Source: Candidatus Woesearchaeota archaeon (lineage in GTDB: Archaea > Nanobdellota > Nanobdellia > Woesearchaeales > JAFCFN01). From it: a stretch of 63,167 bases of DNA. The position numbers were made by a program, and so were the translations under genes. The stretch lies in contig JAFCFN010000004.1 in the NCBI GenBank assembly GCA_017608625.1, forward strand, positions 1-63,167. Reading direction: 5' to 3'. The notes under the pieces are model-generated. The model was not told where the DNA came from and searched no databases. It worked only from the letters and a program-made list of their open reading frames with translations. Below are positions 1 through 63,167 of this stretch, in pieces (positions within the stretch are counted from its first letter, which is position 1; each line of letters opens with the position of its first letter).

Positions 1-671
1 AAGCCTTGATAAAAGATCCTAAAAAATATTTAGGTGAAAAATTTAAATTCTATAATTTAGATAATGTAGTTCTAAGGATAGATAAAAAAGATAAGATATA
101 TAAAAATGACAAATTAAGTACACTTTATTTCCTTAAAGGACAAGAATTACATAATAAAGCAGGACATTTGACAGCAATTGGTTATGCTGGAGATATGCAG
201 TTTGATGAAAATAATTATGATGTAAAAAAGGCAATTTTAGAAATACACAAGCAAGGAGGAATTGCACTGGCAGACCATCCTTTCAATACAGCAGCGGGGG
301 GCATGGGAGAAGAGAAATTACTAGAAGTCAAAGACGAATTAGATGGAATAGAAGCATTTAATGCCCAAAATTTTTTGTTTATGAAGAAATATAATAAACA
401 GGCAGATGAATTTTGCGAAAAATATAATATATCAGGCATAGCTGTTCCTGACAGTCACAGAGGAGAGGTAGATTTAGCATGCACCTATTTTCCAAAACAT
501 GTTATCCAGACAGATAATGGAAAAAATTTTATAAATTCATTAAGAAAAGCTATTAAAGAGAAAATATTTTTTAGAGATAAAAAACAAGAGAAATGTCTAC
601 CAGTAAATAAAATTATAACTACTTATTTAATTGAAACCTATATATTACAAAAGATAAGAAAAGCAAAATGA
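1..671 (+). CDS. PHP-domain metal-dependent phosphoesterase, C-terminal part (5' truncated by window edge)
   Basis: ORF open to the left edge; ADHPFN...GIEAFN...AVPDSHR motifs typical of PHP family C-terminal half; N-terminal DxHxH motif not in window. Confidence 0.7.
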   Translation, partial: ALIKDPKKYLGEKFKFYNLDNVVLRIDKKDKIYKNDKLSTLYFLKGQELHNKAGHLTAIGYAGDMQFDENNYDVKKAILEIHKQGGIALADHPFNTAAGGMGEEKLLEVKDELDGIEAFNAQNFLFMKKYNKQADEFCEKYNISGIAVPDSHRGEVDLACTYFPKHVIQTDNGKNFINSLRKAIKEKIFFRDKKQEKCLPVNKIITTYLIETYILQKIRKAK

Positions 672-1339
672 AATTGTCAATAATTATTCCGGCATATAAT
701 GAAGAAGCTACAATTAGCCATGTGCTTAGAGGTTTAAAATCAAAGGGTTATAAAAACATAGTTGTAGTGGATGATGGGAGTATAGATAAAACTCCTCATA
801 TTGCTAAAAAAGAAGGAGTAAAGTTACATAGTCATATAATAAATAGAGGTTTAGGAGGGGCTTTAGGGACAGGCATAGAAGCAGCTTTATTAGAAAATCC
901 AGACATTATTGTTACTCTTGATGCAGATGGTCAGCATGATCCAAAAGACATTAAAAAGTTAATTAAACCCATAATTAGAGGAGAGGCTGATGTTGTTATT
1001 GGTAGCAGAATGTTAAATCCAAGAGGAATGCCTTTTAGTAAAAGAGTAGCCAATAAAATTGGCAATTTTATAACTTGGTTATTGTTTGGTGTTTATATAT
1101 CTGACTCCCAGAGCGGTTTAAGGGCTTTTAGCAAAAATGCTGCTCAAAAAATAAATATAAAAACAAATGGTATGGAAGTAAGCTCAGAGATTTTAAAAGA
1201 AGCAAAAAGGAATAATTTAAAAATAAAGGAAGTACCTATTAAGACAATATATACCAAATATTCAATTAAAAAAGGCCAGAAGTGGTGGCATGGCTTTAAG
1301 GTTTTAGGTAAGTTAGTATTGAGAAAATTAATGAGGTGA
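668..1339 (+). CDS. Glycosyltransferase family 2 (dolichyl-phosphate mannosyltransferase-like)
   Basis: SIIIPAYNEE...VDDGSID...TLDADGQHDP motifs; ATGA overlap with upstream CDS. Confidence 0.9.
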   Translation: MKLSIIIPAYNEEATISHVLRGLKSKGYKNIVVVDDGSIDKTPHIAKKEGVKLHSHIINRGLGGALGTGIEAALLENPDIIVTLDADGQHDPKDIKKLIKPIIRGEADVVIGSRMLNPRGMPFSKRVANKIGNFITWLLFGVYISDSQSGLRAFSKNAAQKINIKTNGMEVSSEILKEAKRNNLKIKEVPIKTIYTKYSIKKGQKWWHGFKVLGKLVLRKLMR

Positions 1340-1344
1340 AATAA

Positions 1345-1686
1345 ATGGTTGTAATTACTATTACTCCATTACAGATTGTAGTTGTTTTGTTTGCTTTATT
1401 TGCTTTAAGCAGAGTTATATTTAGACTAAAAGAAAGTAATATCACAAAAAAAGAAGCTTTTTTTTGGAGTCTGGTTTGGATAGCTTTGATTATAGTAGTA
1501 TTTCTGCCTGGAGTAGCTGGTTTTATAGCAGGTATTTTAGGTATTGGAAGAGCAATTGATGTTGTTGTTTATGCAGCGATAATTGTATTATTTTATTTGA
1601 TTTTTAGGATATATGTAAGATTGGAAAAGATAGATCATGAGATTACAACTATTGTAAGGAAGATTGCTATTAGGAAAAGGAAATAA
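1345..1686 (+). CDS. DUF2304-like small membrane protein
   Basis: Three hydrophobic segments, F.W...W pattern; position directly after a GT2 gene. Confidence 0.6.
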   Translation: MVVITITPLQIVVVLFALFALSRVIFRLKESNITKKEAFFWSLVWIALIIVVFLPGVAGFIAGILGIGRAIDVVVYAAIIVLFYLIFRIYVRLEKIDHEITTIVRKIAIRKRK

Positions 1687-1689
1687 AAC

Positions 1690-2756
1690 ATGAGTTTGAT
1701 TAAGCTGTATAGATTTATTGATAAGTACATTGGAGGCTTTCTTTGTTTAGTCTTAAGTATTTTTTAAATGAAATCAAAAACATTCTTGTCATAAGATTAT
1801 GGACAATTGGAGAAAGTATTTTAACATTGCCGATGATTCATGCATTAAGAAAAAAATTCCCAAAAGCAAAAATTAATGTTTTAGTAACAAAAAGAAGCAA
1901 GGACGTTTTTGTTGGTAATAAAGATATTAATAAAATTATTTTAGTAGGTCTTAGAAATCTAAAGCTATTTAGAACATTTGATGTGGTAATAGATACAGAA
2001 CCTTATCTTAGATTGTCTGCTTTATTATCTTTTTATTTAGGTGAAAGAAGAATTGGATTCAGTCATGGTATCAGATCTTTACTTTATACGGATAAAATTA
2101 AATTTAATGATAAACAGCATGCTGTATTAACCTTTTTAGATTTAAGCAAAGTGGTGGGAGCTTGGTACAAACCTGACAAGCTAATTAAATTGTGGGTATC
2201 TGAGAGAGACAAGAAAATTGTTAAAAATTATCTAAAAAAAATAGGCATCAAAAAAACAGATTTTTTAATTGGTATCTGTCCGGGAGCTGCTGAATCTGCT
2301 AGGCAGAGGATGTGGTCTGCAGAAAGATTTGCTGAGTTGGCTGATAAACTAATTGAGGAATCTAAAGCTAAAATTATCTTTATTGAAAAGAATAAAAATT
2401 TAATTAGAAAAATACAAAGTTTAATGAAGTATAAATCTTTTGATAGTGATGGTTTAAATATTAAACAGATAACTTATTTAATTGAAAATTGTAAATTGTT
2501 TATATCTAATGATACTGGACCTATGCATATCGCAGCTGCGCAAGGTGTTAGGACGATTGGATTATTTGGTCCTAATACCCCTATCAGATATGGACCATAT
2601 GGCAAAGAAAATAGAGCGCTATATCATAAAATTGGATGTTCACCATGTATAAATCCTCATAAAGGAGCTTTTCCGAAATGTTTTAATAAAGAATTCCAAA
2701 AATGTTTAAAGCTAATAAACATTGAGGAAGTTTTATCTTGTTTAAAAAATGATTAA
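1690..2756 (+). CDS. Glycosyltransferase family 9 (heptosyltransferase-like), N-terminus in a different frame (see findings)
   Basis: VIRLWTIGESILTLPMIHALRKKFP...GICPGAAESARQRMW...SNDTGPMHIAAAQG; intact ORF 1743..2756. Confidence 0.85.
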
Positions 2757-3750
2757 AAAAATTCTCCTTTTTAAATTAGGAGCAATTGGAGATACTTTGA
2801 TGACCACCCCTTTAATTAGACAACTTAGAAAAAATTTTCCAAAAGCTAAAATTGATTATTTAATTGGAAAAACAGCTTCACAAGTTTTATATGGTAATAT
2901 ATATTTAGATAATATTATCAAGTTTGATGAGCAAATCTTTATTAAAAAGAAATTTTTTAAATGGTTAAAATTAATTAAAAAAATAAGGAAACGAAAATAT
3001 GATTTAATTTTTGTTCTTGATAAGCACTGGATTTTTAACTTAACAGCAAAACTTTTTGGCATATCAAGAAGAGTCGGTTTTGATAGGTTAGGTAATGAAG
3101 GGATTTTTTTAACGGATAGAGTATATTACAGTCCGATAAGACATGAAATCTTTTATTATCTAGATTTATTAAAAATCTTTATAGGCAAGGCTGATTACAA
3201 AGATTGGCAAATGGATTTATTTCTAAATAAGAAAGATTTAACCTTTGCTAATAAAATTTGGAAAGAATATAAATTGGAAGGAAAAAAAGTGATAGGTATC
3301 GCACCAGGTGGCGGAAATCCATTTGATAAGTACAGTTATCTGAGAATATTGCCAATAAATTACTATGCTGATTTGATAAAGAAATTAATCAAAAAAAATT
3401 ATATAATTTTATTTGGAGGAAAGAATGATTTTTACATTGGTGAAAAATTAGAAAAAGATATTAAAAGTAGAAGATTGATTAATTTGATAGGAAAAACTAC
3501 TTTAAAACAAACTGCAGCATTAATGGCTAAATGCAATAATATATATTGCAATGACTCTGGAGCAATGCATATTGCTGCCAGCGTTAATAAAAAAATAAAT
3601 AGTTTTTTTATTGTGACGCATCCAAAAAGAAAAGCCCCTTTATGGAAAGAGAGCAAATATTCTTGGATAAGCAAAAATTATTATTGTTGGAAATGTGAGT
3701 TGTTTGGGAAATATGGATATTATAAAGACAAGGATAAGGAGGAGATTTAG
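2749..3750 (+). CDS. Glycosyltransferase family 9 (heptosyltransferase-like)
   Basis: LFKLGAIGDTLMTTPLIRQLRKNFP...GIAPGGG...CNDSGAMHIAAS. Confidence 0.9.
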   Translation: MIKKILLFKLGAIGDTLMTTPLIRQLRKNFPKAKIDYLIGKTASQVLYGNIYLDNIIKFDEQIFIKKKFFKWLKLIKKIRKRKYDLIFVLDKHWIFNLTAKLFGISRRVGFDRLGNEGIFLTDRVYYSPIRHEIFYYLDLLKIFIGKADYKDWQMDLFLNKKDLTFANKIWKEYKLEGKKVIGIAPGGGNPFDKYSYLRILPINYYADLIKKLIKKNYIILFGGKNDFYIGEKLEKDIKSRRLINLIGKTTLKQTAALMAKCNNIYCNDSGAMHIAASVNKKINSFFIVTHPKRKAPLWKESKYSWISKNYYCWKCELFGKYGYYKDKDKEEI

Positions 3751-3772
3751 GGGAAGGATGTAAAAATTAAAA

Positions 3773-5008
3773 ATGAAATTTTTATTTGTAACTGAATATT
3801 TCCCGCCTTTTATTATGGGGGGGGCAGAAATAAGTTTAAAGGTTTTGGTGGACGAACTTGTGAAAAATGGTCATAAGGTTGTAGTTTTAACACCAAATTA
3901 TAGTTCATTCAAAACTGTAATTGAAAAAAGAAGGAATTTAAAGATTACAAGATTTAAGTCTTTTAGAAGCTTTCTATATAAAAAAAAGGAAAAATTATCT
4001 TATAAAATGTATAGAAAAACAAAACCTCTTTTTTACTTACTTCTAAATCAATATGTCAAATATTCCTCTTACGAATTCAAAAAAAATGTTGAAAAGGTTT
4101 TAAAAAATGAAAATTTTGATGTGATTCATGCTAATAATTCAGAATCCATTCTAGCCTTAAATAATGTAAAAACACGTGCCAAAAAAATCGCTCATTTAAG
4201 AGATCTTGGTTTATTTTGCTATAATAGAGGACTAGACAATAACGGCAAACTTTGTTATGGATGTACGCAACAGAACTTAAAGAGTTGTATGGATACTAAT
4301 GGATTTGTTAATAAATTACTATTTACAGATATGAAAAAAAGGATTAATATTCTAAAAAAGCTATCTTCTTTTGATTTGCTAGTTGCAATAAGTAAATTTG
4401 TTAAAGAAAGATATGTTAATATCTTAGGAATCGATGGAAGTAGAATAAAAGTTTTATACAATCCAATATTTAATGATGTTATTTCAAACTTATCTAAAAA
4501 AGAAACAAGGAAATTACTTAAATTACCAAAAGATAAGAAAATCATTCTGTTTGTTGGTAGTTTAACAGAAAAAAAAGGGGCCCATTTAATTCCTAGAACT
4601 GCTAAAAAATTAAAGAACCATCTATTTATTGTGATTGGTGATGGTGTATTAAAGGATTTATTTTTAGAAAATAAGCAAAATAATATAATTTATCTTGGAT
4701 TTTTACCGATTACAAAGATTAAACATTTTTATAAAGCATCAGATATTTTGTTAGTTCCTTCTCTTTGGCATGAACCTTTTGGCAGGGTAGTTTTAGAAGG
4801 TGCGTATAATGGATGTTATGTTATTGGTAGTAATAGAGGGGCTATCCCCGAAGTTATTGATCAGTTAAAATGCGGAGTTTATGTTGAACCTTCTGTTGAG
4901 AATTTTATAAACAAAATAAAGAATTTTAATAGAAAGAAAGTAAAAAAACGAAAATTAAAAGAACTTAATTATTATAAACAATTTATGAATATAATATATA
5001 AAGATTAA
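3773..5008 (+). CDS. Glycosyltransferase family 4
   Basis: FPPFIMGGAEISLK..., LFVGSLTEKKGAHL, VPSLWHEPFGRVVLEGAYNG..IGSNRGAIPEVI. Confidence 0.9.
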   Translation: MKFLFVTEYFPPFIMGGAEISLKVLVDELVKNGHKVVVLTPNYSSFKTVIEKRRNLKITRFKSFRSFLYKKKEKLSYKMYRKTKPLFYLLLNQYVKYSSYEFKKNVEKVLKNENFDVIHANNSESILALNNVKTRAKKIAHLRDLGLFCYNRGLDNNGKLCYGCTQQNLKSCMDTNGFVNKLLFTDMKKRINILKKLSSFDLLVAISKFVKERYVNILGIDGSRIKVLYNPIFNDVISNLSKKETRKLLKLPKDKKIILFVGSLTEKKGAHLIPRTAKKLKNHLFIVIGDGVLKDLFLENKQNNIIYLGFLPITKIKHFYKASDILLVPSLWHEPFGRVVLEGAYNGCYVIGSNRGAIPEVIDQLKCGVYVEPSVENFINKIKNFNRKKVKKRKLKELNYYKQFMNIIYKD

Positions 5009-5049
5009 AATTTAAATGTTTAATAGACAAATTTTGATATAATTTAAAT

Positions 5050-6117
5050 TTAATCTTGAATTTTAGATGATTTTAATTTTTTAAAATAATCTAAAAAAAC
5101 TTGATATACATCATTAGGTTCTATTTCCATTTCTTTTTTCCTTAATTTTTTATAAATTTTGAGAAAACCGTAATAAGGTTTATAATAAGGAATATAATTT
5201 TTAGGGGTTATTATCATAGCATTATTAGAAAATGGACGTGTACGTTTAGGATCCGGCCCACCTTTAAATAAATTTATTTGAGGAATACAAAATAAGGATG
5301 CTATGTGAGCTAATCCGCTGTCGTTACTTATAAAAAAATTACACCTACTTATTAATGAAATCACTTGCCTTAAGAAAAAGTCCTTTATAAGAATAACATT
5401 TTTAAACATTTTAAAATATTCTTCATATTCTATTTCATCCGGCCCTAGAAAAATTAAAAATTTTACATTTTTAAAATTATTTTTGATTATATTTAACAGT
5501 TTTATCCAATTGTTTATGTTCCATCTTTTCCAAGGCTGGTCTTTTCTAGATCCAGGATGTATGCCAATTATAAAATATTTATTAAGTGAATGTTTTTTCC
5601 AAAAATCATTTGCAAATACCTTCTCATCATTTGTTATTCTATAGACATATTTTAAGTCGTTTTTACGTATATTTAAAAATTTAATTAAATTTAAATTTTC
5701 GTAAACGCTATGTGTATTTTTAATTTCTGGTGAGTATGTTAAAAACCAGCTTATCTTCTTAAACACTCGAAATTTATACTTATGTTGAATTCTTCTCTTT
5801 GCTCCTATTAATTTCATGAATAGAGCAGAAAATATTCCTTGGGACGGATAAATTGTTATTGCGATGTCATAATTATTTAACTTTAATTTTGTTATTAATC
5901 TTTTTACTTCACTGTTCAGAAATAAATCTTTTATAAAAGGATATTTTAAAATAAAGATTTTATTTACAAAAGGTTGATTTTCTAATAAATCTTTTGTTCT
6001 TCTTGGTGCTACTAAGAAATCTATTTTTGTGTTGTATTTCTCTTTGAGCAATTTTATCATTGGAAAAGCCATAATTAAGTTACCAATTCCAGAAAGTGCA
6101 ATTATTAGGATTTTCAT
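5050..6117 (-). CDS. Glycosyltransferase family 9 (third paralogue)
   Basis: ALSGIGNLIMAFPMIKLLKEKY...GIHPGSRKDQPWKRW...SNDSGLAHIAS. Confidence 0.85.
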   Translation of the reverse strand: MKILIIALSGIGNLIMAFPMIKLLKEKYNTKIDFLVAPRRTKDLLENQPFVNKIFILKYPFIKDLFLNSEVKRLITKLKLNNYDIAITIYPSQGIFSALFMKLIGAKRRIQHKYKFRVFKKISWFLTYSPEIKNTHSVYENLNLIKFLNIRKNDLKYVYRITNDEKVFANDFWKKHSLNKYFIIGIHPGSRKDQPWKRWNINNWIKLLNIIKNNFKNVKFLIFLGPDEIEYEEYFKMFKNVILIKDFFLRQVISLISRCNFFISNDSGLAHIASLFCIPQINLFKGGPDPKRTRPFSNNAMIITPKNYIPYYKPYYGFLKIYKKLRKKEMEIEPNDVYQVFLDYFKKLKSSKIQD

Positions 6118-6139
6118 AAAAACACCAAATTTTAAAAAT

Positions 6140-6811
6140 TTAAATTTTATTTATCTTCTTACCTAAGCCCCCTATTGAGGTTCCATATAAATGAGCAAAA
6201 AATGTTGATGAAGCATCTCTATCATTAAATAAAAATCTTTTCAATATTAAATAAGGACCTAATAATACACTTTTCCAACTTCTCCAAACTTTTATTGTTA
6301 GAATTCTAAAATCATTTTCTTCTAATAAACGCTTAATAGATGCATAATTATAAGGTCTTATATGTGTTGGATCGCTCCAAAAATTCATATTACCGTCGGG
6401 AATAAAGGCTCTTTTATAATAAGGCATTTCTATATAAATATATCCGCCATTTTTTAAAAGCCTATTAAACTCTATCATAAAGCTGTGAGGATTTAGAACA
6501 TGTTCTAATACATGCATACAAAAAATGAAATCAAAAGTTTCCTTCTTAAAAGGCAAATTATCTCCACTAGATTTTTTAAAGTTTATATATTCTGGTAAAA
6601 ATTCTTCTACTTCTCCAATATCTACACCATATAATTTCAAGTCAGGTCTTATTTTATGAATTTCTTTAAGATAAGTTCCTTTTCCGCATCCAACGTCCAA
6701 CACTTTAGAATTTTTTGGTAGTTTTTTTATAATATTTATTAAGAACTTTTTTGAAGGCCTATTTCCTTCTTCATAATTTTTAAAATATTTGTTTTTAAAT
6801 CTTTTCTCCAT
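6140..6811 (-). CDS. Class I SAM-dependent methyltransferase (Methyltransf_11-like)
   Basis: KVLDVGCGKGTYLKEI...FDFIFCMHVLEHV. Confidence 0.85.
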   Translation of the reverse strand: MEKRFKNKYFKNYEEGNRPSKKFLINIIKKLPKNSKVLDVGCGKGTYLKEIHKIRPDLKLYGVDIGEVEEFLPEYINFKKSSGDNLPFKKETFDFIFCMHVLEHVLNPHSFMIEFNRLLKNGGYIYIEMPYYKRAFIPDGNMNFWSDPTHIRPYNYASIKRLLEENDFRILTIKVWRSWKSVLLGPYLILKRFLFNDRDASSTFFAHLYGTSIGGLGKKINKI

Positions 6812-6824
6812 TTTTAATTAGATA

Positions 6825-8384
6825 TCACAAAACTTTAATAATCTTTTCCATAATTTTATTTATAACTTTGTTTTTGTTTTCTGTTTTAACCTTCAAATCA
6901 AAAATATTTTCTATTATCCTCTTTTGGGCGTTTTGGTTTTTCGGTTTGATAAACATTTGCATCTCAAAATAAATCACTCCTCCTACAATTATACAAACCA
7001 CTGCCTCTACCCAAGAATTCAACACTAAAATACTTTTTAACAAAGTTATAATCCCAACAAATACTGACCCAGCAACTAAAGTTTTCCCAAAACTACTCCA
7101 AGGAAGTTTTGCATTTATATATTTTTTTATCCACACTGTGCTAAAGCAAAGCATAATTCCATAGCTAACAAAAGTAGTAACAGCTGCTCCTATTATGCCA
7201 TATTTTGGAATCAAAATAAGATTAAAAATCAAGTTAAACAAAGCAGCAACATAAACAATCTTTGTGTTTATTCTTGGTTTTCCTAGACCATTAATCATAT
7301 TAAAATTGAGCATTGCAAAAGAAAAAAGAATGGTTCCTATTGACAAAATCTGTAAAGCAAGAGAGGCATTTTCATAAACACTACCAAACAACAACCTTAT
7401 TATAATCTTTGGGAAAGAGAACATAATCAATGCAAATGGTAAAATTATGATTAACAAATATCTATAAACATTTTCTATCCCATATCTTAGCCTTTTTCTG
7501 TCTTTTCTAGCCCAAAGTTCAGAAAACATAGGAAAGAATACAGTGCCTATTGCAGCAGAAAAATAAGTTAAGATCCTTGCTGTTGGCAAAGCAACATTAT
7601 ACAAACCTACTTGCTCCAAACCTGAGAAATATGTTAACATAATAGTATCAGTATAACCAAGAATAACCATTCCAGCCATGCCAACAACAACTGGCATTCC
7701 AAATTTGAAAAGTTTTTTAGTTAGTTTTTTGCTAAAATTTGTTTTGATTTTGCAAAACTGGGGAAAAACTTTTTTTGTTAAAACAGGATAAAATATTACA
7801 AAAAGAATAACAGGGTAAAACATATAAGCCAAAGTCGGAGCTAACAAACCTAAATTAAGTCTAAAACCAAAAAAAGCTATAATCAAAATAACTAACATTT
7901 TACTAAAATTAGTAAGTGCCACATATAACATATTCTGAAAACCTTGAAAAGAATAATTCAGAACATCAATAAACACAACGAGAATAAAACCAATAGCTAA
8001 TAATTTAATAATTGAAGAAGAAGCAGAAGAATGAAAATAATGCAAAGATAAATAATCTGCAGACAAAAACAAAATTATTGTAATAAAAACAGCAATAATA
8101 AACTGAAGCAGAGCAACTGTAATGATTGTACTTTTAACCAAATCTTTTTTTTTCTTAACCAAATATTCAGGTATATACTTAACAAGAGCTTGTCCTAAAC
8201 CAAGTCCTCTGAATGTGGTAATTAAACCAACCAAAGTTAACACAGCATAAAACAACCCATACTCCTCTACTGTTAAATTCCTAGCAAACAAAATCCTAAC
8301 TAAATATCCAAGAAAACCAGCAAGAATAGAAAAAATAAATACTGTAGCAGCTCCTCTGACAGCTCTTCTTGTGTAATTGACCAT
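6825..8384 (-). CDS. Polysaccharide/oligosaccharide flippase (Wzx-like, MOP superfamily)
   Basis: About 14 TM segments; FARNLTVEEYGLFYAVLTLVGL N-terminus typical of flippases. Confidence 0.85.
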   Translation of the reverse strand: MVNYTRRAVRGAATVFIFSILAGFLGYLVRILFARNLTVEEYGLFYAVLTLVGLITTFRGLGLGQALVKYIPEYLVKKKKDLVKSTIITVALLQFIIAVFITIILFLSADYLSLHYFHSSASSSIIKLLAIGFILVVFIDVLNYSFQGFQNMLYVALTNFSKMLVILIIAFFGFRLNLGLLAPTLAYMFYPVILFVIFYPVLTKKVFPQFCKIKTNFSKKLTKKLFKFGMPVVVGMAGMVILGYTDTIMLTYFSGLEQVGLYNVALPTARILTYFSAAIGTVFFPMFSELWARKDRKRLRYGIENVYRYLLIIILPFALIMFSFPKIIIRLLFGSVYENASLALQILSIGTILFSFAMLNFNMINGLGKPRINTKIVYVAALFNLIFNLILIPKYGIIGAAVTTFVSYGIMLCFSTVWIKKYINAKLPWSSFGKTLVAGSVFVGIITLLKSILVLNSWVEAVVCIIVGGVIYFEMQMFIKPKNQNAQKRIIENIFDLKVKTENKNKVINKIMEKIIKVL

Positions 8385-8404
8385 GTCTCTTTAAAACCAA
8401 AAAC

Positions 8405-8415
8405 TATTTAAATAA
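8405..8415 (+). promoter_or_regulatory. TATA box for 5S rRNA
   Basis: TATTTAAATAA centred about 24 nt upstream of the predicted 5S 5' end. Confidence 0.55.
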
Positions 8416-8433
8416 TTATCTGTTCAGAAATAC

Positions 8434-8566
8434 CAGACGGCCATAGGAGGCTTGTCCCACCTGGTCCCATTCCGAACCCAGTAACCTTTTAAAGGTTGGG
8501 TAAAAGTGAAATGGCCTTCCGTACTGGAGTGTACTGCATTACGCGGGAAATCCAGTAAGCCGTCAC
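8434..8566 (+). rRNA. rrf: 5S ribosomal RNA with an internal insertion
   Basis: Helix I GACGGC (8436-8441) / GCCGTC (8559-8564); GGTCCCATTCCGAACCCAG, GTACTGGAGTGTACTGC..ACGCGGGAAA..CCAGTA conserved 5S blocks. Confidence 0.85.
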
Positions 8567-8622
8567 TTTAAATTTCTAGAATCATTTAATTTGTTTTTAT
8601 CAATACATCTTCATAATGCTTT

Positions 8623-8735
8623 GTTGTATAATACAACACTTTTCTTTAATTTACTCTTATTTGTTATATCATACAACTAAGTTGTATCATACAACAGAAA
8701 GATTTAAATATCAGTTATTTGTTGTATGATATAAA
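8623..8735 (+). promoter_or_regulatory. Operator/promoter region: four copies of 15-bp palindrome GTTGTATNATACAAC around TATA box TTTAAATA
   Basis: 8623-8637 GTTGTATAATACAAC; 8663-8677 GTTATATCATACAAC; 8681-8695 GTTGTATCATACAAC; 8721-8735 GTTGTATGATATAAA; TATA 8703-8710; ATG at 8736. Confidence 0.8.
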
Positions 8736-9080
8736 ATGAGTGAAACTGAAGATATTTTAATTAATAATGCTAAAGAATACTTTAAAAATGCGCTAGAAGC
8801 TCAAACTAAAAACGAGTTTAATACAGCAGTCACATTATTTTTTAAAGTAATGACTGCATTGTGTGATTTGTTTATTCTTAGAAAAGAAGGCAGTATACCA
8901 ACTTCCTATGCAAATCGATTCAGAATATTGGAAGCAAGATACAAGGAATTATATGATCTGATTGATAAGGATTTTCCTTTTTATCAGGAAAGTTATAAAA
9001 CAAGACTTACTAAAGAGGTTTCTTTGATTTTATTTGAAGATGTTAAAAAAATATCAAAAATCGTTGGGATTGATCTGTAA
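8736..9080 (+). CDS. HEPN-domain protein (HepT-like), lacks the catalytic RX4-6H motif
   Basis: All-helical; LINNAKEYFKNALEAQTKNEFNTAVTLFFKV..CDLFI typical HEPN N-terminus; followed by an MNT gene. Confidence 0.7.
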   Translation: MSETEDILINNAKEYFKNALEAQTKNEFNTAVTLFFKVMTALCDLFILRKEGSIPTSYANRFRILEARYKELYDLIDKDFPFYQESYKTRLTKEVSLILFEDVKKISKIVGIDL

Positions 9081-9621
9081 TAAATTTAAAAGAAAACACA
9101 AGGATATCATAGATATAGTTCTTTATGGTTCTTTGGTAAAGGGAAAAATAAAATCAAGAGATATTGATATAATGGTTATTTTTTTGAATACTGAACTAAA
9201 AACACGTCTAGAAATTATACAAGAGCTTAAAAGACAATTACGCGTTTCTTTAGAAAATGTTGATGTAAAGTCCATGAATTTTTCTGATTTTTTTGATCCT
9301 ACTTTTCTTGCGAGACAGGGAATTTTAATCGAAGGAATAAGCTTGATCGATAAAAAGAGCTTAGCAGAAAAATTAGGATTTAAAAGTTATGCCATATTTA
9401 CTTATAATCTTGCTAATTTATCCCATACTGAGAAAATAAAATTCAATTATGCATTAAATGGTAGAAAAGGGACAGGTGTTTTACAAAATTTAAAAGGAAT
9501 GTCCTTGGGAAAAGGGGTGGTTCAAGTACCAATCACAACTAGTTTAACTTTTGAAGAATTTTTAGAAAAATGGAACATTCAATATAAAATTAAGCACGCC
9601 CTGATATCTTTTTATGTTTGA
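9034..9621 (+). CDS. MNT-type nucleotidyltransferase with extra C-terminal 'YALxGRxG' domain
   Basis: VLYGSLVKGKIKSRDIDIMV (GS-x9-DxD) pol-beta-like NTase motif; C-terminal about 75 aa resemble ORF 38482-38778. Confidence 0.75.
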   Translation: MKMLKKYQKSLGLICNKFKRKHKDIIDIVLYGSLVKGKIKSRDIDIMVIFLNTELKTRLEIIQELKRQLRVSLENVDVKSMNFSDFFDPTFLARQGILIEGISLIDKKSLAEKLGFKSYAIFTYNLANLSHTEKIKFNYALNGRKGTGVLQNLKGMSLGKGVVQVPITTSLTFEEFLEKWNIQYKIKHALISFYV

Positions 9622-10724
9622 ATTTCTAGGGTTATCTTCTTCTCTTTAGCATTAACTTCTTTTATTATTTTATGACTTTTCAGCCTTTCTTTAATCTCTT
9701 GCAAAGAGTATTTTTTTCTAGCTTCGTTTATTTGGTTAATGATATCTTTTATTAAATTATACTTTTTATAGATTAGTTCTGCTTTTTTCTGATTTTCTTT
9801 AATTTCATTTTTAAGTTCTTTTATTTGTTCTTTTTGTTTTTCTACTATTCTTAGCTGTTTTTTAATTGCTTTTTGTTTTGCTAATTCAGCTGGAGAAGCT
9901 AATTCCTTTGTAAAATAAAAATCCAGAGCCTCGTTGAATGTTTTTATTTCTTTAAAATTATCTTCCTCATACTGTTGTAAAGGGAATGGAACAATATCTT
10001 GTAGATTTTGGTTTCTATAAATAATGCCTGCTTCGATTTTTTTGTTCTTTAATATTGATAAACTCTTAAAAATTTTGTTGACTTCATCTTTTGTTAAATG
10101 ATTTGCCTTTTTTGTTTTATCTATTTTAGCCAATAAGCAAACTTCTTCTGCATATAACCCTCCTAAACCAAGTTGAACTGCTAAGGTTCTTACTAAATCC
10201 AAATTTGAACTTTTTAGTAACTCTTTTAGTTCTTTGATTTTTAGTTTTAGAAAATTATATTTTTTCTGAGGGTATTTATAGAAAAGTCCTTTTTTAATTT
10301 CTCTGTCCTTCCATTTCTGCTGTTCCAAACAATTGATTATTTTGTTTTCTTCGTCCAATAATATTATGTTACCTTTATCAAATAACTCAATTATTAATTG
10401 ATACTTTTCTTTTTTGGTTTCTAGCGTAAAGCTTATTATCCTTTCAAAACCAAGTTGTTTTACTTCTCTGACCCTTGCATTTGCTAAGTATTTTCTGAGA
10501 AATAAGCAGAAAGAAGATGGTTCGCCATATTTTTCTTTAGATTTTATTAAATAAATTATTTTTCCTGGAATGATTTTGAGGATTTTCTTGCCTTTAGTTG
10601 GCACGTAGAATTGGATAATGAGTTCTTTTTTTGACGGATGATAAATTTGATCTATTCTAGCATTTATTAAGACTTGCAATTCCTTTAATAAGCAAAAATA
10701 GTCTAAGGCTGAAAATTGTCTCAT
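9612..10724 (-). CDS. NFACT/RqcH (NEMF/Tae2) family protein lacking the C-terminal NFACT-R region
   Basis: N-terminal MRQFSALDYFCLLKELQ...ARIDQIYHPSKKELIIQFY...FCLFLRKYLANARVREVKQLGFERII; coiled coil then stop. Confidence 0.75.
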   Translation of the reverse strand: MRQFSALDYFCLLKELQVLINARIDQIYHPSKKELIIQFYVPTKGKKILKIIPGKIIYLIKSKEKYGEPSSFCLFLRKYLANARVREVKQLGFERIISFTLETKKEKYQLIIELFDKGNIILLDEENKIINCLEQQKWKDREIKKGLFYKYPQKKYNFLKLKIKELKELLKSSNLDLVRTLAVQLGLGGLYAEEVCLLAKIDKTKKANHLTKDEVNKIFKSLSILKNKKIEAGIIYRNQNLQDIVPFPLQQYEEDNFKEIKTFNEALDFYFTKELASPAELAKQKAIKKQLRIVEKQKEQIKELKNEIKENQKKAELIYKKYNLIKDIINQINEARKKYSLQEIKERLKSHKIIKEVNAKEKKITLEIQT

Positions 10725-10773
10725 AATAAAAAGAAAGAAAAAGGTATTTTTAATGGTTTCTAATCAAATCAAT

Positions 10774-11349
10774 TTATTTTGATTTCTTGTATAGTTCCTT
10801 ATATCTTACAAGTTTATCAAATTCTTTAATAGGTATTTTTATTGCCACTTCTGTTTGATATAAATTGGTGAATACTTCAGACTTTTTTATCAATTCAATA
10901 GCTATTCCTGCTTCCTCAATTTCATGTGGTAGTTTTGATCTCATAAGATTTGCTGCTTTAATAAAAGGGTCATTACCTTCTTTTGTGGGATAATTATCAG
11001 CATAAAACCATATGTGTTTTCCATCCTGGTTTTTAATCATATATTCTTGAAGATCTGATATAACGCATGTTGCTATAGGATATTCATTAGCTTTTCTTTT
11101 ACTTTTAGGTATAGTTTCTCCATATGCATTATACACTTTATCTTTCATGGTTTTTTTGATCATGTTATTCTCAAAATCTGTAGTACTTATAGGCATAGTT
11201 GCACATCCTTGTAATCCCATTAACACACTTAAAGTTAAAGCTGCCAGCCCTTTTTCATTTACATCAGTTGTTAAAATATCTCCAATGCCAGGTATTTTTC
11301 TTACACCATCATTTAATTTTTTTCTTATGTTTTGAATATAGTTTTTCAT
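10774..11349 (-). CDS. Hypothetical protein with possible lipobox (MGLQGCATMP)
   Basis: Intact ORF in coding context. Confidence 0.5.
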   Translation of the reverse strand: MKNYIQNIRKKLNDGVRKIPGIGDILTTDVNEKGLAALTLSVLMGLQGCATMPISTTDFENNMIKKTMKDKVYNAYGETIPKSKRKANEYPIATCVISDLQEYMIKNQDGKHIWFYADNYPTKEGNDPFIKAANLMRSKLPHEIEEAGIAIELIKKSEVFTNLYQTEVAIKIPIKEFDKLVRYKELYKKSK

Positions 11350-11410
11350 TCTTTACACACCATAACTAGCATATATCAAGATTTAAAGCATAACTTATAT
11401 ATAAATCTTT

Positions 11411-11911
11411 CTATTTTATACTACTGATTAGTAACAACTTATTTATTTCTATGCCTCTTGTAGTATCAACAACCAAAACCTTATGTTTTAGTTCTTTTGC
11501 CTCATTTAAGCAGACATCAAATATTTCACAATCTAAATTTTCCCTTATTTTTGCTTTATTATACCCTCTTTTTCTCAACCTTTTTTCTAGTGTTTTTAAG
11601 CTGCATTTTGTTATTATGCATAAATCAACATATCTTTTTGGGAGATAGTGGCTTAGATGAGAATCAATAATTATTCCACTTACTGTCCCTTGCCTTCCTT
11701 CTAGGGACTTAATAATGTCTATTATGACTTTGTTCAGTTTTTTAACATCAACAACATAGCATTTCCTTTTTTTATCATAACTTTCTGCTAATTTATGTTC
11801 TTTTATTATCTTGTTAACATCAAGGTATTTGTAGTTTAATTTTTTTGCTAGTTTTTTTGCTAAAGTTGTTTTTCCTGTCCCTACACTACCAGATATAACA
11901 ATAACTTTCAT
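11411..11911 (-). CDS. Fap7/AK6-type adenylate kinase (putative ribosome biogenesis NTPase)
   Basis: VIVISGSVGTGKTTLAKKLAKKLNYKYLDVNKIIKE...GIIIDSHLSHYLP..VDLCIITKC...LEKRLRKRGY. Confidence 0.85.
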   Translation of the reverse strand: MKVIVISGSVGTGKTTLAKKLAKKLNYKYLDVNKIIKEHKLAESYDKKRKCYVVDVKKLNKVIIDIIKSLEGRQGTVSGIIIDSHLSHYLPKRYVDLCIITKCSLKTLEKRLRKRGYNKAKIRENLDCEIFDVCLNEAKELKHKVLVVDTTRGIEINKLLLISSIK

Positions 11912-11952
11912 GCTATTAGAAAAAGAAAGAAGATATTTAAAGCTTTAGTAGC

Positions 11953-12004
11953 AACCTTCAAAAAGGTTGATCATTTGGGGAACATGCGCTTTGCTTAGTT
12001 CCCC
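11953..12004 (-). repeat. Dispersed two-hairpin intergenic element, copy A
   Basis: AACCTTcaaaAAGGTT-GATCATTT-GGGGAACatgcgctttgcttaGTTCCCC; homologous to 29507-29566. Confidence 0.7.
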
Positions 12005-12064
12005 TTTTAAAGATGTTTAATCATCTGGTAAAATTAAAGCTTTGCTTAAAATCTGTTTTGATTT

Positions 12065-12340
12065 TTAGTAGAAAACAGCAACGCATTTATTGTTAATACA
12101 TTTACATGTTCCTTGTCCGCAGTCTAGAGTGTTTGCTTGACATTCCGTTGTGCAGAAAATATTGGTGCAATTTGGTGCATTCTCTTTTGCAGTGCAAGAA
12201 GTAGGATGACAGCATTGTGTAGGAACACAATCTGAATCTTTGATGCATTCGTGTTGCCTAATACAACCACTAATTAAAAATAGAATAAGAATTAAAAAAA
12301 ATATTTTTCTTATAATTTTCTCCTCTTTAATATTCAGGCA
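12065..12340 (-). CDS. Small Cys-rich putative lipoprotein (start codon uncertain)
   Basis: [11 protein letters not shown] lipobox then 12 Cys; track ORF start overlaps thermosome and is probably too long. Confidence 0.5.
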
Positions 12341-13958
12341 TTCCTCCTGGCATTCCACTAGAAGGTGTTGATGGAGTTTTCTCTTTTCCACCTGCAATCA
12401 CATCATCTATTCTTAGAATCATCTCTGCCACTTCTGATGCTGATTTTATTGCCTGAGTTTTTATCTTTAAAGGTTCTATTACTCCTTTTTTCCAGTTGTC
12501 AACTATTTTTCCTGAGTAAACATCTATTCCAGCACTTTTTCTTCCTTTGTTGTGCTCTGCTTTTAATTCTGTTAAGATATCAATTGGATCTAGGCCAGCA
12601 TTTTCTGCTAGTGTTCTTGGAATAATTTCCACTGAGTCAGCAAATGCATTTACTGCAAGCTGCTCTCTTCCAGGCAAAGAGTGAGCGAATTTTCTTAAGC
12701 CTTTTGCAAGCTCTATCTCTACTGCTCCACCACCAGCAACAACCTTTCCAACTCTTAAAGCAGATGTAACATCTCCTATTGCATCCTCTACTGCCCTTTT
12801 GATTTCATCAACAACATGCTCTGTTCCCCCTCTTACTAAAATTGTGACTGCTTTTGGATTTTTACATTCCTCAACATATGTCATTTCTTCATCTCCTATT
12901 TTTAGCTCTCTTACTATTCCTGCTTTTCCTAGATCTTTTTCTGTTAAATCATCTAAGTTAGTTACTACTCTTGCTCCTGTTGCTCTTGCTAGCTTTTCCA
13001 TATCACTCTTTTTAATTCTTCTTGCTGCATAAATGCCTCTCTTTGCTAAGAAATGCTGTGCAATATCGTCTATACCTTTCTGGCAGAATAGTACATTGCA
13101 ACCTGAGCTAGCTACTTTGTCTACCATTGCTTTTAACATTTTTTCTTCTTGATCAATGAATGCCTGCATTTGCTCAGGAGAGGTTATTTGTATTTTTGCG
13201 TCTATTTCTGTGCTTTTAATTTCTAAAGCACAATCTATTAATGCTATTTTGGCATTTTTAACTAGTTTAGGCATAGCAGAATGAACTCTTTCTTTATCTA
13301 AAATAATCCCTTGAATTAATTCAGAATCCTCTACGCCTGCACCTACTTTTTTCTCTATTTTGATATCATCTGTGTTAATAACAATTTTGTCATTTTCTTT
13401 TTCAACAATCTCTTTAACAGCTTTTACAACTAGGTCTGCTAATTTTTCTTTTGCTGTTTCTGCTCCTTTTCCTGTCATTGCTGTTATTGCTATCTTTTTC
13501 AATAATTCAGTGTCTTTTTCAGTTACTTTTTCAGCTATTTTTTCAAGTATAATTTGAGATTGAGCAGCTGCTTGCCTATATCCTCTTGCTAAAACAGTTG
13601 GATGAATTTCCTGATCAAGTAGCCTTTCAGCATTTTTCAATAGCTCTCCAGCAAGTACAACAGCTGTTGTTGTTCCATCCCCTACTTCATCATTTTGAGT
13701 TTTTGCAACCTCCACTATCATTTTTGCAGCAGGATGCTCGACATTTAGTTCTTCTACTATTGTTGCACCGTCATTTGTCACTGTTATATCTCCTAAACTA
13801 TCAACAATCATCTTGTCCATACCTTTTGGACCAAGAGTTGTTCTGACTGTTTCTGCTACTAGCTTGGCTGCCATTATATTTGTTCTTTGCGCATCCCTGC
13901 CAGTAGTTCTTTGATATCCTTCAGGTAATATAAAAATAGGTTGAACCTGATTTGCCAT
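12327..13958 (-). CDS. thsA: Thermosome (group II chaperonin) subunit
   Basis: [23 protein letters not shown]...[27 protein letters not shown]...[15 protein letters not shown]; start reassigned to MANQVQP at 13958; GGM C-terminus. Confidence 0.97.
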
Positions 13959-14101
13959 GCTACACACCCCCTGTTTTTTTTGAAAGAATGTTGGAGTCTT
14001 GAATGATTTGAGCAATACCTATTTATAAACATATCGTTTTAAATTTTTATCTAAAAAAGCAAAAGATTTAAATATCTCTTTATCACTTTTAAGTTACAAA
14101 A

Positions 14102-14728
14102 ATGGAAAAGAAACTTACTAGCGAAGTATTAGATAACATCCTTGATAAAATAGAGAATCCTAACATAGCTGTTGTTGGTCCTGGTTTAAATGAGGATCTA
14201 ATGATCTGTGATGCTTCTCTTTTCTATTATTTAAATAGATTATATAATAGGAGAGGAAAATTGAGTATAATTGATAAATACGATTTTTTCATTAAGTACT
14301 ATAAAAAAGATATTCTATGTCAAAGATTCCCTATGACAAAAAATATAGAATATCTGATAGAGGATATAACTGCAAAGAATAATAGTGTGAAAAGAAAGTT
14401 TGACATTATATCTTATCATTGCAGTGTCCCTTTTATTTCTGCAACAGAAGAGGGTATAAAGAAAGTTATTAATTCAAGTTACTGCTTACTTAAGGAAAAT
14501 GGTAAAGCAATTTTTATGTCATTTTGTGGAGAAAGTGAATACATGTTACACAAATTATTTTCTCAAACAACAAAAATACTGAGATCATTGTTACTTTCTG
14601 ATAAGAGATTTAAGGTTGAGGATTTTAATATAGAAGATTCTTATGTGGCTTATAATGGAACACAAAAAGAGACAATTTGGCCATACTATGCCTGCAATAC
14701 TATGACAATAGCAACAAAACTAAAATGA
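14102..14728 (+). CDS. Hypothetical protein, possible SAM-methyltransferase-like fold
   Basis: Intact ORF; NIAVVGPGLNEDLMICDASLFYYLNRLY pattern; weak. Confidence 0.45.
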   Translation: MEKKLTSEVLDNILDKIENPNIAVVGPGLNEDLMICDASLFYYLNRLYNRRGKLSIIDKYDFFIKYYKKDILCQRFPMTKNIEYLIEDITAKNNSVKRKFDIISYHCSVPFISATEEGIKKVINSSYCLLKENGKAIFMSFCGESEYMLHKLFSQTTKILRSLLLSDKRFKVEDFNIEDSYVAYNGTQKETIWPYYACNTMTIATKLK

Positions 14729-15276
14729 TAATAACAATATCTGGTTTGCCTGGAAGTGGGAAAAGCACTGTTGCTAAGTATGTAGCTAAAAAACTTAATC
14801 TTAAACATTACTATATTGGTCAGATTTTAAGGGATATGGCCAAAAAGCAAGGAAAGGTTTTTCAGGATTTTTATAAAGAAGCAGATCCAGAAGAGGTTGA
14901 TAAAAAGGTTGATGAATATCAAAAGAAGTTAGGGATAATAGAAGATAATTTTATCATTGAAGGAAGAACTTCATTTTATTTTATACCTCACTCAACCAAA
15001 GTGTTTTTGACTGTTGATTTAAAAGTAGGCGCTAAAAGGATTTTTGAAGAATCAAAAAGAAGAAAGGAAATTGGATCTGAAAGAACTTACAATAGTTTAG
15101 AGGAGGCAATAAATGATGTTAAAGATAGAATTGAAACAGAGAAAAAGAGATATTGGGAGCTTTATCATCTTGATCATCACAATCTTAAATTATATGACCT
15201 TGTTATTGATTCCACTCATCTGACACCTACTCAAATTGGCGATCTAATAATAGATTATGTAAAAAACAAAAATTGA
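14725..15276 (+). CDS. cmk: Cytidylate kinase (archaeal Cmk type)
   Basis: MIITISGLPGSGKSTVAKYVAKKLNLKHYYIGQILRDMAK..; EGRTSFYFIP; start reassigned to 14725. Confidence 0.85.
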   Translation: MIITISGLPGSGKSTVAKYVAKKLNLKHYYIGQILRDMAKKQGKVFQDFYKEADPEEVDKKVDEYQKKLGIIEDNFIIEGRTSFYFIPHSTKVFLTVDLKVGAKRIFEESKRRKEIGSERTYNSLEEAINDVKDRIETEKKRYWELYHLDHHNLKLYDLVIDSTHLTPTQIGDLIIDYVKNKN

Positions 15277-15287
15277 TTTTTTGAAAA

Positions 15288-15953
15288 ATGGAATTTGATA
15301 ATCAGGATTTAATAGACGAGATATACAAAGACATTGGAAAAATAAAGAAGATACATCCTAATTTATTTTTTACAGCAATAACAAAAGATGTTTTTGAAGA
15401 AAAAGCAGTGGATGATGCAGTTATTGTTTACATTTCAAATATTTTAACTAAATTTTTATCTACTGAAAATTTATACAAGCTTGGTAATTATATGATAGAT
15501 ATGCTGAAGATTCGGGGAGAATTAGATTCATATAGGAGATACTTGGCGGATATTCATATTGGTGATTATTCTTTATTCTTTACAGGAGTTTTCCCAGAAA
15601 TTTTTAAAAAAAGAATTGATCCGTACAAACCTATACCTCCAGACAAGTCTTTGTATTTTTATTTTGGTAAGAAAGCCTATATGGACGCTTCAAATAGCTT
15701 TGAAGCAAGGAAGCTTGGTTTAGATGAATTATTTGAGAATCTTTCAAAGGATTTTGAGGAATACTCTTATTTATTAAACATAGTAAAAGAAAGGCATATG
15801 CCAAATAAAAAAGCTTTGACAGATTTAATGCTTAAGGAGTATAATAAATACAAAGAAACAAAAAATATGCTGTACCTGCAAAAAGCAAGATCTATTGCAG
15901 ATGTGCTTAATATAAGGAAAGAACAGTTTCCTGATCTTTATAGAAACCTTTAA
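15288..15953 (+). CDS. Hypothetical protein
   Basis: Intact ORF with co-directional neighbours. Confidence 0.5.
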   Translation: MEFDNQDLIDEIYKDIGKIKKIHPNLFFTAITKDVFEEKAVDDAVIVYISNILTKFLSTENLYKLGNYMIDMLKIRGELDSYRRYLADIHIGDYSLFFTGVFPEIFKKRIDPYKPIPPDKSLYFYFGKKAYMDASNSFEARKLGLDELFENLSKDFEEYSYLLNIVKERHMPNKKALTDLMLKEYNKYKETKNMLYLQKARSIADVLNIRKEQFPDLYRNL

Positions 15954-15978
15954 ATATATTCTCTGATGAATTCTTATC

Positions 15979-16722
15979 ATGTCAGAGAAAATAAAAAAAG
16001 GAGATTTTGTTGAATTAGACTATACTGGTAAAGAAAAAGATTCTGGTTTAGTTTTTGATACAACAATAGAAGATATTGCTAAGAAAAATAATTTGTACAA
16101 CAGGAATGCGAGCTATAAACCCATAATAGTATGCGTTGGAGAAAAACAAATTCTTGCTGGTTTGGATAAAGAATTAGAAGGAAAAGAAGTTGGCAAAAGC
16201 TACTCTTTTGAGATTCCTCCTGAACTTGGCTTTGGAAAGAAAAATGCAAAATTATTAAGAATAATTCCTGCTGCTGTTTTTAAGAAACAGCAGATTAGAC
16301 CTGTGCCAGGATTGCAAGTAAATGTAGATGGAATTATTGGAACAGTTAAAGCAGTTGGAGGAGGAAGAATAATTGTTGATTTTAATCATCCTCTTTCTGG
16401 AAAAACTTTGATTTATGATGTGGATATTAAAAGAATAATTACAGATAAAAAAGATCAAGTAAAAGCATATTTAGATCTTATTGGAATTAAAAATGCTGAT
16501 GTGGCATTATCAAATGATGGAGCAAAGATCAAATTAAAAACGCCACTGCCTGATGAATTTAAGGAAAGACTTTCAAAAAAATTACAAGATCTGGTTAAAC
16601 TTAAAAAGATTGATTTTGAAATTGTAAATGTTAAGAAAGAAGCCTCTAAAAAGATTGAAGAAAAAACATCAACTATCTCTAGTAAAGAGGAGAAAAAAGG
16701 CAAGCAAAAACCAGGTGAATAG
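15979..16722 (+). CDS. FKBP-type peptidyl-prolyl isomerase, long archaeal form
   Basis: KGDFVELDYTGKEKDSGLVFDTT...LAGLDKELEGKEVGKSYSFEIPPELGFG...NHPLSGKTL. Confidence 0.9.
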   Translation: MSEKIKKGDFVELDYTGKEKDSGLVFDTTIEDIAKKNNLYNRNASYKPIIVCVGEKQILAGLDKELEGKEVGKSYSFEIPPELGFGKKNAKLLRIIPAAVFKKQQIRPVPGLQVNVDGIIGTVKAVGGGRIIVDFNHPLSGKTLIYDVDIKRIITDKKDQVKAYLDLIGIKNADVALSNDGAKIKLKTPLPDEFKERLSKKLQDLVKLKKIDFEIVNVKKEASKKIEEKTSTISSKEEKKGKQKPGE

Positions 16723-16825
16723 AATAGTGTAGAATAATAATTTTTAAATATAAGTAGTGTTTTTATGATTCTCAAGTGGGGAATTATCCTGTTTGTCATA
16801 TTAAAGTGAGGGGTGTTAGAAAAAA

Positions 16826-17971
16826 ATGGGGGATTTTATTAATGAACAAGAAGGAATTGATTCTATTGAACAACCAGTTCAAGAACAAAAACCAATACAA
16901 GGAGATTTACCAGTAAGAAATGCAAATGTTGAGGATGCGGAATTAGAAGAAATCCTTGCCAGACAAAGAGCAACTATTAAGGTTGTTGGAACTGGTGGCG
17001 GCGGAAATAATACAATCAACAGAATTGCTGAAGTGGGAATAACTGGTGTTGAGTCAATTGCTGTTAATACTGACGCTCAAGATTTATTATTTACAACAGC
17101 TGATAAAAAAATCCTTATTGGAAGAGAGATCACAAAAGGTCTTGGTGCTGGTTCTGATCCAAAAATAGGAGAAGAAGCTGCTAAAGAGAGTGAGCATGAG
17201 ATAAAACAAGCGATATATAATGCTGATATGGTGTTTATTACATGTGGTTTAGGTGGAGGAACAGGAACTGGATCTGCTCCTATAATAGCAGAGATTGCTA
17301 AAAAAATGGGAGCTTTGACAGTTGGAGTGGTTACACTACCTTTTACAATAGAAGGACAGACAAGATATGAGAATGCAATGATTGGTTTGGAGAAATTAGA
17401 GAATATAGTTGACACCCTGATTGTTATTCCGAATGATAAGTTATTGGAATTAGCACCTGATTTACCATTACAAACCGCTTTTAAGGTTGCTGATGAAATA
17501 TTGACAAATGCTGTTAAAGGGATTTCTGAATTAGTTACAAAAGCAGGTTTAGTTAACCTAGACTTTGCAGATATAAGAGCAGTTATGAAAGGCGGAGGAG
17601 TAGCTTTGATAGGTGTTGGAGAGAGTGATACAGAAAACAGAGCAGTTGAGGCTGTTGAAAAGGCAATTACAAATCCTTTGTTGGATGTTGATATCTCAGG
17701 AGCAAATGGAGCGTTGATTAATGTAGCAGGTGGACAGGATTTAACTCTTGATGAGGCTAAGAAGGTTGTTGAAACTGTTTCTGATAGACTATCAGAGAAT
17801 GCAAAGATTATATGGGGAGCGCAGATAAGCCCTGATTTGGCTAATACAATCAGAACAATGCTTATTGTGACAGGAGTTAAAAGCAGTCAGATATTTGGAC
17901 CAGGAAGAACAGTTAGTGACAAGAGAAAACAAGAGATAGAGCAAGAGCTAGGAATAAAGTTTGTTGACTAA
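16826..17971 (+). CDS. ftsZ: Cell division protein FtsZ
   Basis: [17 protein letters not shown]...NTDAQDL...[19 protein letters not shown]...DFADIRAVM tubulin signature. Confidence 0.97.
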
Positions 17972-17986
17972 GATTTTTATTAAAGC

Positions 17987-18015
17987 TTTAAGAGAGTGAG
18001 AATTACTCTCTTAAA
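17987..18015 (+). terminator. 11-bp hairpin downstream of ftsZ
   Basis: TTTAAGAGAGT-GAGAATT-ACTCTCTTAAA followed by AA/T-rich tract. Confidence 0.5.
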
Positions 18016-18075
18016 AATTTCAATCTTTTTGTTATAACCATAACATTTAAAAAACAATCCTCTTTTCTCTATATA

Positions 18076-18276
18076 ATGGATTATACAGAGGAAAAGCCAA
18101 ATTTAATAAATAAGTTAAGAAGATTCATAATAGAATGTGTGAGAGTTTTAAAAGTTACAAGAAAGCCAACCAAAGAAGAGTTTAAAACAATTGTCAAAGT
18201 AACTGGTTTGGGAATAATAATCATTGGTTTGATAGGCTTTATAATTCAGTTAATCAAGATCATATTTTTTAAGTAA
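18076..18276 (+). CDS. secE: Preprotein translocase subunit SecE/Sec61-gamma
   Basis: Single C-terminal TM; RVLKVTRKPTKEEF motif; immediately precedes spt5. Confidence 0.85.
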   Translation: MDYTEEKPNLINKLRRFIIECVRVLKVTRKPTKEEFKTIVKVTGLGIIIIGLIGFIIQLIKIIFFK

Positions 18277-18277
18277 A

Positions 18278-18754
18278 ATGGTAGAAGAAAGTGCTATATT
18301 TGCATTAAGAACAACACCTAATAGAGAAGATCAAGTAATGGATTTTGTTAGCTCTAATGCTGCTAAAAAAGGATTAGAAGTTTATTCTATTGTTAGGCCT
18401 CATGGTTTAAGAGGTTATATATTTATTGAGGCAAAAACAAGAACAGAGGCAGAGCAGGCAGCAGCAGGTGTTCCTTATGCAAGAGGAATATTGCCAAAAC
18501 CTGTTGAGTATAATGAAATAGAGCATATGCTTGAGCAGATCAAGGTTGAGAGAGATATAAGGAAGAATGATATTGTTGAGATTATTGCTGGAGCATTTAA
18601 AAGAGAGCAGGCAAAGATTATAAGAGTTGATAAACAAAAAGAAGAAGTTGTTGTAGAATTATTAGAAGCAGCTGTTCCTATTCCAATAACAGTAAGAATG
18701 GATGCTGTTAAGGTTATAAGAAGAGAGGGCGAGGCTGAGAAAGAGGAGGAATAA
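18278..18754 (+). CDS. spt5: Transcription elongation factor Spt5 (NusG family, NGN+KOW)
   Basis: RTTPNREDQVMDFV...VRPHGLRGYIFIEAKT...VEIIAGAFKREQAKIIRVDK. Confidence 0.93.
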   Translation: MVEESAIFALRTTPNREDQVMDFVSSNAAKKGLEVYSIVRPHGLRGYIFIEAKTRTEAEQAAAGVPYARGILPKPVEYNEIEHMLEQIKVERDIRKNDIVEIIAGAFKREQAKIIRVDKQKEEVVVELLEAAVPIPITVRMDAVKVIRREGEAEKEEE

Positions 18755-18820
18755 TGCGAGCAAAGCGAGCAAATTTTTTGGTTAAGCTTTTTGCCGACTT
18801 AAAGGAGGGAAAAAGGTTAA

Positions 18821-19561
18821 ATGGCAAAAGAGACTGTTGAAGCATTGGTGGAAGGAGGAAAAGCAACAGCAGCACCTCCATTAGGCCCAGCTTTGGGTCC
18901 ATTAGGAGTTAACATAGGTCAGGTAGTATCTGCAATTAATGAAAAAACCAAAGATTTTAAGGGAATGCAGGTTCCTATAAAAGTGATTGTTGATACTGAT
19001 ACAAAACAGTTTGAGATAACAGTCGGAACACCACCTGTTTCTTCTTTATTACTGAAGGAAGCTGGAATTGAGAAAGGTAGCAGTAATCCTCTGCAAGATA
19101 GGGTTGCTGATGTTCTTATAGAACAAATTATCAAAATTGCTAAGATGAAAGAAGATTCTTTATTAGGAAAAACATTAAAAGAGAAAGTTAAAGAAGTAAT
19201 TGGATCTGCTAATTCAATGGGAATATTGGTAGAAGGGAAGCCTGCTAAAGAGGCTATTAAATTAGTTGATGAGGGCAAGTTTGATAAAGAAATTTTAGAA
19301 GAGAAAACAGAGCTATCAGCAGAAGAGTTGAAAAAACTAGAAGAAGAGAAGAAGAAATTGGCAGAAGAAATAGAAGCAAGAAGAGCAGAATTTGAAGCTA
19401 AAGCTAAAGCAATTATTGAGGAGATGAAAGATGCTGAGAAATCAGCTATAAAAGCAAAACTAAGAGAAGCAGAGATTCCTGAACAGATTATTAAGGAGTT
19501 ATTGCCTGAAGAGGCAGCACCAGCCGCTGGTGGAGCTGCAGCTCCAGAGAAGAAGGAATAA
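18821..19561 (+). CDS. rpl11: Ribosomal protein uL11 with about 85-aa C-terminal extension
   Basis: ATAAPPLGPALGPLGVNIGQVVSAINEKTKDFKGMQVPIKV...GSANSMGILVEGKPAKEA; extension AEELKKLEEEKKKLAEEIEARR...AAPEKKE. Confidence 0.95.
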   Translation: MAKETVEALVEGGKATAAPPLGPALGPLGVNIGQVVSAINEKTKDFKGMQVPIKVIVDTDTKQFEITVGTPPVSSLLLKEAGIEKGSSNPLQDRVADVLIEQIIKIAKMKEDSLLGKTLKEKVKEVIGSANSMGILVEGKPAKEAIKLVDEGKFDKEILEEKTELSAEELKKLEEEKKKLAEEIEARRAEFEAKAKAIIEEMKDAEKSAIKAKLREAEIPEQIIKELLPEEAAPAAGGAAAPEKKE

Positions 19562-19565
19562 ATTT

Positions 19566-20381
19566 TTATTTGTACAATTCTTTCGCTTTTTTATATTCTA
19601 AATTTAATTCTTTTAATAGGTTGATTATTCTTTCTTTATACTGGCCAAGGCCTTTCCAGTCTATGACAATTAAATCAACTTTTTCTTTTGTTTTATCTAA
19701 TGCTTGTTTGAGCATTTCTTTATCCAAATTATCGAGCTGATATTTTGGACAAACATGACCAAATGAATATTCTGTGTTAAGCATTACTTTTTTGAAAATC
19801 GGAGTATGGTGCAAACCGCCTATTCCAAAAGCAATTTTGTAGTTAGGAATTTTTTCTGTTAAAATATGAAGAATTGTTTTAGCAATTATTTGGCCTGCTT
19901 TCTTGTTTTGCCATTGTTCTAAAGAAGAACCAATCTCTATAAACATACATGGTTTTTCTAGATAAGGACCATGATGAGTGCATTCTTGAACTATTTCCCA
20001 TTCAGTATTTTTGGCTAATTTTTCTAGCTTTAACAAAGCCATTTTTAGCAAAGAAGCAGGCGCAATGCATAATTTTTTGTCTTTTCCTCCAAACTCTGCT
20101 TTCCCCCAATTACCTGGAGCATGAACAGATAAAGAGTTTATTTTAGAAGCAGCTTCATGTTTTGTTGCAAATACAAACAAATCAGCATTTATTTGTTTGT
20201 CAATATTCTCACAATAGATCGATTCTTTTTCTGTTGTGTAAATTTTGATATCTTTTAGTTGATAAACAAAATTATTGTCAAATATTTCTGTTGTTTTTTG
20301 GAATGGAAATAGTTCTAACAAATTTTCTTTTATATTAAGTCCTGCTGGATCTTTTTTTGAGATTATTATTGCTGTTTGCAT
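19566..20381 (-). CDS. dtdA: D-aminoacyl-tRNA deacylase (DtdA/DTD2, GEK1 family)
   Basis: FVFATKHEAAS...LSVHAPGNWGKAEFGG...ECTHHGPYLEKPCMFIEIGSS...GGLHHTPIF. Confidence 0.92.
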   Translation of the reverse strand: MQTAIIISKKDPAGLNIKENLLELFPFQKTTEIFDNNFVYQLKDIKIYTTEKESIYCENIDKQINADLFVFATKHEAASKINSLSVHAPGNWGKAEFGGKDKKLCIAPASLLKMALLKLEKLAKNTEWEIVQECTHHGPYLEKPCMFIEIGSSLEQWQNKKAGQIIAKTILHILTEKIPNYKIAFGIGGLHHTPIFKKVMLNTEYSFGHVCPKYQLDNLDKEMLKQALDKTKEKVDLIVIDWKGLGQYKERIINLLKELNLEYKKAKELYK

Positions 20382-20447
20382 TTTTATATTAAATATGATA
20401 ATGTTTTTAAATATAGCTTATTTTTATCATATCAAAAAAGAGGTAAA

Positions 20448-23063
20448 ATGCATTATCACGCTTTAAATATTAGTGATGTTTTTAAGGCATTGAATTCTTC
20501 AAGAAAAGGTCTGACAGAAGCAGAGGCAAAAGCAAGACTTGAGAAATATGGCTTAAATGAAATAAAAGAGAAAAAACCAATTTCTGCTTTTAAAATATTT
20601 CTGTCACAGTTTGCATCACCAATAATCTGGATCTTATTGGGAGCAATAATAATTTCTTTAATAATAAAAGAACAGACAGATGCAGTTGTTATAGCTGCAA
20701 TTGTTATTTTAAATGCTGTTTTTGGATTTGTTCAAGAGTTTAAAGCAGGGAAAGCAATAGAGGCATTAAAGAGAATGGCTGGTTTGAAAGCAACTGTTAT
20801 CAGAGATGGAGAAGAGAAAGAAATCAGAGCAGAAGAGTTAGTTCCAGGAGATATTTTAGTTCTAGAAACAGGAGACAAAATAGCAGCTGATGCAAGATTA
20901 ATTGAGTCAGTTAATTTACAAACCCAAGAAGCAGCCTTAACAGGAGAAAGTCTTCCAGTTAAAAAAGAATTGACGATCTTGGATGAATCAATAGGTGTTG
21001 CTGACAGGAAAAACATGGTTTTCTCTGGAACAATTGTTACAAAAGGAAGAGCAAAAGCTATTGTAACTGCAACTGGAATGCAGACAGAGCTAGGAAAGAT
21101 AGCTAGTTTAATAGAGCAAGCTAAACCAGAGCCAACACCTTTACAAAAAAATCTAAAAAATCTTGCTAAGTTTTTAGGTTTGTTTGTCATAATTATTGCA
21201 ATAGTTGTTTTTATTGCAGGCATTATTAGAAAAGAAGCAACAGTAATGGATATGTTGCTTGTTTCTGTAGCATTAGCAGTAGCAGCAATACCTGAAGGTT
21301 TGCCTGCTGTTGTGACTATTTCTCTTGCACTAGGTGTTCAAAGAATGGTAAAAAGAAATGCATTAATCAGAAAATTGCCTAGTGTTGAGACATTGGGAGC
21401 ATGCACTGTTATTTGTACTGATAAAACAGGAACTTTAACTCACAATGAAATGACAGTAAGAAAACTTTATGTAAATAAAGAGGTTATAGAAGTAACTGGT
21501 TCTGGTTATGATTCAGTAGGAAAATTTAGCAAAGACCCAAAGGATTTTGAATTACTATTGAAAATAGGTGCTTTGAATAATGATGCAAAATTAAGAAAAG
21601 AGGGTAATGAGTGGTTAGTTATAGGTGATCCTACAGAAGCTGCATTATTGGTTTCAGCAAAAAAGGCAGGAATTGATATAGAAGATTTACAAGAAAAATA
21701 TCCAAGAAAGCAGGAAATACAGTTTTCTTCTGAGAGAAAGAGGATGACAACTATTCATAAAATAAACAAAAGTTTGTTTGCTTTTACAAAAGGAGCTCCT
21801 GATATAATAATTAATTTATGTGATAGAATTTTAATAAATGGAAGGGTAAGAAAACTGACAAAGCACGATAAAAGAGCAATTCTTGAGCAGAATGAAAAAT
21901 TTGCAAGAAAAGCTCTTAGAGTATTAGGATTTGCTTATAAAAAAATTAAAGGCACAGAATCAGAAGAAGAGATAGAAAGTAATATGATTTTTGTAGGCTT
22001 ACAAGCAATGATTGATCCTCCTAGAAAAGGAGTTAAGGAGGCTATTGCCAAATGTAAAAAAGCAGGAATCAAAGTAGTGATGATAACAGGGGATTATGAA
22101 GGTACAGCAAGAGCAATTGCTGAGGAGATAGGAATAAGAGGTAAGTCTCTTACAGGAGCTGAGTTAGATAGAATTCATAATTTGGAGGACATTGTGGAAG
22201 ATATTGCTATTTATGCAAGAGTTGACCCTGGCCATAAGACAAAGATAATAGATGCTTTGAGAAAGAGAGGCCACACAATAGCAATGACAGGAGATGGGGT
22301 AAATGACGCACCTGCTTTGAAAATGGCAGATATTGGAATAGCAATGGGCGTTACTGGAACAGATGTTGCAAAAGAAGCAAGTGAGATGATACTTACTGAC
22401 GACAATTTTGTAAGTATTGTTAATGCTGTTGAAGAAGGAAGAAGTATTTATGATAATATAAGAAAGTTTGTTTTTTATTTGCTTTCTTCTAATATGGGAG
22501 AAATACTGACATTATTTATAGCAATTTTAATTGGTTTACCTTTACCATTGATTGCTTTACAGATCTTATGGATTAATTTACTGACAGACGGTTTGCCAGC
22601 TTTAGCATTAAGTGTTGATCCTGCTGCACCAGATATTATGGTAAGGCCTCCAAGAAAAGTAAAGGAAAAAATAATGAGTAAAGAGAGAATAATTATGATG
22701 ATTTTTGTTGGTTTGGTAATGATGGTAGGTACACTAGGGATTTTTAAGTATTACAAACCTTCTTTAAATTTAGAATATGCTAGAACAATGGCATTTACAA
22801 CTTTGATGTTTTTTCAAATGTGGAACGTGTTGAATGCAAGATCAGAGAAAAGTAGTTTATTTAAAATTGGAATTTTTACCAATAAATATTTAATAGGAGC
22901 AATGCTTGTATCTATTATATTGCAGTTCATTGTGCTTTATACACCTTTAAATGTGATGTTCCATACACTGGCAATAACTGCTGTTGATTGGATCTATGTT
23001 ATTGCTGTTTCAGCATCAGTATTCATTTTTTACGAAATAATAAAAATCATAAAAAAGAGATAA
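20448..23063 (+). CDS. P-type cation-transporting ATPase (P2A Ca2+-type)
   Basis: VCTDKTGTLT phosphorylation motif (TVICTDKTGTLTHNEMT), TGES, MTGDGVNDAPALKMADIGIAMG, PEGLPAVVTI; start reassigned to MHYHALN. Confidence 0.95.
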   Translation: MHYHALNISDVFKALNSSRKGLTEAEAKARLEKYGLNEIKEKKPISAFKIFLSQFASPIIWILLGAIIISLIIKEQTDAVVIAAIVILNAVFGFVQEFKAGKAIEALKRMAGLKATVIRDGEEKEIRAEELVPGDILVLETGDKIAADARLIESVNLQTQEAALTGESLPVKKELTILDESIGVADRKNMVFSGTIVTKGRAKAIVTATGMQTELGKIASLIEQAKPEPTPLQKNLKNLAKFLGLFVIIIAIVVFIAGIIRKEATVMDMLLVSVALAVAAIPEGLPAVVTISLALGVQRMVKRNALIRKLPSVETLGACTVICTDKTGTLTHNEMTVRKLYVNKEVIEVTGSGYDSVGKFSKDPKDFELLLKIGALNNDAKLRKEGNEWLVIGDPTEAALLVSAKKAGIDIEDLQEKYPRKQEIQFSSERKRMTTIHKINKSLFAFTKGAPDIIINLCDRILINGRVRKLTKHDKRAILEQNEKFARKALRVLGFAYKKIKGTESEEEIESNMIFVGLQAMIDPPRKGVKEAIAKCKKAGIKVVMITGDYEGTARAIAEEIGIRGKSLTGAELDRIHNLEDIVEDIAIYARVDPGHKTKIIDALRKRGHTIAMTGDGVNDAPALKMADIGIAMGVTGTDVAKEASEMILTDDNFVSIVNAVEEGRSIYDNIRKFVFYLLSSNMGEILTLFIAILIGLPLPLIALQILWINLLTDGLPALALSVDPAAPDIMVRPPRKVKEKIMSKERIIMMIFVGLVMMVGTLGIFKYYKPSLNLEYARTMAFTTLMFFQMWNVLNARSEKSSLFKIGIFTNKYLIGAMLVSIILQFIVLYTPLNVMFHTLAITAVDWIYVIAVSASVFIFYEIIKIIKKR

Positions 23064-23064
23064 A

Positions 23065-24033
23065 ATGTCAATTATTGGTTTAGTAAATATCAATCCTTTA
23101 TTGTTTCATGCAATTGTTATAATTGCCAGTTTGATTGTTCTAATTAAAGCAGCTGATTTAGCGGTTTATGGTATAGTAAGATATGCAAGAAAATTGGGAA
23201 TTTCGGATTATTTAATAGGTTTGATAGTTATTTCTTTGGCAGCTTCATTGCCTGAATTGGTTTCTTCTTTGAATGGAAGTGTGATAGGAGACACAGGAAT
23301 TGTTTTTGGAACTATTCTCGGTTCTAATGTGTGTGGAATTGGTTTGGTTATAGGTGTTTTAGCATTAGTAGGTAAAAGAGTCAGTATGGAGTGTAAGATT
23401 TTTGAGAAAACAAAATCAGACATTTTTCTTTTAAGTTTATTGCCTTTTGTTTTGTTGTTGGATTCCAAATTAAATAGATTCGATGGAGTATTATTAATTA
23501 TTGCTTATTTTATATGGATTGGTTTACTTTGGAAAAGAGAAGGAGAATTAGGAAAAGTCAAGAAAGATGTGAAATTAAAGCACATTTACAGGGATGCTTT
23601 GATATTTATTGGATGCTTGGTTGCAATATTGCTTGCTGCTAGATGGATTGTGTTTAGTTCTGTAAATATTGCCAAATTGTTGGCTATTCCATCATATATA
23701 GTTGCTTTAATTGTAATAGGTATTGGTTCTAGTATACCTGATTTAACAGTTGGGATAAGATCTGTTGTTAGGCATCATGCTTCCATTGGAGTTGGTGATG
23801 CTTTAGGCAGTTTAGTAATGAAAAGCTTACTCTTTTTTGGTATACTCGCTTTAATTAATCCTTTAGTTGTTGAATGGTCAACGATTATTATAGCATTTTT
23901 CTTCATAACAATTATACTAGCTTTAGTTTTAAAATTTACAAAAGACAAAGTAATCAGCTGGAGAGAAGGGTTAATGCTTGTTTTGCTTTATTTTGCTTTT
24001 TTATTTCTGCAGATCTTTTGGTTAGTTTTATAA
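23065..24033 (+). CDS. Cation:cation antiporter (CaCA family Na+/Ca2+ exchanger)
   Basis: SLAASLPELVSSLNGS..GTILGSNVCGIGL and IGSSIPDLTVGIRSVVRHHASIGVGDALGS alpha repeats. Confidence 0.85.
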   Translation: MSIIGLVNINPLLFHAIVIIASLIVLIKAADLAVYGIVRYARKLGISDYLIGLIVISLAASLPELVSSLNGSVIGDTGIVFGTILGSNVCGIGLVIGVLALVGKRVSMECKIFEKTKSDIFLLSLLPFVLLLDSKLNRFDGVLLIIAYFIWIGLLWKREGELGKVKKDVKLKHIYRDALIFIGCLVAILLAARWIVFSSVNIAKLLAIPSYIVALIVIGIGSSIPDLTVGIRSVVRHHASIGVGDALGSLVMKSLLFFGILALINPLVVEWSTIIIAFFFITIILALVLKFTKDKVISWREGLMLVLLYFAFLFLQIFWLVL

Positions 24034-24057
24034 AGGATGTTTAATATTTTTGCTTTT

Positions 24058-25740
24058 ATGGATTTTTACCAGGAAATAATATCTATTTTGAAAAAGAATA
24101 AACTAACTAAAAAAGAGGTAGCTAGATTAAAGACTAGACTTTGTCGTAAATATAAATTGAAAAGGATTCCTACTGATGTCGAGATTTTATTGAATGCTTC
24201 TGCAGATGATTTACCAAAACTGAAATATTTGCAAACAAAACCTGCAAGAACTTTGTCTGGGGTGAGTCCTGTAGCTGTTATGACTAAACCAATAAGATGT
24301 CCTCATGGAAAATGCGCTTATTGTCCTGGTGGAGTTAGAAGTGTATTTGGAACAGTGCCTCAAAGCTATACTGGAAGAGAGCCTGCTACAAGAAGAGCGA
24401 TAAGAAATCTTTATGATCCTTATTTACAGGTTTTTAATAGGCTAGAGCAATATATCTGCTTAGGACATATGCCTCAAAAAGTTGATTTGATTGTAATGGG
24501 AGGAACATTTCCAAGCTTTCCAAAAAAATATCAGAGAGAGTTTATAACTTATTGCTTTAAAGCAATGAATGATTTTTCTAAATTGTTTTTTAAAAAGAAT
24601 CAATTTGATATTGCTAGATTCAAAGAATTTTTTGAATTGCCAGGGGATATTCACAGTAAAGAAAGGATTGAAAGAATACAGAAAAAATTGTTGAAATTAA
24701 AAAAATCATCACAAACTACTCTTGAGCAAGAGCAAAAGAGAAATGAAAAATCAAATATAAAATGCATTGGTTTAACAATAGAGACAAGACCTGATTATGG
24801 TAAACTAGAGCAGGGTAATTGGATGTTAAAGCTTGGGTGTACAAAGGTTGAATTAGGTATACAGAGTGTTTATGATGATGTTCTGAAAAAGATAGAAAGA
24901 GGACATTCTGTTAAAGATTCTATTGAGTCAATTAGAATATTGAAAGATTTAGGTTTTAAATTAAATTTTCATATGATGCCTGGCTTGCCAGGTGTTAATA
25001 TGCAGAGAGATTTAGAAGGTTTAAAAGAGCTATTTAAAAATCCTGATTTCAGGCCAGATATGTTAAAGTTATATCCTTGCATGGTTGTCAAAGGAACAAA
25101 GCTTTATGATTTGTGGAAGAAAAATAAGTATAAACCATTGACAACAAAACAAGCTGCTGAATTAATAATGGAATTTAAGAAGTCTGTTCCAGAGTATTGT
25201 AGAATAATGAGAGTACAAAGAGATATTCCAACTTATGCTACAGAAGCTGGTGTTGACAGAACAAATTTAAGACAATATATTGAGGAGTTAATGAAAAAGA
25301 AGAAAATAAAATGCAGATGCATAAGATGCAGAGAACCAAGAGGAAGAAATATATCTAACAAGATTAAGATTTTAGCTGGATATTATGAAGCATCTGAAGG
25401 TATGGAGTTTTTTATTTCTGCAGAAGATGTTAAGAATGACATTTTACTAGGGTTTTGCAGATTAAGATTCCCTTCACAAAGTTTAAGAGAAGAGATAACA
25501 AACAAAACAGCCTTAATAAGAGAGTTGCATGTTTATGGACAATTAGCTGAGATAGGAAAAAAAGGTATTGTGCAGCACAAAGGAATAGGTAAAAAATTGC
25601 TAAAAAAAGCAGAGAAAATAGCAAAAATTTATTACAAAAATAAGATTGTTGTTATAGCAGGAATAGGTGCAAGAGAGTATTTTAGAAAACTTGGTTATAG
25701 AAGAGAAGGACCTTATATGGTAAAATTTTTGAAAAAATAA
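24058..25740 (+). CDS. elp3: Elongator subunit Elp3 (radical SAM tRNA U34 modification)
   Basis: KPIRCPHGKCAYCPGG radical-SAM Cys motif, PQSYTGREPATRRAIRN, C-terminal GNAT. Confidence 0.95.
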   Translation: MDFYQEIISILKKNKLTKKEVARLKTRLCRKYKLKRIPTDVEILLNASADDLPKLKYLQTKPARTLSGVSPVAVMTKPIRCPHGKCAYCPGGVRSVFGTVPQSYTGREPATRRAIRNLYDPYLQVFNRLEQYICLGHMPQKVDLIVMGGTFPSFPKKYQREFITYCFKAMNDFSKLFFKKNQFDIARFKEFFELPGDIHSKERIERIQKKLLKLKKSSQTTLEQEQKRNEKSNIKCIGLTIETRPDYGKLEQGNWMLKLGCTKVELGIQSVYDDVLKKIERGHSVKDSIESIRILKDLGFKLNFHMMPGLPGVNMQRDLEGLKELFKNPDFRPDMLKLYPCMVVKGTKLYDLWKKNKYKPLTTKQAAELIMEFKKSVPEYCRIMRVQRDIPTYATEAGVDRTNLRQYIEELMKKKKIKCRCIRCREPRGRNISNKIKILAGYYEASEGMEFFISAEDVKNDILLGFCRLRFPSQSLREEITNKTALIRELHVYGQLAEIGKKGIVQHKGIGKKLLKKAEKIAKIYYKNKIVVIAGIGAREYFRKLGYRREGPYMVKFLKK

Positions 25741-25741
25741 A

Positions 25742-26686
25742 ATGCTAACTCCAATCCCAGGAACAGAAAATATAGAATTCAAGCAAGCATTTGTAGAGAG
25801 ATATAGCAAGCTTGCTGATTGGGGAGAGTTTAAGAAATATTCTTTATCTTTTTTGAGGAGAAGTATTAGAGTTAATACCTTAAAGATTTCTGTGGATGAA
25901 TTGAAGAAAAGATTGGGTAAAGAATGGAAGCTAAAGCAAATACCTTGGTGTAAAGAGGGGTTTTGGATAGAGCATAAAAAAGGTGAAAGAAGAGATATTG
26001 GCAATACATTAGAACATTCCTTGGGTTATATTTATGTTCAGGAAGCAGCTTCTATGTTACCGCCTTTAATTTTGAAACCAAAACCAGGAGAGATTGTGTT
26101 AGATATGTGTGCAGCTCCTGGAAGCAAGGCAACACAAATAGCAGCTTTGATGAAAAACAGAGGAGTATTGATTGCGAATGATATAAAAGGGGACAGGATT
26201 GCTGCATTAGGTATTAATATACAAAGAATGGGAATAACTAATACAATAATTACACAAATGTCTGGAGATTGGTTTAAAGAGATAGAATTTGATAAAATTC
26301 TTGTTGACGCTCCTTGTTCAGGAACAGGCACAATAAGAAAGAGTTTGAAAACATTACAAATATGGAACCCTAACATGATTAAAAGATTGGCAGGACTGCA
26401 AAGGAAATTAATAGACAGCGCTTTTAATTGTTTAAAAAAAGAAGGAAATTTAGTTTATTCAACTTGTTCATTAGAGCCTGAAGAGAATGAAGGAGTTGTT
26501 AATTTTTTATTAAATAAATATGAGAATGCAAAGTTAATTGATATTAAATTAAATATTAAAAAAAGTCCTGCTATTTTAGAATTCGAAGATAAAAGATACA
26601 ATAAAGAGATAAAGAAATGCTTAAGAATCTGGCCACAGGACAATGATACTGAAGGATTTTTTGTAGCTAAAATTAAGAAAAAATGA
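25742..26686 (+). CDS. RsmB/NOP2/Sun family tRNA/rRNA m5C methyltransferase
   Basis: VLDMCAAPGSKATQIAALM, DAPCSGTGTIRK, YSTCSLEPEENEGVV. Confidence 0.93.
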   Translation: MLTPIPGTENIEFKQAFVERYSKLADWGEFKKYSLSFLRRSIRVNTLKISVDELKKRLGKEWKLKQIPWCKEGFWIEHKKGERRDIGNTLEHSLGYIYVQEAASMLPPLILKPKPGEIVLDMCAAPGSKATQIAALMKNRGVLIANDIKGDRIAALGINIQRMGITNTIITQMSGDWFKEIEFDKILVDAPCSGTGTIRKSLKTLQIWNPNMIKRLAGLQRKLIDSAFNCLKKEGNLVYSTCSLEPEENEGVVNFLLNKYENAKLIDIKLNIKKSPAILEFEDKRYNKEIKKCLRIWPQDNDTEGFFVAKIKKK

Positions 26687-27063
26687 GAAAAAAAGGAAAA
26701 CCTAAAAAAATTAGGAAAATAAAGCAGATTGCATTAGAGAGAATAAAAATTTTGTTTGAACAAGCTGAGAAGATAGCAAAAGAAGATCCTTCCTTAGCAA
26801 ACAGATATGTTTATTTGGCTAGAAAAATATCTATGAAAGCTAAGGTAAGAATTCCTAGAGAACTAAAAAGAAGATTCTGTAAACATTGCTATGTTTATTT
26901 TATTCCAGGAGTTAATTATAGAGTTAGAATACAGAGGGGAAAAGTTGTTTATTACTGCTTTAATTGTAAAAAATATATGAGGTTTCCTTATGTTAAAGAA
27001 CAAAAGGCTAAAAGATCAAGTAAAAATAATCACTTGAGAGTAAATAAAAATAGAAAGATTTAA
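26683..27063 (+). CDS. rnp4: RNase P protein component 4 (Rpp21/RNP4)
   Basis: A..RI.ILFEQAEKIAKEDPSLANRYVYLARKISMKAKVRIPRELKRRFCKHCY.YFIPG.NYRVRI...YYCFNCKKYMRFPYVKE. Confidence 0.9.
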   Translation: MRKKGKPKKIRKIKQIALERIKILFEQAEKIAKEDPSLANRYVYLARKISMKAKVRIPRELKRRFCKHCYVYFIPGVNYRVRIQRGKVVYYCFNCKKYMRFPYVKEQKAKRSSKNNHLRVNKNRKI

Positions 27064-27089
27064 ATATATTTTTTTTCTGCATTCATATT

Positions 27090-27389
27090 ATGGCTCATCT
27101 TAATAATATTGAACACTGGCAAACCATAAACAAGATATTAGGATATAATCTAGATAAATTTAAACATATGAGATCAAAACATATTGATGATTCAATTGAT
27201 GATATGCAATTTGAAAGATTTATGCGGAATTTAAGTGAGGCAGAAAGAAAGGAAATTAAAAAATATGAATTGGATATTGTTTATTCTCGTTTTCTTTGTG
27301 CGCTTTATGGAATAGATTATGTACAACCCCATTCTAAAAAATTGAAACTTGCGAGTATGAGAAGATATCAAAAAAGGTTTTTTGGTTAA
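27090..27389 (+). CDS. Hypothetical protein
   Basis: Intact ORF. Confidence 0.5.
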   Translation: MAHLNNIEHWQTINKILGYNLDKFKHMRSKHIDDSIDDMQFERFMRNLSEAERKEIKKYELDIVYSRFLCALYGIDYVQPHSKKLKLASMRRYQKRFFG

Positions 27390-27429
27390 AAAGTAAAGTT
27401 TTTTATAGGAGTTGCTTATATATTACTTC

Positions 27430-27693
27430 ATGCAATATAATTTAGAACTAGACAAAGTAATAAAAGAAATAAGAAGACAAAAGGCAAAAGTAGTTTGTAT
27501 CCAATTGCCAGATGGTTTAAAACCAATTGCTAAACACATAGTTGATAAAATAGAGTTAGAAACGAATTCTAAAATAATAATGTGGCAAGGAAGTTGTTTT
27601 GGAGCATGTGATTTGCCTTTACAATTGGAAAACTTGGGCATCGATTTAGTGGTGCAATTTGGGCATAATGAATATGAAAGAAAACTTAGTTAA
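27430..27693 (+). pseudogene. dph2: N-terminal remnant of Dph2 (diphthamide synthesis radical SAM-like enzyme)
   Basis: VVCIQLPDGLKPIAKHIVDKIELETNSKIIMWQGSCFGACDLPLQLENLGIDLVVQFGHNE matches Dph2 N-terminus; ends after about 85 aa. Confidence 0.75.
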
Positions 27694-28249
27694 AGTAATT
27701 GAGAATGCCGTAGAAATTGTTGAGGCATTGGAAAAAAAGAATGAAAAAATTTACAAAAAAAGAGCTCATATAATGAAAAGATTAAAGAAGTGGGAGGCAG
27801 CAAGAAAAGAAAGATACGCCAGAGTTCCAGATATGCTGAAACAGCAAATTTCGAATTACTATAAAGAAGCCTATTTGTTGGATAGAAGAATTGCCAAACT
27901 TTTGATAGAACATGTTTTAGAATTAATGGTTGCAGAGGATGAACAAAGAACTGTTATTTATTTAAAATTAAAAAAGTTACAGGATGTTTTATCGGATGAA
28001 GATACATTGGTGGCTCTTCTAAATGATCAAAAATCGTATATGATTAATTCTCTAAGATATCTGCAATCATTTAGAGAAGCAGCAGAAAAGGTATTAAAAA
28101 TAAACAAAGAGAAAAATTTGATAAAACTTACCCTTGATATCAAAAGCGAGGAAAAGCTTATTAACAAATTCAATAAAGATATTGATAAACAAATAAAATT
28201 AATAAAAAAAGAAGAAAGATATAGTAAAGCATTGGCAAAAGCAAGATAA
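27659..28249 (+). CDS. Hypothetical coiled-coil protein
   Basis: Intact ORF; actual start may be 27668 or 27674. Confidence 0.55.
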   Translation: MGIMNMKENLVKVIENAVEIVEALEKKNEKIYKKRAHIMKRLKKWEAARKERYARVPDMLKQQISNYYKEAYLLDRRIAKLLIEHVLELMVAEDEQRTVIYLKLKKLQDVLSDEDTLVALLNDQKSYMINSLRYLQSFREAAEKVLKINKEKNLIKLTLDIKSEEKLINKFNKDIDKQIKLIKKEERYSKALAKAR

Positions 28250-28251
28250 AA

Positions 28252-28710
28252 ATGCAATTTTTCATTTATTTTTTGGTATCAGCAATATCTTTCTTAGGTT
28301 TGGCATTTGGAATAATTATAGCATTTATTGCTAAAGATGAGCTAAAACAAGGAAAAAAGTATTTTATTACATTGCAAAACGCAATTGTAGCTTTATCAGT
28401 AGGTGTTTTAGCTTATTTTTATAAAATTGATTTATACTTTGTTGTGATTTTGACACTGCTGATTTTTTTTGTATTATTTTACATTGAAAATGTAAAAAAG
28501 AGTTACGTGATCTATCCGTTGCTTGCATTTATATTTTATATTAGCAGTGGAATTACTTCTTTTTTTGTTGTAGAATCTGTGTTAATCTTTTTATATGGAT
28601 TTCCAACAGCAGCTTTGTTGGTTAGAAAAAGAAAAGACATAATATATGTTATTTTAAAGCACATACCTTTTTTGATTATTGTAAATTTTCTTCCTTTAGT
28701 TTTTCCTTAA
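28252..28710 (+). CDS. Hypothetical membrane protein
   Basis: Intact ORF, about 5 TM segments. Confidence 0.55.
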   Translation: MQFFIYFLVSAISFLGLAFGIIIAFIAKDELKQGKKYFITLQNAIVALSVGVLAYFYKIDLYFVVILTLLIFFVLFYIENVKKSYVIYPLLAFIFYISSGITSFFVVESVLIFLYGFPTAALLVRKRKDIIYVILKHIPFLIIVNFLPLVFP

Positions 28711-29491
28711 GCAAAGTTCTATTAACCTCTTCTTTCCCAACATTTTTTGAAAAAAGCCTTTTAATTTTTGCTATTACTCTAGGATCTTTGTAGTTTTCTC
28801 CAATTAATGCTGCTGCTAATTTTTTGTATTCTATAACCGCTTTACCTAAAGGAGAATGCTGAGAAGCAGGGATTGTGTAAGCAACGGATTCAAGTATTTT
28901 TATATCCTCTGGCAGTACAGCTAATACAGGCACATCTGTTGCTTCCTCTATCTCCTCCAAGCTTAATTCGAATTTTTTATTTCTAACTTTATTTAGTATC
29001 AAACCAGCAATAGGTGTCTTCTTTCTTTTTGCCACTTTTACAGCGTGCATTGTACAGCTTAAAGTTGGAAAATCCGGGGATGTTACAGCAATTAGCTGAT
29101 CAGATGCAACCATTGTTGCTATAATCTCTTCATTTAAAGTAGGAGAAGAGTCTAGTATAATCACATCATAATCTTTTTTGATATCATTTAGTTTTCTCTT
29201 TAATTCAAAAGGATTTATCTTTCTTCCTAGTAAAGCTCCTGGAAGAACATCAAACTGCTCATACTTTTTTATTGCTTTTGTTATTGGGACATTTTTGTTT
29301 AAAACATCATGCAGTGTAAATTCTGGATCAACTATACCTAGATGTAAGCCTAGATTTGGAGCAGAGAAATTAGCATCAACAATTAGAACCTTTTTATTAA
29401 ACTCATTGGCTAAGATAGCACCTAGATTAACAGCAGTGGTTGTTTTCCCTACACCTCCTTTTATAGAAATTACCCCAATAACTTTGCCCAT
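28676..29491 (-). CDS. MinD/ParA-family ATPase
   Basis: VIGVISIKGGVGKTTTAVNLGAILA deviant Walker A; DYDVIILDSSPTL; SPDFPTLSCTMHAVK. Confidence 0.92.
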   Translation of the reverse strand: MGKVIGVISIKGGVGKTTTAVNLGAILANEFNKKVLIVDANFSAPNLGLHLGIVDPEFTLHDVLNKNVPITKAIKKYEQFDVLPGALLGRKINPFELKRKLNDIKKDYDVIILDSSPTLNEEIIATMVASDQLIAVTSPDFPTLSCTMHAVKVAKRKKTPIAGLILNKVRNKKFELSLEEIEEATDVPVLAVLPEDIKILESVAYTIPASQHSPLGKAVIEYKKLAAALIGENYKDPRVIAKIKRLFSKNVGKEEVNRTLLKEKLKEENLQ

Positions 29492-29506
29492 TATTTATAC
29501 ACCTCC

Positions 29507-29566
29507 AAACCTCAAAAGGTTTGATCGTTTAAGGGACATGCGCTCACTTTGTTCGCTTAGTCCCTT
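29507..29566 (-). repeat. Dispersed two-hairpin intergenic element, copy B
   Basis: AAACCtcaaaaGGTTT-GATCGTTT-AAGGGACatgcgctcactttgttcgcttaGTCCCTT. Confidence 0.7.
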
Positions 29567-29584
29567 GGTCTCGCTTTGCTTGAC

Positions 29585-32500
29585 TTATTTATACACTTCT
29601 TTTAGTTTATTAAGCAGATGTTGTTTATATTCTTTTGTTTTTTTGATTTGTTTTTTAGTCTTTTCATCCAGTTTTTCTATATCTTTAATTATGTCTTTTA
29701 CAAATTTCTTTGCTTCTTTTTCAGCCAGCAGTTCCTTCCTTTCTTCTATTTTCTTAACTATTTCTTTTTTAACATTAATATCTTTTTCTATTTCTTTTTC
29801 AGCCTTTTTATAGTCTTCTATTTTTCCAATTCTTTCTTTAAGTTTCTTTATTGTTTCGGTTTCTATTTTATTTATATCTTTAACAGCTTTTTTGAATTCT
29901 TTTAGATCTCTTTCTTTTTTGTTTAGAACGGCTAGTTCGAGTTTCTCTTTGAAAGTAAGTGATTCTTCTTTTTCTGACAATTCCTCTTTTTTAGGCAATT
30001 TTACAAATTGTCTTTCTATTACTTTTTCCTTTTCTTTTAACTCTTCAATCTTTTCCTTCTTTTTAAATAAATCTTTTTTAATGCCAGTTAATGCATTTTC
30101 TAACTTTTTCAGCAGTTTTGTATTCTCAACTATACCAAATGTTGAAGCAGTTATTTTTTTATCCAACACTTCACACTCTTTTTGAATATTTTTTAGCTCT
30201 TCTTTTTCTTTATCAAGAAGTCTTATCTTAGACTGTTCTCTTAAAGCTAATACTCTTTCTTTATTTTTTAGTTTCCTTATTTTGTTTATGATTAACTTAA
30301 TATTTAAATCAAGGTTTTTCAATTTCTTTTCCAAGTTCTTTAAAGGAGCGTCTGCTTTCTTTTTTAGCGCATCAGGAATAACTACCCCTGCTCTTTCAAA
30401 TCTTGAGAATTTAGCTTCTTTTCTTTTGTAAAGTTCTTTGAGTAATTTAACAAATCCTTGTTTCTTGATTTGGAAATTTTGTTCATCTTTTTCAAATTCT
30501 TTTCTTACATTAGATAAAGTTGATTTTTGACTTGAAAGTTTTTCTATAGTAGTTTGCAGTAAAGCAATTCTTTCATTGGTTATAGCTTTTACAAGCTCTT
30601 TTTCTTTTTTAATAGATTCTAGCTTTTTGAGATGCTCTTTATAATCATTGAGTAAGTCCTGAGTTGCTGCAATTTTGGTTTTTATATCCTTAGATAATTC
30701 TTCATCTTTTTTGATTAATGTTAGCAATTTGTTTTCTTTGTTCTTCAACTTTCTTTCTTTTGTTTCTATTTTTCTTATATCCTCTGTCATATCTTCTATC
30801 GCTTGCTTTCTCTCATTAAGCTTTTTCAGATCTTTTTCTAATTTTGTTATCTCGTTTTCTAATCTTGTAACTTTTTCTTCATCTTTTTTCTTTATTGTTT
30901 CTAAACTAATGACAAACTCTTTACCTTCTTTTTCAAGCTCTCTTGTTTTTGCTATTTTTTCTTTTAACTCTTCAATCTTCTCTTTTTCTTTTACTAAATC
31001 TTTAGGTTTGATTGTTTTCTCTATTTCTATCTTTAGTTTGCCAGGGAACTTTTCAATTTTATCGGCCATCTTATGCCCTACTCTTATAATTTCTTCTTTA
31101 TGTCTTTGTACAGTTACTATTATAGTAATAGATCCAGAGATGCAGACAAGTGTTATTAGTATCCATAAGATATTATTTTCTATAGTATCGACCACAGAAT
31201 TTACTGCTGAGGAAATCCAAGCTATTAATTTAGGTCTTTCTTCTATGTGGGGTTTTGGGATCTCTTCCATAGGATGAATTTCTTCCGGCAGTGTTGGAGC
31301 TGTATAATTACAACTCCGTATTTCTGTTTTATTACCTAGACCACATGCTATATCTTTACATATTCTTGTTTGGGTTCCATTTTCTGTACACTCAGACCAC
31401 TCTGTGCAGTTCCATTTTATAGAACATCCTGCTTTGCCTGCTCTGCTAGGTGCAGGAGCAGCACAATCAACTGGGCAATTATTATAATCTTCTCCACTAT
31501 CACATATTCCGTCTCCGCAATAACTTTCTTGTTTTATTGAGAATCCTGATAAGTTTGTAAGTGTTATTGTTAAGGTGTCTTCTGTTTTATCTTGCACCAC
31601 ATTACTTAAATATTGCCATGTTCCTCCACATTCTTGTTGACTAAAATTCCAGTCAGCACACTTATACAAGCTAAGATAGTTTTCATTTGTAAATGCTATA
31701 TTGCTGTAATTGAAAGTTAGTGTGACATTGCTTTGGTTAAACTCACTTTCAACAGCGTATGTTGCTAAATAACCTGTTACAGGAGTTTGCTTTTTGTCTA
31801 TTCTAAGTGTTTTATTGTTGTATTTTGTTAGATTAACATTATTTAATTTTATTTTTATTGAACTATTGTATGCTTCGAAAAACAGATCATAATTCAAAAT
31901 AGGTTGTGAGCTATTCAGTGTTTCATTAAATTGATAATTGCTTACTTCTTTTTCTGTTCCAGTAATGTAAAGAGTGAGATCTACTGGAACATTATTTCCA
32001 TTACTATCTTTCACAGTTATTGTAAACTCGAATCCTGTATTTGATATGAAATAATCTGTTATGTTTACTAGATTTCCTAAAGTGTCATTAGCATAGAAAG
32101 TTATATCATATCTGCCATTAATTGTTGTTGAATAATTTAACGGGAATGATGTTATTGAAGCAGTTGTTGAGTCTGGCAGTGTTATTGTTGCCCATAGAGT
32201 TGATATATTTGAGTTATCAGTCGCATTTGCATCTATTGTTATATTCTCTCCAGTCATAACAGCAGCGGGATATATTGAGTAATTTATAGTTGGAGGAGTT
32301 ATCTCTGTTCTAATTTTATAATTATAATATTCTGTGCTATTCCAGTTATTGTATAAATCACTAGCAAGCCATCTATAATTGTATTCTCCTACTGAAAGAT
32401 TTGTAAATGTGTAATAATACACATCTCCTGATTTTGTTGTTACAGTAAAATTCTGGCCATTAAATTCTAGAATTACTTTGCTTATGTTTACATTATCTGT

Positions 32501-35500
32501 CCATGTAGCATAAAGTGTAAAGAATGTTTCATTTAGTAAAGCAGGAGATTCAGGATCTGCTCTTATGTTAAAGTAAACAGGAGCAGATAAGTCAGCTATA
32601 TTAAAGTATGTTTTTTGTGTATTATTTAGATTGTTTGATGTATCATTTACAATTATTGTTATGTTATATCTTCCTAGATAAGTTGTGTCTGTGAAGAGCT
32701 CTTCATATAAACCAGAGCTTGAGTTATAGCTTAGTTCTAGTAATTGATCGTTGTCAGCCCATTCAATATTTGCCAAAACACTATCAATAGCAGTTTCATC
32801 AGATGCATTTACCTTTATAGCGATTGGAGTATTATAATTATAAGTTACATTAGTAAGTGGAGCTGTTATAATCACACTTGGAGCAGTTATATCTATAACA
32901 TCAAAGAAATCAGTTTCTGTGTTGTTCGTATTATTGGATGCATCTCTTGCAATTATTCTTATGTAATATCTTCCTGCTGGATCTTGATTAGTAGGAGTAT
33001 AAGTATAATACCATACGTTATTGTCACTTTTTATCATGTCAAATGTCAGTGTTATGTTGTCCGGCTTTGTTATATTTAGTTTTACAGTCACATTTGTAGC
33101 GTCTATTACATTTACAGTTATATTAGTTGTTTGAGTTTGATTAATTACTCCAGGCGTTGTTGTTATGTTTATTACGGAAGGATTTTGTGTATCTTGCACT
33201 GTTATAAGGAGTGTTTTTGAGCTGGATGAATAGTTTCGCGTAGTAGGATAAACTGCTGTTATATTATAAACACCTAGTTCAGTGTATGTTGTTGTATTTT
33301 CTAATGGGCTTGTACCATTATTAATCAAAGCTCCATCTTGATATAGTTCTAGATAACCTGCTGGAGGAGTAATTGTTTCTGCCTTAATTGCTACAGCTGT
33401 GTTTATTTCTATTGTTTTATTTTCTGTAAGATTATCTAGTGTTAAATTGATCGAAGAGTTTGCTTTGTTTATCATATACTCTGACAGAGGTGTACTATTC
33501 CAATTATTGTAAACGTCGTTTGCATACCATTTATATGAATAATTTCCAGCAGGAAGGGATTGTATAGTGAAATAATACTTGTCTCCAGATTTTGTAGTTA
33601 CTGTGTTATTTTCTCCATTGAGTTCAAATAGTACAGAGTTAACTTTTATATTATCTGTCCATGTGCAATAGAAAATATAGGATTGATTAGGGCTATATGT
33701 TGTTGGTGAAACTGGATCAGTAGTTATATTACTCCAAGCTGGAGGGGAGATATCATTTATTTCAAAACTTGTTTTTTCTGTATCGTTTACATTATTGGAT
33801 GTATCATTGGCTATTATTGTTATATTGTATTCTGTTATTATTGACGTTTCATCAAAAACATTCTCATAAAATAAAGAAGTTGAATTATAGTTTAGTTTTA
33901 GTATTCTGTTATTTCCATCCCAACTTACATTTGCTAGAACACTGTCTACTTGTGTTTCATCTGTTGCATTAACTTTGATAGGTACTACAGAATTATAATC
34001 ATAAATTGTATTTTCAACAGGTTCTATAATCTCCACAACAGGTTTTGTTATGTCTAATACTGTAAAGTTTATAGTTTCTGTATCATTTATATTATTAGAT
34101 GTGTCATTTGCAATAACTCTTACGTAATATATTCCTGCTTTGTTTTGATTGTTTGCGGTATATTCATAATAGTATACATCATTGATGCCTTCTAACATTT
34201 CATAACTTTCAGTTATATTATCTGCACGGGTTATGTTTACAATTACTTTGCTAATATCTGTGTTGTCTGTTACTATGACTGTTATATTTGTTGTTTGAGT
34301 CTGGTTTATTGTAGCAGGAGTAGCAGTTAAGTTAGTTACAGAAGGATTTGTATTGTCCTCTACTTCTATGAAATGGGTTTCATAGCTAGGAGTATAATTT
34401 CTGCTTCCATTATAAATAGCAGTTATATTGTAGATTCCTGTTTCATTATATATCATAAAAATTGTTAGTGGAGATGAGCCATTAGCTATTTTTACACCAT
34501 TTTGGTATAACTCGATATAGCCTGTAGAAGGAATTATTAAGGTTGCTGTTATGTTTACTTGTAAACCAGCTTCTATTGTGATATTTTCATCATAATTGTT
34601 TAGTGTTAAGTTAATTAATGAAATCATTTTTGGATTTACTGTAACATTATCTGTTAGCTTGATTAGTTCTGTTCCTATTGAATCACATGTAACATTATAA
34701 TCAAATGTTCCGTTTTCTGCAAATGACCTGTTATATTCATATAACTCTGTTGTTGTGTTGAATATCATTATTGCACTTGAATCTGCAAAATCAATTGTAC
34801 AAATTGCAGCAAGTATGGGATTTCCATTTACAACTTTTGTATAATTAGCAAAGAATTTTATTTGTTCATCTACATATTTTGTTTGATTGGCATAAGGCAT
34901 ATCTTTATCAGTTTCATCCCAGATTACTAGTTTTGCATTTCCTGCTGTTGTAAAAGATGTAAAGTGACTTACATTAAATATCGCTGTGCCATTTACATAA
35001 CTTACATTTGAACAAATTGAAGCATTACAATACTCTCCATTTATATATACGTCAGGAGCATCCTCCCATCCGAGATTTCTGATGTAGAGTGTAGCAGATG
35101 AATTAAAACTAGAATGTAGCCCAGTGATTGTTACATTATTATAAGAAAGTTTTACTGCTGTATCAAAATCCTGATCAACTGCATTAACACATTCATGCCA
35201 TATTACCATGTCTGTATCAGGATTGTCAAGTATGGCTGTACTGTTACATACATTACTTAAATCAGGTAAAGAAGCCCAATCTGTTGTGTTTCCAGAGAAA
35301 TTACTGTAGTTTGGTACAGCCTCTCTGTTCACTTCTACAATTCTTGTTAAAGAGATATTCTTGTGTCCAAGCGAATCATAAACTTCACAATACCAGGAAT
35401 AGTTTCCGTCAGAGAGGTTCAATAATGTAAATTCTGCAGTTGTGTTTGTTCCAGATATATTGACTGTTTTGTTTAAGGTTCCTTCAAAATAAAAGGAGAT

Positions 35501-38485
35501 ATTTTTAAGGTTAAGATTGTCAATTACACTACAGTTAAAGTAAATATTTCCATCTCCATCAACTGCATTATCATTTGGTGAGAGAGAAGTAAATGAAGGA
35601 GGAGTTGTATCAACAGTAAAGCTTCTTGTTTCACTTGTATTTATATTATTTGCATCATCCCAACAAGTTATATTCCAGTAGTGTGTGCCATCACTAAATC
35701 CTGAGACTGTATAGTTCGTTGCTGTAGCATTATGACTTATTATATTGCTAGCATTGACAATACCATCAATAGTTAAATTGCAACGCAAACCTACATCAAG
35801 ATTATCTGTAGCTGTCCAATTAAAGTTAATTTCAGTAGAGCTTGTATTAAATGTATCCAATGGGGAATTTATAGTTATTGTTGGCTTTGTATTGTCTATT
35901 ATGAAATAGTATGCCATTAAATCAAAGCTGCATCTATCATAGATATCACAAGCCTCTATTTTTATCTTGTATTTTCCGTCAGTAGCTGATGTTGTATCAT
36001 ATATCTGAAATTCTGTTCCTTCTGGCACAGAACTGTTAATTGTCTCAAGAAAACCATTATCATAAGTCATTAAACTGACATTATAATCAAAAGGATCTCC
36101 ATTAGGATCATGCGACGCAAGCCAGGTTATATTTAAAATTCCTTTATAAACTTTGAAATATTCTGGATTAGTGATTTGCGGTTTTGTTGGTGGATCCCTG
36201 CCTTGTTCCCATATATCAGTCTGTAGAGTGGAGTATGCATTATTTCCTAAGCTGTCATTTGCCCAAACCTTATACTGGAACTGCTGATTGTTAGCAAAGT
36301 CAAACCAGTGAATATGTGCATCTGCCTCCCAATTATTTTCTAAGTTCCATGTTGTTCCATTATCAGCAGAATAATAAGTGTGCCCTGTTCCAAGTGTTAT
36401 GTTTTGCCTTCTTAACTCCCATGCAGCACTTATATTACTTACATCACGCGCTTCCAATATTATTGACATGTTTGGAGTAGCTTTAACACTTAATATTGTT
36501 CCATTAGAATTTATTGAGAAACGCAAGAATTTCCTTCCATAAGGCAAGGTTGGATCAAATGGTTCAAGCCCTCCAATATACACACAATTTGCATTTGTTA
36601 AAGGATCTCCTGCAGTATAACTAGAGTTACAATAATATACATCAAGATCATCTACAGTTCCTGTTTTATTGACAACATATACCTCAAGTCTATAGCTTAC
36701 ATTTTCAGCAACATAAAGTCCTGTGAAATTTATTTTTACAGAACGATTTACATAAATATCTTCGTAAGTACTGTTAAACTTATCAAGATCTTTAATAAAT
36801 AGATTGTATTTGCTTGGCCTATAAAACCAGTGAGATATATTTGCACACCATCTTCCATTTTGAAGACTGCCTCCTATTAAACTCATGTTAACATAACCAG
36901 GATCTTCTGGAATAATTCCAGCTTGCTCAGCTGTGCCACTGTTGTTATAGTAAAGTTTAGCTTCTGTTATGTTTGTTACACCTGTTATATTTACCTTTAT
37001 CTGGATATCTCCTCCACTACTAGCATTAAGATCAGAAGGAATTTGCTCCCAGTCAGAGAAAGAAGGGTATATTGAAATACCTCTAATTTGAATGTCGTCA
37101 ACTTTACACTCTTCATTTGGCACACTGCTATAACATCTAAACCTTATTTTAAAGTTAGGATTGTTATTAGCATCAGGTGTTAAACTATTGTTATCAAAAG
37201 TATAAGCAGCAGTATTTGTTCCTGTGATATTAAGCACATTAATCCAAGTTGTGCCATTATACCAATCTGCTCTTAGGTACTCTCCTGCATCAAGTCCATC
37301 AGTATCATACCAAAAACTAAAGGTTATATTCTTATAATTGGCTGTGCTAATGCTTGTTTCAATTATACTTTCACCATCTGTATTTTCAGTTTCTATATAA
37401 TAAATTCCAGCATAAGGATCATCTGTTGCAATTGCCCAAGCTCTACCTATTCCTGAAGTAGTCCAATTGTTTGTTGCTAAAGAAGCAGATTCCCAGTCTT
37501 CAAAGAATGTTCCACTGAAATTTGACAAAGGCGCAGCATCATGGATATAATCAAATTCCAGATATGTTATTGGTCCTTGGGTGCTTATAATTTTAAAATC
37601 AAACTGATTTGTTTGGTAAGAGAGATTATTTAGAATTATGTCTTGCCATTCTCCTGAAGAGTTAAATACTTTGGATTTTCCTAATAATGGGGAAGTAGTA
37701 TTAACATGATAGATTTCAAACCAAGTATTTTTAAGTTCTTGATTCCTTACATAAACATTAATAATGCTTCCATTTGTTAGATTGTGAGCAAATGTAACTC
37801 TTATAAACTCATTTGCATAAATTGGTTCTGACCAATTATCATCTTTGCGCTCAACTTCAGCAAATATGTCAGAAATGAATGAATAATTACTATCTAAATG
37901 TTCAGCAGCAGTAATATTAATCTCAGCAAATCCTGGATCCTCTGCTGTTAAAACAAAAGTATATTCTTGTCCAGGTATAATATTCATTAACTTAGTCCAG
38001 CTGCCGTGACAGCTTTGTTCTGTAAAATTCCAGTCTTTACATTTATATAACATGGTTCCTTTTGCTACTGCAGTTACAGTCGCATTATCAAAGACTATAT
38101 TGGTTGGGTCAATGGCATAAACCTCAACAAATTTTCCTTCTTTTTCATTTGGAACATCATCTATACCAATTTCAATTGTTTCATTGTATGTTAAATTATT
38201 GAATTCTATTTTCTTTACAGGGGTTGATTTTGGAATTACCTCAACCTTTTTTCCTATAATATTAATCTCTGCATAAATTGAATTATTCTTGCTATCTTTT
38301 AATTTATAATCAGCCATGGCTAAGATAGAAGCATTAGTTATATTAGTTCCATTTACTTTATAGACTGCTTCGCCTGCTTGAACAAAAATATCATTAATAA
38401 TAGGAACAGCTATTATTTGTGGCAATAATATTATAGCAACTAATGCAAAGATACAGATTCCAATTATTGCTTTTTTGTTGTTCAT
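29585..38485 (-). CDS. 2966-aa secreted/membrane protein: signal peptide, many Ig-like/cadherin-like repeats, TSP1-like segment, TM helix, about 500-aa cytoplasmic coiled coil
   Basis: Signal peptide AIIGICIFALVAIILLPQIIAVP; repeated TTNITVxVxDNT.. NDTSNN units; WNCTEWSECTENGTQTRICK; TM ILWILITLVCISGSITIIVTV; Lys/Glu heptads to C-terminus. Confidence 0.9.
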   Translation of the reverse strand: MNNKKAIIGICIFALVAIILLPQIIAVPIINDIFVQAGEAVYKVNGTNITNASILAMADYKLKDSKNNSIYAEINIIGKKVEVIPKSTPVKKIEFNNLTYNETIEIGIDDVPNEKEGKFVEVYAIDPTNIVFDNATVTAVAKGTMLYKCKDWNFTEQSCHGSWTKLMNIIPGQEYTFVLTAEDPGFAEINITAAEHLDSNYSFISDIFAEVERKDDNWSEPIYANEFIRVTFAHNLTNGSIINVYVRNQELKNTWFEIYHVNTTSPLLGKSKVFNSSGEWQDIILNNLSYQTNQFDFKIISTQGPITYLEFDYIHDAAPLSNFSGTFFEDWESASLATNNWTTSGIGRAWAIATDDPYAGIYYIETENTDGESIIETSISTANYKNITFSFWYDTDGLDAGEYLRADWYNGTTWINVLNITGTNTAAYTFDNNSLTPDANNNPNFKIRFRCYSSVPNEECKVDDIQIRGISIYPSFSDWEQIPSDLNASSGGDIQIKVNITGVTNITEAKLYYNNSGTAEQAGIIPEDPGYVNMSLIGGSLQNGRWCANISHWFYRPSKYNLFIKDLDKFNSTYEDIYVNRSVKINFTGLYVAENVSYRLEVYVVNKTGTVDDLDVYYCNSSYTAGDPLTNANCVYIGGLEPFDPTLPYGRKFLRFSINSNGTILSVKATPNMSIILEARDVSNISAAWELRRQNITLGTGHTYYSADNGTTWNLENNWEADAHIHWFDFANNQQFQYKVWANDSLGNNAYSTLQTDIWEQGRDPPTKPQITNPEYFKVYKGILNITWLASHDPNGDPFDYNVSLMTYDNGFLETINSSVPEGTEFQIYDTTSATDGKYKIKIEACDIYDRCSFDLMAYYFIIDNTKPTITINSPLDTFNTSSTEINFNWTATDNLDVGLRCNLTIDGIVNASNIISHNATATNYTVSGFSDGTHYWNITCWDDANNINTSETRSFTVDTTPPSFTSLSPNDNAVDGDGNIYFNCSVIDNLNLKNISFYFEGTLNKTVNISGTNTTAEFTLLNLSDGNYSWYCEVYDSLGHKNISLTRIVEVNREAVPNYSNFSGNTTDWASLPDLSNVCNSTAILDNPDTDMVIWHECVNAVDQDFDTAVKLSYNNVTITGLHSSFNSSATLYIRNLGWEDAPDVYINGEYCNASICSNVSYVNGTAIFNVSHFTSFTTAGNAKLVIWDETDKDMPYANQTKYVDEQIKFFANYTKVVNGNPILAAICTIDFADSSAIMIFNTTTELYEYNRSFAENGTFDYNVTCDSIGTELIKLTDNVTVNPKMISLINLTLNNYDENITIEAGLQVNITATLIIPSTGYIELYQNGVKIANGSSPLTIFMIYNETGIYNITAIYNGSRNYTPSYETHFIEVEDNTNPSVTNLTATPATINQTQTTNITVIVTDNTDISKVIVNITRADNITESYEMLEGINDVYYYEYTANNQNKAGIYYVRVIANDTSNNINDTETINFTVLDITKPVVEIIEPVENTIYDYNSVVPIKVNATDETQVDSVLANVSWDGNNRILKLNYNSTSLFYENVFDETSIITEYNITIIANDTSNNVNDTEKTSFEINDISPPAWSNITTDPVSPTTYSPNQSYIFYCTWTDNIKVNSVLFELNGENNTVTTKSGDKYYFTIQSLPAGNYSYKWYANDVYNNWNSTPLSEYMINKANSSINLTLDNLTENKTIEINTAVAIKAETITPPAGYLELYQDGALINNGTSPLENTTTYTELGVYNITAVYPTTRNYSSSSKTLLITVQDTQNPSVINITTTPGVINQTQTTNITVNVIDATNVTVKLNITKPDNITLTFDMIKSDNNVWYYTYTPTNQDPAGRYYIRIIARDASNNTNNTETDFFDVIDITAPSVIITAPLTNVTYNYNTPIAIKVNASDETAIDSVLANIEWADNDQLLELSYNSSSGLYEELFTDTTYLGRYNITIIVNDTSNNLNNTQKTYFNIADLSAPVYFNIRADPESPALLNETFFTLYATWTDNVNISKVILEFNGQNFTVTTKSGDVYYYTFTNLSVGEYNYRWLASDLYNNWNSTEYYNYKIRTEITPPTINYSIYPAAVMTGENITIDANATDNSNISTLWATITLPDSTTASITSFPLNYSTTINGRYDITFYANDTLGNLVNITDYFISNTGFEFTITVKDSNGNNVPVDLTLYITGTEKEVSNYQFNETLNSSQPILNYDLFFEAYNSSIKIKLNNVNLTKYNNKTLRIDKKQTPVTGYLATYAVESEFNQSNVTLTFNYSNIAFTNENYLSLYKCADWNFSQQECGGTWQYLSNVVQDKTEDTLTITLTNLSGFSIKQESYCGDGICDSGEDYNNCPVDCAAPAPSRAGKAGCSIKWNCTEWSECTENGTQTRICKDIACGLGNKTEIRSCNYTAPTLPEEIHPMEEIPKPHIEERPKLIAWISSAVNSVVDTIENNILWILITLVCISGSITIIVTVQRHKEEIIRVGHKMADKIEKFPGKLKIEIEKTIKPKDLVKEKEKIEELKEKIAKTRELEKEGKEFVISLETIKKKDEEKVTRLENEITKLEKDLKKLNERKQAIEDMTEDIRKIETKERKLKNKENKLLTLIKKDEELSKDIKTKIAATQDLLNDYKEHLKKLESIKKEKELVKAITNERIALLQTTIEKLSSQKSTLSNVRKEFEKDEQNFQIKKQGFVKLLKELYKRKEAKFSRFERAGVVIPDALKKKADAPLKNLEKKLKNLDLNIKLIINKIRKLKNKERVLALREQSKIRLLDKEKEELKNIQKECEVLDKKITASTFGIVENTKLLKKLENALTGIKKDLFKKKEKIEELKEKEKVIERQFVKLPKKEELSEKEESLTFKEKLELAVLNKKERDLKEFKKAVKDINKIETETIKKLKERIGKIEDYKKAEKEIEKDINVKKEIVKKIEERKELLAEKEAKKFVKDIIKDIEKLDEKTKKQIKKTKEYKQHLLNKLKEVYK

Positions 38486-38778
38486 TTCTCAACAAACACC
38501 TTCTTTTTTTCATAAGCACATTTCCATAATTTTAGGAAATCCTCTACTTCAGGAGCATATTTAATAGAAACAAGAAGAACTGTTCTTCCAAGATGTTCTA
38601 TATTTAATGCTTTAATTATACCAGATTTACCATCTCTTCCTTTAAGAGCATAATAAAATCTGACTTTGTCTTTTTTCAGCAAATGTTCTGTAGAATAAGT
38701 AAAAATTAGTGCCTCTTTATAATTCTCAATAGAATTCTCTTTATCCTCTTTTTTTGCTGGCATTTTGCTAAAAAACAT
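38482..38778 (-). CDS. 98-aa protein homologous to the C-terminal domain of the MNT protein at 9034-9621
   Basis: EALIFTYSTEHLLKKDKVRFYYALKGRDGKSGIIKALNIEHLGRTVLLVSIKYAPEVEDFLKLW vs SYAIFTYNLANLSHTEKIKFNYALNGRKGTGVLQNLKGMSLGKGVVQVPITTSLTFEEFLEKW. Confidence 0.8.
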   Translation of the reverse strand: MFFSKMPAKKEDKENSIENYKEALIFTYSTEHLLKKDKVRFYYALKGRDGKSGIIKALNIEHLGRTVLLVSIKYAPEVEDFLKLWKCAYEKKKVFVEK

Positions 38779-38786
38779 AAAATTGT

Positions 38787-38864
38787 TAATGTTAAATAGA
38801 TTAACATTACTGCTATATAAAGGTTTTGGTGTTATATTTATTAACTTGTTAAATAGGTTAACAA
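38787..38864 (-). promoter_or_regulatory. Two palindromes flanking a minus-strand TATA box
   Basis: 38787-38809 TAATGTTAA-ATAGA-TTAACATTA; 38846-38864 TTGTTAA-ATAGG-TTAACAA; TATA (TTATATA, minus strand) 38814-38820 between them. Confidence 0.75.
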
Positions 38865-38959
38865 ATAATGAAAAATAAACTTTTTATTGATTATGTCCAG
38901 AAATAGGTTTTTATTAGCTTTTTTATGCTGTTAAGAATCACATAAATAAAATTCAAGAC

Positions 38960-38996
38960 AGTTTTGTTTGCAACTAATCTGATTAAAAACAAAACT
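38960..38996 (-). terminator. Hairpin at the 3' end of CDS 38995-39798
   Basis: AGTTTTGTTT / AAACAAAACT inverted repeat. Confidence 0.4.
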
Positions 38997-39798
38997 AAGA
39001 TGTAGAATTCAGAACAGATAAAATGGCAGATTCTATTGGATCATCCAATCCAATTAATTCTTTTTCATCTATTGTTACAACATAATTCAATGTTGTTGCA
39101 ACTTGAGTGATTGTTTCAATTTCACCATTTATAATATTTATCTCATAAATTCGTTTTATTTTATCTTTGTCCTGTATTTGAAGTAAAAATTTTTCATTTT
39201 TTGTTTTTTCTAAATTAATTTTTTTGTTAATTCTATTTACATATTCAGATAATATTTTTTCGTCTGGATATTTCACCCCTTCAAGTTTTTTAATTGCAAG
39301 AGAGGTAACTTCTGTTATTTTTTCAACTATTCCCAGAATATCCTCATCTTTATTTTTGGTTATATTGGAAATTATTGAATGATACTCTTCAAGTGTATCT
39401 TTTACTAGTGTTTTATCATTTTCTTTTATCTTATCCCAGTTGTTAGAAATCTTTTCAACAAGCCACTTATAATCATCTAAAACATCTTTCATCTCATCAA
39501 AATATTCTTCTCTATTCTTGTTTTTGTCAAGTTCTTCTAGTTCACTAACCCTCTCATTAGCTATGTCCATGATTTTCTCTGTTTTTTCCTCAGCATTTGT
39601 TAAGGATACGTCAACCCTATCTTTTATTTTGTCTATGTACCAAAACATTGATGTTGGAGGAATTGTTAGTGTTAGTTGATTTGATATAAGTGCAATAATG
39701 ATTAACACCAACACAATAAATGCGATAGCAGGAGATCTTACCATAATAAGATACAGCTCCTCTCTTTTTAAATAATTTTTGATAATCCTCATAAACAA
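38995..39798 (-). CDS. Hypothetical membrane-anchored protein (DUF5667-like helical ectodomain)
   Basis: N-terminal TM then long helical region. Confidence 0.55.
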   Translation of the reverse strand: MFMRIIKNYLKREELYLIMVRSPAIAFIVLVLIIIALISNQLTLTIPPTSMFWYIDKIKDRVDVSLTNAEEKTEKIMDIANERVSELEELDKNKNREEYFDEMKDVLDDYKWLVEKISNNWDKIKENDKTLVKDTLEEYHSIISNITKNKDEDILGIVEKITEVTSLAIKKLEGVKYPDEKILSEYVNRINKKINLEKTKNEKFLLQIQDKDKIKRIYEINIINGEIETITQVATTLNYVVTIDEKELIGLDDPIESAILSVLNSTS

Positions 39799-39841
39799 AA
39801 ATCAAAAGACTTATAAAAGAAAAATGAACTCTTTTAATCAA

Positions 39842-39982
39842 GCCTCGGTAGCTCAGTAGGTGGAGCACACGGCTGTTATCACAATCTTGTTAAGGATTGT
39901 TTGTGGTAACCGTGCGGTCGGCAGTTCGAGTGACATTAAATTTGCATAGCAAATTTATGGCTTGAGAATCTGCCCCGAGGCG
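39842..39982 (+). tRNA. trnN: tRNA-Asn(GUU) with two introns
   Basis: Acceptor GCCTCGG/CCGAGGC; D-arm GCTC..GAGC; anticodon stem CACGG/CCGTG with loop CTGTTA|A interrupted at about 39879-39908; T-stem GGCAG/CTGCC with loop interrupted at about 39930-39967; spliced 73 nt. Confidence 0.88.
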
Positions 39983-40013
39983 TAGCCTAAATTGGCTTCA
40001 TTTATTTAAATAT

Positions 40014-40180
40014 GGGCTGGTAGCTCAGTCTGGAGAGCAAAGCGAAACAGTCGCTTCGCTCGTGCAATTGGAGCACTACATTGTTTACAACATGTAAACA
40101 AGGTGAGGCTGATAACGTAGCGGTCGCCGGTTCAAAATTGTAGGAATAGTGTCCTGCAATAGAGAATCCGGTCCAGCCCA
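40014..40180 (+). tRNA. trnI: tRNA-Ile(GAU) with three introns
   Basis: Acceptor GGGCTGG/CCAGCCC; D-arm GCTC..GAGC then 36-nt insert (about 40039-40074); CTAC|28 nt|G CTGATAA CGTAG; T-stem GCCGG/CCGGT with 30-nt insert (about 40136-40165); spliced 73 nt. Confidence 0.85.
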
Positions 40181-40321
40181 TGTTCTTTTCTTCTGGATTT
40201 TTTTACGGTTTATCTTTTATAAAGAGAATTTAAATAACCATTCAAACACAATAAAGCTTATAAATAAGTTGTAATTTATAAATAGAAACAGTTAGTTAGC
40301 ACTTTAGGGGGTGGAAAGAAT

Positions 40322-41077
40322 ATGAGTTTAAAAATACTAATGGGAGCTTTATTATGCTTGCTTCTAATTTTAGGGGGTTGTATACAAGTAAGAGTTGTTG
40401 AAGAAGGTGTTGCAGAGAAAGAAACAGTTTCTTCATTAGTACCAAATGTAACAGAAGAAAATATAACTCAAGCAATAAATGCAACAAAAATAGAAGAAAT
40501 AAAAGAAGTTGAAGAAAAAGAAGTTGAAGAAGAGGTCGAGGCAGCAGAAGAGGAAGTAGAAGAAGAAAAAGTGCAAGAGATTAGTGTTACTGAAGGAGAT
40601 TTAATACAGTTAAAAGTTAAGGCAACAGATCCTGATGGAAATCCTTTAACATACTCTTTTTCAGAGCCTTTGAATAGCACAGGAGCATGGCAAACACAAG
40701 AAGGAGATGCAGGAGAGTATAATATTACAGTAACTGTGACTGATTCAGAGGGTTTATCAGCTTCTCAAGAGCTTAAGATAATTGTTTTAGCATTGAATCA
40801 TGCACCTATTTTAGAGAAAATAGACCCAATAGTTGTTGATGAAGGAGATACAATAGAAATTAAAATTAATGCGTCTGATCCAGATGGTGATGAACTAGAG
40901 ATAACATTCTCTGGATGGATGAACTCAAGCACGTATACAACAGACTATGATGATGCAGGCAACTACACAGTTACAGTAAAGGTTACAGATGGTAAAGAAA
41001 CAGTTTCACAGGATATATTAATCACAGTTAACAACAAGAACAGAGCACCAGTTATTACATCAATAAGCCTAACTTAA
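40322..41077 (+). CDS. Putative lipoprotein with cadherin/Ig-like repeats
   Basis: LLLILGGC lipobox; ATDPDGNPLTYSFSEPLNSTGAWQTQEGDAGEYNITVTVTDSEG repeats. Confidence 0.75.
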   Translation: MSLKILMGALLCLLLILGGCIQVRVVEEGVAEKETVSSLVPNVTEENITQAINATKIEEIKEVEEKEVEEEVEAAEEEVEEEKVQEISVTEGDLIQLKVKATDPDGNPLTYSFSEPLNSTGAWQTQEGDAGEYNITVTVTDSEGLSASQELKIIVLALNHAPILEKIDPIVVDEGDTIEIKINASDPDGDELEITFSGWMNSSTYTTDYDDAGNYTVTVKVTDGKETVSQDILITVNNKNRAPVITSISLT

Positions 41078-41107
41078 ATTTTATTTTTTCTTTTTAAAAT
41101 ATAAAAA

Positions 41108-42559
41108 ATGAGAAGGGCTTTGATATTATTGTTTGTATTACTTTTTTTAATTAGCCCTTGCTTTGCAATAGACAAAATAACTGTTGATGAAGGCACTCTA
41201 ATAAAACTAAAAATAGATGCATATGATTTGGATAATGATAAATTAGAATATTTCTTTCCAGAACCTTTTAATGAAAATGGGGAATGGCAGACTAATTACA
41301 CAGATGCTGGAATTTATAATTTTACTATTGCTGTAAGTGATGGTAAAGATATTTCTTATAGGCAGGTACAGATCATAATAAAAGACAAAGACAGACCTCC
41401 TGTTTTTGTTGGATTAAAAGACAGTTATGTTGTAAAAGAAAACGAAACTCTAAATATAGAATTAAATGCAACAGACCCTGATGGAGATGAAGTAGATTTT
41501 ATTGCTGTTAATCTTCCAGATACAGCTTCTTTTTCCAAAGGAGTTTTTGAATGGAAACCAGATTTTGATACAGTTGCTAAAGATAATACCTTTAAAAATA
41601 AAGTGCTAACTAAACTTCACTTGTATAATTATTTCAGGAAGAAAGAGGGAAAATTCAATATTGTTTTTGTTGCAAAAGGAAAAGAAGAGTCTACTAAAAA
41701 AGATGTTAAGATCATAGTAAAAGATGTTAACAGGCCTCCTGTTTTAAAGGAGCTAAAAGATATAATTGTAACTGAGGGAGAAAAGATAGAACTAGAGCCA
41801 GAAGCAATAGATCCTGACAATGATGTTTTAACATTCTCTTATTCTGGTTTTATGAACTCAGACAGCTATAAAACAAATTATGATGATGCAGGCAACTACA
41901 CAGTTACAGTAAAGGTTACAGATGGTAAAGAAACAGTTTCACAGGATGTTAAAGTAGTTGTTAAAAATGAAAATAGAGCACCCGAATTTAAGAAGATAAA
42001 GGACAAAGTTGTTTATGAGAATCAAACCATTAAGTTTGAGCTAAAAGCAGAAGACAAGGATAATGATAAAATAACTTATTCTGCTGAACAAATGCCTGAT
42101 GGAGCAAATTTAAGTGATAATGTTTTTACTTATACTCCAGATTTTGATGTAACAAATAGTAGTAAAACATACATTGTAACATTTATTGCAGCTGATTCAG
42201 AAACAGAAACAAAACAAAAAGCAAAAATAACTGTTAGAAATGTGAATAGGAAACCTGTCATTGAAGAATTTTCGAACATAACAAAGGCTTATATAAATGA
42301 ACCAGCTAAATTTTCAGTAAATGCAACAGACCCTGATGGAGACAGTCTAACTTACAAATGGGTGTTTGGTTTATTTGATAGTTATGTAGGAAGTAATTAT
42401 CATATTAGAAAGTTTACAACACCTGGAATTAAGACAGTTAAAGTAATAGTTTCTGATGGAGAATCAGCTATAGTTCAAAAATGGAAAGTGGATGTTAGAG
42501 AAAAAGCAAAACCTGTTGAAACTGTAAAGAAGGTATATAAAACCTATATAATAGAGTAG
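41108..42559 (+). CDS. Secreted cadherin/Ig-like repeat protein
   Basis: Signal peptide ALILLFVLLFLISPCFA; NATDPDGDE..., YDDAGNYTVTVKVTDGKETVSQDVKVVV repeats. Confidence 0.8.
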   Translation: MRRALILLFVLLFLISPCFAIDKITVDEGTLIKLKIDAYDLDNDKLEYFFPEPFNENGEWQTNYTDAGIYNFTIAVSDGKDISYRQVQIIIKDKDRPPVFVGLKDSYVVKENETLNIELNATDPDGDEVDFIAVNLPDTASFSKGVFEWKPDFDTVAKDNTFKNKVLTKLHLYNYFRKKEGKFNIVFVAKGKEESTKKDVKIIVKDVNRPPVLKELKDIIVTEGEKIELEPEAIDPDNDVLTFSYSGFMNSDSYKTNYDDAGNYTVTVKVTDGKETVSQDVKVVVKNENRAPEFKKIKDKVVYENQTIKFELKAEDKDNDKITYSAEQMPDGANLSDNVFTYTPDFDVTNSSKTYIVTFIAADSETETKQKAKITVRNVNRKPVIEEFSNITKAYINEPAKFSVNATDPDGDSLTYKWVFGLFDSYVGSNYHIRKFTTPGIKTVKVIVSDGESAIVQKWKVDVREKAKPVETVKKVYKTYIIE

Positions 42560-42603
42560 TTTTAATCCTAAATTATTTAAATCTTTTATTCTTTATTTTT
42601 CTT

Positions 42604-44193
42604 ATGTCTAAGAAAACAGTTCTTTATTCAAATAATCCTGTTGTAGATTTGGCTTTAGATACAATCAAAATCAACAAACAAGCATTTATTTTTGTTAATA
42701 CAAAGAGTTCTGCTGAAAAAACAGCTGAAGATATTGCAAATGCATTAGGCAAAAACACTATAAAAAAAGAATTAGAAGAATTAGCTGATAAGATAGAGCA
42801 TGTTCTGTCAAAACCAACCAAGCAGTGTGTGAGATTAGCAAAATGTATTAGAAAAGGAATAGCATTTCATCACGCTGGTTTAACAAATGAACAAAAGAAT
42901 ATGATAGAGGATTCTTTTAGAGAGGGTTTAATAAAAATAATCTGCTGTACTCCAACACTAGCAGCAGGAGTTGATCTACCAGCTTATAGAGTTATAATAA
43001 GAGATTTAAGAAGATTTGGATTTAGAGGATATGTGTGGATTCCTGTTTTGGAATATTTGCAAATGGCAGGTAGAGCAGGAAGGCCAAGTTTTGATAAAAA
43101 AGGAGAGGCAATAGCAATAGCAAAAACAGAAGCAGAAAAAGAAAAGATAATTGACAGTTATATTAATGGAGAGGCAGAAGACATTTATAGTAAACTAGCT
43201 GTTGAACCTATTTTAAGAATGTATCTGCTTTCTTTAATAGCAACAGAGTTTGTTAATACTAAAAAGGCAATTATGGAGTTTTTTTCAAAAACATTTTATG
43301 CTCATCAATTTAGAGATCTCTACAAGATTGAATCAATAATAACAAAGACTTTGGGTTTATTAGAGGAATGGGAATTTATTAACTCTAATAAACTTCCCCA
43401 ACCCACCCGCCCCCACCATCCACCAGAAAGAGATTTTGTATCTGCACTCGAACTAACTAATAATTATTCTATAAAAGCAACTTTATTAGGAAAAAGAGTT
43501 GCAGAGCTTTATATAGATCCTTTAACAGCACACCACATAATAGAGTGTTTGAAAAAAGCAAATAAGAGAGAAGTTTCTGCTATTGCTTTATTGCAGATGA
43601 TTTGCAATACTTTAGAGATGGAACCTCTTCTTAAAGTTAAGTTAAAAGAGTATGATGAAATTCAGTCAGAGATACTTAAATATGATTTTCTTGAACAGCC
43701 AAATATGTGGGATGAGGGTTATGAGGATTGGCTTAATTCTGTTAAAACAGCTTTGTTTTTTAATGATTGGATAAATGAAAAAGATGATGAATATTTGTTA
43801 GAAAAATACAAAATAAGACCAGGAGAAACAAGGGCAAAACTAGAAAGAGCAGATTGGCTGCTTTATTCTACATCAGAGTTAAGTAGGATATTACGCTTTC
43901 AAAAAATATTAAAAGATATTTTAAAATTAAGATTTAGGATAAAATATGGTGTTAAAGAGGAGTTACTGCCTTTGTTGAAATTAGAAGGTATTGGTAGAGT
44001 TAGAGCAAGAAAATTATTTAATAATGGAATTAAAACAATTAAAGATGTTAAAAAGGTTGATGTAGTTAAACTCATTCAAATAGTTGGAAAGAAAACTGCT
44101 TTAGATATTAAAAAGCAGGTTGGTCAAGAAATAAAAGAAGTGCCTAAAAGCAAGAGAAGAGGACAGTTGAGTTTGGGGAAATATCAAGAATGA
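42604..44193 (+). CDS. Hel308/Ski2-like helicase, C-terminal half only (RecA2, WH/ratchet, HhH)
   Basis: AFIFVNTKSSAE, GIAFHHAGL, CTPTLAAGVDLPAYRVII, EYLQMAGRAGRP, C-terminal LEGIGRVRARKLFNNGI; no Walker A or DExH. Confidence 0.85.
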   Translation: MSKKTVLYSNNPVVDLALDTIKINKQAFIFVNTKSSAEKTAEDIANALGKNTIKKELEELADKIEHVLSKPTKQCVRLAKCIRKGIAFHHAGLTNEQKNMIEDSFREGLIKIICCTPTLAAGVDLPAYRVIIRDLRRFGFRGYVWIPVLEYLQMAGRAGRPSFDKKGEAIAIAKTEAEKEKIIDSYINGEAEDIYSKLAVEPILRMYLLSLIATEFVNTKKAIMEFFSKTFYAHQFRDLYKIESIITKTLGLLEEWEFINSNKLPQPTRPHHPPERDFVSALELTNNYSIKATLLGKRVAELYIDPLTAHHIIECLKKANKREVSAIALLQMICNTLEMEPLLKVKLKEYDEIQSEILKYDFLEQPNMWDEGYEDWLNSVKTALFFNDWINEKDDEYLLEKYKIRPGETRAKLERADWLLYSTSELSRILRFQKILKDILKLRFRIKYGVKEELLPLLKLEGIGRVRARKLFNNGIKTIKDVKKVDVVKLIQIVGKKTALDIKKQVGQEIKEVPKSKRRGQLSLGKYQE

Positions 44194-44702
44194 AAATATG
44201 TAAAACAGATTATAAGGCAAAACTGTTTGTAGGAGTTATGTTTTCTGATGAGAAATTATTAAATAAAGTAATTGGTGATCTAAAACAGAAATTTGGTGAA
44301 TTAGAAGAGGATTATTTAGAGTATGACTTTGATTTTACTAATTATTATGAAGAAGAGATGGGCAAGAATTTGAAAAAAAGAATTATTGTTTTTAAAGATT
44401 TGATAAATAGAGAAGAGATTGCTGATATTAAAATCTTTACTAATGAATTGGAGGAGAAATATTCTAAGGACGGTAAAAGGCAAGTGAATTTAGATCCTGG
44501 TTATTTTACAAAAGATCAGTTGTTATTACCATCTGCAAAAGAAAGCGCCTATAAAGTTTATTTGGGGAAAGGCGTTTTTGGACATTTATGCCTTATATTT
44601 AGTGGAAATAAAGCAATAGAAGTTAATAGAACATTCCCTGATTTTAGAACAGAACAAGTCAAAAATTTTTTTTTAGATTTAAAGAATAGATTGCCCCTAT
44701 AG
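44190..44702 (+). CDS. DUF4416 family protein
   Basis: KLFVGVMFSD..., FKDLINREEIADIKIFTNELEEKYS..GKRQVNLDPGYFT..QLLLPSAKESAYKVYLGKGVFGHLCLIF. Confidence 0.75.
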   Translation: MKICKTDYKAKLFVGVMFSDEKLLNKVIGDLKQKFGELEEDYLEYDFDFTNYYEEEMGKNLKKRIIVFKDLINREEIADIKIFTNELEEKYSKDGKRQVNLDPGYFTKDQLLLPSAKESAYKVYLGKGVFGHLCLIFSGNKAIEVNRTFPDFRTEQVKNFFLDLKNRLPL

Positions 44703-44779
44703 TTCAGCTTGGATAGAACACAAGCTTGCGGTTTTTAAGTAAAAAGCTTGTAACCTCGGTTCAAATCCGGGTAGGGGCA
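44693..44779 (+). tRNA. trnR: tRNA-Arg(GCG) with about 13-nt intron
   Basis: Acceptor GCCCCTA/TAGGGGC; D GTTC/GAAC; anticodon stem CAAGC/GCTTG; loop TTGCGG|TTTTTAAGTAAAA|A; T CTCGG TTCAAAT CCGGG. Confidence 0.88.
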
Positions 44780-44837
44780 TTTTAAGCTTGGTAAAAAAAG
44801 AAAATTTTTTAAAAATCTTATTTATTATATTAACATC

Positions 44838-45503
44838 ATGTTAAGAATCAGTCTTATTGGTGCAGGCGATATAAATTATCACTATTTTAAATTATTGAAA
44901 ATAGATGAAAACAAATTTAACAAAGAATTAGATGATATAGCAAAAGTTCTTGTAGAAGAGAACTGTGAAATTGTATTGCTTCCTGACAGAGGAGTTTGTT
45001 TTGAAATAGCAAAAAGATATAAAAAGAATTGTGGAGCAAAGGTATTAGGAACAGTTCCTTTATCAGACAAGGATTTTGGAATAAATCATTTAAGACCGTA
45101 TATGGAAGCAGATGTTAATGGTAAAAAAATTTTTGATAAATTTATTGATACTGATAACTGGTATAAGCAAGATTTAACTTGTTGTATTTTTGGTGACGCT
45201 ATCTTAATGTTAGGTAATAGCTTAGGTTCTCTCGGTGAACTGGTTTATGGATATTATTTATATAAATTGTTTGTAGGAGATAAACCAGAGGTTAAAGCAA
45301 AGAAAAAAGCAATTCACCCAGAGACTAGGGCTGGAGAAAAAATACCTTATTCTGTTATTGTTTATCAACCATTTCTTAAGGGGAAATTGAATTCAGAAAT
45401 TGAGACATATATTAAAAAACTGAATGGAAATGTTTATTATGTTAACAATAGTAATGAATTAAAAAAAGTTTTAGAAAAATTAAAATCGCTAGCTCGCAAT
45501 TAG
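44838..45503 (+). CDS. Rossmann-fold protein, possibly LOG/SLOG-like
   Basis: RISLIGAGD...EIVLLPDRGVCFEIAK...MLGNSLGSLGELVYGYYL. Confidence 0.45.
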   Translation: MLRISLIGAGDINYHYFKLLKIDENKFNKELDDIAKVLVEENCEIVLLPDRGVCFEIAKRYKKNCGAKVLGTVPLSDKDFGINHLRPYMEADVNGKKIFDKFIDTDNWYKQDLTCCIFGDAILMLGNSLGSLGELVYGYYLYKLFVGDKPEVKAKKKAIHPETRAGEKIPYSVIVYQPFLKGKLNSEIETYIKKLNGNVYYVNNSNELKKVLEKLKSLARN

Positions 45504-45645
45504 ATGTAATTGAGTATTGAAATTTATTTTGTCAATTCAATATATTTTACCAAAAGGTGCGAATATTTGTATGATCCGCTTATTTAAAAGAAAAAGTTCC
45601 ACTAAAACCCAAACACTTAAATATATGAACAGATAATTCATTAAA

Positions 45646-45684
45646 AAACGCTTAGATAAGCTTTCTTAGCTTATTTTTTCGTTT
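45646..45684 (+). promoter_or_regulatory. Nested 5'-UTR hairpin upstream of FKBP gene
   Basis: AAACG(45646-45650)...ATAAGC-tttctta-GCTTAT...CGTTT(45680-45684); TATA-like TTAAATATA about 45617-45625. Confidence 0.35.
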
Positions 45685-45701
45685 AAAAGGGAGTTGATAT
45701 T

Positions 45702-46127
45702 ATGTCTGTTAAAAAAGGAGATAAAGTAAAGGTTGAATATACTGGAACACTAGATGATGGAACTGTTTTTGACACATCAGAAGGAAGAGAGCCTTTGGAG
45801 TTTGAAGTAGGCTCTGGTCAAATAATTAAAGGTTTTGATGATGCAGTTATAGGAATGAAAAAGGGAGAAGAGAAAGAGATAAAAATATCCCCATCAGAAG
45901 CATATGGAGAGGTTAATCCAGAATTAATAAAGAAAATTCCAAAAGATAATCTTCCGCCTGGGCAAGAACCACAACCAGGGATGATGCTTGTTTTGGGTAC
46001 ACCAGATGGAAGACGGATTCCAGCAAAGATAACTGAAGTTACGGACAAGGATGTAACTATTGACCTTAATCACCCTTTAGCTGGAAAAACCCTTAATTTC
46101 AAGATTAAGGTTGTGGATATATTATAA
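45702..46127 (+). CDS. FKBP-type peptidyl-prolyl isomerase (SlyD-like)
   Basis: KGDKVKVEYTGTLDDGTVFDTSEGREPLEFEVGSGQIIKGFDDAVIGMKKGEEKEIKI..NHPLAGKTLNF. Confidence 0.95.
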   Translation: MSVKKGDKVKVEYTGTLDDGTVFDTSEGREPLEFEVGSGQIIKGFDDAVIGMKKGEEKEIKISPSEAYGEVNPELIKKIPKDNLPPGQEPQPGMMLVLGTPDGRRIPAKITEVTDKDVTIDLNHPLAGKTLNFKIKVVDIL

Positions 46128-46240
46128 AACACCCAATAAAAGCAGCTTAAAAAATTCTGATTGAAAAGAAAAAATTTATATATAGTTACTTCTAAATAGT
46201 TACTAATTATAAAAAGGATGTCCTAGGTTCTGCTATAAAA

Positions 46241-47938
46241 ATGAACTTTAAAAAATTAAAAACAACAATTTTTCTATTGCTTTTGACTTTATTGCTTCCA
46301 AATTTTAAACAGAAAAAGCCTGTTAAAATCATCCCGGCATTGAAAAATGCTCTTATACTGACTGATAATGAAGTTAATTCATTAAACGAAGGCAATAGAA
46401 TTGTTGTCAATATTCCCTCCTATATGCTTTATTTTTGTAAAGATAACGAGATTGTAAAGAGTTATCCCATAAGTGTAGGCAGAAAAGGAAAACCTACTCC
46501 TGAAGGATTTTTTATTATAGATAGAAAGGAGAAAAGCCCATCTTATGTCCCTCTTGAAGGATCTCCTCATAGAAAGATTGCGAATTATTTTCCTCCAGGT
46601 AGGAATAATCCTTTTGGTACAAGATTAATGCATTTTTATAGTCATTTTTATATTCATGGTCTTCCAGATAAAGAGAGTTACTTGATAGGAAAAACAAAAG
46701 AAGATGGTTGTATTGGTATGTTAAATAAAGATATAGAAGAACTTTTTGATTATATACAACTCGGGACAAGAGTGGATATATTTTACAGAACATATTTGAT
46801 AACTAATCTGAAATCAAAATTAAATTGCCAAAAACTTCAGGACATTTACGATGGCTATAGAAGGATTATAATAAACAGAGAAGATTCTACCAAAAAAATT
46901 AAAAAAATTCCTGTGAGTTGGGTGAATCTTGCAAAGTTAAATGAAGTATCTCCAGAAAATTGGAATTTGGAAAGAAGATCTTTAGATGAAATAATTGCAA
47001 TAACTGATGAAGGATTTTATGATTATAAAATTGGAACAGCAGAACTAGTTGCTGGAGGAGATGTTATGTTGGGTTGGTTTATTGATCGATTTCTGAAAAG
47101 TGATTATGATCCTTTTTTATATATAAAACCTGTATTGAAAAATTCAGATATAGCTTTTTGTAATCTTGAAGCACCTTTTACAACCCGCGGAGAAAAAATA
47201 GAAAAAAAATTTAATTTTAGAGTTGATCCACAAAGAGTAATTTATTTGCAAAATGCAGAATTTGATATAGTTAGTATTGCAAACAACCACATTATGGATT
47301 ATGGCAAGCAAGGTTTAGAAGACACAATAGCAACTCTTGAGAGAGCAAGTATAACCTATTGTGGTGCAGGCATTTCTCTTAGCAAAGCAAGAGAAATTAG
47401 AATAATTAAAAAAAGAGGAGTTAAGTTTGCATTTCTTGGCTATTCAACCGTACAACCTTCTGACATTTTCGCAAGGCCAGGTACTCCTGGAGTAGCTTAT
47501 GCGAGCAAAGGATGGATTAAAGAAGATGTAAAAAAAGCGCAAAATTTAGCAGATATAGTTGTAGTTTCTTTACATAGCGGGGTAGAAAAAAACTATTCTC
47601 CCACTAGACGACAAAAAGAGCTTGCAAGATCAGCAATAGATGCTGGTGCACACATAGTTCTTGGACATCATCCACATGTGCTTGAAGGGATAGAAGAGTA
47701 CAAAAAAGGACTTATTATTTATTCTTTGGGAAATTTTGTGTTTGGCGCTTATAGAGGAAAGGAAATAAATAAAGGAATGATTTTACAAATAAAAGTAAAC
47801 AAGTATGGTATTGAAGATTATAATATACTTCCAATTGATATTTCTCCTGAAGTCAAATATCAACCGAGAATATTAAAGGGTAAAAAAAAAGAAAAGGTTC
47901 TCAACAAAATTAAAAAATTTTCTCAATATATCAAGTAA
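46241..47938 (+). CDS. L,D-transpeptidase (YkuD) - CapA/PGA_cap metallophosphatase-like fusion
   Basis: SYPISVGRKGKPTPEGFFII...FIHG-like YIHGLPDKESYLIGKTKEDGCIGM (YkuD catalytic HG..GCI.M); then AGGDVMLG...DIAFCNLEAPFT...DIVSIANNHIMDYGKQGLEDT...VVVSLHSGVEKNYSP...GAHIVLGHHPHVLEGIEEYKKGLIIYSLGNFVFG (CapA). Confidence 0.88.
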   Translation: MNFKKLKTTIFLLLLTLLLPNFKQKKPVKIIPALKNALILTDNEVNSLNEGNRIVVNIPSYMLYFCKDNEIVKSYPISVGRKGKPTPEGFFIIDRKEKSPSYVPLEGSPHRKIANYFPPGRNNPFGTRLMHFYSHFYIHGLPDKESYLIGKTKEDGCIGMLNKDIEELFDYIQLGTRVDIFYRTYLITNLKSKLNCQKLQDIYDGYRRIIINREDSTKKIKKIPVSWVNLAKLNEVSPENWNLERRSLDEIIAITDEGFYDYKIGTAELVAGGDVMLGWFIDRFLKSDYDPFLYIKPVLKNSDIAFCNLEAPFTTRGEKIEKKFNFRVDPQRVIYLQNAEFDIVSIANNHIMDYGKQGLEDTIATLERASITYCGAGISLSKAREIRIIKKRGVKFAFLGYSTVQPSDIFARPGTPGVAYASKGWIKEDVKKAQNLADIVVVSLHSGVEKNYSPTRRQKELARSAIDAGAHIVLGHHPHVLEGIEEYKKGLIIYSLGNFVFGAYRGKEINKGMILQIKVNKYGIEDYNILPIDISPEVKYQPRILKGKKKEKVLNKIKKFSQYIK

Positions 47939-47949
47939 AACTCTGATAG

Positions 47950-49644
47950 TTATAGAACTCTTTTAACCTCATAAATAACAATCGCCTTTTTCTTGCCTTT
48001 GACTTTTACTTTGCCTAATTTTTTAACATTAACATTCTTTTTAACTAATTTATATGTATCTTCACTAATTAATACTTGTCCACCTTTTGCTATGCTGCAT
48101 AATCTTGCTGCTGTATTAACGCTATCACCGATTGCAGTATATTCCATTCTTTTTTCTGAGCCTATATTGCCTATTACAGCATAACCGGAGTTTATACCAA
48201 TACCAAATTTGACATTTTGTTTCAGACTGGTTGCAATTTTTTGCATTTCCAAAGCAGCTTTTATAGCATTTAAAGCATGATTTTTTTGTTTTAACGGAGC
48301 ACCGAATATTGCCATTATTGCGTCTCCCATATACTTGTCTAAAGTTCCATTATATTCAAACACAGCCTCTGTCATTTTTCCAAGATAAAGATTTAGCATT
48401 TTAACAACCTTTTCTGGAGGCAATTTTTCTGATAAAGCAGTAAATCCTCTGATGTCTGCAAACAGTGTTGTTATTTGTCTTTTTATTCCTTTTAGCTCAA
48501 TCTTTTCCTTACTTAAAATCTCTTTGGCAACATTTTCAGAGACATATTTTCCAAAAACAGACATTACTCTTTTTTTGCTTTTTTCTTCTGTTAAATAATT
48601 CATAACTGCAATTCCTGTATAAATAAATATGACATTAATTGGAGGATATATTATGTTCATTATTAGGCCTTTTTTGAAAGCAAAGATTGTGATAATTAAG
48701 TATACAAAAATTAATAAGATTGTTATAACTGTGGCTTTGAATATTCTAAAACCATATAAGATTAAGCTAGTTATAAGTCCAATAATGAATATTGTTAATA
48801 TAACGCTTAAATCTGTTTGATTAACTAAAAATTTTTTTGTCAAGAGTGTTTGAATAATATTGGCATGAATCTCAACACCAGGCATCGCTTTCCCCATAGA
48901 TGTTGGGACAAATGCATCATCATGCAAATCCGGAGAAGTAGCGCCAATTAGTACAATTTTATCTTTGAAGTCGACATTGACTTTTTTATTCAAAACATCA
49001 GAAAAAGAAAGTGTTGTAAAAGTGCCTGGTTTTCCTATAAAATTGATAAGCAGCTTATTAGTGTTGATCTGAAAATCTTCTATTCCTAAATAACTTTTTA
49101 AGATCTGCAAGGAAAAGCTCTCATAACTTTCATTACCGTGAATTTTCAGTATTGCTGATCTTGTTATACCATCATCATCTGTTAAAATATTTATGTGTCC
49201 TAGTCTAAGTGCAGCTTCTCTTAAAGCAGGAATAGGTTTTAGTATATCTCCACCTTTGCCTTCTTCATTAAAACTCATATATTCAACAGGGTAAACTATG
49301 TTCCCTGCTTTTTTTGTTGCATTTGCCAATAGTTTATCTTCAATAGGATCAGAAGGCTCAAAAAATGCAACATCTATACCAATAACTGCAGCATCAGATA
49401 TCAAAGGAATAAGTTGAGTAAAATTGTTCCTGCTCCACGGCCATCTTCCTATTTCTTGCAGGCTTTTATCGTCAATGGCGATTATTACAATATTATCTAA
49501 TGGCTTTTGTTCAGAATAAAGTGTATCAGCCAGTTTATGTTGCCATTTTGAAAAAACACTTGTATAAAACAAAACAGAAAAAGCAGAACTGATGATTAAT
49601 GCAATCAATATACAGAAAAAAAGCTTTTTGTTTCTTGTTAACAT
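47950..49644 (-). CDS. CHASE2 sensor - class III adenylate/guanylate cyclase
   Basis: CHASE2: DNIVIIAIDDKSLQEIGRWPWSR..IGIDVAFFEP; 3 TM; cyclase: TTLFADIRGFTALSEKLPPEKVVKMLNLYL..YNGTLDKYMGDAIMAIFGAP...IGINSGYAVIGNIGSEKRMEYTAIGDSVNTAARL. Confidence 0.93.
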   Translation of the reverse strand: MLTRNKKLFFCILIALIISSAFSVLFYTSVFSKWQHKLADTLYSEQKPLDNIVIIAIDDKSLQEIGRWPWSRNNFTQLIPLISDAAVIGIDVAFFEPSDPIEDKLLANATKKAGNIVYPVEYMSFNEEGKGGDILKPIPALREAALRLGHINILTDDDGITRSAILKIHGNESYESFSLQILKSYLGIEDFQINTNKLLINFIGKPGTFTTLSFSDVLNKKVNVDFKDKIVLIGATSPDLHDDAFVPTSMGKAMPGVEIHANIIQTLLTKKFLVNQTDLSVILTIFIIGLITSLILYGFRIFKATVITILLIFVYLIITIFAFKKGLIMNIIYPPINVIFIYTGIAVMNYLTEEKSKKRVMSVFGKYVSENVAKEILSKEKIELKGIKRQITTLFADIRGFTALSEKLPPEKVVKMLNLYLGKMTEAVFEYNGTLDKYMGDAIMAIFGAPLKQKNHALNAIKAALEMQKIATSLKQNVKFGIGINSGYAVIGNIGSEKRMEYTAIGDSVNTAARLCSIAKGGQVLISEDTYKLVKKNVNVKKLGKVKVKGKKKAIVIYEVKRVL

Positions 49645-50537
49645 TATTGCTCAGACTCAAGTCTTTGAAGCTCTTTATTAAGTTCATCAAGTCTTTTTAT
49701 AAGTTTGTCAGGAATAATAGGATATTTTGCTAGCTCTCTTTTTTCCTCTTCTCTTGATCTATATTTTATGATATAATCTTTGATTTGCTCGTCAGTTACT
49801 CCAAATCTTTTTTTGGCAAGAGCAATTATTTTCCTATATTTGTACACTTCTTTTATTTTTAACTCTTTTATAAACTCCTTATCTCTAAGTTTATGTTTTC
49901 TAATCCATGATTTGTATTTTTCTTTTATTGTTGATTTATTTATTTTGGAAAGTTTGTCTTTTAATATGGTTGCCTGTTCATTTGCACCAATTTCCTGCTC
50001 TGCTAAGAATTTTTTAATTCCTACTTTAATTTGATATGGTTTCACACCTACTTTTCCTTCAGCTACAACAACTTCTGTTGAATTTCCTTCAATAACAACA
50101 CCAAAAGCAGTTCCTCTTACTGTAGCTACAGTTGTTGGAGTTTCTATATTTAGATCTGTTTCCATTCCTGCTAATTTCAATACTTTGCTCCATATTTCTC
50201 CTGTTTGTTGTTTTAAGGATATTGTTGTTGTATTCTTATTTGAGATTAATTCTTGAATATTTACTTCTGTATTGCTTTCTAATCTTACTACAGAGCTATC
50301 ATAAAATATAATTGACGCTAAGCTGTTATTTAGTGTTCTTATGCTATCACCTAATTTAAGTTCCATTCCATTTTGAGCAGTGACCCATTCTCCATCAGAT
50401 TTTATTTCTGCTATTCCCTGTCTAATGTACAATGTAGCAGCCACTGTTTTGGAAGGAGAAAGAAGATATAATATAGTGGCTCCTCCTATTATTAACAGAG
50501 TTGCAATAATAATAAGTGTTGTTTTTAAAGCACCCAT
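49644..50537 (-). CDS. FecR-domain membrane protein
   Basis: N-terminal TM; ADL-like LYIRQGIAEIKSDGEWVTAQNGMELKLGDSIRTLNNSLASIIFYDSSVVRLESNTEV...TVATVRGTAFGV. Confidence 0.85.
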   Translation of the reverse strand: MGALKTTLIIIATLLIIGGATILYLLSPSKTVAATLYIRQGIAEIKSDGEWVTAQNGMELKLGDSIRTLNNSLASIIFYDSSVVRLESNTEVNIQELISNKNTTTISLKQQTGEIWSKVLKLAGMETDLNIETPTTVATVRGTAFGVVIEGNSTEVVVAEGKVGVKPYQIKVGIKKFLAEQEIGANEQATILKDKLSKINKSTIKEKYKSWIRKHKLRDKEFIKELKIKEVYKYRKIIALAKKRFGVTDEQIKDYIIKYRSREEEKRELAKYPIIPDKLIKRLDELNKELQRLESEQ

Positions 50538-50570
50538 ATATAACAGGGAGAGTATTTTTAATATATAAAC

Positions 50571-51113
50571 TTATCGAACAATACTCACTTCAACTCCTTT
50601 GTCAAAAGGCAAAGTATAAGAATCAAATTTTTTCTTTACAAAATTTAGATAATCTTGAACTTTATCTTTATGAGAAATGACATTATGGGCTATGATTATA
50701 CAATTTTTATTTAGTTTTTTAAGAATTAGTTTTAAATAATTAAGATATTCTCTTTTTTTACCGTCAATAAAAATGAAATCAAGCTTTTTATTTAATTTTT
50801 TGAGAATTTCTATAGCATCACCAACTTTTACTTCAACAAATTTATTTAGTTTCATTTTTTGAAGATTATTTAAAGCTTTGTTTACTGAATCTTTACCTTG
50901 TTCTATTGTTATTACTTTACCTTTAGTTTTTCTGGCTGCTTTTGCTAAAAAAGAAGTAGAGTATCCTTCACCTGTTCCTATTTCTAGAATTGATTTAGCA
51001 TTTGTTAGAATAATTAATCTGTTTAATAATTCGCCAGTTGCTTGAGAAATAAAATAATCTTTTCTTTTCATTATAATAATATAATTATTTCTTTCTTCCT
51101 CTTTGTTGTTCAT
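50571..51113 (-). CDS. O-methyltransferase-like class I methyltransferase
   Basis: AKSILEIGTGEGYSTSFLAKAARKTKGKVITIEQ...LDFIFIDGKKREYLNYLKL. Confidence 0.8.
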   Translation of the reverse strand: MNNKEEERNNYIIIMKRKDYFISQATGELLNRLIILTNAKSILEIGTGEGYSTSFLAKAARKTKGKVITIEQGKDSVNKALNNLQKMKLNKFVEVKVGDAIEILKKLNKKLDFIFIDGKKREYLNYLKLILKKLNKNCIIIAHNVISHKDKVQDYLNFVKKKFDSYTLPFDKGVEVSIVR

Positions 51114-53007
51114 ACAATCTTTTTACTTTTTCCAAACTATCTGCCTCATCGGCAGGCTTGTCATATCTTATTTTAACTACTCTCGGGAATCTTAGAGCAA
51201 AACCAGAAGAATATGTAGGAGAACGTTGGATTTCTTCATAATCAACTTCTATAAGTATTTTTGGTTTTATTGTAACTTCTCTTCCTTTTTGTTTTATGAT
51301 TAAAGGTTTTAACATCTCTGTTAATTGAGTGAAGGTAACACCTGCTCCTTTTTCTTTTATTCCTGTTCCAACTTTTCCAATTTCTAAAAATTTGTCACCT
51401 TTTTTACAAGCAATTGTAAATGAGGAAAGCCATTTTGCTCTTTTTCCAGTTCCCCATTCAGCACCAATTATTGCCAAATCTAAAGTTTCCATTGTTGGCT
51501 TAACTTTAACACCATAACCTACTCTTGAGCCAGGTTCATAAACAGCATCCAGATTTTTTACCATAACTCCTTCATTACCTTTTTCCAAGGCTTCTTTGTA
51601 AAATGCTTCTGCTTCTTTTTCAGAAGAAGTGATCAATGCCTTTGCAACAGCAAGCTTGTTTGGAACTGGCTTCACAATTTTGTCCAACCAAGCCCTCCTT
51701 TTTTTGAATGGTTCTTTGATTATATTCTTATTATTTATCATAATAACATCAAAAAGATTAAGCATAACAGGAATTTCTTTTGTCATTTCCTTTATTCCAT
51801 ATTTTCTTTTAATTCTTTGAGAGATATTTTGAAAAGGCAACCATTTTTTTGTTTTTGGATCAATACCAATGACCTCTCCTTCTATAATATAGTTGTTTGC
51901 TTTTATATTCTTTTTAACTATATCTACTATATCTGGAAATTGTTTTGTTACATCCTCTAAACGCCTTGTGAAAAGTTTTATTTCTTTGTTTTTATGTATC
52001 TGCAATCTGAATCCATCATATTTGTATTCTAGTTCAGCAGGTTTTCCTACAATAGAAAAAGCATCTTCTAAATCTTTTGCTTTTTGGAAAAGCATAACTT
52101 TAATTGGAACTCCTATTTTTAATGCAATTGTAAGCAAGCCTTTTACGCCTTTTGTTTTTGCTGTTAATGCAGTTATGCCTAAATCATTTGATAGATTAAT
52201 TGCTGTTTGAACAACATTAATTAAATAATTATAAGCTTCTCTTGCTGTTTTTTCATCCTCTGTTAAAATTGAATCGTAATTTTTCAAATTTTTATTTTCT
52301 AAATCTTTTTTGGATTTTATTTTCAAAATTTTCCCTGTATGTTTTTTGGTTATTTCTATTGCAAATTTGTCATCTATTTTATTTCCACATTCCAAGCATT
52401 TTTGCATTTTTGGCATCCAATTTTTGCATTTTTGGCATTGAAAAAATATACCAATTATTGGAGGAAAAAAGGCCCATACAATAGCATCCCTTATAGAGCC
52501 TTCTGCAGCACCTATTCTTAATTCTCCTAGGAGTGTTCTTACTATGTATTTTGCTTCTAAAGGTTGTGCAGAAGATAGAAGTTCTCTTATTAATTGCAAT
52601 TTTCTTTCAACAGTTCCAGCACCTGTTAGTTCTGCTAGTTTTCTTAGATTAGTGATTACTTTTTTTACTGTTAATTCTTCTTTAGATAGTATCATCTGCT
52701 TTTTCTTTGCAATTAATTCTTCTGCTACTTTGCCTAGATCTCCAATAGAAGCCCATTTATCTTCAATTTTTCTTTGTTCTATTCCAGATGTTTGAGAAAG
52801 AGCTTTTAGAATCAATCTTGCTGCTACTCCTAGTTCTCTTTGATCGTAGCTAGGAAATACATTTCCTTGAACTAAAAGCGTAACTGTTTCAAGATCTTCT
52901 GTATTTGTTTTTTTGAGCAACTTTGCTATTAGATAGGTTTTTTCTAATCTTTTTGTTGTTTTTTCAAGTTCTTGGTATGTATTAACAAGCTCAGAGTATA
53001 ACATCAA
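51085..53007 (-). CDS. lig: ATP-dependent DNA ligase with zinc-ribbon-like insertion in DNA-binding domain
   Basis: AELEYKYDGFRLQIHK nucleotidyltransferase motif I; IIEGEVIGID; EGVMVKNLDAVYEPGSR; C-terminal RFPRVVKIRYDKPADEADS; insertion CQKC..CLECG. Confidence 0.95.
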   Translation of the reverse strand: MMLYSELVNTYQELEKTTKRLEKTYLIAKLLKKTNTEDLETVTLLVQGNVFPSYDQRELGVAARLILKALSQTSGIEQRKIEDKWASIGDLGKVAEELIAKKKQMILSKEELTVKKVITNLRKLAELTGAGTVERKLQLIRELLSSAQPLEAKYIVRTLLGELRIGAAEGSIRDAIVWAFFPPIIGIFFQCQKCKNWMPKMQKCLECGNKIDDKFAIEITKKHTGKILKIKSKKDLENKNLKNYDSILTEDEKTAREAYNYLINVVQTAINLSNDLGITALTAKTKGVKGLLTIALKIGVPIKVMLFQKAKDLEDAFSIVGKPAELEYKYDGFRLQIHKNKEIKLFTRRLEDVTKQFPDIVDIVKKNIKANNYIIEGEVIGIDPKTKKWLPFQNISQRIKRKYGIKEMTKEIPVMLNLFDVIMINNKNIIKEPFKKRRAWLDKIVKPVPNKLAVAKALITSSEKEAEAFYKEALEKGNEGVMVKNLDAVYEPGSRVGYGVKVKPTMETLDLAIIGAEWGTGKRAKWLSSFTIACKKGDKFLEIGKVGTGIKEKGAGVTFTQLTEMLKPLIIKQKGREVTIKPKILIEVDYEEIQRSPTYSSGFALRFPRVVKIRYDKPADEADSLEKVKRLYEQQRGRKK

Positions 53008-53051
53008 AAACTATATATATTAGAGTATATTTAAATCTTGCTGTAGGCAAT

Positions 53052-53074
53052 AATATTTAGCTACGCTAAATATT
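53052..53074. repeat. Perfect inverted repeat AATATTTAGC-TAC-GCTAAATATT
   Basis: 10-bp arms in divergent intergenic region. Confidence 0.6.
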
Positions 53075-53155
53075 TTAAACCTCCCCATTAGAGCACAACT
53101 AAGGAGAGTGCCCCACCCCAACAAAAGATTATGTTTTGACACAACTAAATATACA

Positions 53156-53821
53156 ATGGAACTAAATGAAACAATTAAAAAGAGAAGGTGTGTTAGAAGA
53201 TTTTTAGATAAACCAGTTGAGTGGGATAAAGTAAGTAAGATTATAGACTCTGCTAGATATGCACCTTCTGCAGGAAATATACAGGATTGGCGATTTATTG
53301 TTGTAACTGATAAAAGCAAAATAGCTAAATTATCTGATGCTGCTTTGGAACAAAGATTTATTGAACAGGCTCCTGTTGTAATTGTTGTTTGTTCTGATAT
53401 TGAAAAAATTAAAAGAGCTTATGGAATGAGAGGAGAAAAATTATATTCTATACAGGATTGTGCAGCAGCTGTGCAAAACATGTTTTTAACTATAACTGAT
53501 TTGGGTTTAGCAACATGTTGGGTGGGAGCATTTGATGAGGCAAAGGTTAAACAGATTTTATCTATTCCAGAAGGAGTAAGGCCTCAAGCAATATTGCCTA
53601 TTGGTTATGCTGATGAACAACCAAAAATGCCTTTAAGACAAGAACTGTATGCTATCACTTTTTTTGATAAGTACGGCAATAGAGTTAAAGATGTGGACGC
53701 TGTTCTTGGGAAATGGGGCAAAGTAATGGAGAGAGAAGTTAAAAAAGAAGCTAAAACAATTAGTAAAAAGATTAAGAAAACAATTAAAAAAGTTAAAGTG
53801 AGATTAAAGAAAAAGAAATAA
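53156..53821 (+). CDS. Nitroreductase family protein with Lys-rich C-terminal tail
   Basis: IKKRRCVRRFLDKPVEWDKVSKIIDSARYAPSAGNIQDWRFIVV; LYSIQDCAAAVQNMFLTITDLGLATCWVGAFDE. Confidence 0.9.
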   Translation: MELNETIKKRRCVRRFLDKPVEWDKVSKIIDSARYAPSAGNIQDWRFIVVTDKSKIAKLSDAALEQRFIEQAPVVIVVCSDIEKIKRAYGMRGEKLYSIQDCAAAVQNMFLTITDLGLATCWVGAFDEAKVKQILSIPEGVRPQAILPIGYADEQPKMPLRQELYAITFFDKYGNRVKDVDAVLGKWGKVMEREVKKEAKTISKKIKKTIKKVKVRLKKKK

Positions 53822-54103
53822 TTATCCAAACTGAGCTAAACAAGCTGCTCTAAACTCTTCGCTGACTTTATCACACAAGCTTGGATCATTCTTATTTACA
53901 GCTTCTATTGCATAACAATTATCTAATGCTTGCTGCTCAGTCATTTCTGGATTAGTTTCTTTAATTTGATCTAAACATTCCTTTACACTAATATCTGGAA
54001 TATAATCTACTTGATCAGCTGAGAGCTTAGGCTCTTTTGGTTTACAACCACTCAAAGCTATTAAACACATTACAAGCAATATTGGAATTATTTTCTTCAA
54101 CAT
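53822..54103 (-). CDS. Small putative lipoprotein
   Basis: ILLVMCLIALSGCKPKEP lipobox. Confidence 0.7.
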   Translation of the reverse strand: MLKKIIPILLVMCLIALSGCKPKEPKLSADQVDYIPDISVKECLDQIKETNPEMTEQQALDNCYAIEAVNKNDPSLCDKVSEEFRAACLAQFG

Positions 54104-57100
54104 TTTTCAGGATGTTTCTCACACCACCAAATAGGTTTGCCTGTTCCTTGTTTTCCAGGTTCTACTGGTTTAGAATCAGGCTCTGAATCATCTGCATCTA
54201 CTATTCCATCTCCATCATTATCTAAATCAAGAGCATCAGTTGTTCCTTCCTCATCTGTATCTTCTAAACTATCCTTTGCTTCACCTTCTGTTATTATTCC
54301 ATTAACCTGACAAACAGGAGCCCAACCATTCTGATTAATCCATACCTTCATTGTACCTTCTGTGCATCCAAATTTCTGCTCTCCTTTGTTTTCACCTGGC
54401 TTACAATACAAGATCTGCTCACAACTACAACCATAAGTTGTTGCAGTTGTTATGCTGCTGTCAACAATTTCTGGATTACTACTAGAGCCAATGTTTGTCT
54501 CAAATATTCTGTCTTCATCTACTGCTGCATAATGCTGTGGTCTTAATACATCTGTTGGAACAGATTCTTGTAATAGAGTGTCAGGGCATTTATCAACATC
54601 ATTTCTAACTCCATCATTATCTTCATCCAGATAAACTGTAACTTTTATTGTATTGCTGTTTCCAGCATTATCCCTGGCTGTCTTTACAATTATTACATAA
54701 ATAGAATCTGTTAGAGCTTCTAGTGAATCAAAATTAAATTCAGTAGGTCCTGGAGATGCTAGTGTAGCTAGTAAATTATTATTTGGATCATAGATTTCAA
54801 TTGTTGAACCTTTAATTCCAGAACTAGGTTCTGGATCTGTTATAAGGTTTTCTAGTGTTAGGCAGTTATCTACATAAATAATTTCATCATCTTTTACTAT
54901 AACAGATCCATTCTTATAATCAATGTTGTTGAATAGGAACTCTCCAGTGCATGTTCCATCTTGAGATGCTGTGAATTTAAGCTCTTCATATGGAGGAACT
55001 GTGTCTAGGAATATGTAGGTTGTTTTGCTTATTTGATTTCCAGCAATATCTGTTGCTATAACAGATATTGTGTTTAATCCTTCTACTAAATTAATAGTTG
55101 CTGCATATGTATTATCAATTATTGTTGCATTTACTCCATTAACTACTACTTCTTTTACTCCTGAAAGTTCATCTGTAACAGTGCCTGTTATTGTTTGTGT
55201 TGGAATGTTTGTTGGAGTTGTTACTGGATCTATTGTCAAAGATGGAGGAGTTTTGTCGATTTTTACTAAGGCTGATTTTATCTCTTCTTTATTTCCTGCA
55301 TAATCTTTACTATAATATCTTAAATAGTTATAACCTTCTTTAGAAATTAGGGCATGATTGCCAATTATGGATGGTGTGCAGTTATTAATTTGATCTGTAC
55401 AATAATATGTATATGCAACTCCTGATAAACTATCTCCACTAATTAATTCAATTGTTACATTTGTGTTATGCCATATATCATCAGAATCATCCATTGTTGT
55501 TGGAGGGTATGTATCAACCTTAACAACAAAATATTTTTCTGCTTCTTTATTGCCAGCATTATCAACAGAATAATAATATATTGTGTAAATGCCATCTGAT
55601 AGATTAAATGTTCCAGTGTATGGTGTATAGTTAGCTGAATTTATTTTGTAATATGTTTTTGATACACCTGAAGTAGCATCACTGGCTGTTAAAGTTATGT
55701 ATATTTCTTGTTCTTTATACCAGCCATTATCTCCAGTTACTCCAACTACTGAATGGTTTGTTGTAGGAGGAATTGTGTCAATAGTTGTTGTTGCTATGTC
55801 TGATTTATTGCTTTCATGATAAACATTATCAGTAGCAGTTACCTGATAATAATATGTCATGCCTTCTAAAACTAATGTATCATTGAAGTAAGTATTTAAT
55901 CCAGTGCTTATGTGAGATTCATTATTTTTATAGAGGGTGTAGTAAGCAACTCCTGAAACCTCATCATAGCTTTCATTCCAATCAACATATATATTAAGTT
56001 TTGTTGTATACTGCGGCAGTGGATATATATCCGGAATAGTTGGTGGATATAGATCAATTGTTACACTTGTTTTGGCAGAATCTTTACTTCTTCCTGCATT
56101 ATCATATGCTTTTACATAATATGTGTATGTGGTTGCATCAGATAAACCAGAATCAATATATGATGTATTAGTTGTTGTTAGGATTAATTGATTATTTCTG
56201 TATAGTTCGTAATAAGCAATTCCTGATGTGTTGTCATAACCAGTCCAAGTAATTTGTACGATTCCATCCCCATCAAATTCAGGTAAAGGATTTATGTTTA
56301 CTATAGGATCTGTTTTATCTATTTTAATTAAATCTGTGTTTGTTGATTCAACATTCCCTGCATTGTCTGTGCTGTAATATTTTACAAAATTATCCCCTTC
56401 TGTTGTTATTATAATAGAGTTTCCTGAAGTAGGTGTGCAATTATTATTTTGATTAGAGCAAATATACGAGTCAGCAACTCCTGATAAAGAATCAGAAGCT
56501 GTTGTTACAGCATTAACATTGCTTATGTACCATTCATTTCTGCCAAGTTGGCCTGTTAAACTAAGCGAGGTTGAAGGAGCAGTTTTATCAAGCTTTACAA
56601 TAATTTCTTTTATATTTTCTATATTGCCTGCATTGTCTGAACTATGGTATTTTATGTAGTATGCACCTTCATCTACAACATCAATTAATTTTTGATCTAT
56701 ATTTGGAACGCATGCATTGTTGTTATCAATACAATATTTTGTCCATAAGATACCAGATCCAATATCTGTTGCATTGAGTATGATATGGGCATCGCTATTT
56801 ACCCAAACATTATCATAAGCATAATTGTCTGTTGTAGCGGGTTTATCAATATCAATTGCAATTATTTTATTTTGGCATACTATATTTCCTGCTAAATCTT
56901 CTGCACAACCATTTACAATATATATTCCTGTTTGATTTAACCATTTCTCTATTGTTTTGCCTTCTGGTTCAGTTAATACAATTAAAGCATAAGTTGAGAA
57001 ATGATATGTTTCTAGTGTCAGTGTTTTTGCAACTGTATCCTTTATTGCATGTTGTGCTTCCCAGTTTCCTGTTTCTGGATTTTTATAAAATATATCCAAT

Positions 57101-58362
57101 TTTTCTTCTTCTTTTGGTTTCAGATCTAAATCACCATAATAGAATATGATTGTTATTGGTTTATCAAAAGTTGCGTTTATTGGCATTATATCATAATGCC
57201 TTAGTAATTTTCCTTGACCACTATTTGTACTGACTGCAAACTGGGATGAATTTTCCACGATGCTGAATACTGTATTATTTACTATTCCCCCATCAATAGC
57301 TGTATTAGAAGGTACATTGACTGTTACAGCTCCATCTGTAGATGTTAGAGTTCCTCCTTCTTGACCAATTAATTTTTTACTTTCTATTTTCCATTTATTT
57401 GCAGCATCATAAGCCAAACTGTCTTTCAATCCAGCGCAGTTTGTATCTGCGCTGGAATTAAAACCATAACTGTGACCCCAATAGTTTCCTCCTCCAAATA
57501 ATACAGCAAGATCTGTTCCTGAAGGAGGACAGGAATCAAAATGTACCTTGTAAACATTGTTTTTCAAAAGAGCGTTGTTGTTTGATTCTTCAAAATAAAC
57601 TTCATTTTTTATGTTATTTCCTGTTATGTAAGCGTGAGAAACTCCAAGCATATATAATTCGTTGAGTGTGTTATTAATTACCTTGTTATAGTTTCCTGCA
57701 GCAATTTCAACTCCAATATAACGGGTGTTAATTGTGTTGTTTACTATGTATGCATTTCCTTTTGTTATTATTTTAATTCCGCAGTCTCCAGTAATATAAT
57801 TATTTATAATGCTTGTATGATCATTTACATTGTATTCATCAGCAATTCCACAACCCCTAGCATTTATGACTTGATTATTTACGATACTATTATTAAAGCT
57901 GGTTGTTATACCTCCAAATCCCACTAAATATCCTATATCAGAAACAGCATTATCTTTAATTTTGTTATTATCAGAATTGACAATATGCACTAACTCATCG
58001 ATAGACTGTGTAGCTTCATTAGAAATTATGAGATTATTATCAGAATCTTTTAAATAAATTCCATATAAATAATCTTTGATAGTACAATTTTTAATTGTTA
58101 CTCCAGATCTGCCATTTAGGTAAATTCCATTTTTGTTACCTTCATATTGATATCCAATTGTATGTCCATTACAGTCCAAAGTAATGTCATTAGCACCAAT
58201 AATAATCCCATCTCCAGGACAATCTAATATGTCCTGAGTTAAAACAGTGTCTTCTGTTATTGTTTGGCCACAAACACCTTGACTAAATGCACTGGCAGAA
58301 TTAATTAGTATGATGCCCACTATTAAGATTAATACAGTGTTCAATAGTATGTTTCTTTTCAT
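54097..58362 (-). CDS. 1421-aa surface protein: right-handed beta-helix (NosD-like), FN3/Ig-like repeats, Ca-binding thrombospondin type-3-like C-terminus
   Basis: [51 protein letters not shown]; SGVAYYxLYKN FN3-like; [38 protein letters not shown]. Confidence 0.88.
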
Positions 58363-59681
58363 TTTTTATTAATAGTCAAATTCAAATTTTTTATTCCTGA
58401 CAAAGAGTCTGTAGCATTGATTATAATTTTTACAGTTGAGACATACCAATTACTTAATCCTTCTATACCCTTAGCTATTATATTTGAAACAGGTTTTGTT
58501 TTATCTATGTTTACTTCTATTGATTTGATGGTTTCTTTATTTCCTGAATTATCAACAGCATAATATTCTATTATGTTGCTGCCTTCTTCTGAAATTAAAG
58601 TATTTACGTTTGATCCAGGGACTGTTATCCAGGCTCCATTATTAATCCTGTAATTAATTTCTTTTACACCGCATGCTGGAGAGCCTTCTTCAAACGCTGT
58701 TAGAGTTATATTGACATTATGATTTACCCAATCAGAAGGTGCATTATGAGTTGTTACAGGAGCAATTTGATCATTCTCATCTATTAAACCATTGCAATTG
58801 TTATCTAATCCATCACATACTTCTTCTGCTCCTGGATTTATATCAGCATTATTATCATCACAATCTGTGTCTGCAAAATATCCATCATTATCAGAATCCC
58901 CAATTATTTCAACATCTGTTAGTGTATAATCCCAAGCAAGTTTATCATTCCAATGATCTTTTCCAAAAGGATAAATCATTGCAACGAAATTATACACATT
59001 AGCTGACTGTGCTGTTTTTGGAACAATAAAATTAATATTATAGGTACCATCTGCTGTATTTATGTGATCCCATGTACCATCTGTAATGTATGTTTGGTCA
59101 TTATACTTTAATTCAACTCTCACACTTAGGTCTGTTGAGGGTACGCCAGTCCATGTTACAGGAACAGAATAAATAGTTACACCATCTGCATATAGCTTTT
59201 TAGGATAATTTCCAATTTTAAATGTAGCATCTTTACCGTCGCAATTTTCATCAATACCATTATTAAATATTTCAATAGCACCAGGATTTATATCAGCATT
59301 ATTATCATCACAATCAACAGCAGAATATGTACATCCTTCAGTATAGCCTTCTATACCATATCCATCATTATCATTATCTATACAAGTTATTATTATACAT
59401 GCATCTGGATCATCTGTACAAGCTATATCACCATAATCTGCTGGAGAAACTAAATCAAGATCCCCACACTCATAACCTTGCGTGTTGATAATAACTCCTG
59501 TTGTACAGAAGTCTGGATCTGTTGTGCATGATGCTCCATAATCCTCTGGATCTACTGAATCAATATTTTCACAAACATATTGTTGGTTGTTTATTATAAC
59601 TGTTTGGGCTAAGGCAATGCTGGATAAAATAAAGAAAAAAATGAAAAATACAAAAACTGCTTTATTAATTAAAAATTTCAT
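58359..59681 (-). CDS. Secreted MopE-like protein (putative metal-binding [15 protein letters not shown] motifs)
   Basis: Signal peptide; DNDNDGYG...[31 protein letters not shown] and [39 protein letters not shown]. Confidence 0.85.
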
Positions 59682-59693
59682 ATTTACCCTTTA

Positions 59694-62600
59694 TTAAGAG
59701 ATTATTGGTTGTTTGAAAGTGTTGTCATTAGCACAATAATATCCATTAATACATGGTTGTGATGAATCACATACATCTCCATATTTTGTTGCTTGATAGC
59801 AATATTGTTGTGTTATTGTCCATTGTGGAACACATGCATTTGCTATATTGCTAGGAACTGCTATTTCTCCTGTCCAGCAATTTGCACAGTTTTCTTTTGC
59901 TGGTGCAAATACATTTATTGTTGGCAAATCACTATTCCCAGGTGTGCTATGACATGTATAATTATTTATTGCATTACCCCAACAGTATGTTGTACAATCA
60001 GCTTTTGCTGTGCATGGGCATCCATCAGCAGGGTTTATCAAAGCATTTGTGTCATCACAATCTGATAAAGTTGTTGATCCAGTGCATGCACTTAAATCAG
60101 TTCCTTGTGCTCCAAAACCATCTCCATCAGCATCACTACATTCTGGAGGTGCTGCTCCTACAGTACAAACATGTTTTCCTAAACCATTGTTGTAATGGTC
60201 TGCTATTTCTTCTGGTGTTAAGGCTCTGTTGTAGATTGCTACTTCGTCGATGAGGCCGTTGAAATATTTACCATCATAAGGCACACTCCCTCCAAAATAC
60301 CAATTTCCATTAGTTCCTTGATCACCCACCTCCCAAATTTCTCTATCACCAGAATTGTCCACACCGTTTACATAAAGATAAATTTGTCCATTTGGTACTT
60401 GTCTTACTACAATATGATACCACTCTCCTCCTGTCCAAGAAGTTCTTTTTGAATAAACACTTCTCCACTTCCACCAATAAACCCTTAATTTTCCTGTATC
60501 TGCTTGTAACATCCCCATAGGATTTATACCTCCTTCACCGGGATTCCCCCCTTCACCAACTAATAATTGATTTTCACTTGCAGAGGAATCAAAGGTATTT
60601 TGAAGTTTAAACCAATATTCGACTGTAAAACCATCGGCTATCGCATTTGATATTGGCGTGGCTTGTATTCTCACATAATCATCACTTCCATCAAAACTCA
60701 AAGCACTTCCAACCTTTCCTGTTGTCCATGTTGCACCATAAATTGTTCCATTATTAACTCCTAATACATCTGAAGCTATGTTTCCAGAACCTTCATCAAA
60801 CTGCCATACTGAAACAGCACCTTCTGGGCATACAACAGCAGCGGTAGTTTCTTCACTTCCAATTGAAATTGTTGGTTCTGGGGAGGCATATTTTCTAATA
60901 ACTAAATTATCAAAATAGTAACCATTAGTGTCATAACCCCATTTTACACCAATTCTTATATCCATATCAGTTGGATTATCAATCGCATGCCAACTCGTAT
61001 CTTCCAATACATTCCCGCTTAAGTCAGATATTACGATTTTTGCTTGACCGTTTGCTAAGAATGCTTCTATTTTGCGATTTAAATCAGAAGTTAAGTATTT
61101 CTCAGATGTAGTCCATACATCGTTGTTATAATCCCACCAATAAAGTGTCCCACCAGACCTAACATAAATTTCTCGCCAACGACTACTCCAGCTAGTTCCT
61201 CTAACTCCAACATTAAAATTTCCTGCTCCATTCAAGGTTGTAAATCTAGGATTGTATTGCGTGTTAGGAGAACCATCAGAACCTAAATAATCTATTGAAA
61301 AATACATTCCAACGTCAGTTGCATTAAATGGCTCACTTAAATGAAGATAAGCTGCATCTCTATTCCCTGTGCTATCTCCAACTATATTCACATGCAATTT
61401 GCCATCAACAATTTCTATCGTGCTATAAGATGATTTTGCATACCCTAATATCTTGTTATTATACCCATTAACTTGTGTTGAAAAATCATTCCAGTCATAC
61501 ATGGTTGCTGATTTATTGCTTGCACTCGCCGCATTTGGATTACCATAATACATATAAATGCTAGCTGTTGATCCTGCAGGGATATTTGGAACTTTTACCC
61601 ACGCAACAGATGGGCAGCTTTCTAGCCAATAAGACAATTGATTCCCATTCTGATCGCTAAATCTTAGATCAGAACAATCAGAATTCATCTTTCCTTCTGA
61701 TATTAATGCAGATCCATCAAATTCAACTTTTATTTGATAATCTGTTAAAGCATTTGAGTTTTCTGTGTTATCTATTGTTATTTCTCTTTTATATGCCCAC
61801 TGAGATAAAGATAACTCTTCAGGTTTTGTTTCATTATAATGCTGTTGAATTTCTTCTGGAGTTAGTGCTCTGTTATATATTTTTACTTCATCTATGAGGC
61901 CGTTGAAATATTGACCACTGTACTTACATCCTGATGCAACATCATTTGCACCTCCTATAAATATGCTACAGAAATTATTGGCAGCCATATCCACACCAAC
62001 ATATTTACTATCGCCTAATACACCATTCATATAAATACGAAGATAATTACCATCATATGTATAGGCAACATGATACCAATTATTTTCTGAATATGAAGTT
62101 GGAGAATCTATATAGTACCAGTTATCATCTGTTCCCTTAAACTGTCCACGGAAAAAATTACCCGCAGAAGATTTTAATAACTGATATCTTCCATTTTTTC
62201 CAGCAATCCATCTTTGTCCAGTATTAGAATCAGGTTTCACCCACGCCTCAATCGTAATCGCATCAGTAATATCCAAACTTGCTGAATCTGAGATAATCAC
62301 ATAATCATCCACCCCATCAAAACTCAAAGCCCTACCTCCTCCTGCAATAGGAGAATCAACACAAATTGCTCCATTAATAGTTCCATCATTTCCATAAGTT
62401 GATGAATCAGTTGCAGTACAATCATTAAATGTATAGTTTGCAACTAAAGGTTCAGGTTCAGGAGCAGCAGGAGTACAATATTGCTTTGAATTTAGGCCAT
62501 TAATATAATGTTGATTAATTTCATCAGCAGTTAGAGCTCTATCATAAATTGCTACTTCATCTATGAGGCCGTTGAAAGTAGCTCCAGGACCACCTTGCCA

Positions 62601-63167
62601 TCTTGAACCAATAAACACATTAGAGCTTGAGCCTCTTATTGCTCCACTGGTAGTTTTTTCTGACTTAAGGACACCATCAACATATAACTTAATCGAGGTA
62701 CCATCATATGTTCCAGCTATATGATACCATCTGCCTGCTGATATCTTTATATAATCAGTTGATATTAAAGCATCATACTCATTTACTATGCGAAAAGCTA
62801 CACCTTCCAATCCATCATCTAGCCTTAATTCATAATCCCCATTACCTGCCTCTCCTACATTATGTTTAATTAAAATGCCTGCATCTTTAAATGTATTTGA
62901 ATCCCATTTTATCCAAGCTTCAACTGTTATCTTTTGAGTAATATTCAAACTGTCAGAATAATTTATTTTAACATAATCATCCACACCATCGAAACTAAAT
63001 GCCTGCCCAACCTTTCCTTCTACAAATGTAGCTCCATTAATACTTCCATCATTATTACCATAAGCATCACTTGCATCACCATCAGCTTTCCAATAGCTTA
63101 CCAAACCTTCACTATGGCTCTCGCCACATGTTGGAACATCAGCAGCATGAGCTGCTATTTCTTCTGG
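59694..63167 (-). CDS. Multi-LamG surface protein with DUF2341-like segment (5' end beyond window)
   Basis: Repeated ALSFDGVDDYV...GLIDEVAIYNRALTPEEIxxHYN; reading frame continues as PEEIAAHAADVPTCGESHSEGLVSYW to the edge. Confidence 0.88.
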   Translation of the reverse strand, partial: PEEIAAHAADVPTCGESHSEGLVSYWKADGDASDAYGNNDGSINGATFVEGKVGQAFSFDGVDDYVKINYSDSLNITQKITVEAWIKWDSNTFKDAGILIKHNVGEAGNGDYELRLDDGLEGVAFRIVNEYDALISTDYIKISAGRWYHIAGTYDGTSIKLYVDGVLKSEKTTSGAIRGSSSNVFIGSRWQGGPGATFNGLIDEVAIYDRALTADEINQHYINGLNSKQYCTPAAPEPEPLVANYTFNDCTATDSSTYGNDGTINGAICVDSPIAGGGRALSFDGVDDYVIISDSASLDITDAITIEAWVKPDSNTGQRWIAGKNGRYQLLKSSAGNFFRGQFKGTDDNWYYIDSPTSYSENNWYHVAYTYDGNYLRIYMNGVLGDSKYVGVDMAANNFCSIFIGGANDVASGCKYSGQYFNGLIDEVKIYNRALTPEEIQQHYNETKPEELSLSQWAYKREITIDNTENSNALTDYQIKVEFDGSALISEGKMNSDCSDLRFSDQNGNQLSYWLESCPSVAWVKVPNIPAGSTASIYMYYGNPNAASASNKSATMYDWNDFSTQVNGYNNKILGYAKSSYSTIEIVDGKLHVNIVGDSTGNRDAAYLHLSEPFNATDVGMYFSIDYLGSDGSPNTQYNPRFTTLNGAGNFNVGVRGTSWSSRWREIYVRSGGTLYWWDYNNDVWTTSEKYLTSDLNRKIEAFLANGQAKIVISDLSGNVLEDTSWHAIDNPTDMDIRIGVKWGYDTNGYYFDNLVIRKYASPEPTISIGSEETTAAVVCPEGAVSVWQFDEGSGNIASDVLGVNNGTIYGATWTTGKVGSALSFDGSDDYVRIQATPISNAIADGFTVEYWFKLQNTFDSSASENQLLVGEGGNPGEGGINPMGMLQADTGKLRVYWWKWRSVYSKRTSWTGGEWYHIVVRQVPNGQIYLYVNGVDNSGDREIWEVGDQGTNGNWYFGGSVPYDGKYFNGLIDEVAIYNRALTPEEIADHYNNGLGKHVCTVGAAPPECSDADGDGFGAQGTDLSACTGSTTLSDCDDTNALINPADGCPCTAKADCTTYCWGNAINNYTCHSTPGNSDLPTINVFAPAKENCANCWTGEIAVPSNIANACVPQWTITQQYCYQATKYGDVCDSSQPCINGYYCANDNTFKQPIIS

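Follow-up and report, generated by a model that had tools for sequence, protein, structure and literature searches.

Two operons in the window, the whole stretch of 63,167 nucleotides analyzed here, encode proteins that share a domain of about 80 amino acids (Table 1). In the first operon, the domain forms the C terminus of an MNT nucleotidyltransferase, and the gene of a small helical partner protein comes first. In the second, on the opposite strand, the domain makes up a stand-alone protein, and its gene is followed by that of a giant secreted surface protein. The initial annotation had proposed that the domain is a DNA-binding autoregulator, fused to the MNT protein in one case and used alone in the other. 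The MNT gene may start at 9034 or at 9040, and homologues suggest the ATG at 9040 as the true start. The 98-aa protein may likewise begin at an inner ATG (MPAKKEDK), as in the congener L062. The product of its upstream neighbor (window positions 38995-39798) is 267 aa long and matches DUF5667 (E 6e-10).

Table 1. Genes, domain and predicted promoter elements of the two operons; operator positions are relative to the first start codon
Feature	Coordinates	Strand	Basis
Operator GTTGTATAATACAAC, -113	8623..8637	+	Motif search
Operator GTTATATCATACAAC, -73, 40 bp beyond the GTTGTATAATACAAC site	8663..8677	+	Motif search
Operator GTTGTATCATACAAC, -55, adjoins BRE/TATA element	8681..8695	+	Motif search
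Core promoter of 25 bp, flanked by operators; BRE-like AGAAAGA followed by TATA-like TTTAAATA (8703-8710)	8696..8720	+	Sequence; gap kept across loci
Degenerate operator GTTGTATGATATAAA, -15, adjoins ATG	8721..8735	+	Motif search
Partner gene, 114-aa helical protein, first in MNT operon, overlaps MNT gene	8736..9080	+	HEPN-like position, no RX4-6H motif
MNT nucleotidyltransferase plus new domain, 195 aa	9034..9621	+	Polbeta PF18765, GS..DID motif, Foldseek
Shared C-terminal domain, about 80 aa, YALxGRxG	9376..9618	+	BLASTP, genome search, alignment, structure model
Giant secreted surface protein of 2966 aa with Ig-like repeats and a coiled coil	29585..38485	-	Big_7 E 4e-15
Stand-alone domain protein, 98 aa	38482..38778	-	BLASTP, structure model
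Operator GTTAATCTATTTAAC, -27, 40 bp beyond the GTTAATAAATATAAC site	38791..38805	-	Motif search
Core promoter of 25 bp, flanked by operators, with TATA-like TTTATATA (38821-38814)	38806..38830	-	Sequence
Imperfect operator GTTAATAAATATAAC, -67, adjoins BRE	38831..38845	-	Motif search
Operator GTTAACCTATTTAAC, -84	38848..38862	-	Motif search

A domain common to fused and stand-alone proteins

Residues 116-192 of the MNT protein aligned with residues 20-97 of the 98-aa protein over 78 residues with one gap (35% identical, 56% similar; BLASTP E = 1e-13). This alignment, together with a further copy elsewhere in the genome, bears out the proposal that the two proteins have a domain in common. A search of the whole genome holding the window (646 kb, 14 contigs) gave three copies and no others. 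Two of them are those of the window (E 1e-51 and 4e-10), and the third lies inside a second MNT protein (contig C3:1153-1383, E 1e-9). Since a profile recovered all three copies, each with E < 1e-30, the similarity is far beyond chance. A scan of genome contigs with one protein gave three loci and no more. The domain was present in 49 of 100 genomes of the order (at least one copy each, the window's own genome counted), and across the phylum a 27-sequence profile picked it up in 131 of 284 genomes. One domain-bearing contig, L004, is labelled Aenigmatarchaeota, outside the phylum, and may be a binning error. In the domain alignment, the invariant core is Y-x3-GR-x3-G, within KxRFxYALKGRxGxxG. 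There are two main architectures, one of about 190 aa with an N-terminal nucleotidyltransferase and one of about 80-100 aa in which the domain stands alone. Two copies per protein (162-271 aa) were seen in L166, L167 and L168, followed by a coiled-coil-like gene of 275-294 aa, and L161 has two neighboring genes for stand-alone copies, one copy in each.

The domain had no confident match in Pfam, NCBIfam, PADLOC or PDB sequences. None of the 27 aligned domains matched HTH, RHH, AbrB or Lrp families above chance in Pfam, and the domain of the window proteins matched no DNA-binding family in NCBIfam or PADLOC. A literature search, mostly without subscription journals, found no description of it. 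AlphaFold2 predicted a beta-alpha-(beta)beta-alpha-beta arrangement for the 98-aa protein, with a core at about 90 pLDDT from five sequences, and the same order of secondary structure for the MNT C terminus. The possibility that the two regions adopt unrelated folds, which would have refuted the initial annotation, therefore does not apply. The two models nevertheless come from nearly one shared small alignment and are not independent, because the runs share most sequences. Foldseek gave no confident PDB match for the domain (best E 0.022); weak ferredoxin-like matches included Cas2 (5zyf and 3exc, E 0.08-0.09, TM 0.55 normalised by target), and one domain member matched PaaX_M at E 0.21 in Pfam. 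On the models, the domain is probably ferredoxin-like (beta-alpha-beta-beta-alpha-beta) and not a classical DNA-binding fold. This predicted order fits PaaX/Cas2-like and other ferredoxin-like domains; the matches to them are weak, and none, in sequence or in structure, is significant. In PaaX, DNA is read by a separate winged helix.

The nucleotidyltransferase part of the MNT protein scored 39.5 bits against Polbeta PF18765 in Pfam (cut-off 26.9) and 27.2 bits against NCBIfam MntA, under the cut-off of 60. Its best Foldseek match was MntA (7aer), and its intact GS..DID motif meets the criterion for an MNT-type GS-x-DxD active site. Fused genes are usually preceded by a helical partner gene encoding 105-120 aa, with an overlap of about 30-80 bp. 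Across 38 partners, K40, H61, R64-F65, Y86 and Y90 are conserved; no RX4-6H motif is conserved among them, and the window partner cannot carry one because it has no histidine at all. Pfam HEPN models matched neither the window partner nor three homologues. A partner profile found weak similarity to PaREP1-type HEPN proteins (2jpu/2q00, E 0.024), and its TPR matches were stronger. With no Pfam HEPN match, no RX4-6H motif and only weak PaREP1-type similarity, the partner should not yet be called a HEPN toxin. Its identification as a HEPN RNase is not supported and the toxin label is unproven, so the "antitoxin-like" character first ascribed to the MNT protein is not established.

The MNT operon is like the type VII HEPN/MNT systems (SO_3165/SO_3166 and HepT/MntA) in its intact GS..DxD MNT protein, small helical partner and overlapping genes. 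It is unlike them in its extra C-terminal domain, in a partner without conserved RX4-6H, in tandem operators at exact spacing and in gene order: in most MNT-HEPN pairs the MNT gene comes first (PMC3710099), whereas here the partner gene does.

In some homologues with the length of the fused form (L048, L050, L052, L056 and L076), the nucleotidyltransferase motifs are degenerate. The gene sits after a small secreted-protein-like gene in L048, L052 and L056 and precedes a surface-type gene of more than 900 aa in L048, L050, L052 and L076. In L180, L183 and L184, degenerate MNT-domain genes lie directly before a gene of 755-762 aa that, by eye, resembles the AAA ATPase Cdc48; genomes of genus g165 hold many matches in the same length class.

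Palindromes at a fixed distance around the core promoter

In both window operons, a BRE/TATA-like element lies between two palindromic sites 40 bp apart. The sequence TGTTAANCTATTTAACA occurs exactly at both 38790-38806 and 38847-38863. Sites of the GTTGTATNATACAAC type with at most 3 mismatches matched the window 12 times against 4.6 expected, a number reached by 0 of 100 shuffles. For the degenerate operator next to the ATG of the partner gene, a better-kept site is found at the same position in homologues, e.g., L036 and L042. The initial annotation had placed both domain genes directly behind palindromes around a TATA box. In the MNT operon, the palindromes instead precede the partner gene. 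It had also taken the two palindromes to be different; both are 15-bp GTT-N9-AAC sequences and thus variants of one class.

Palindromes of this class recur upstream of homologues, as the initial annotation had suggested should be checked; a lack of enrichment, one outcome that would have refuted it, is thereby excluded. With the window left aside, GTT-N9-AAC lies upstream of 22 of the 39 fused loci, where shuffled sequences gave a mean of 2.4 and at most 7, and of 12 of the 24 stand-alone loci, where they gave a mean of 0.95 and at most 4. Among 109 control regions, taken in front of other genes at these loci, 3 had it. Related clades carry GTT-N8-AAC or GTT-N7-AAC instead. The GTT..AAC form first showed up in a search for the best inverted repeat and was then tested directly. 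That search itself, judged against shuffles, was too blunt in AT-rich DNA (p <= 0.05 for 9 of 25 upstream regions of stand-alone genes and for 5 of 40 regions of fused ones) and was set aside. Because the form was partly noticed in the first-set data, a hold-out of 40 further loci from other genomes, fetched later, is the cleaner test. N7-9 palindromes were present in 29 of the 38 hold-out loci with usable upstream sequence (shuffle mean 3.3, maximum 9) and in 7 of 109 controls. L173 in the hold-out seems to be identical in sequence to L005 from the first set, and without it the count is 28 of 37. Loci bearing operators are related by descent, so these counts are not fully independent. Members without a recognisable GTT..AAC palindrome include L049, L103 and L184. 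By eye only, TTCTTAC..GTAAGAA and TCTGTTAT..ATAACAGA palindromes were seen in distant clades (L088, L095 and L104; L090, L093 and L102); TGTGATA.. palindromes were also seen by eye in distant domain clades, without statistics.

The distance between neighboring sites is constant. Their centers are 40 bp apart for N9, 39 bp for N8 and 38 bp for N7 palindromes, which amounts to the same 25-bp gap from AAC to the next GTT in each case. AAC-N25-GTT occurred 61 times in the first set against 1-16 times at other gaps (15 to 40), and 30 times in the hold-out against 0-9; in controls it occurred 5 times against 2-8. The commonest, gene-proximal pair brackets a BRE/TATA-like element (e.g., cgaaaagtttaaata). 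The inner site often ends at the base that precedes the ATG. The commonest site positions are -55 and -15. Extra upstream copies stand at -73, -95 or -113, giving up to four or five sites.

The inner palindrome adjoins the start codon, as would a hairpin acting by attenuation or translational control, and the domain might then bind RNA. We consider this highly improbable. The outer sites lie upstream of the TATA-like box and so would not be transcribed, which makes a role at the RNA level unlikely; the spacing is fixed at the DNA level, and there are as many as four or five sites. Because matching palindromes flank the promoter at one exact spacing, the YALxGRxG domain is very probably, as far as sequence can tell, a DNA-binding switch for its own operon in these tiny symbiont-like (DPANN) archaea.

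The candidate reader of the operators

Operator class, defined as the spacer plus two half-site bases, was mapped on an unrooted maximum-likelihood tree of 76 domains. Its 12 states required 14 changes, whereas 300 shuffles averaged 35.8 and never fell below 31. The tree rests on few columns, has many weak forks and includes related rows that are not independent, so the result is read as a pattern and not as a p-value. One clade with N8-GTTAA operators holds three fused and four stand-alone proteins, and a clade with N7-GTTGA operators includes fused, degenerate and stand-alone forms. Paralogues within one genome also differ: those of the window's genome have operators of the N9-GTTGT, N9-GTTAA and N8-GTTAA types, and genome G062 has four types. 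The domain is the common factor of operator class across fused and stand-alone forms and across paralogues, and it is therefore the best candidate for the DNA reader. Palindromic operators at the protein's own promoter, with a specificity that shifts with the protein, are what is expected of an autoregulator.

Two other readers can be considered. The first is the nucleotidyltransferase part itself, which may be the reader in Shewanella. There, the MNT antitoxin SO_3165, a bare MNT protein in which no DNA-binding domain is recognised, binds its own promoter and represses it, and autoregulation through promoter palindromes has been proposed for it (PMC4621449). Stand-alone proteins, however, have no MNT part and carry the same operator class as their fused relatives, which leaves an MNT reader with very little support here. 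The second is some other cellular protein, with the domain serving for protein contact, oligomerisation or substrate delivery to the MNT part. Ferredoxin-like domains often merely dimerise, and neither the predicted fold, which resembles them, nor any known DNA-binding family match marks the domain as a reader. Operator class nevertheless tracks the domain tree, is common to fused and stand-alone forms and differs between paralogues of one genome; a separate reader would need to have co-evolved with each paralogue, and we regard this explanation as improbable.

Surface-protein operons and possible targets in trans

The 98-aa gene and the 2966-aa surface-protein gene share an ATGA overlap, and this arrangement is common. 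At 27 of 41 stand-alone loci the next ORF encodes at least 450 aa, with ends that mostly overlap, often by ATGA. A large follower with a hydrophobic N-terminal segment was found at 25 of 41 stand-alone loci and for 6 of 253 control ORFs (Fisher p = 5e-20, loci treated as independent).

Operator enrichment, spacing, the domain tree and the surface-gene followers all support the proposal of a DNA-binding autoregulator in fused and stand-alone form; there are no binding data. Taken together, the observations are best explained, with a probability of roughly 0.8 in the absence of binding or expression data, by a dimeric DNA-binding module that represses its own operon by bracketing the promoter. 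Domain homology, operator enrichment, spacing, co-variation with clade and operon structure are read directly from the compared loci; contact of the domain with DNA, dimerisation and repression are inferred. Most likely, a symmetric dimer of the domain reads the 13-15 bp palindrome GTT-N7..9-AAC, whose inner bases are clade-specific. Dimers flanking the BRE/TATA element, with the constant 25-bp gap between them (AAC-N25-GTT), would obstruct TBP, TFB or RNA polymerase and thereby repress the operon that encodes the domain. In MNT operons, the domain would confer its own promoter control on the nucleotidyltransferase, while at stand-alone genes the same operator logic would control the translationally coupled gene of a giant surface protein.

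Partial parallels exist. The self-repressing MNT antitoxin of Shewanella is a precedent for autoregulation of this kind. The bifunctional antitoxin regulator VapB14 of Sulfolobus acts on surface structures and exists without a toxin (PMC10127717). The YALxGRxG domain is like VapB14 as a toxin-antitoxin-linked DNA-binding protein that would act beyond its own locus. It is unlike VapB14 in being an unrelated protein, in which one domain occurs in both architectures across the phylum with a conserved operator grammar. Among archaeal autorepressors, YtrASa reportedly uses palindromes close to the core promoter. It belongs to another protein family, and the operons described here add tandem sites to a core promoter enclosed between two palindromes with a constant 25-bp gap.

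Few specific regulators are known in DPANN archaea, and many of their genes are unassigned. Here, a domain without a family model is paired with an operator code that can be read from sequence (GTT-N7..9-AAC, inner bases that differ by clade, core promoter within a 25-bp bracket) over much of the phylum. The giant surface proteins are candidates for host contact, and their regulation becomes testable in vitro and predictable from sequence. The data also suggest that a toxin-antitoxin-like autoregulatory module could be reused, through loss of the enzyme, as a regulator of surface proteins, although the unrooted tree does not show the direction. The paired clades of operators and regulators form a natural data set on DNA reading by a probably ferredoxin-like domain.

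Regulation in trans was suggested at one further operon. In the 646-kb genome, the MNT-operon motif occurred exactly only upstream of its own operon. The stand-alone operator TGTTAACCTATTTAACA also formed a 40-bp pair before the operon of ribosomal protein L3, one copy exact and one with 2 mismatches. The congener G001 carries two exact TGTTAACCTATTTAACA copies at the corresponding L3 position, again spaced by 40 bp; the two genomes have the operator copies in common but not the DNA that separates them. L3 is also preceded by similar sites in G051 and G032, both genomes with stand-alone proteins. In one systematic count, this target held up in 3 of 5 readable stand-alone genomes and 0 of 8 others. 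A strict exact-pair pattern was not found across 190 genomes of the class, as expected because operators vary outside the genus. The evidence for the rpL3 operon as a trans target is thus suggestive only, and in this genus the stand-alone protein would probably control it in addition to its own operon. A leader of more than 200 bp separates the conserved operator pair from the L3 operon (L111:8950-9300; L145); Rfam returned no RNA match in it.

The L3 sites do not surround the likely TATA-like element but lie upstream of it, which would be compatible with activation as well. The domain could accordingly bind its operators as an activator or a dual regulator instead of a simple repressor. We think this unlikely, since the commonest pair at the domain's own operons straddles the BRE/TATA element, and a dimer on the inner site, between TATA and start codon, should block initiation. 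Repression thus remains the preferred reading for these operons. A broader scenario is conceivable, though we hold it only tentatively and would not expect it to be right in full: an MNT-linked autoregulator would have been domesticated across the DPANN phylum for giant surface-protein operons, this genus would have tied in the main ribosomal-protein operon so that growth and attachment to partner cells form one switch, and in fused forms the MNT part or the partner may gate binding.

Other copies of the stand-alone operator were also seen. An exact copy in the window's genome (G000 C3:78520-78536, L112) lies next to a tyrosine recombinase gene, in the intergenic stretch between convergent genes, with no obvious promoter. 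In G082 (L146:2679-2811), three exact copies overlap the start of a lipoprotein-like gene, whose product, by eye, may contain a phospholipase D-like domain.
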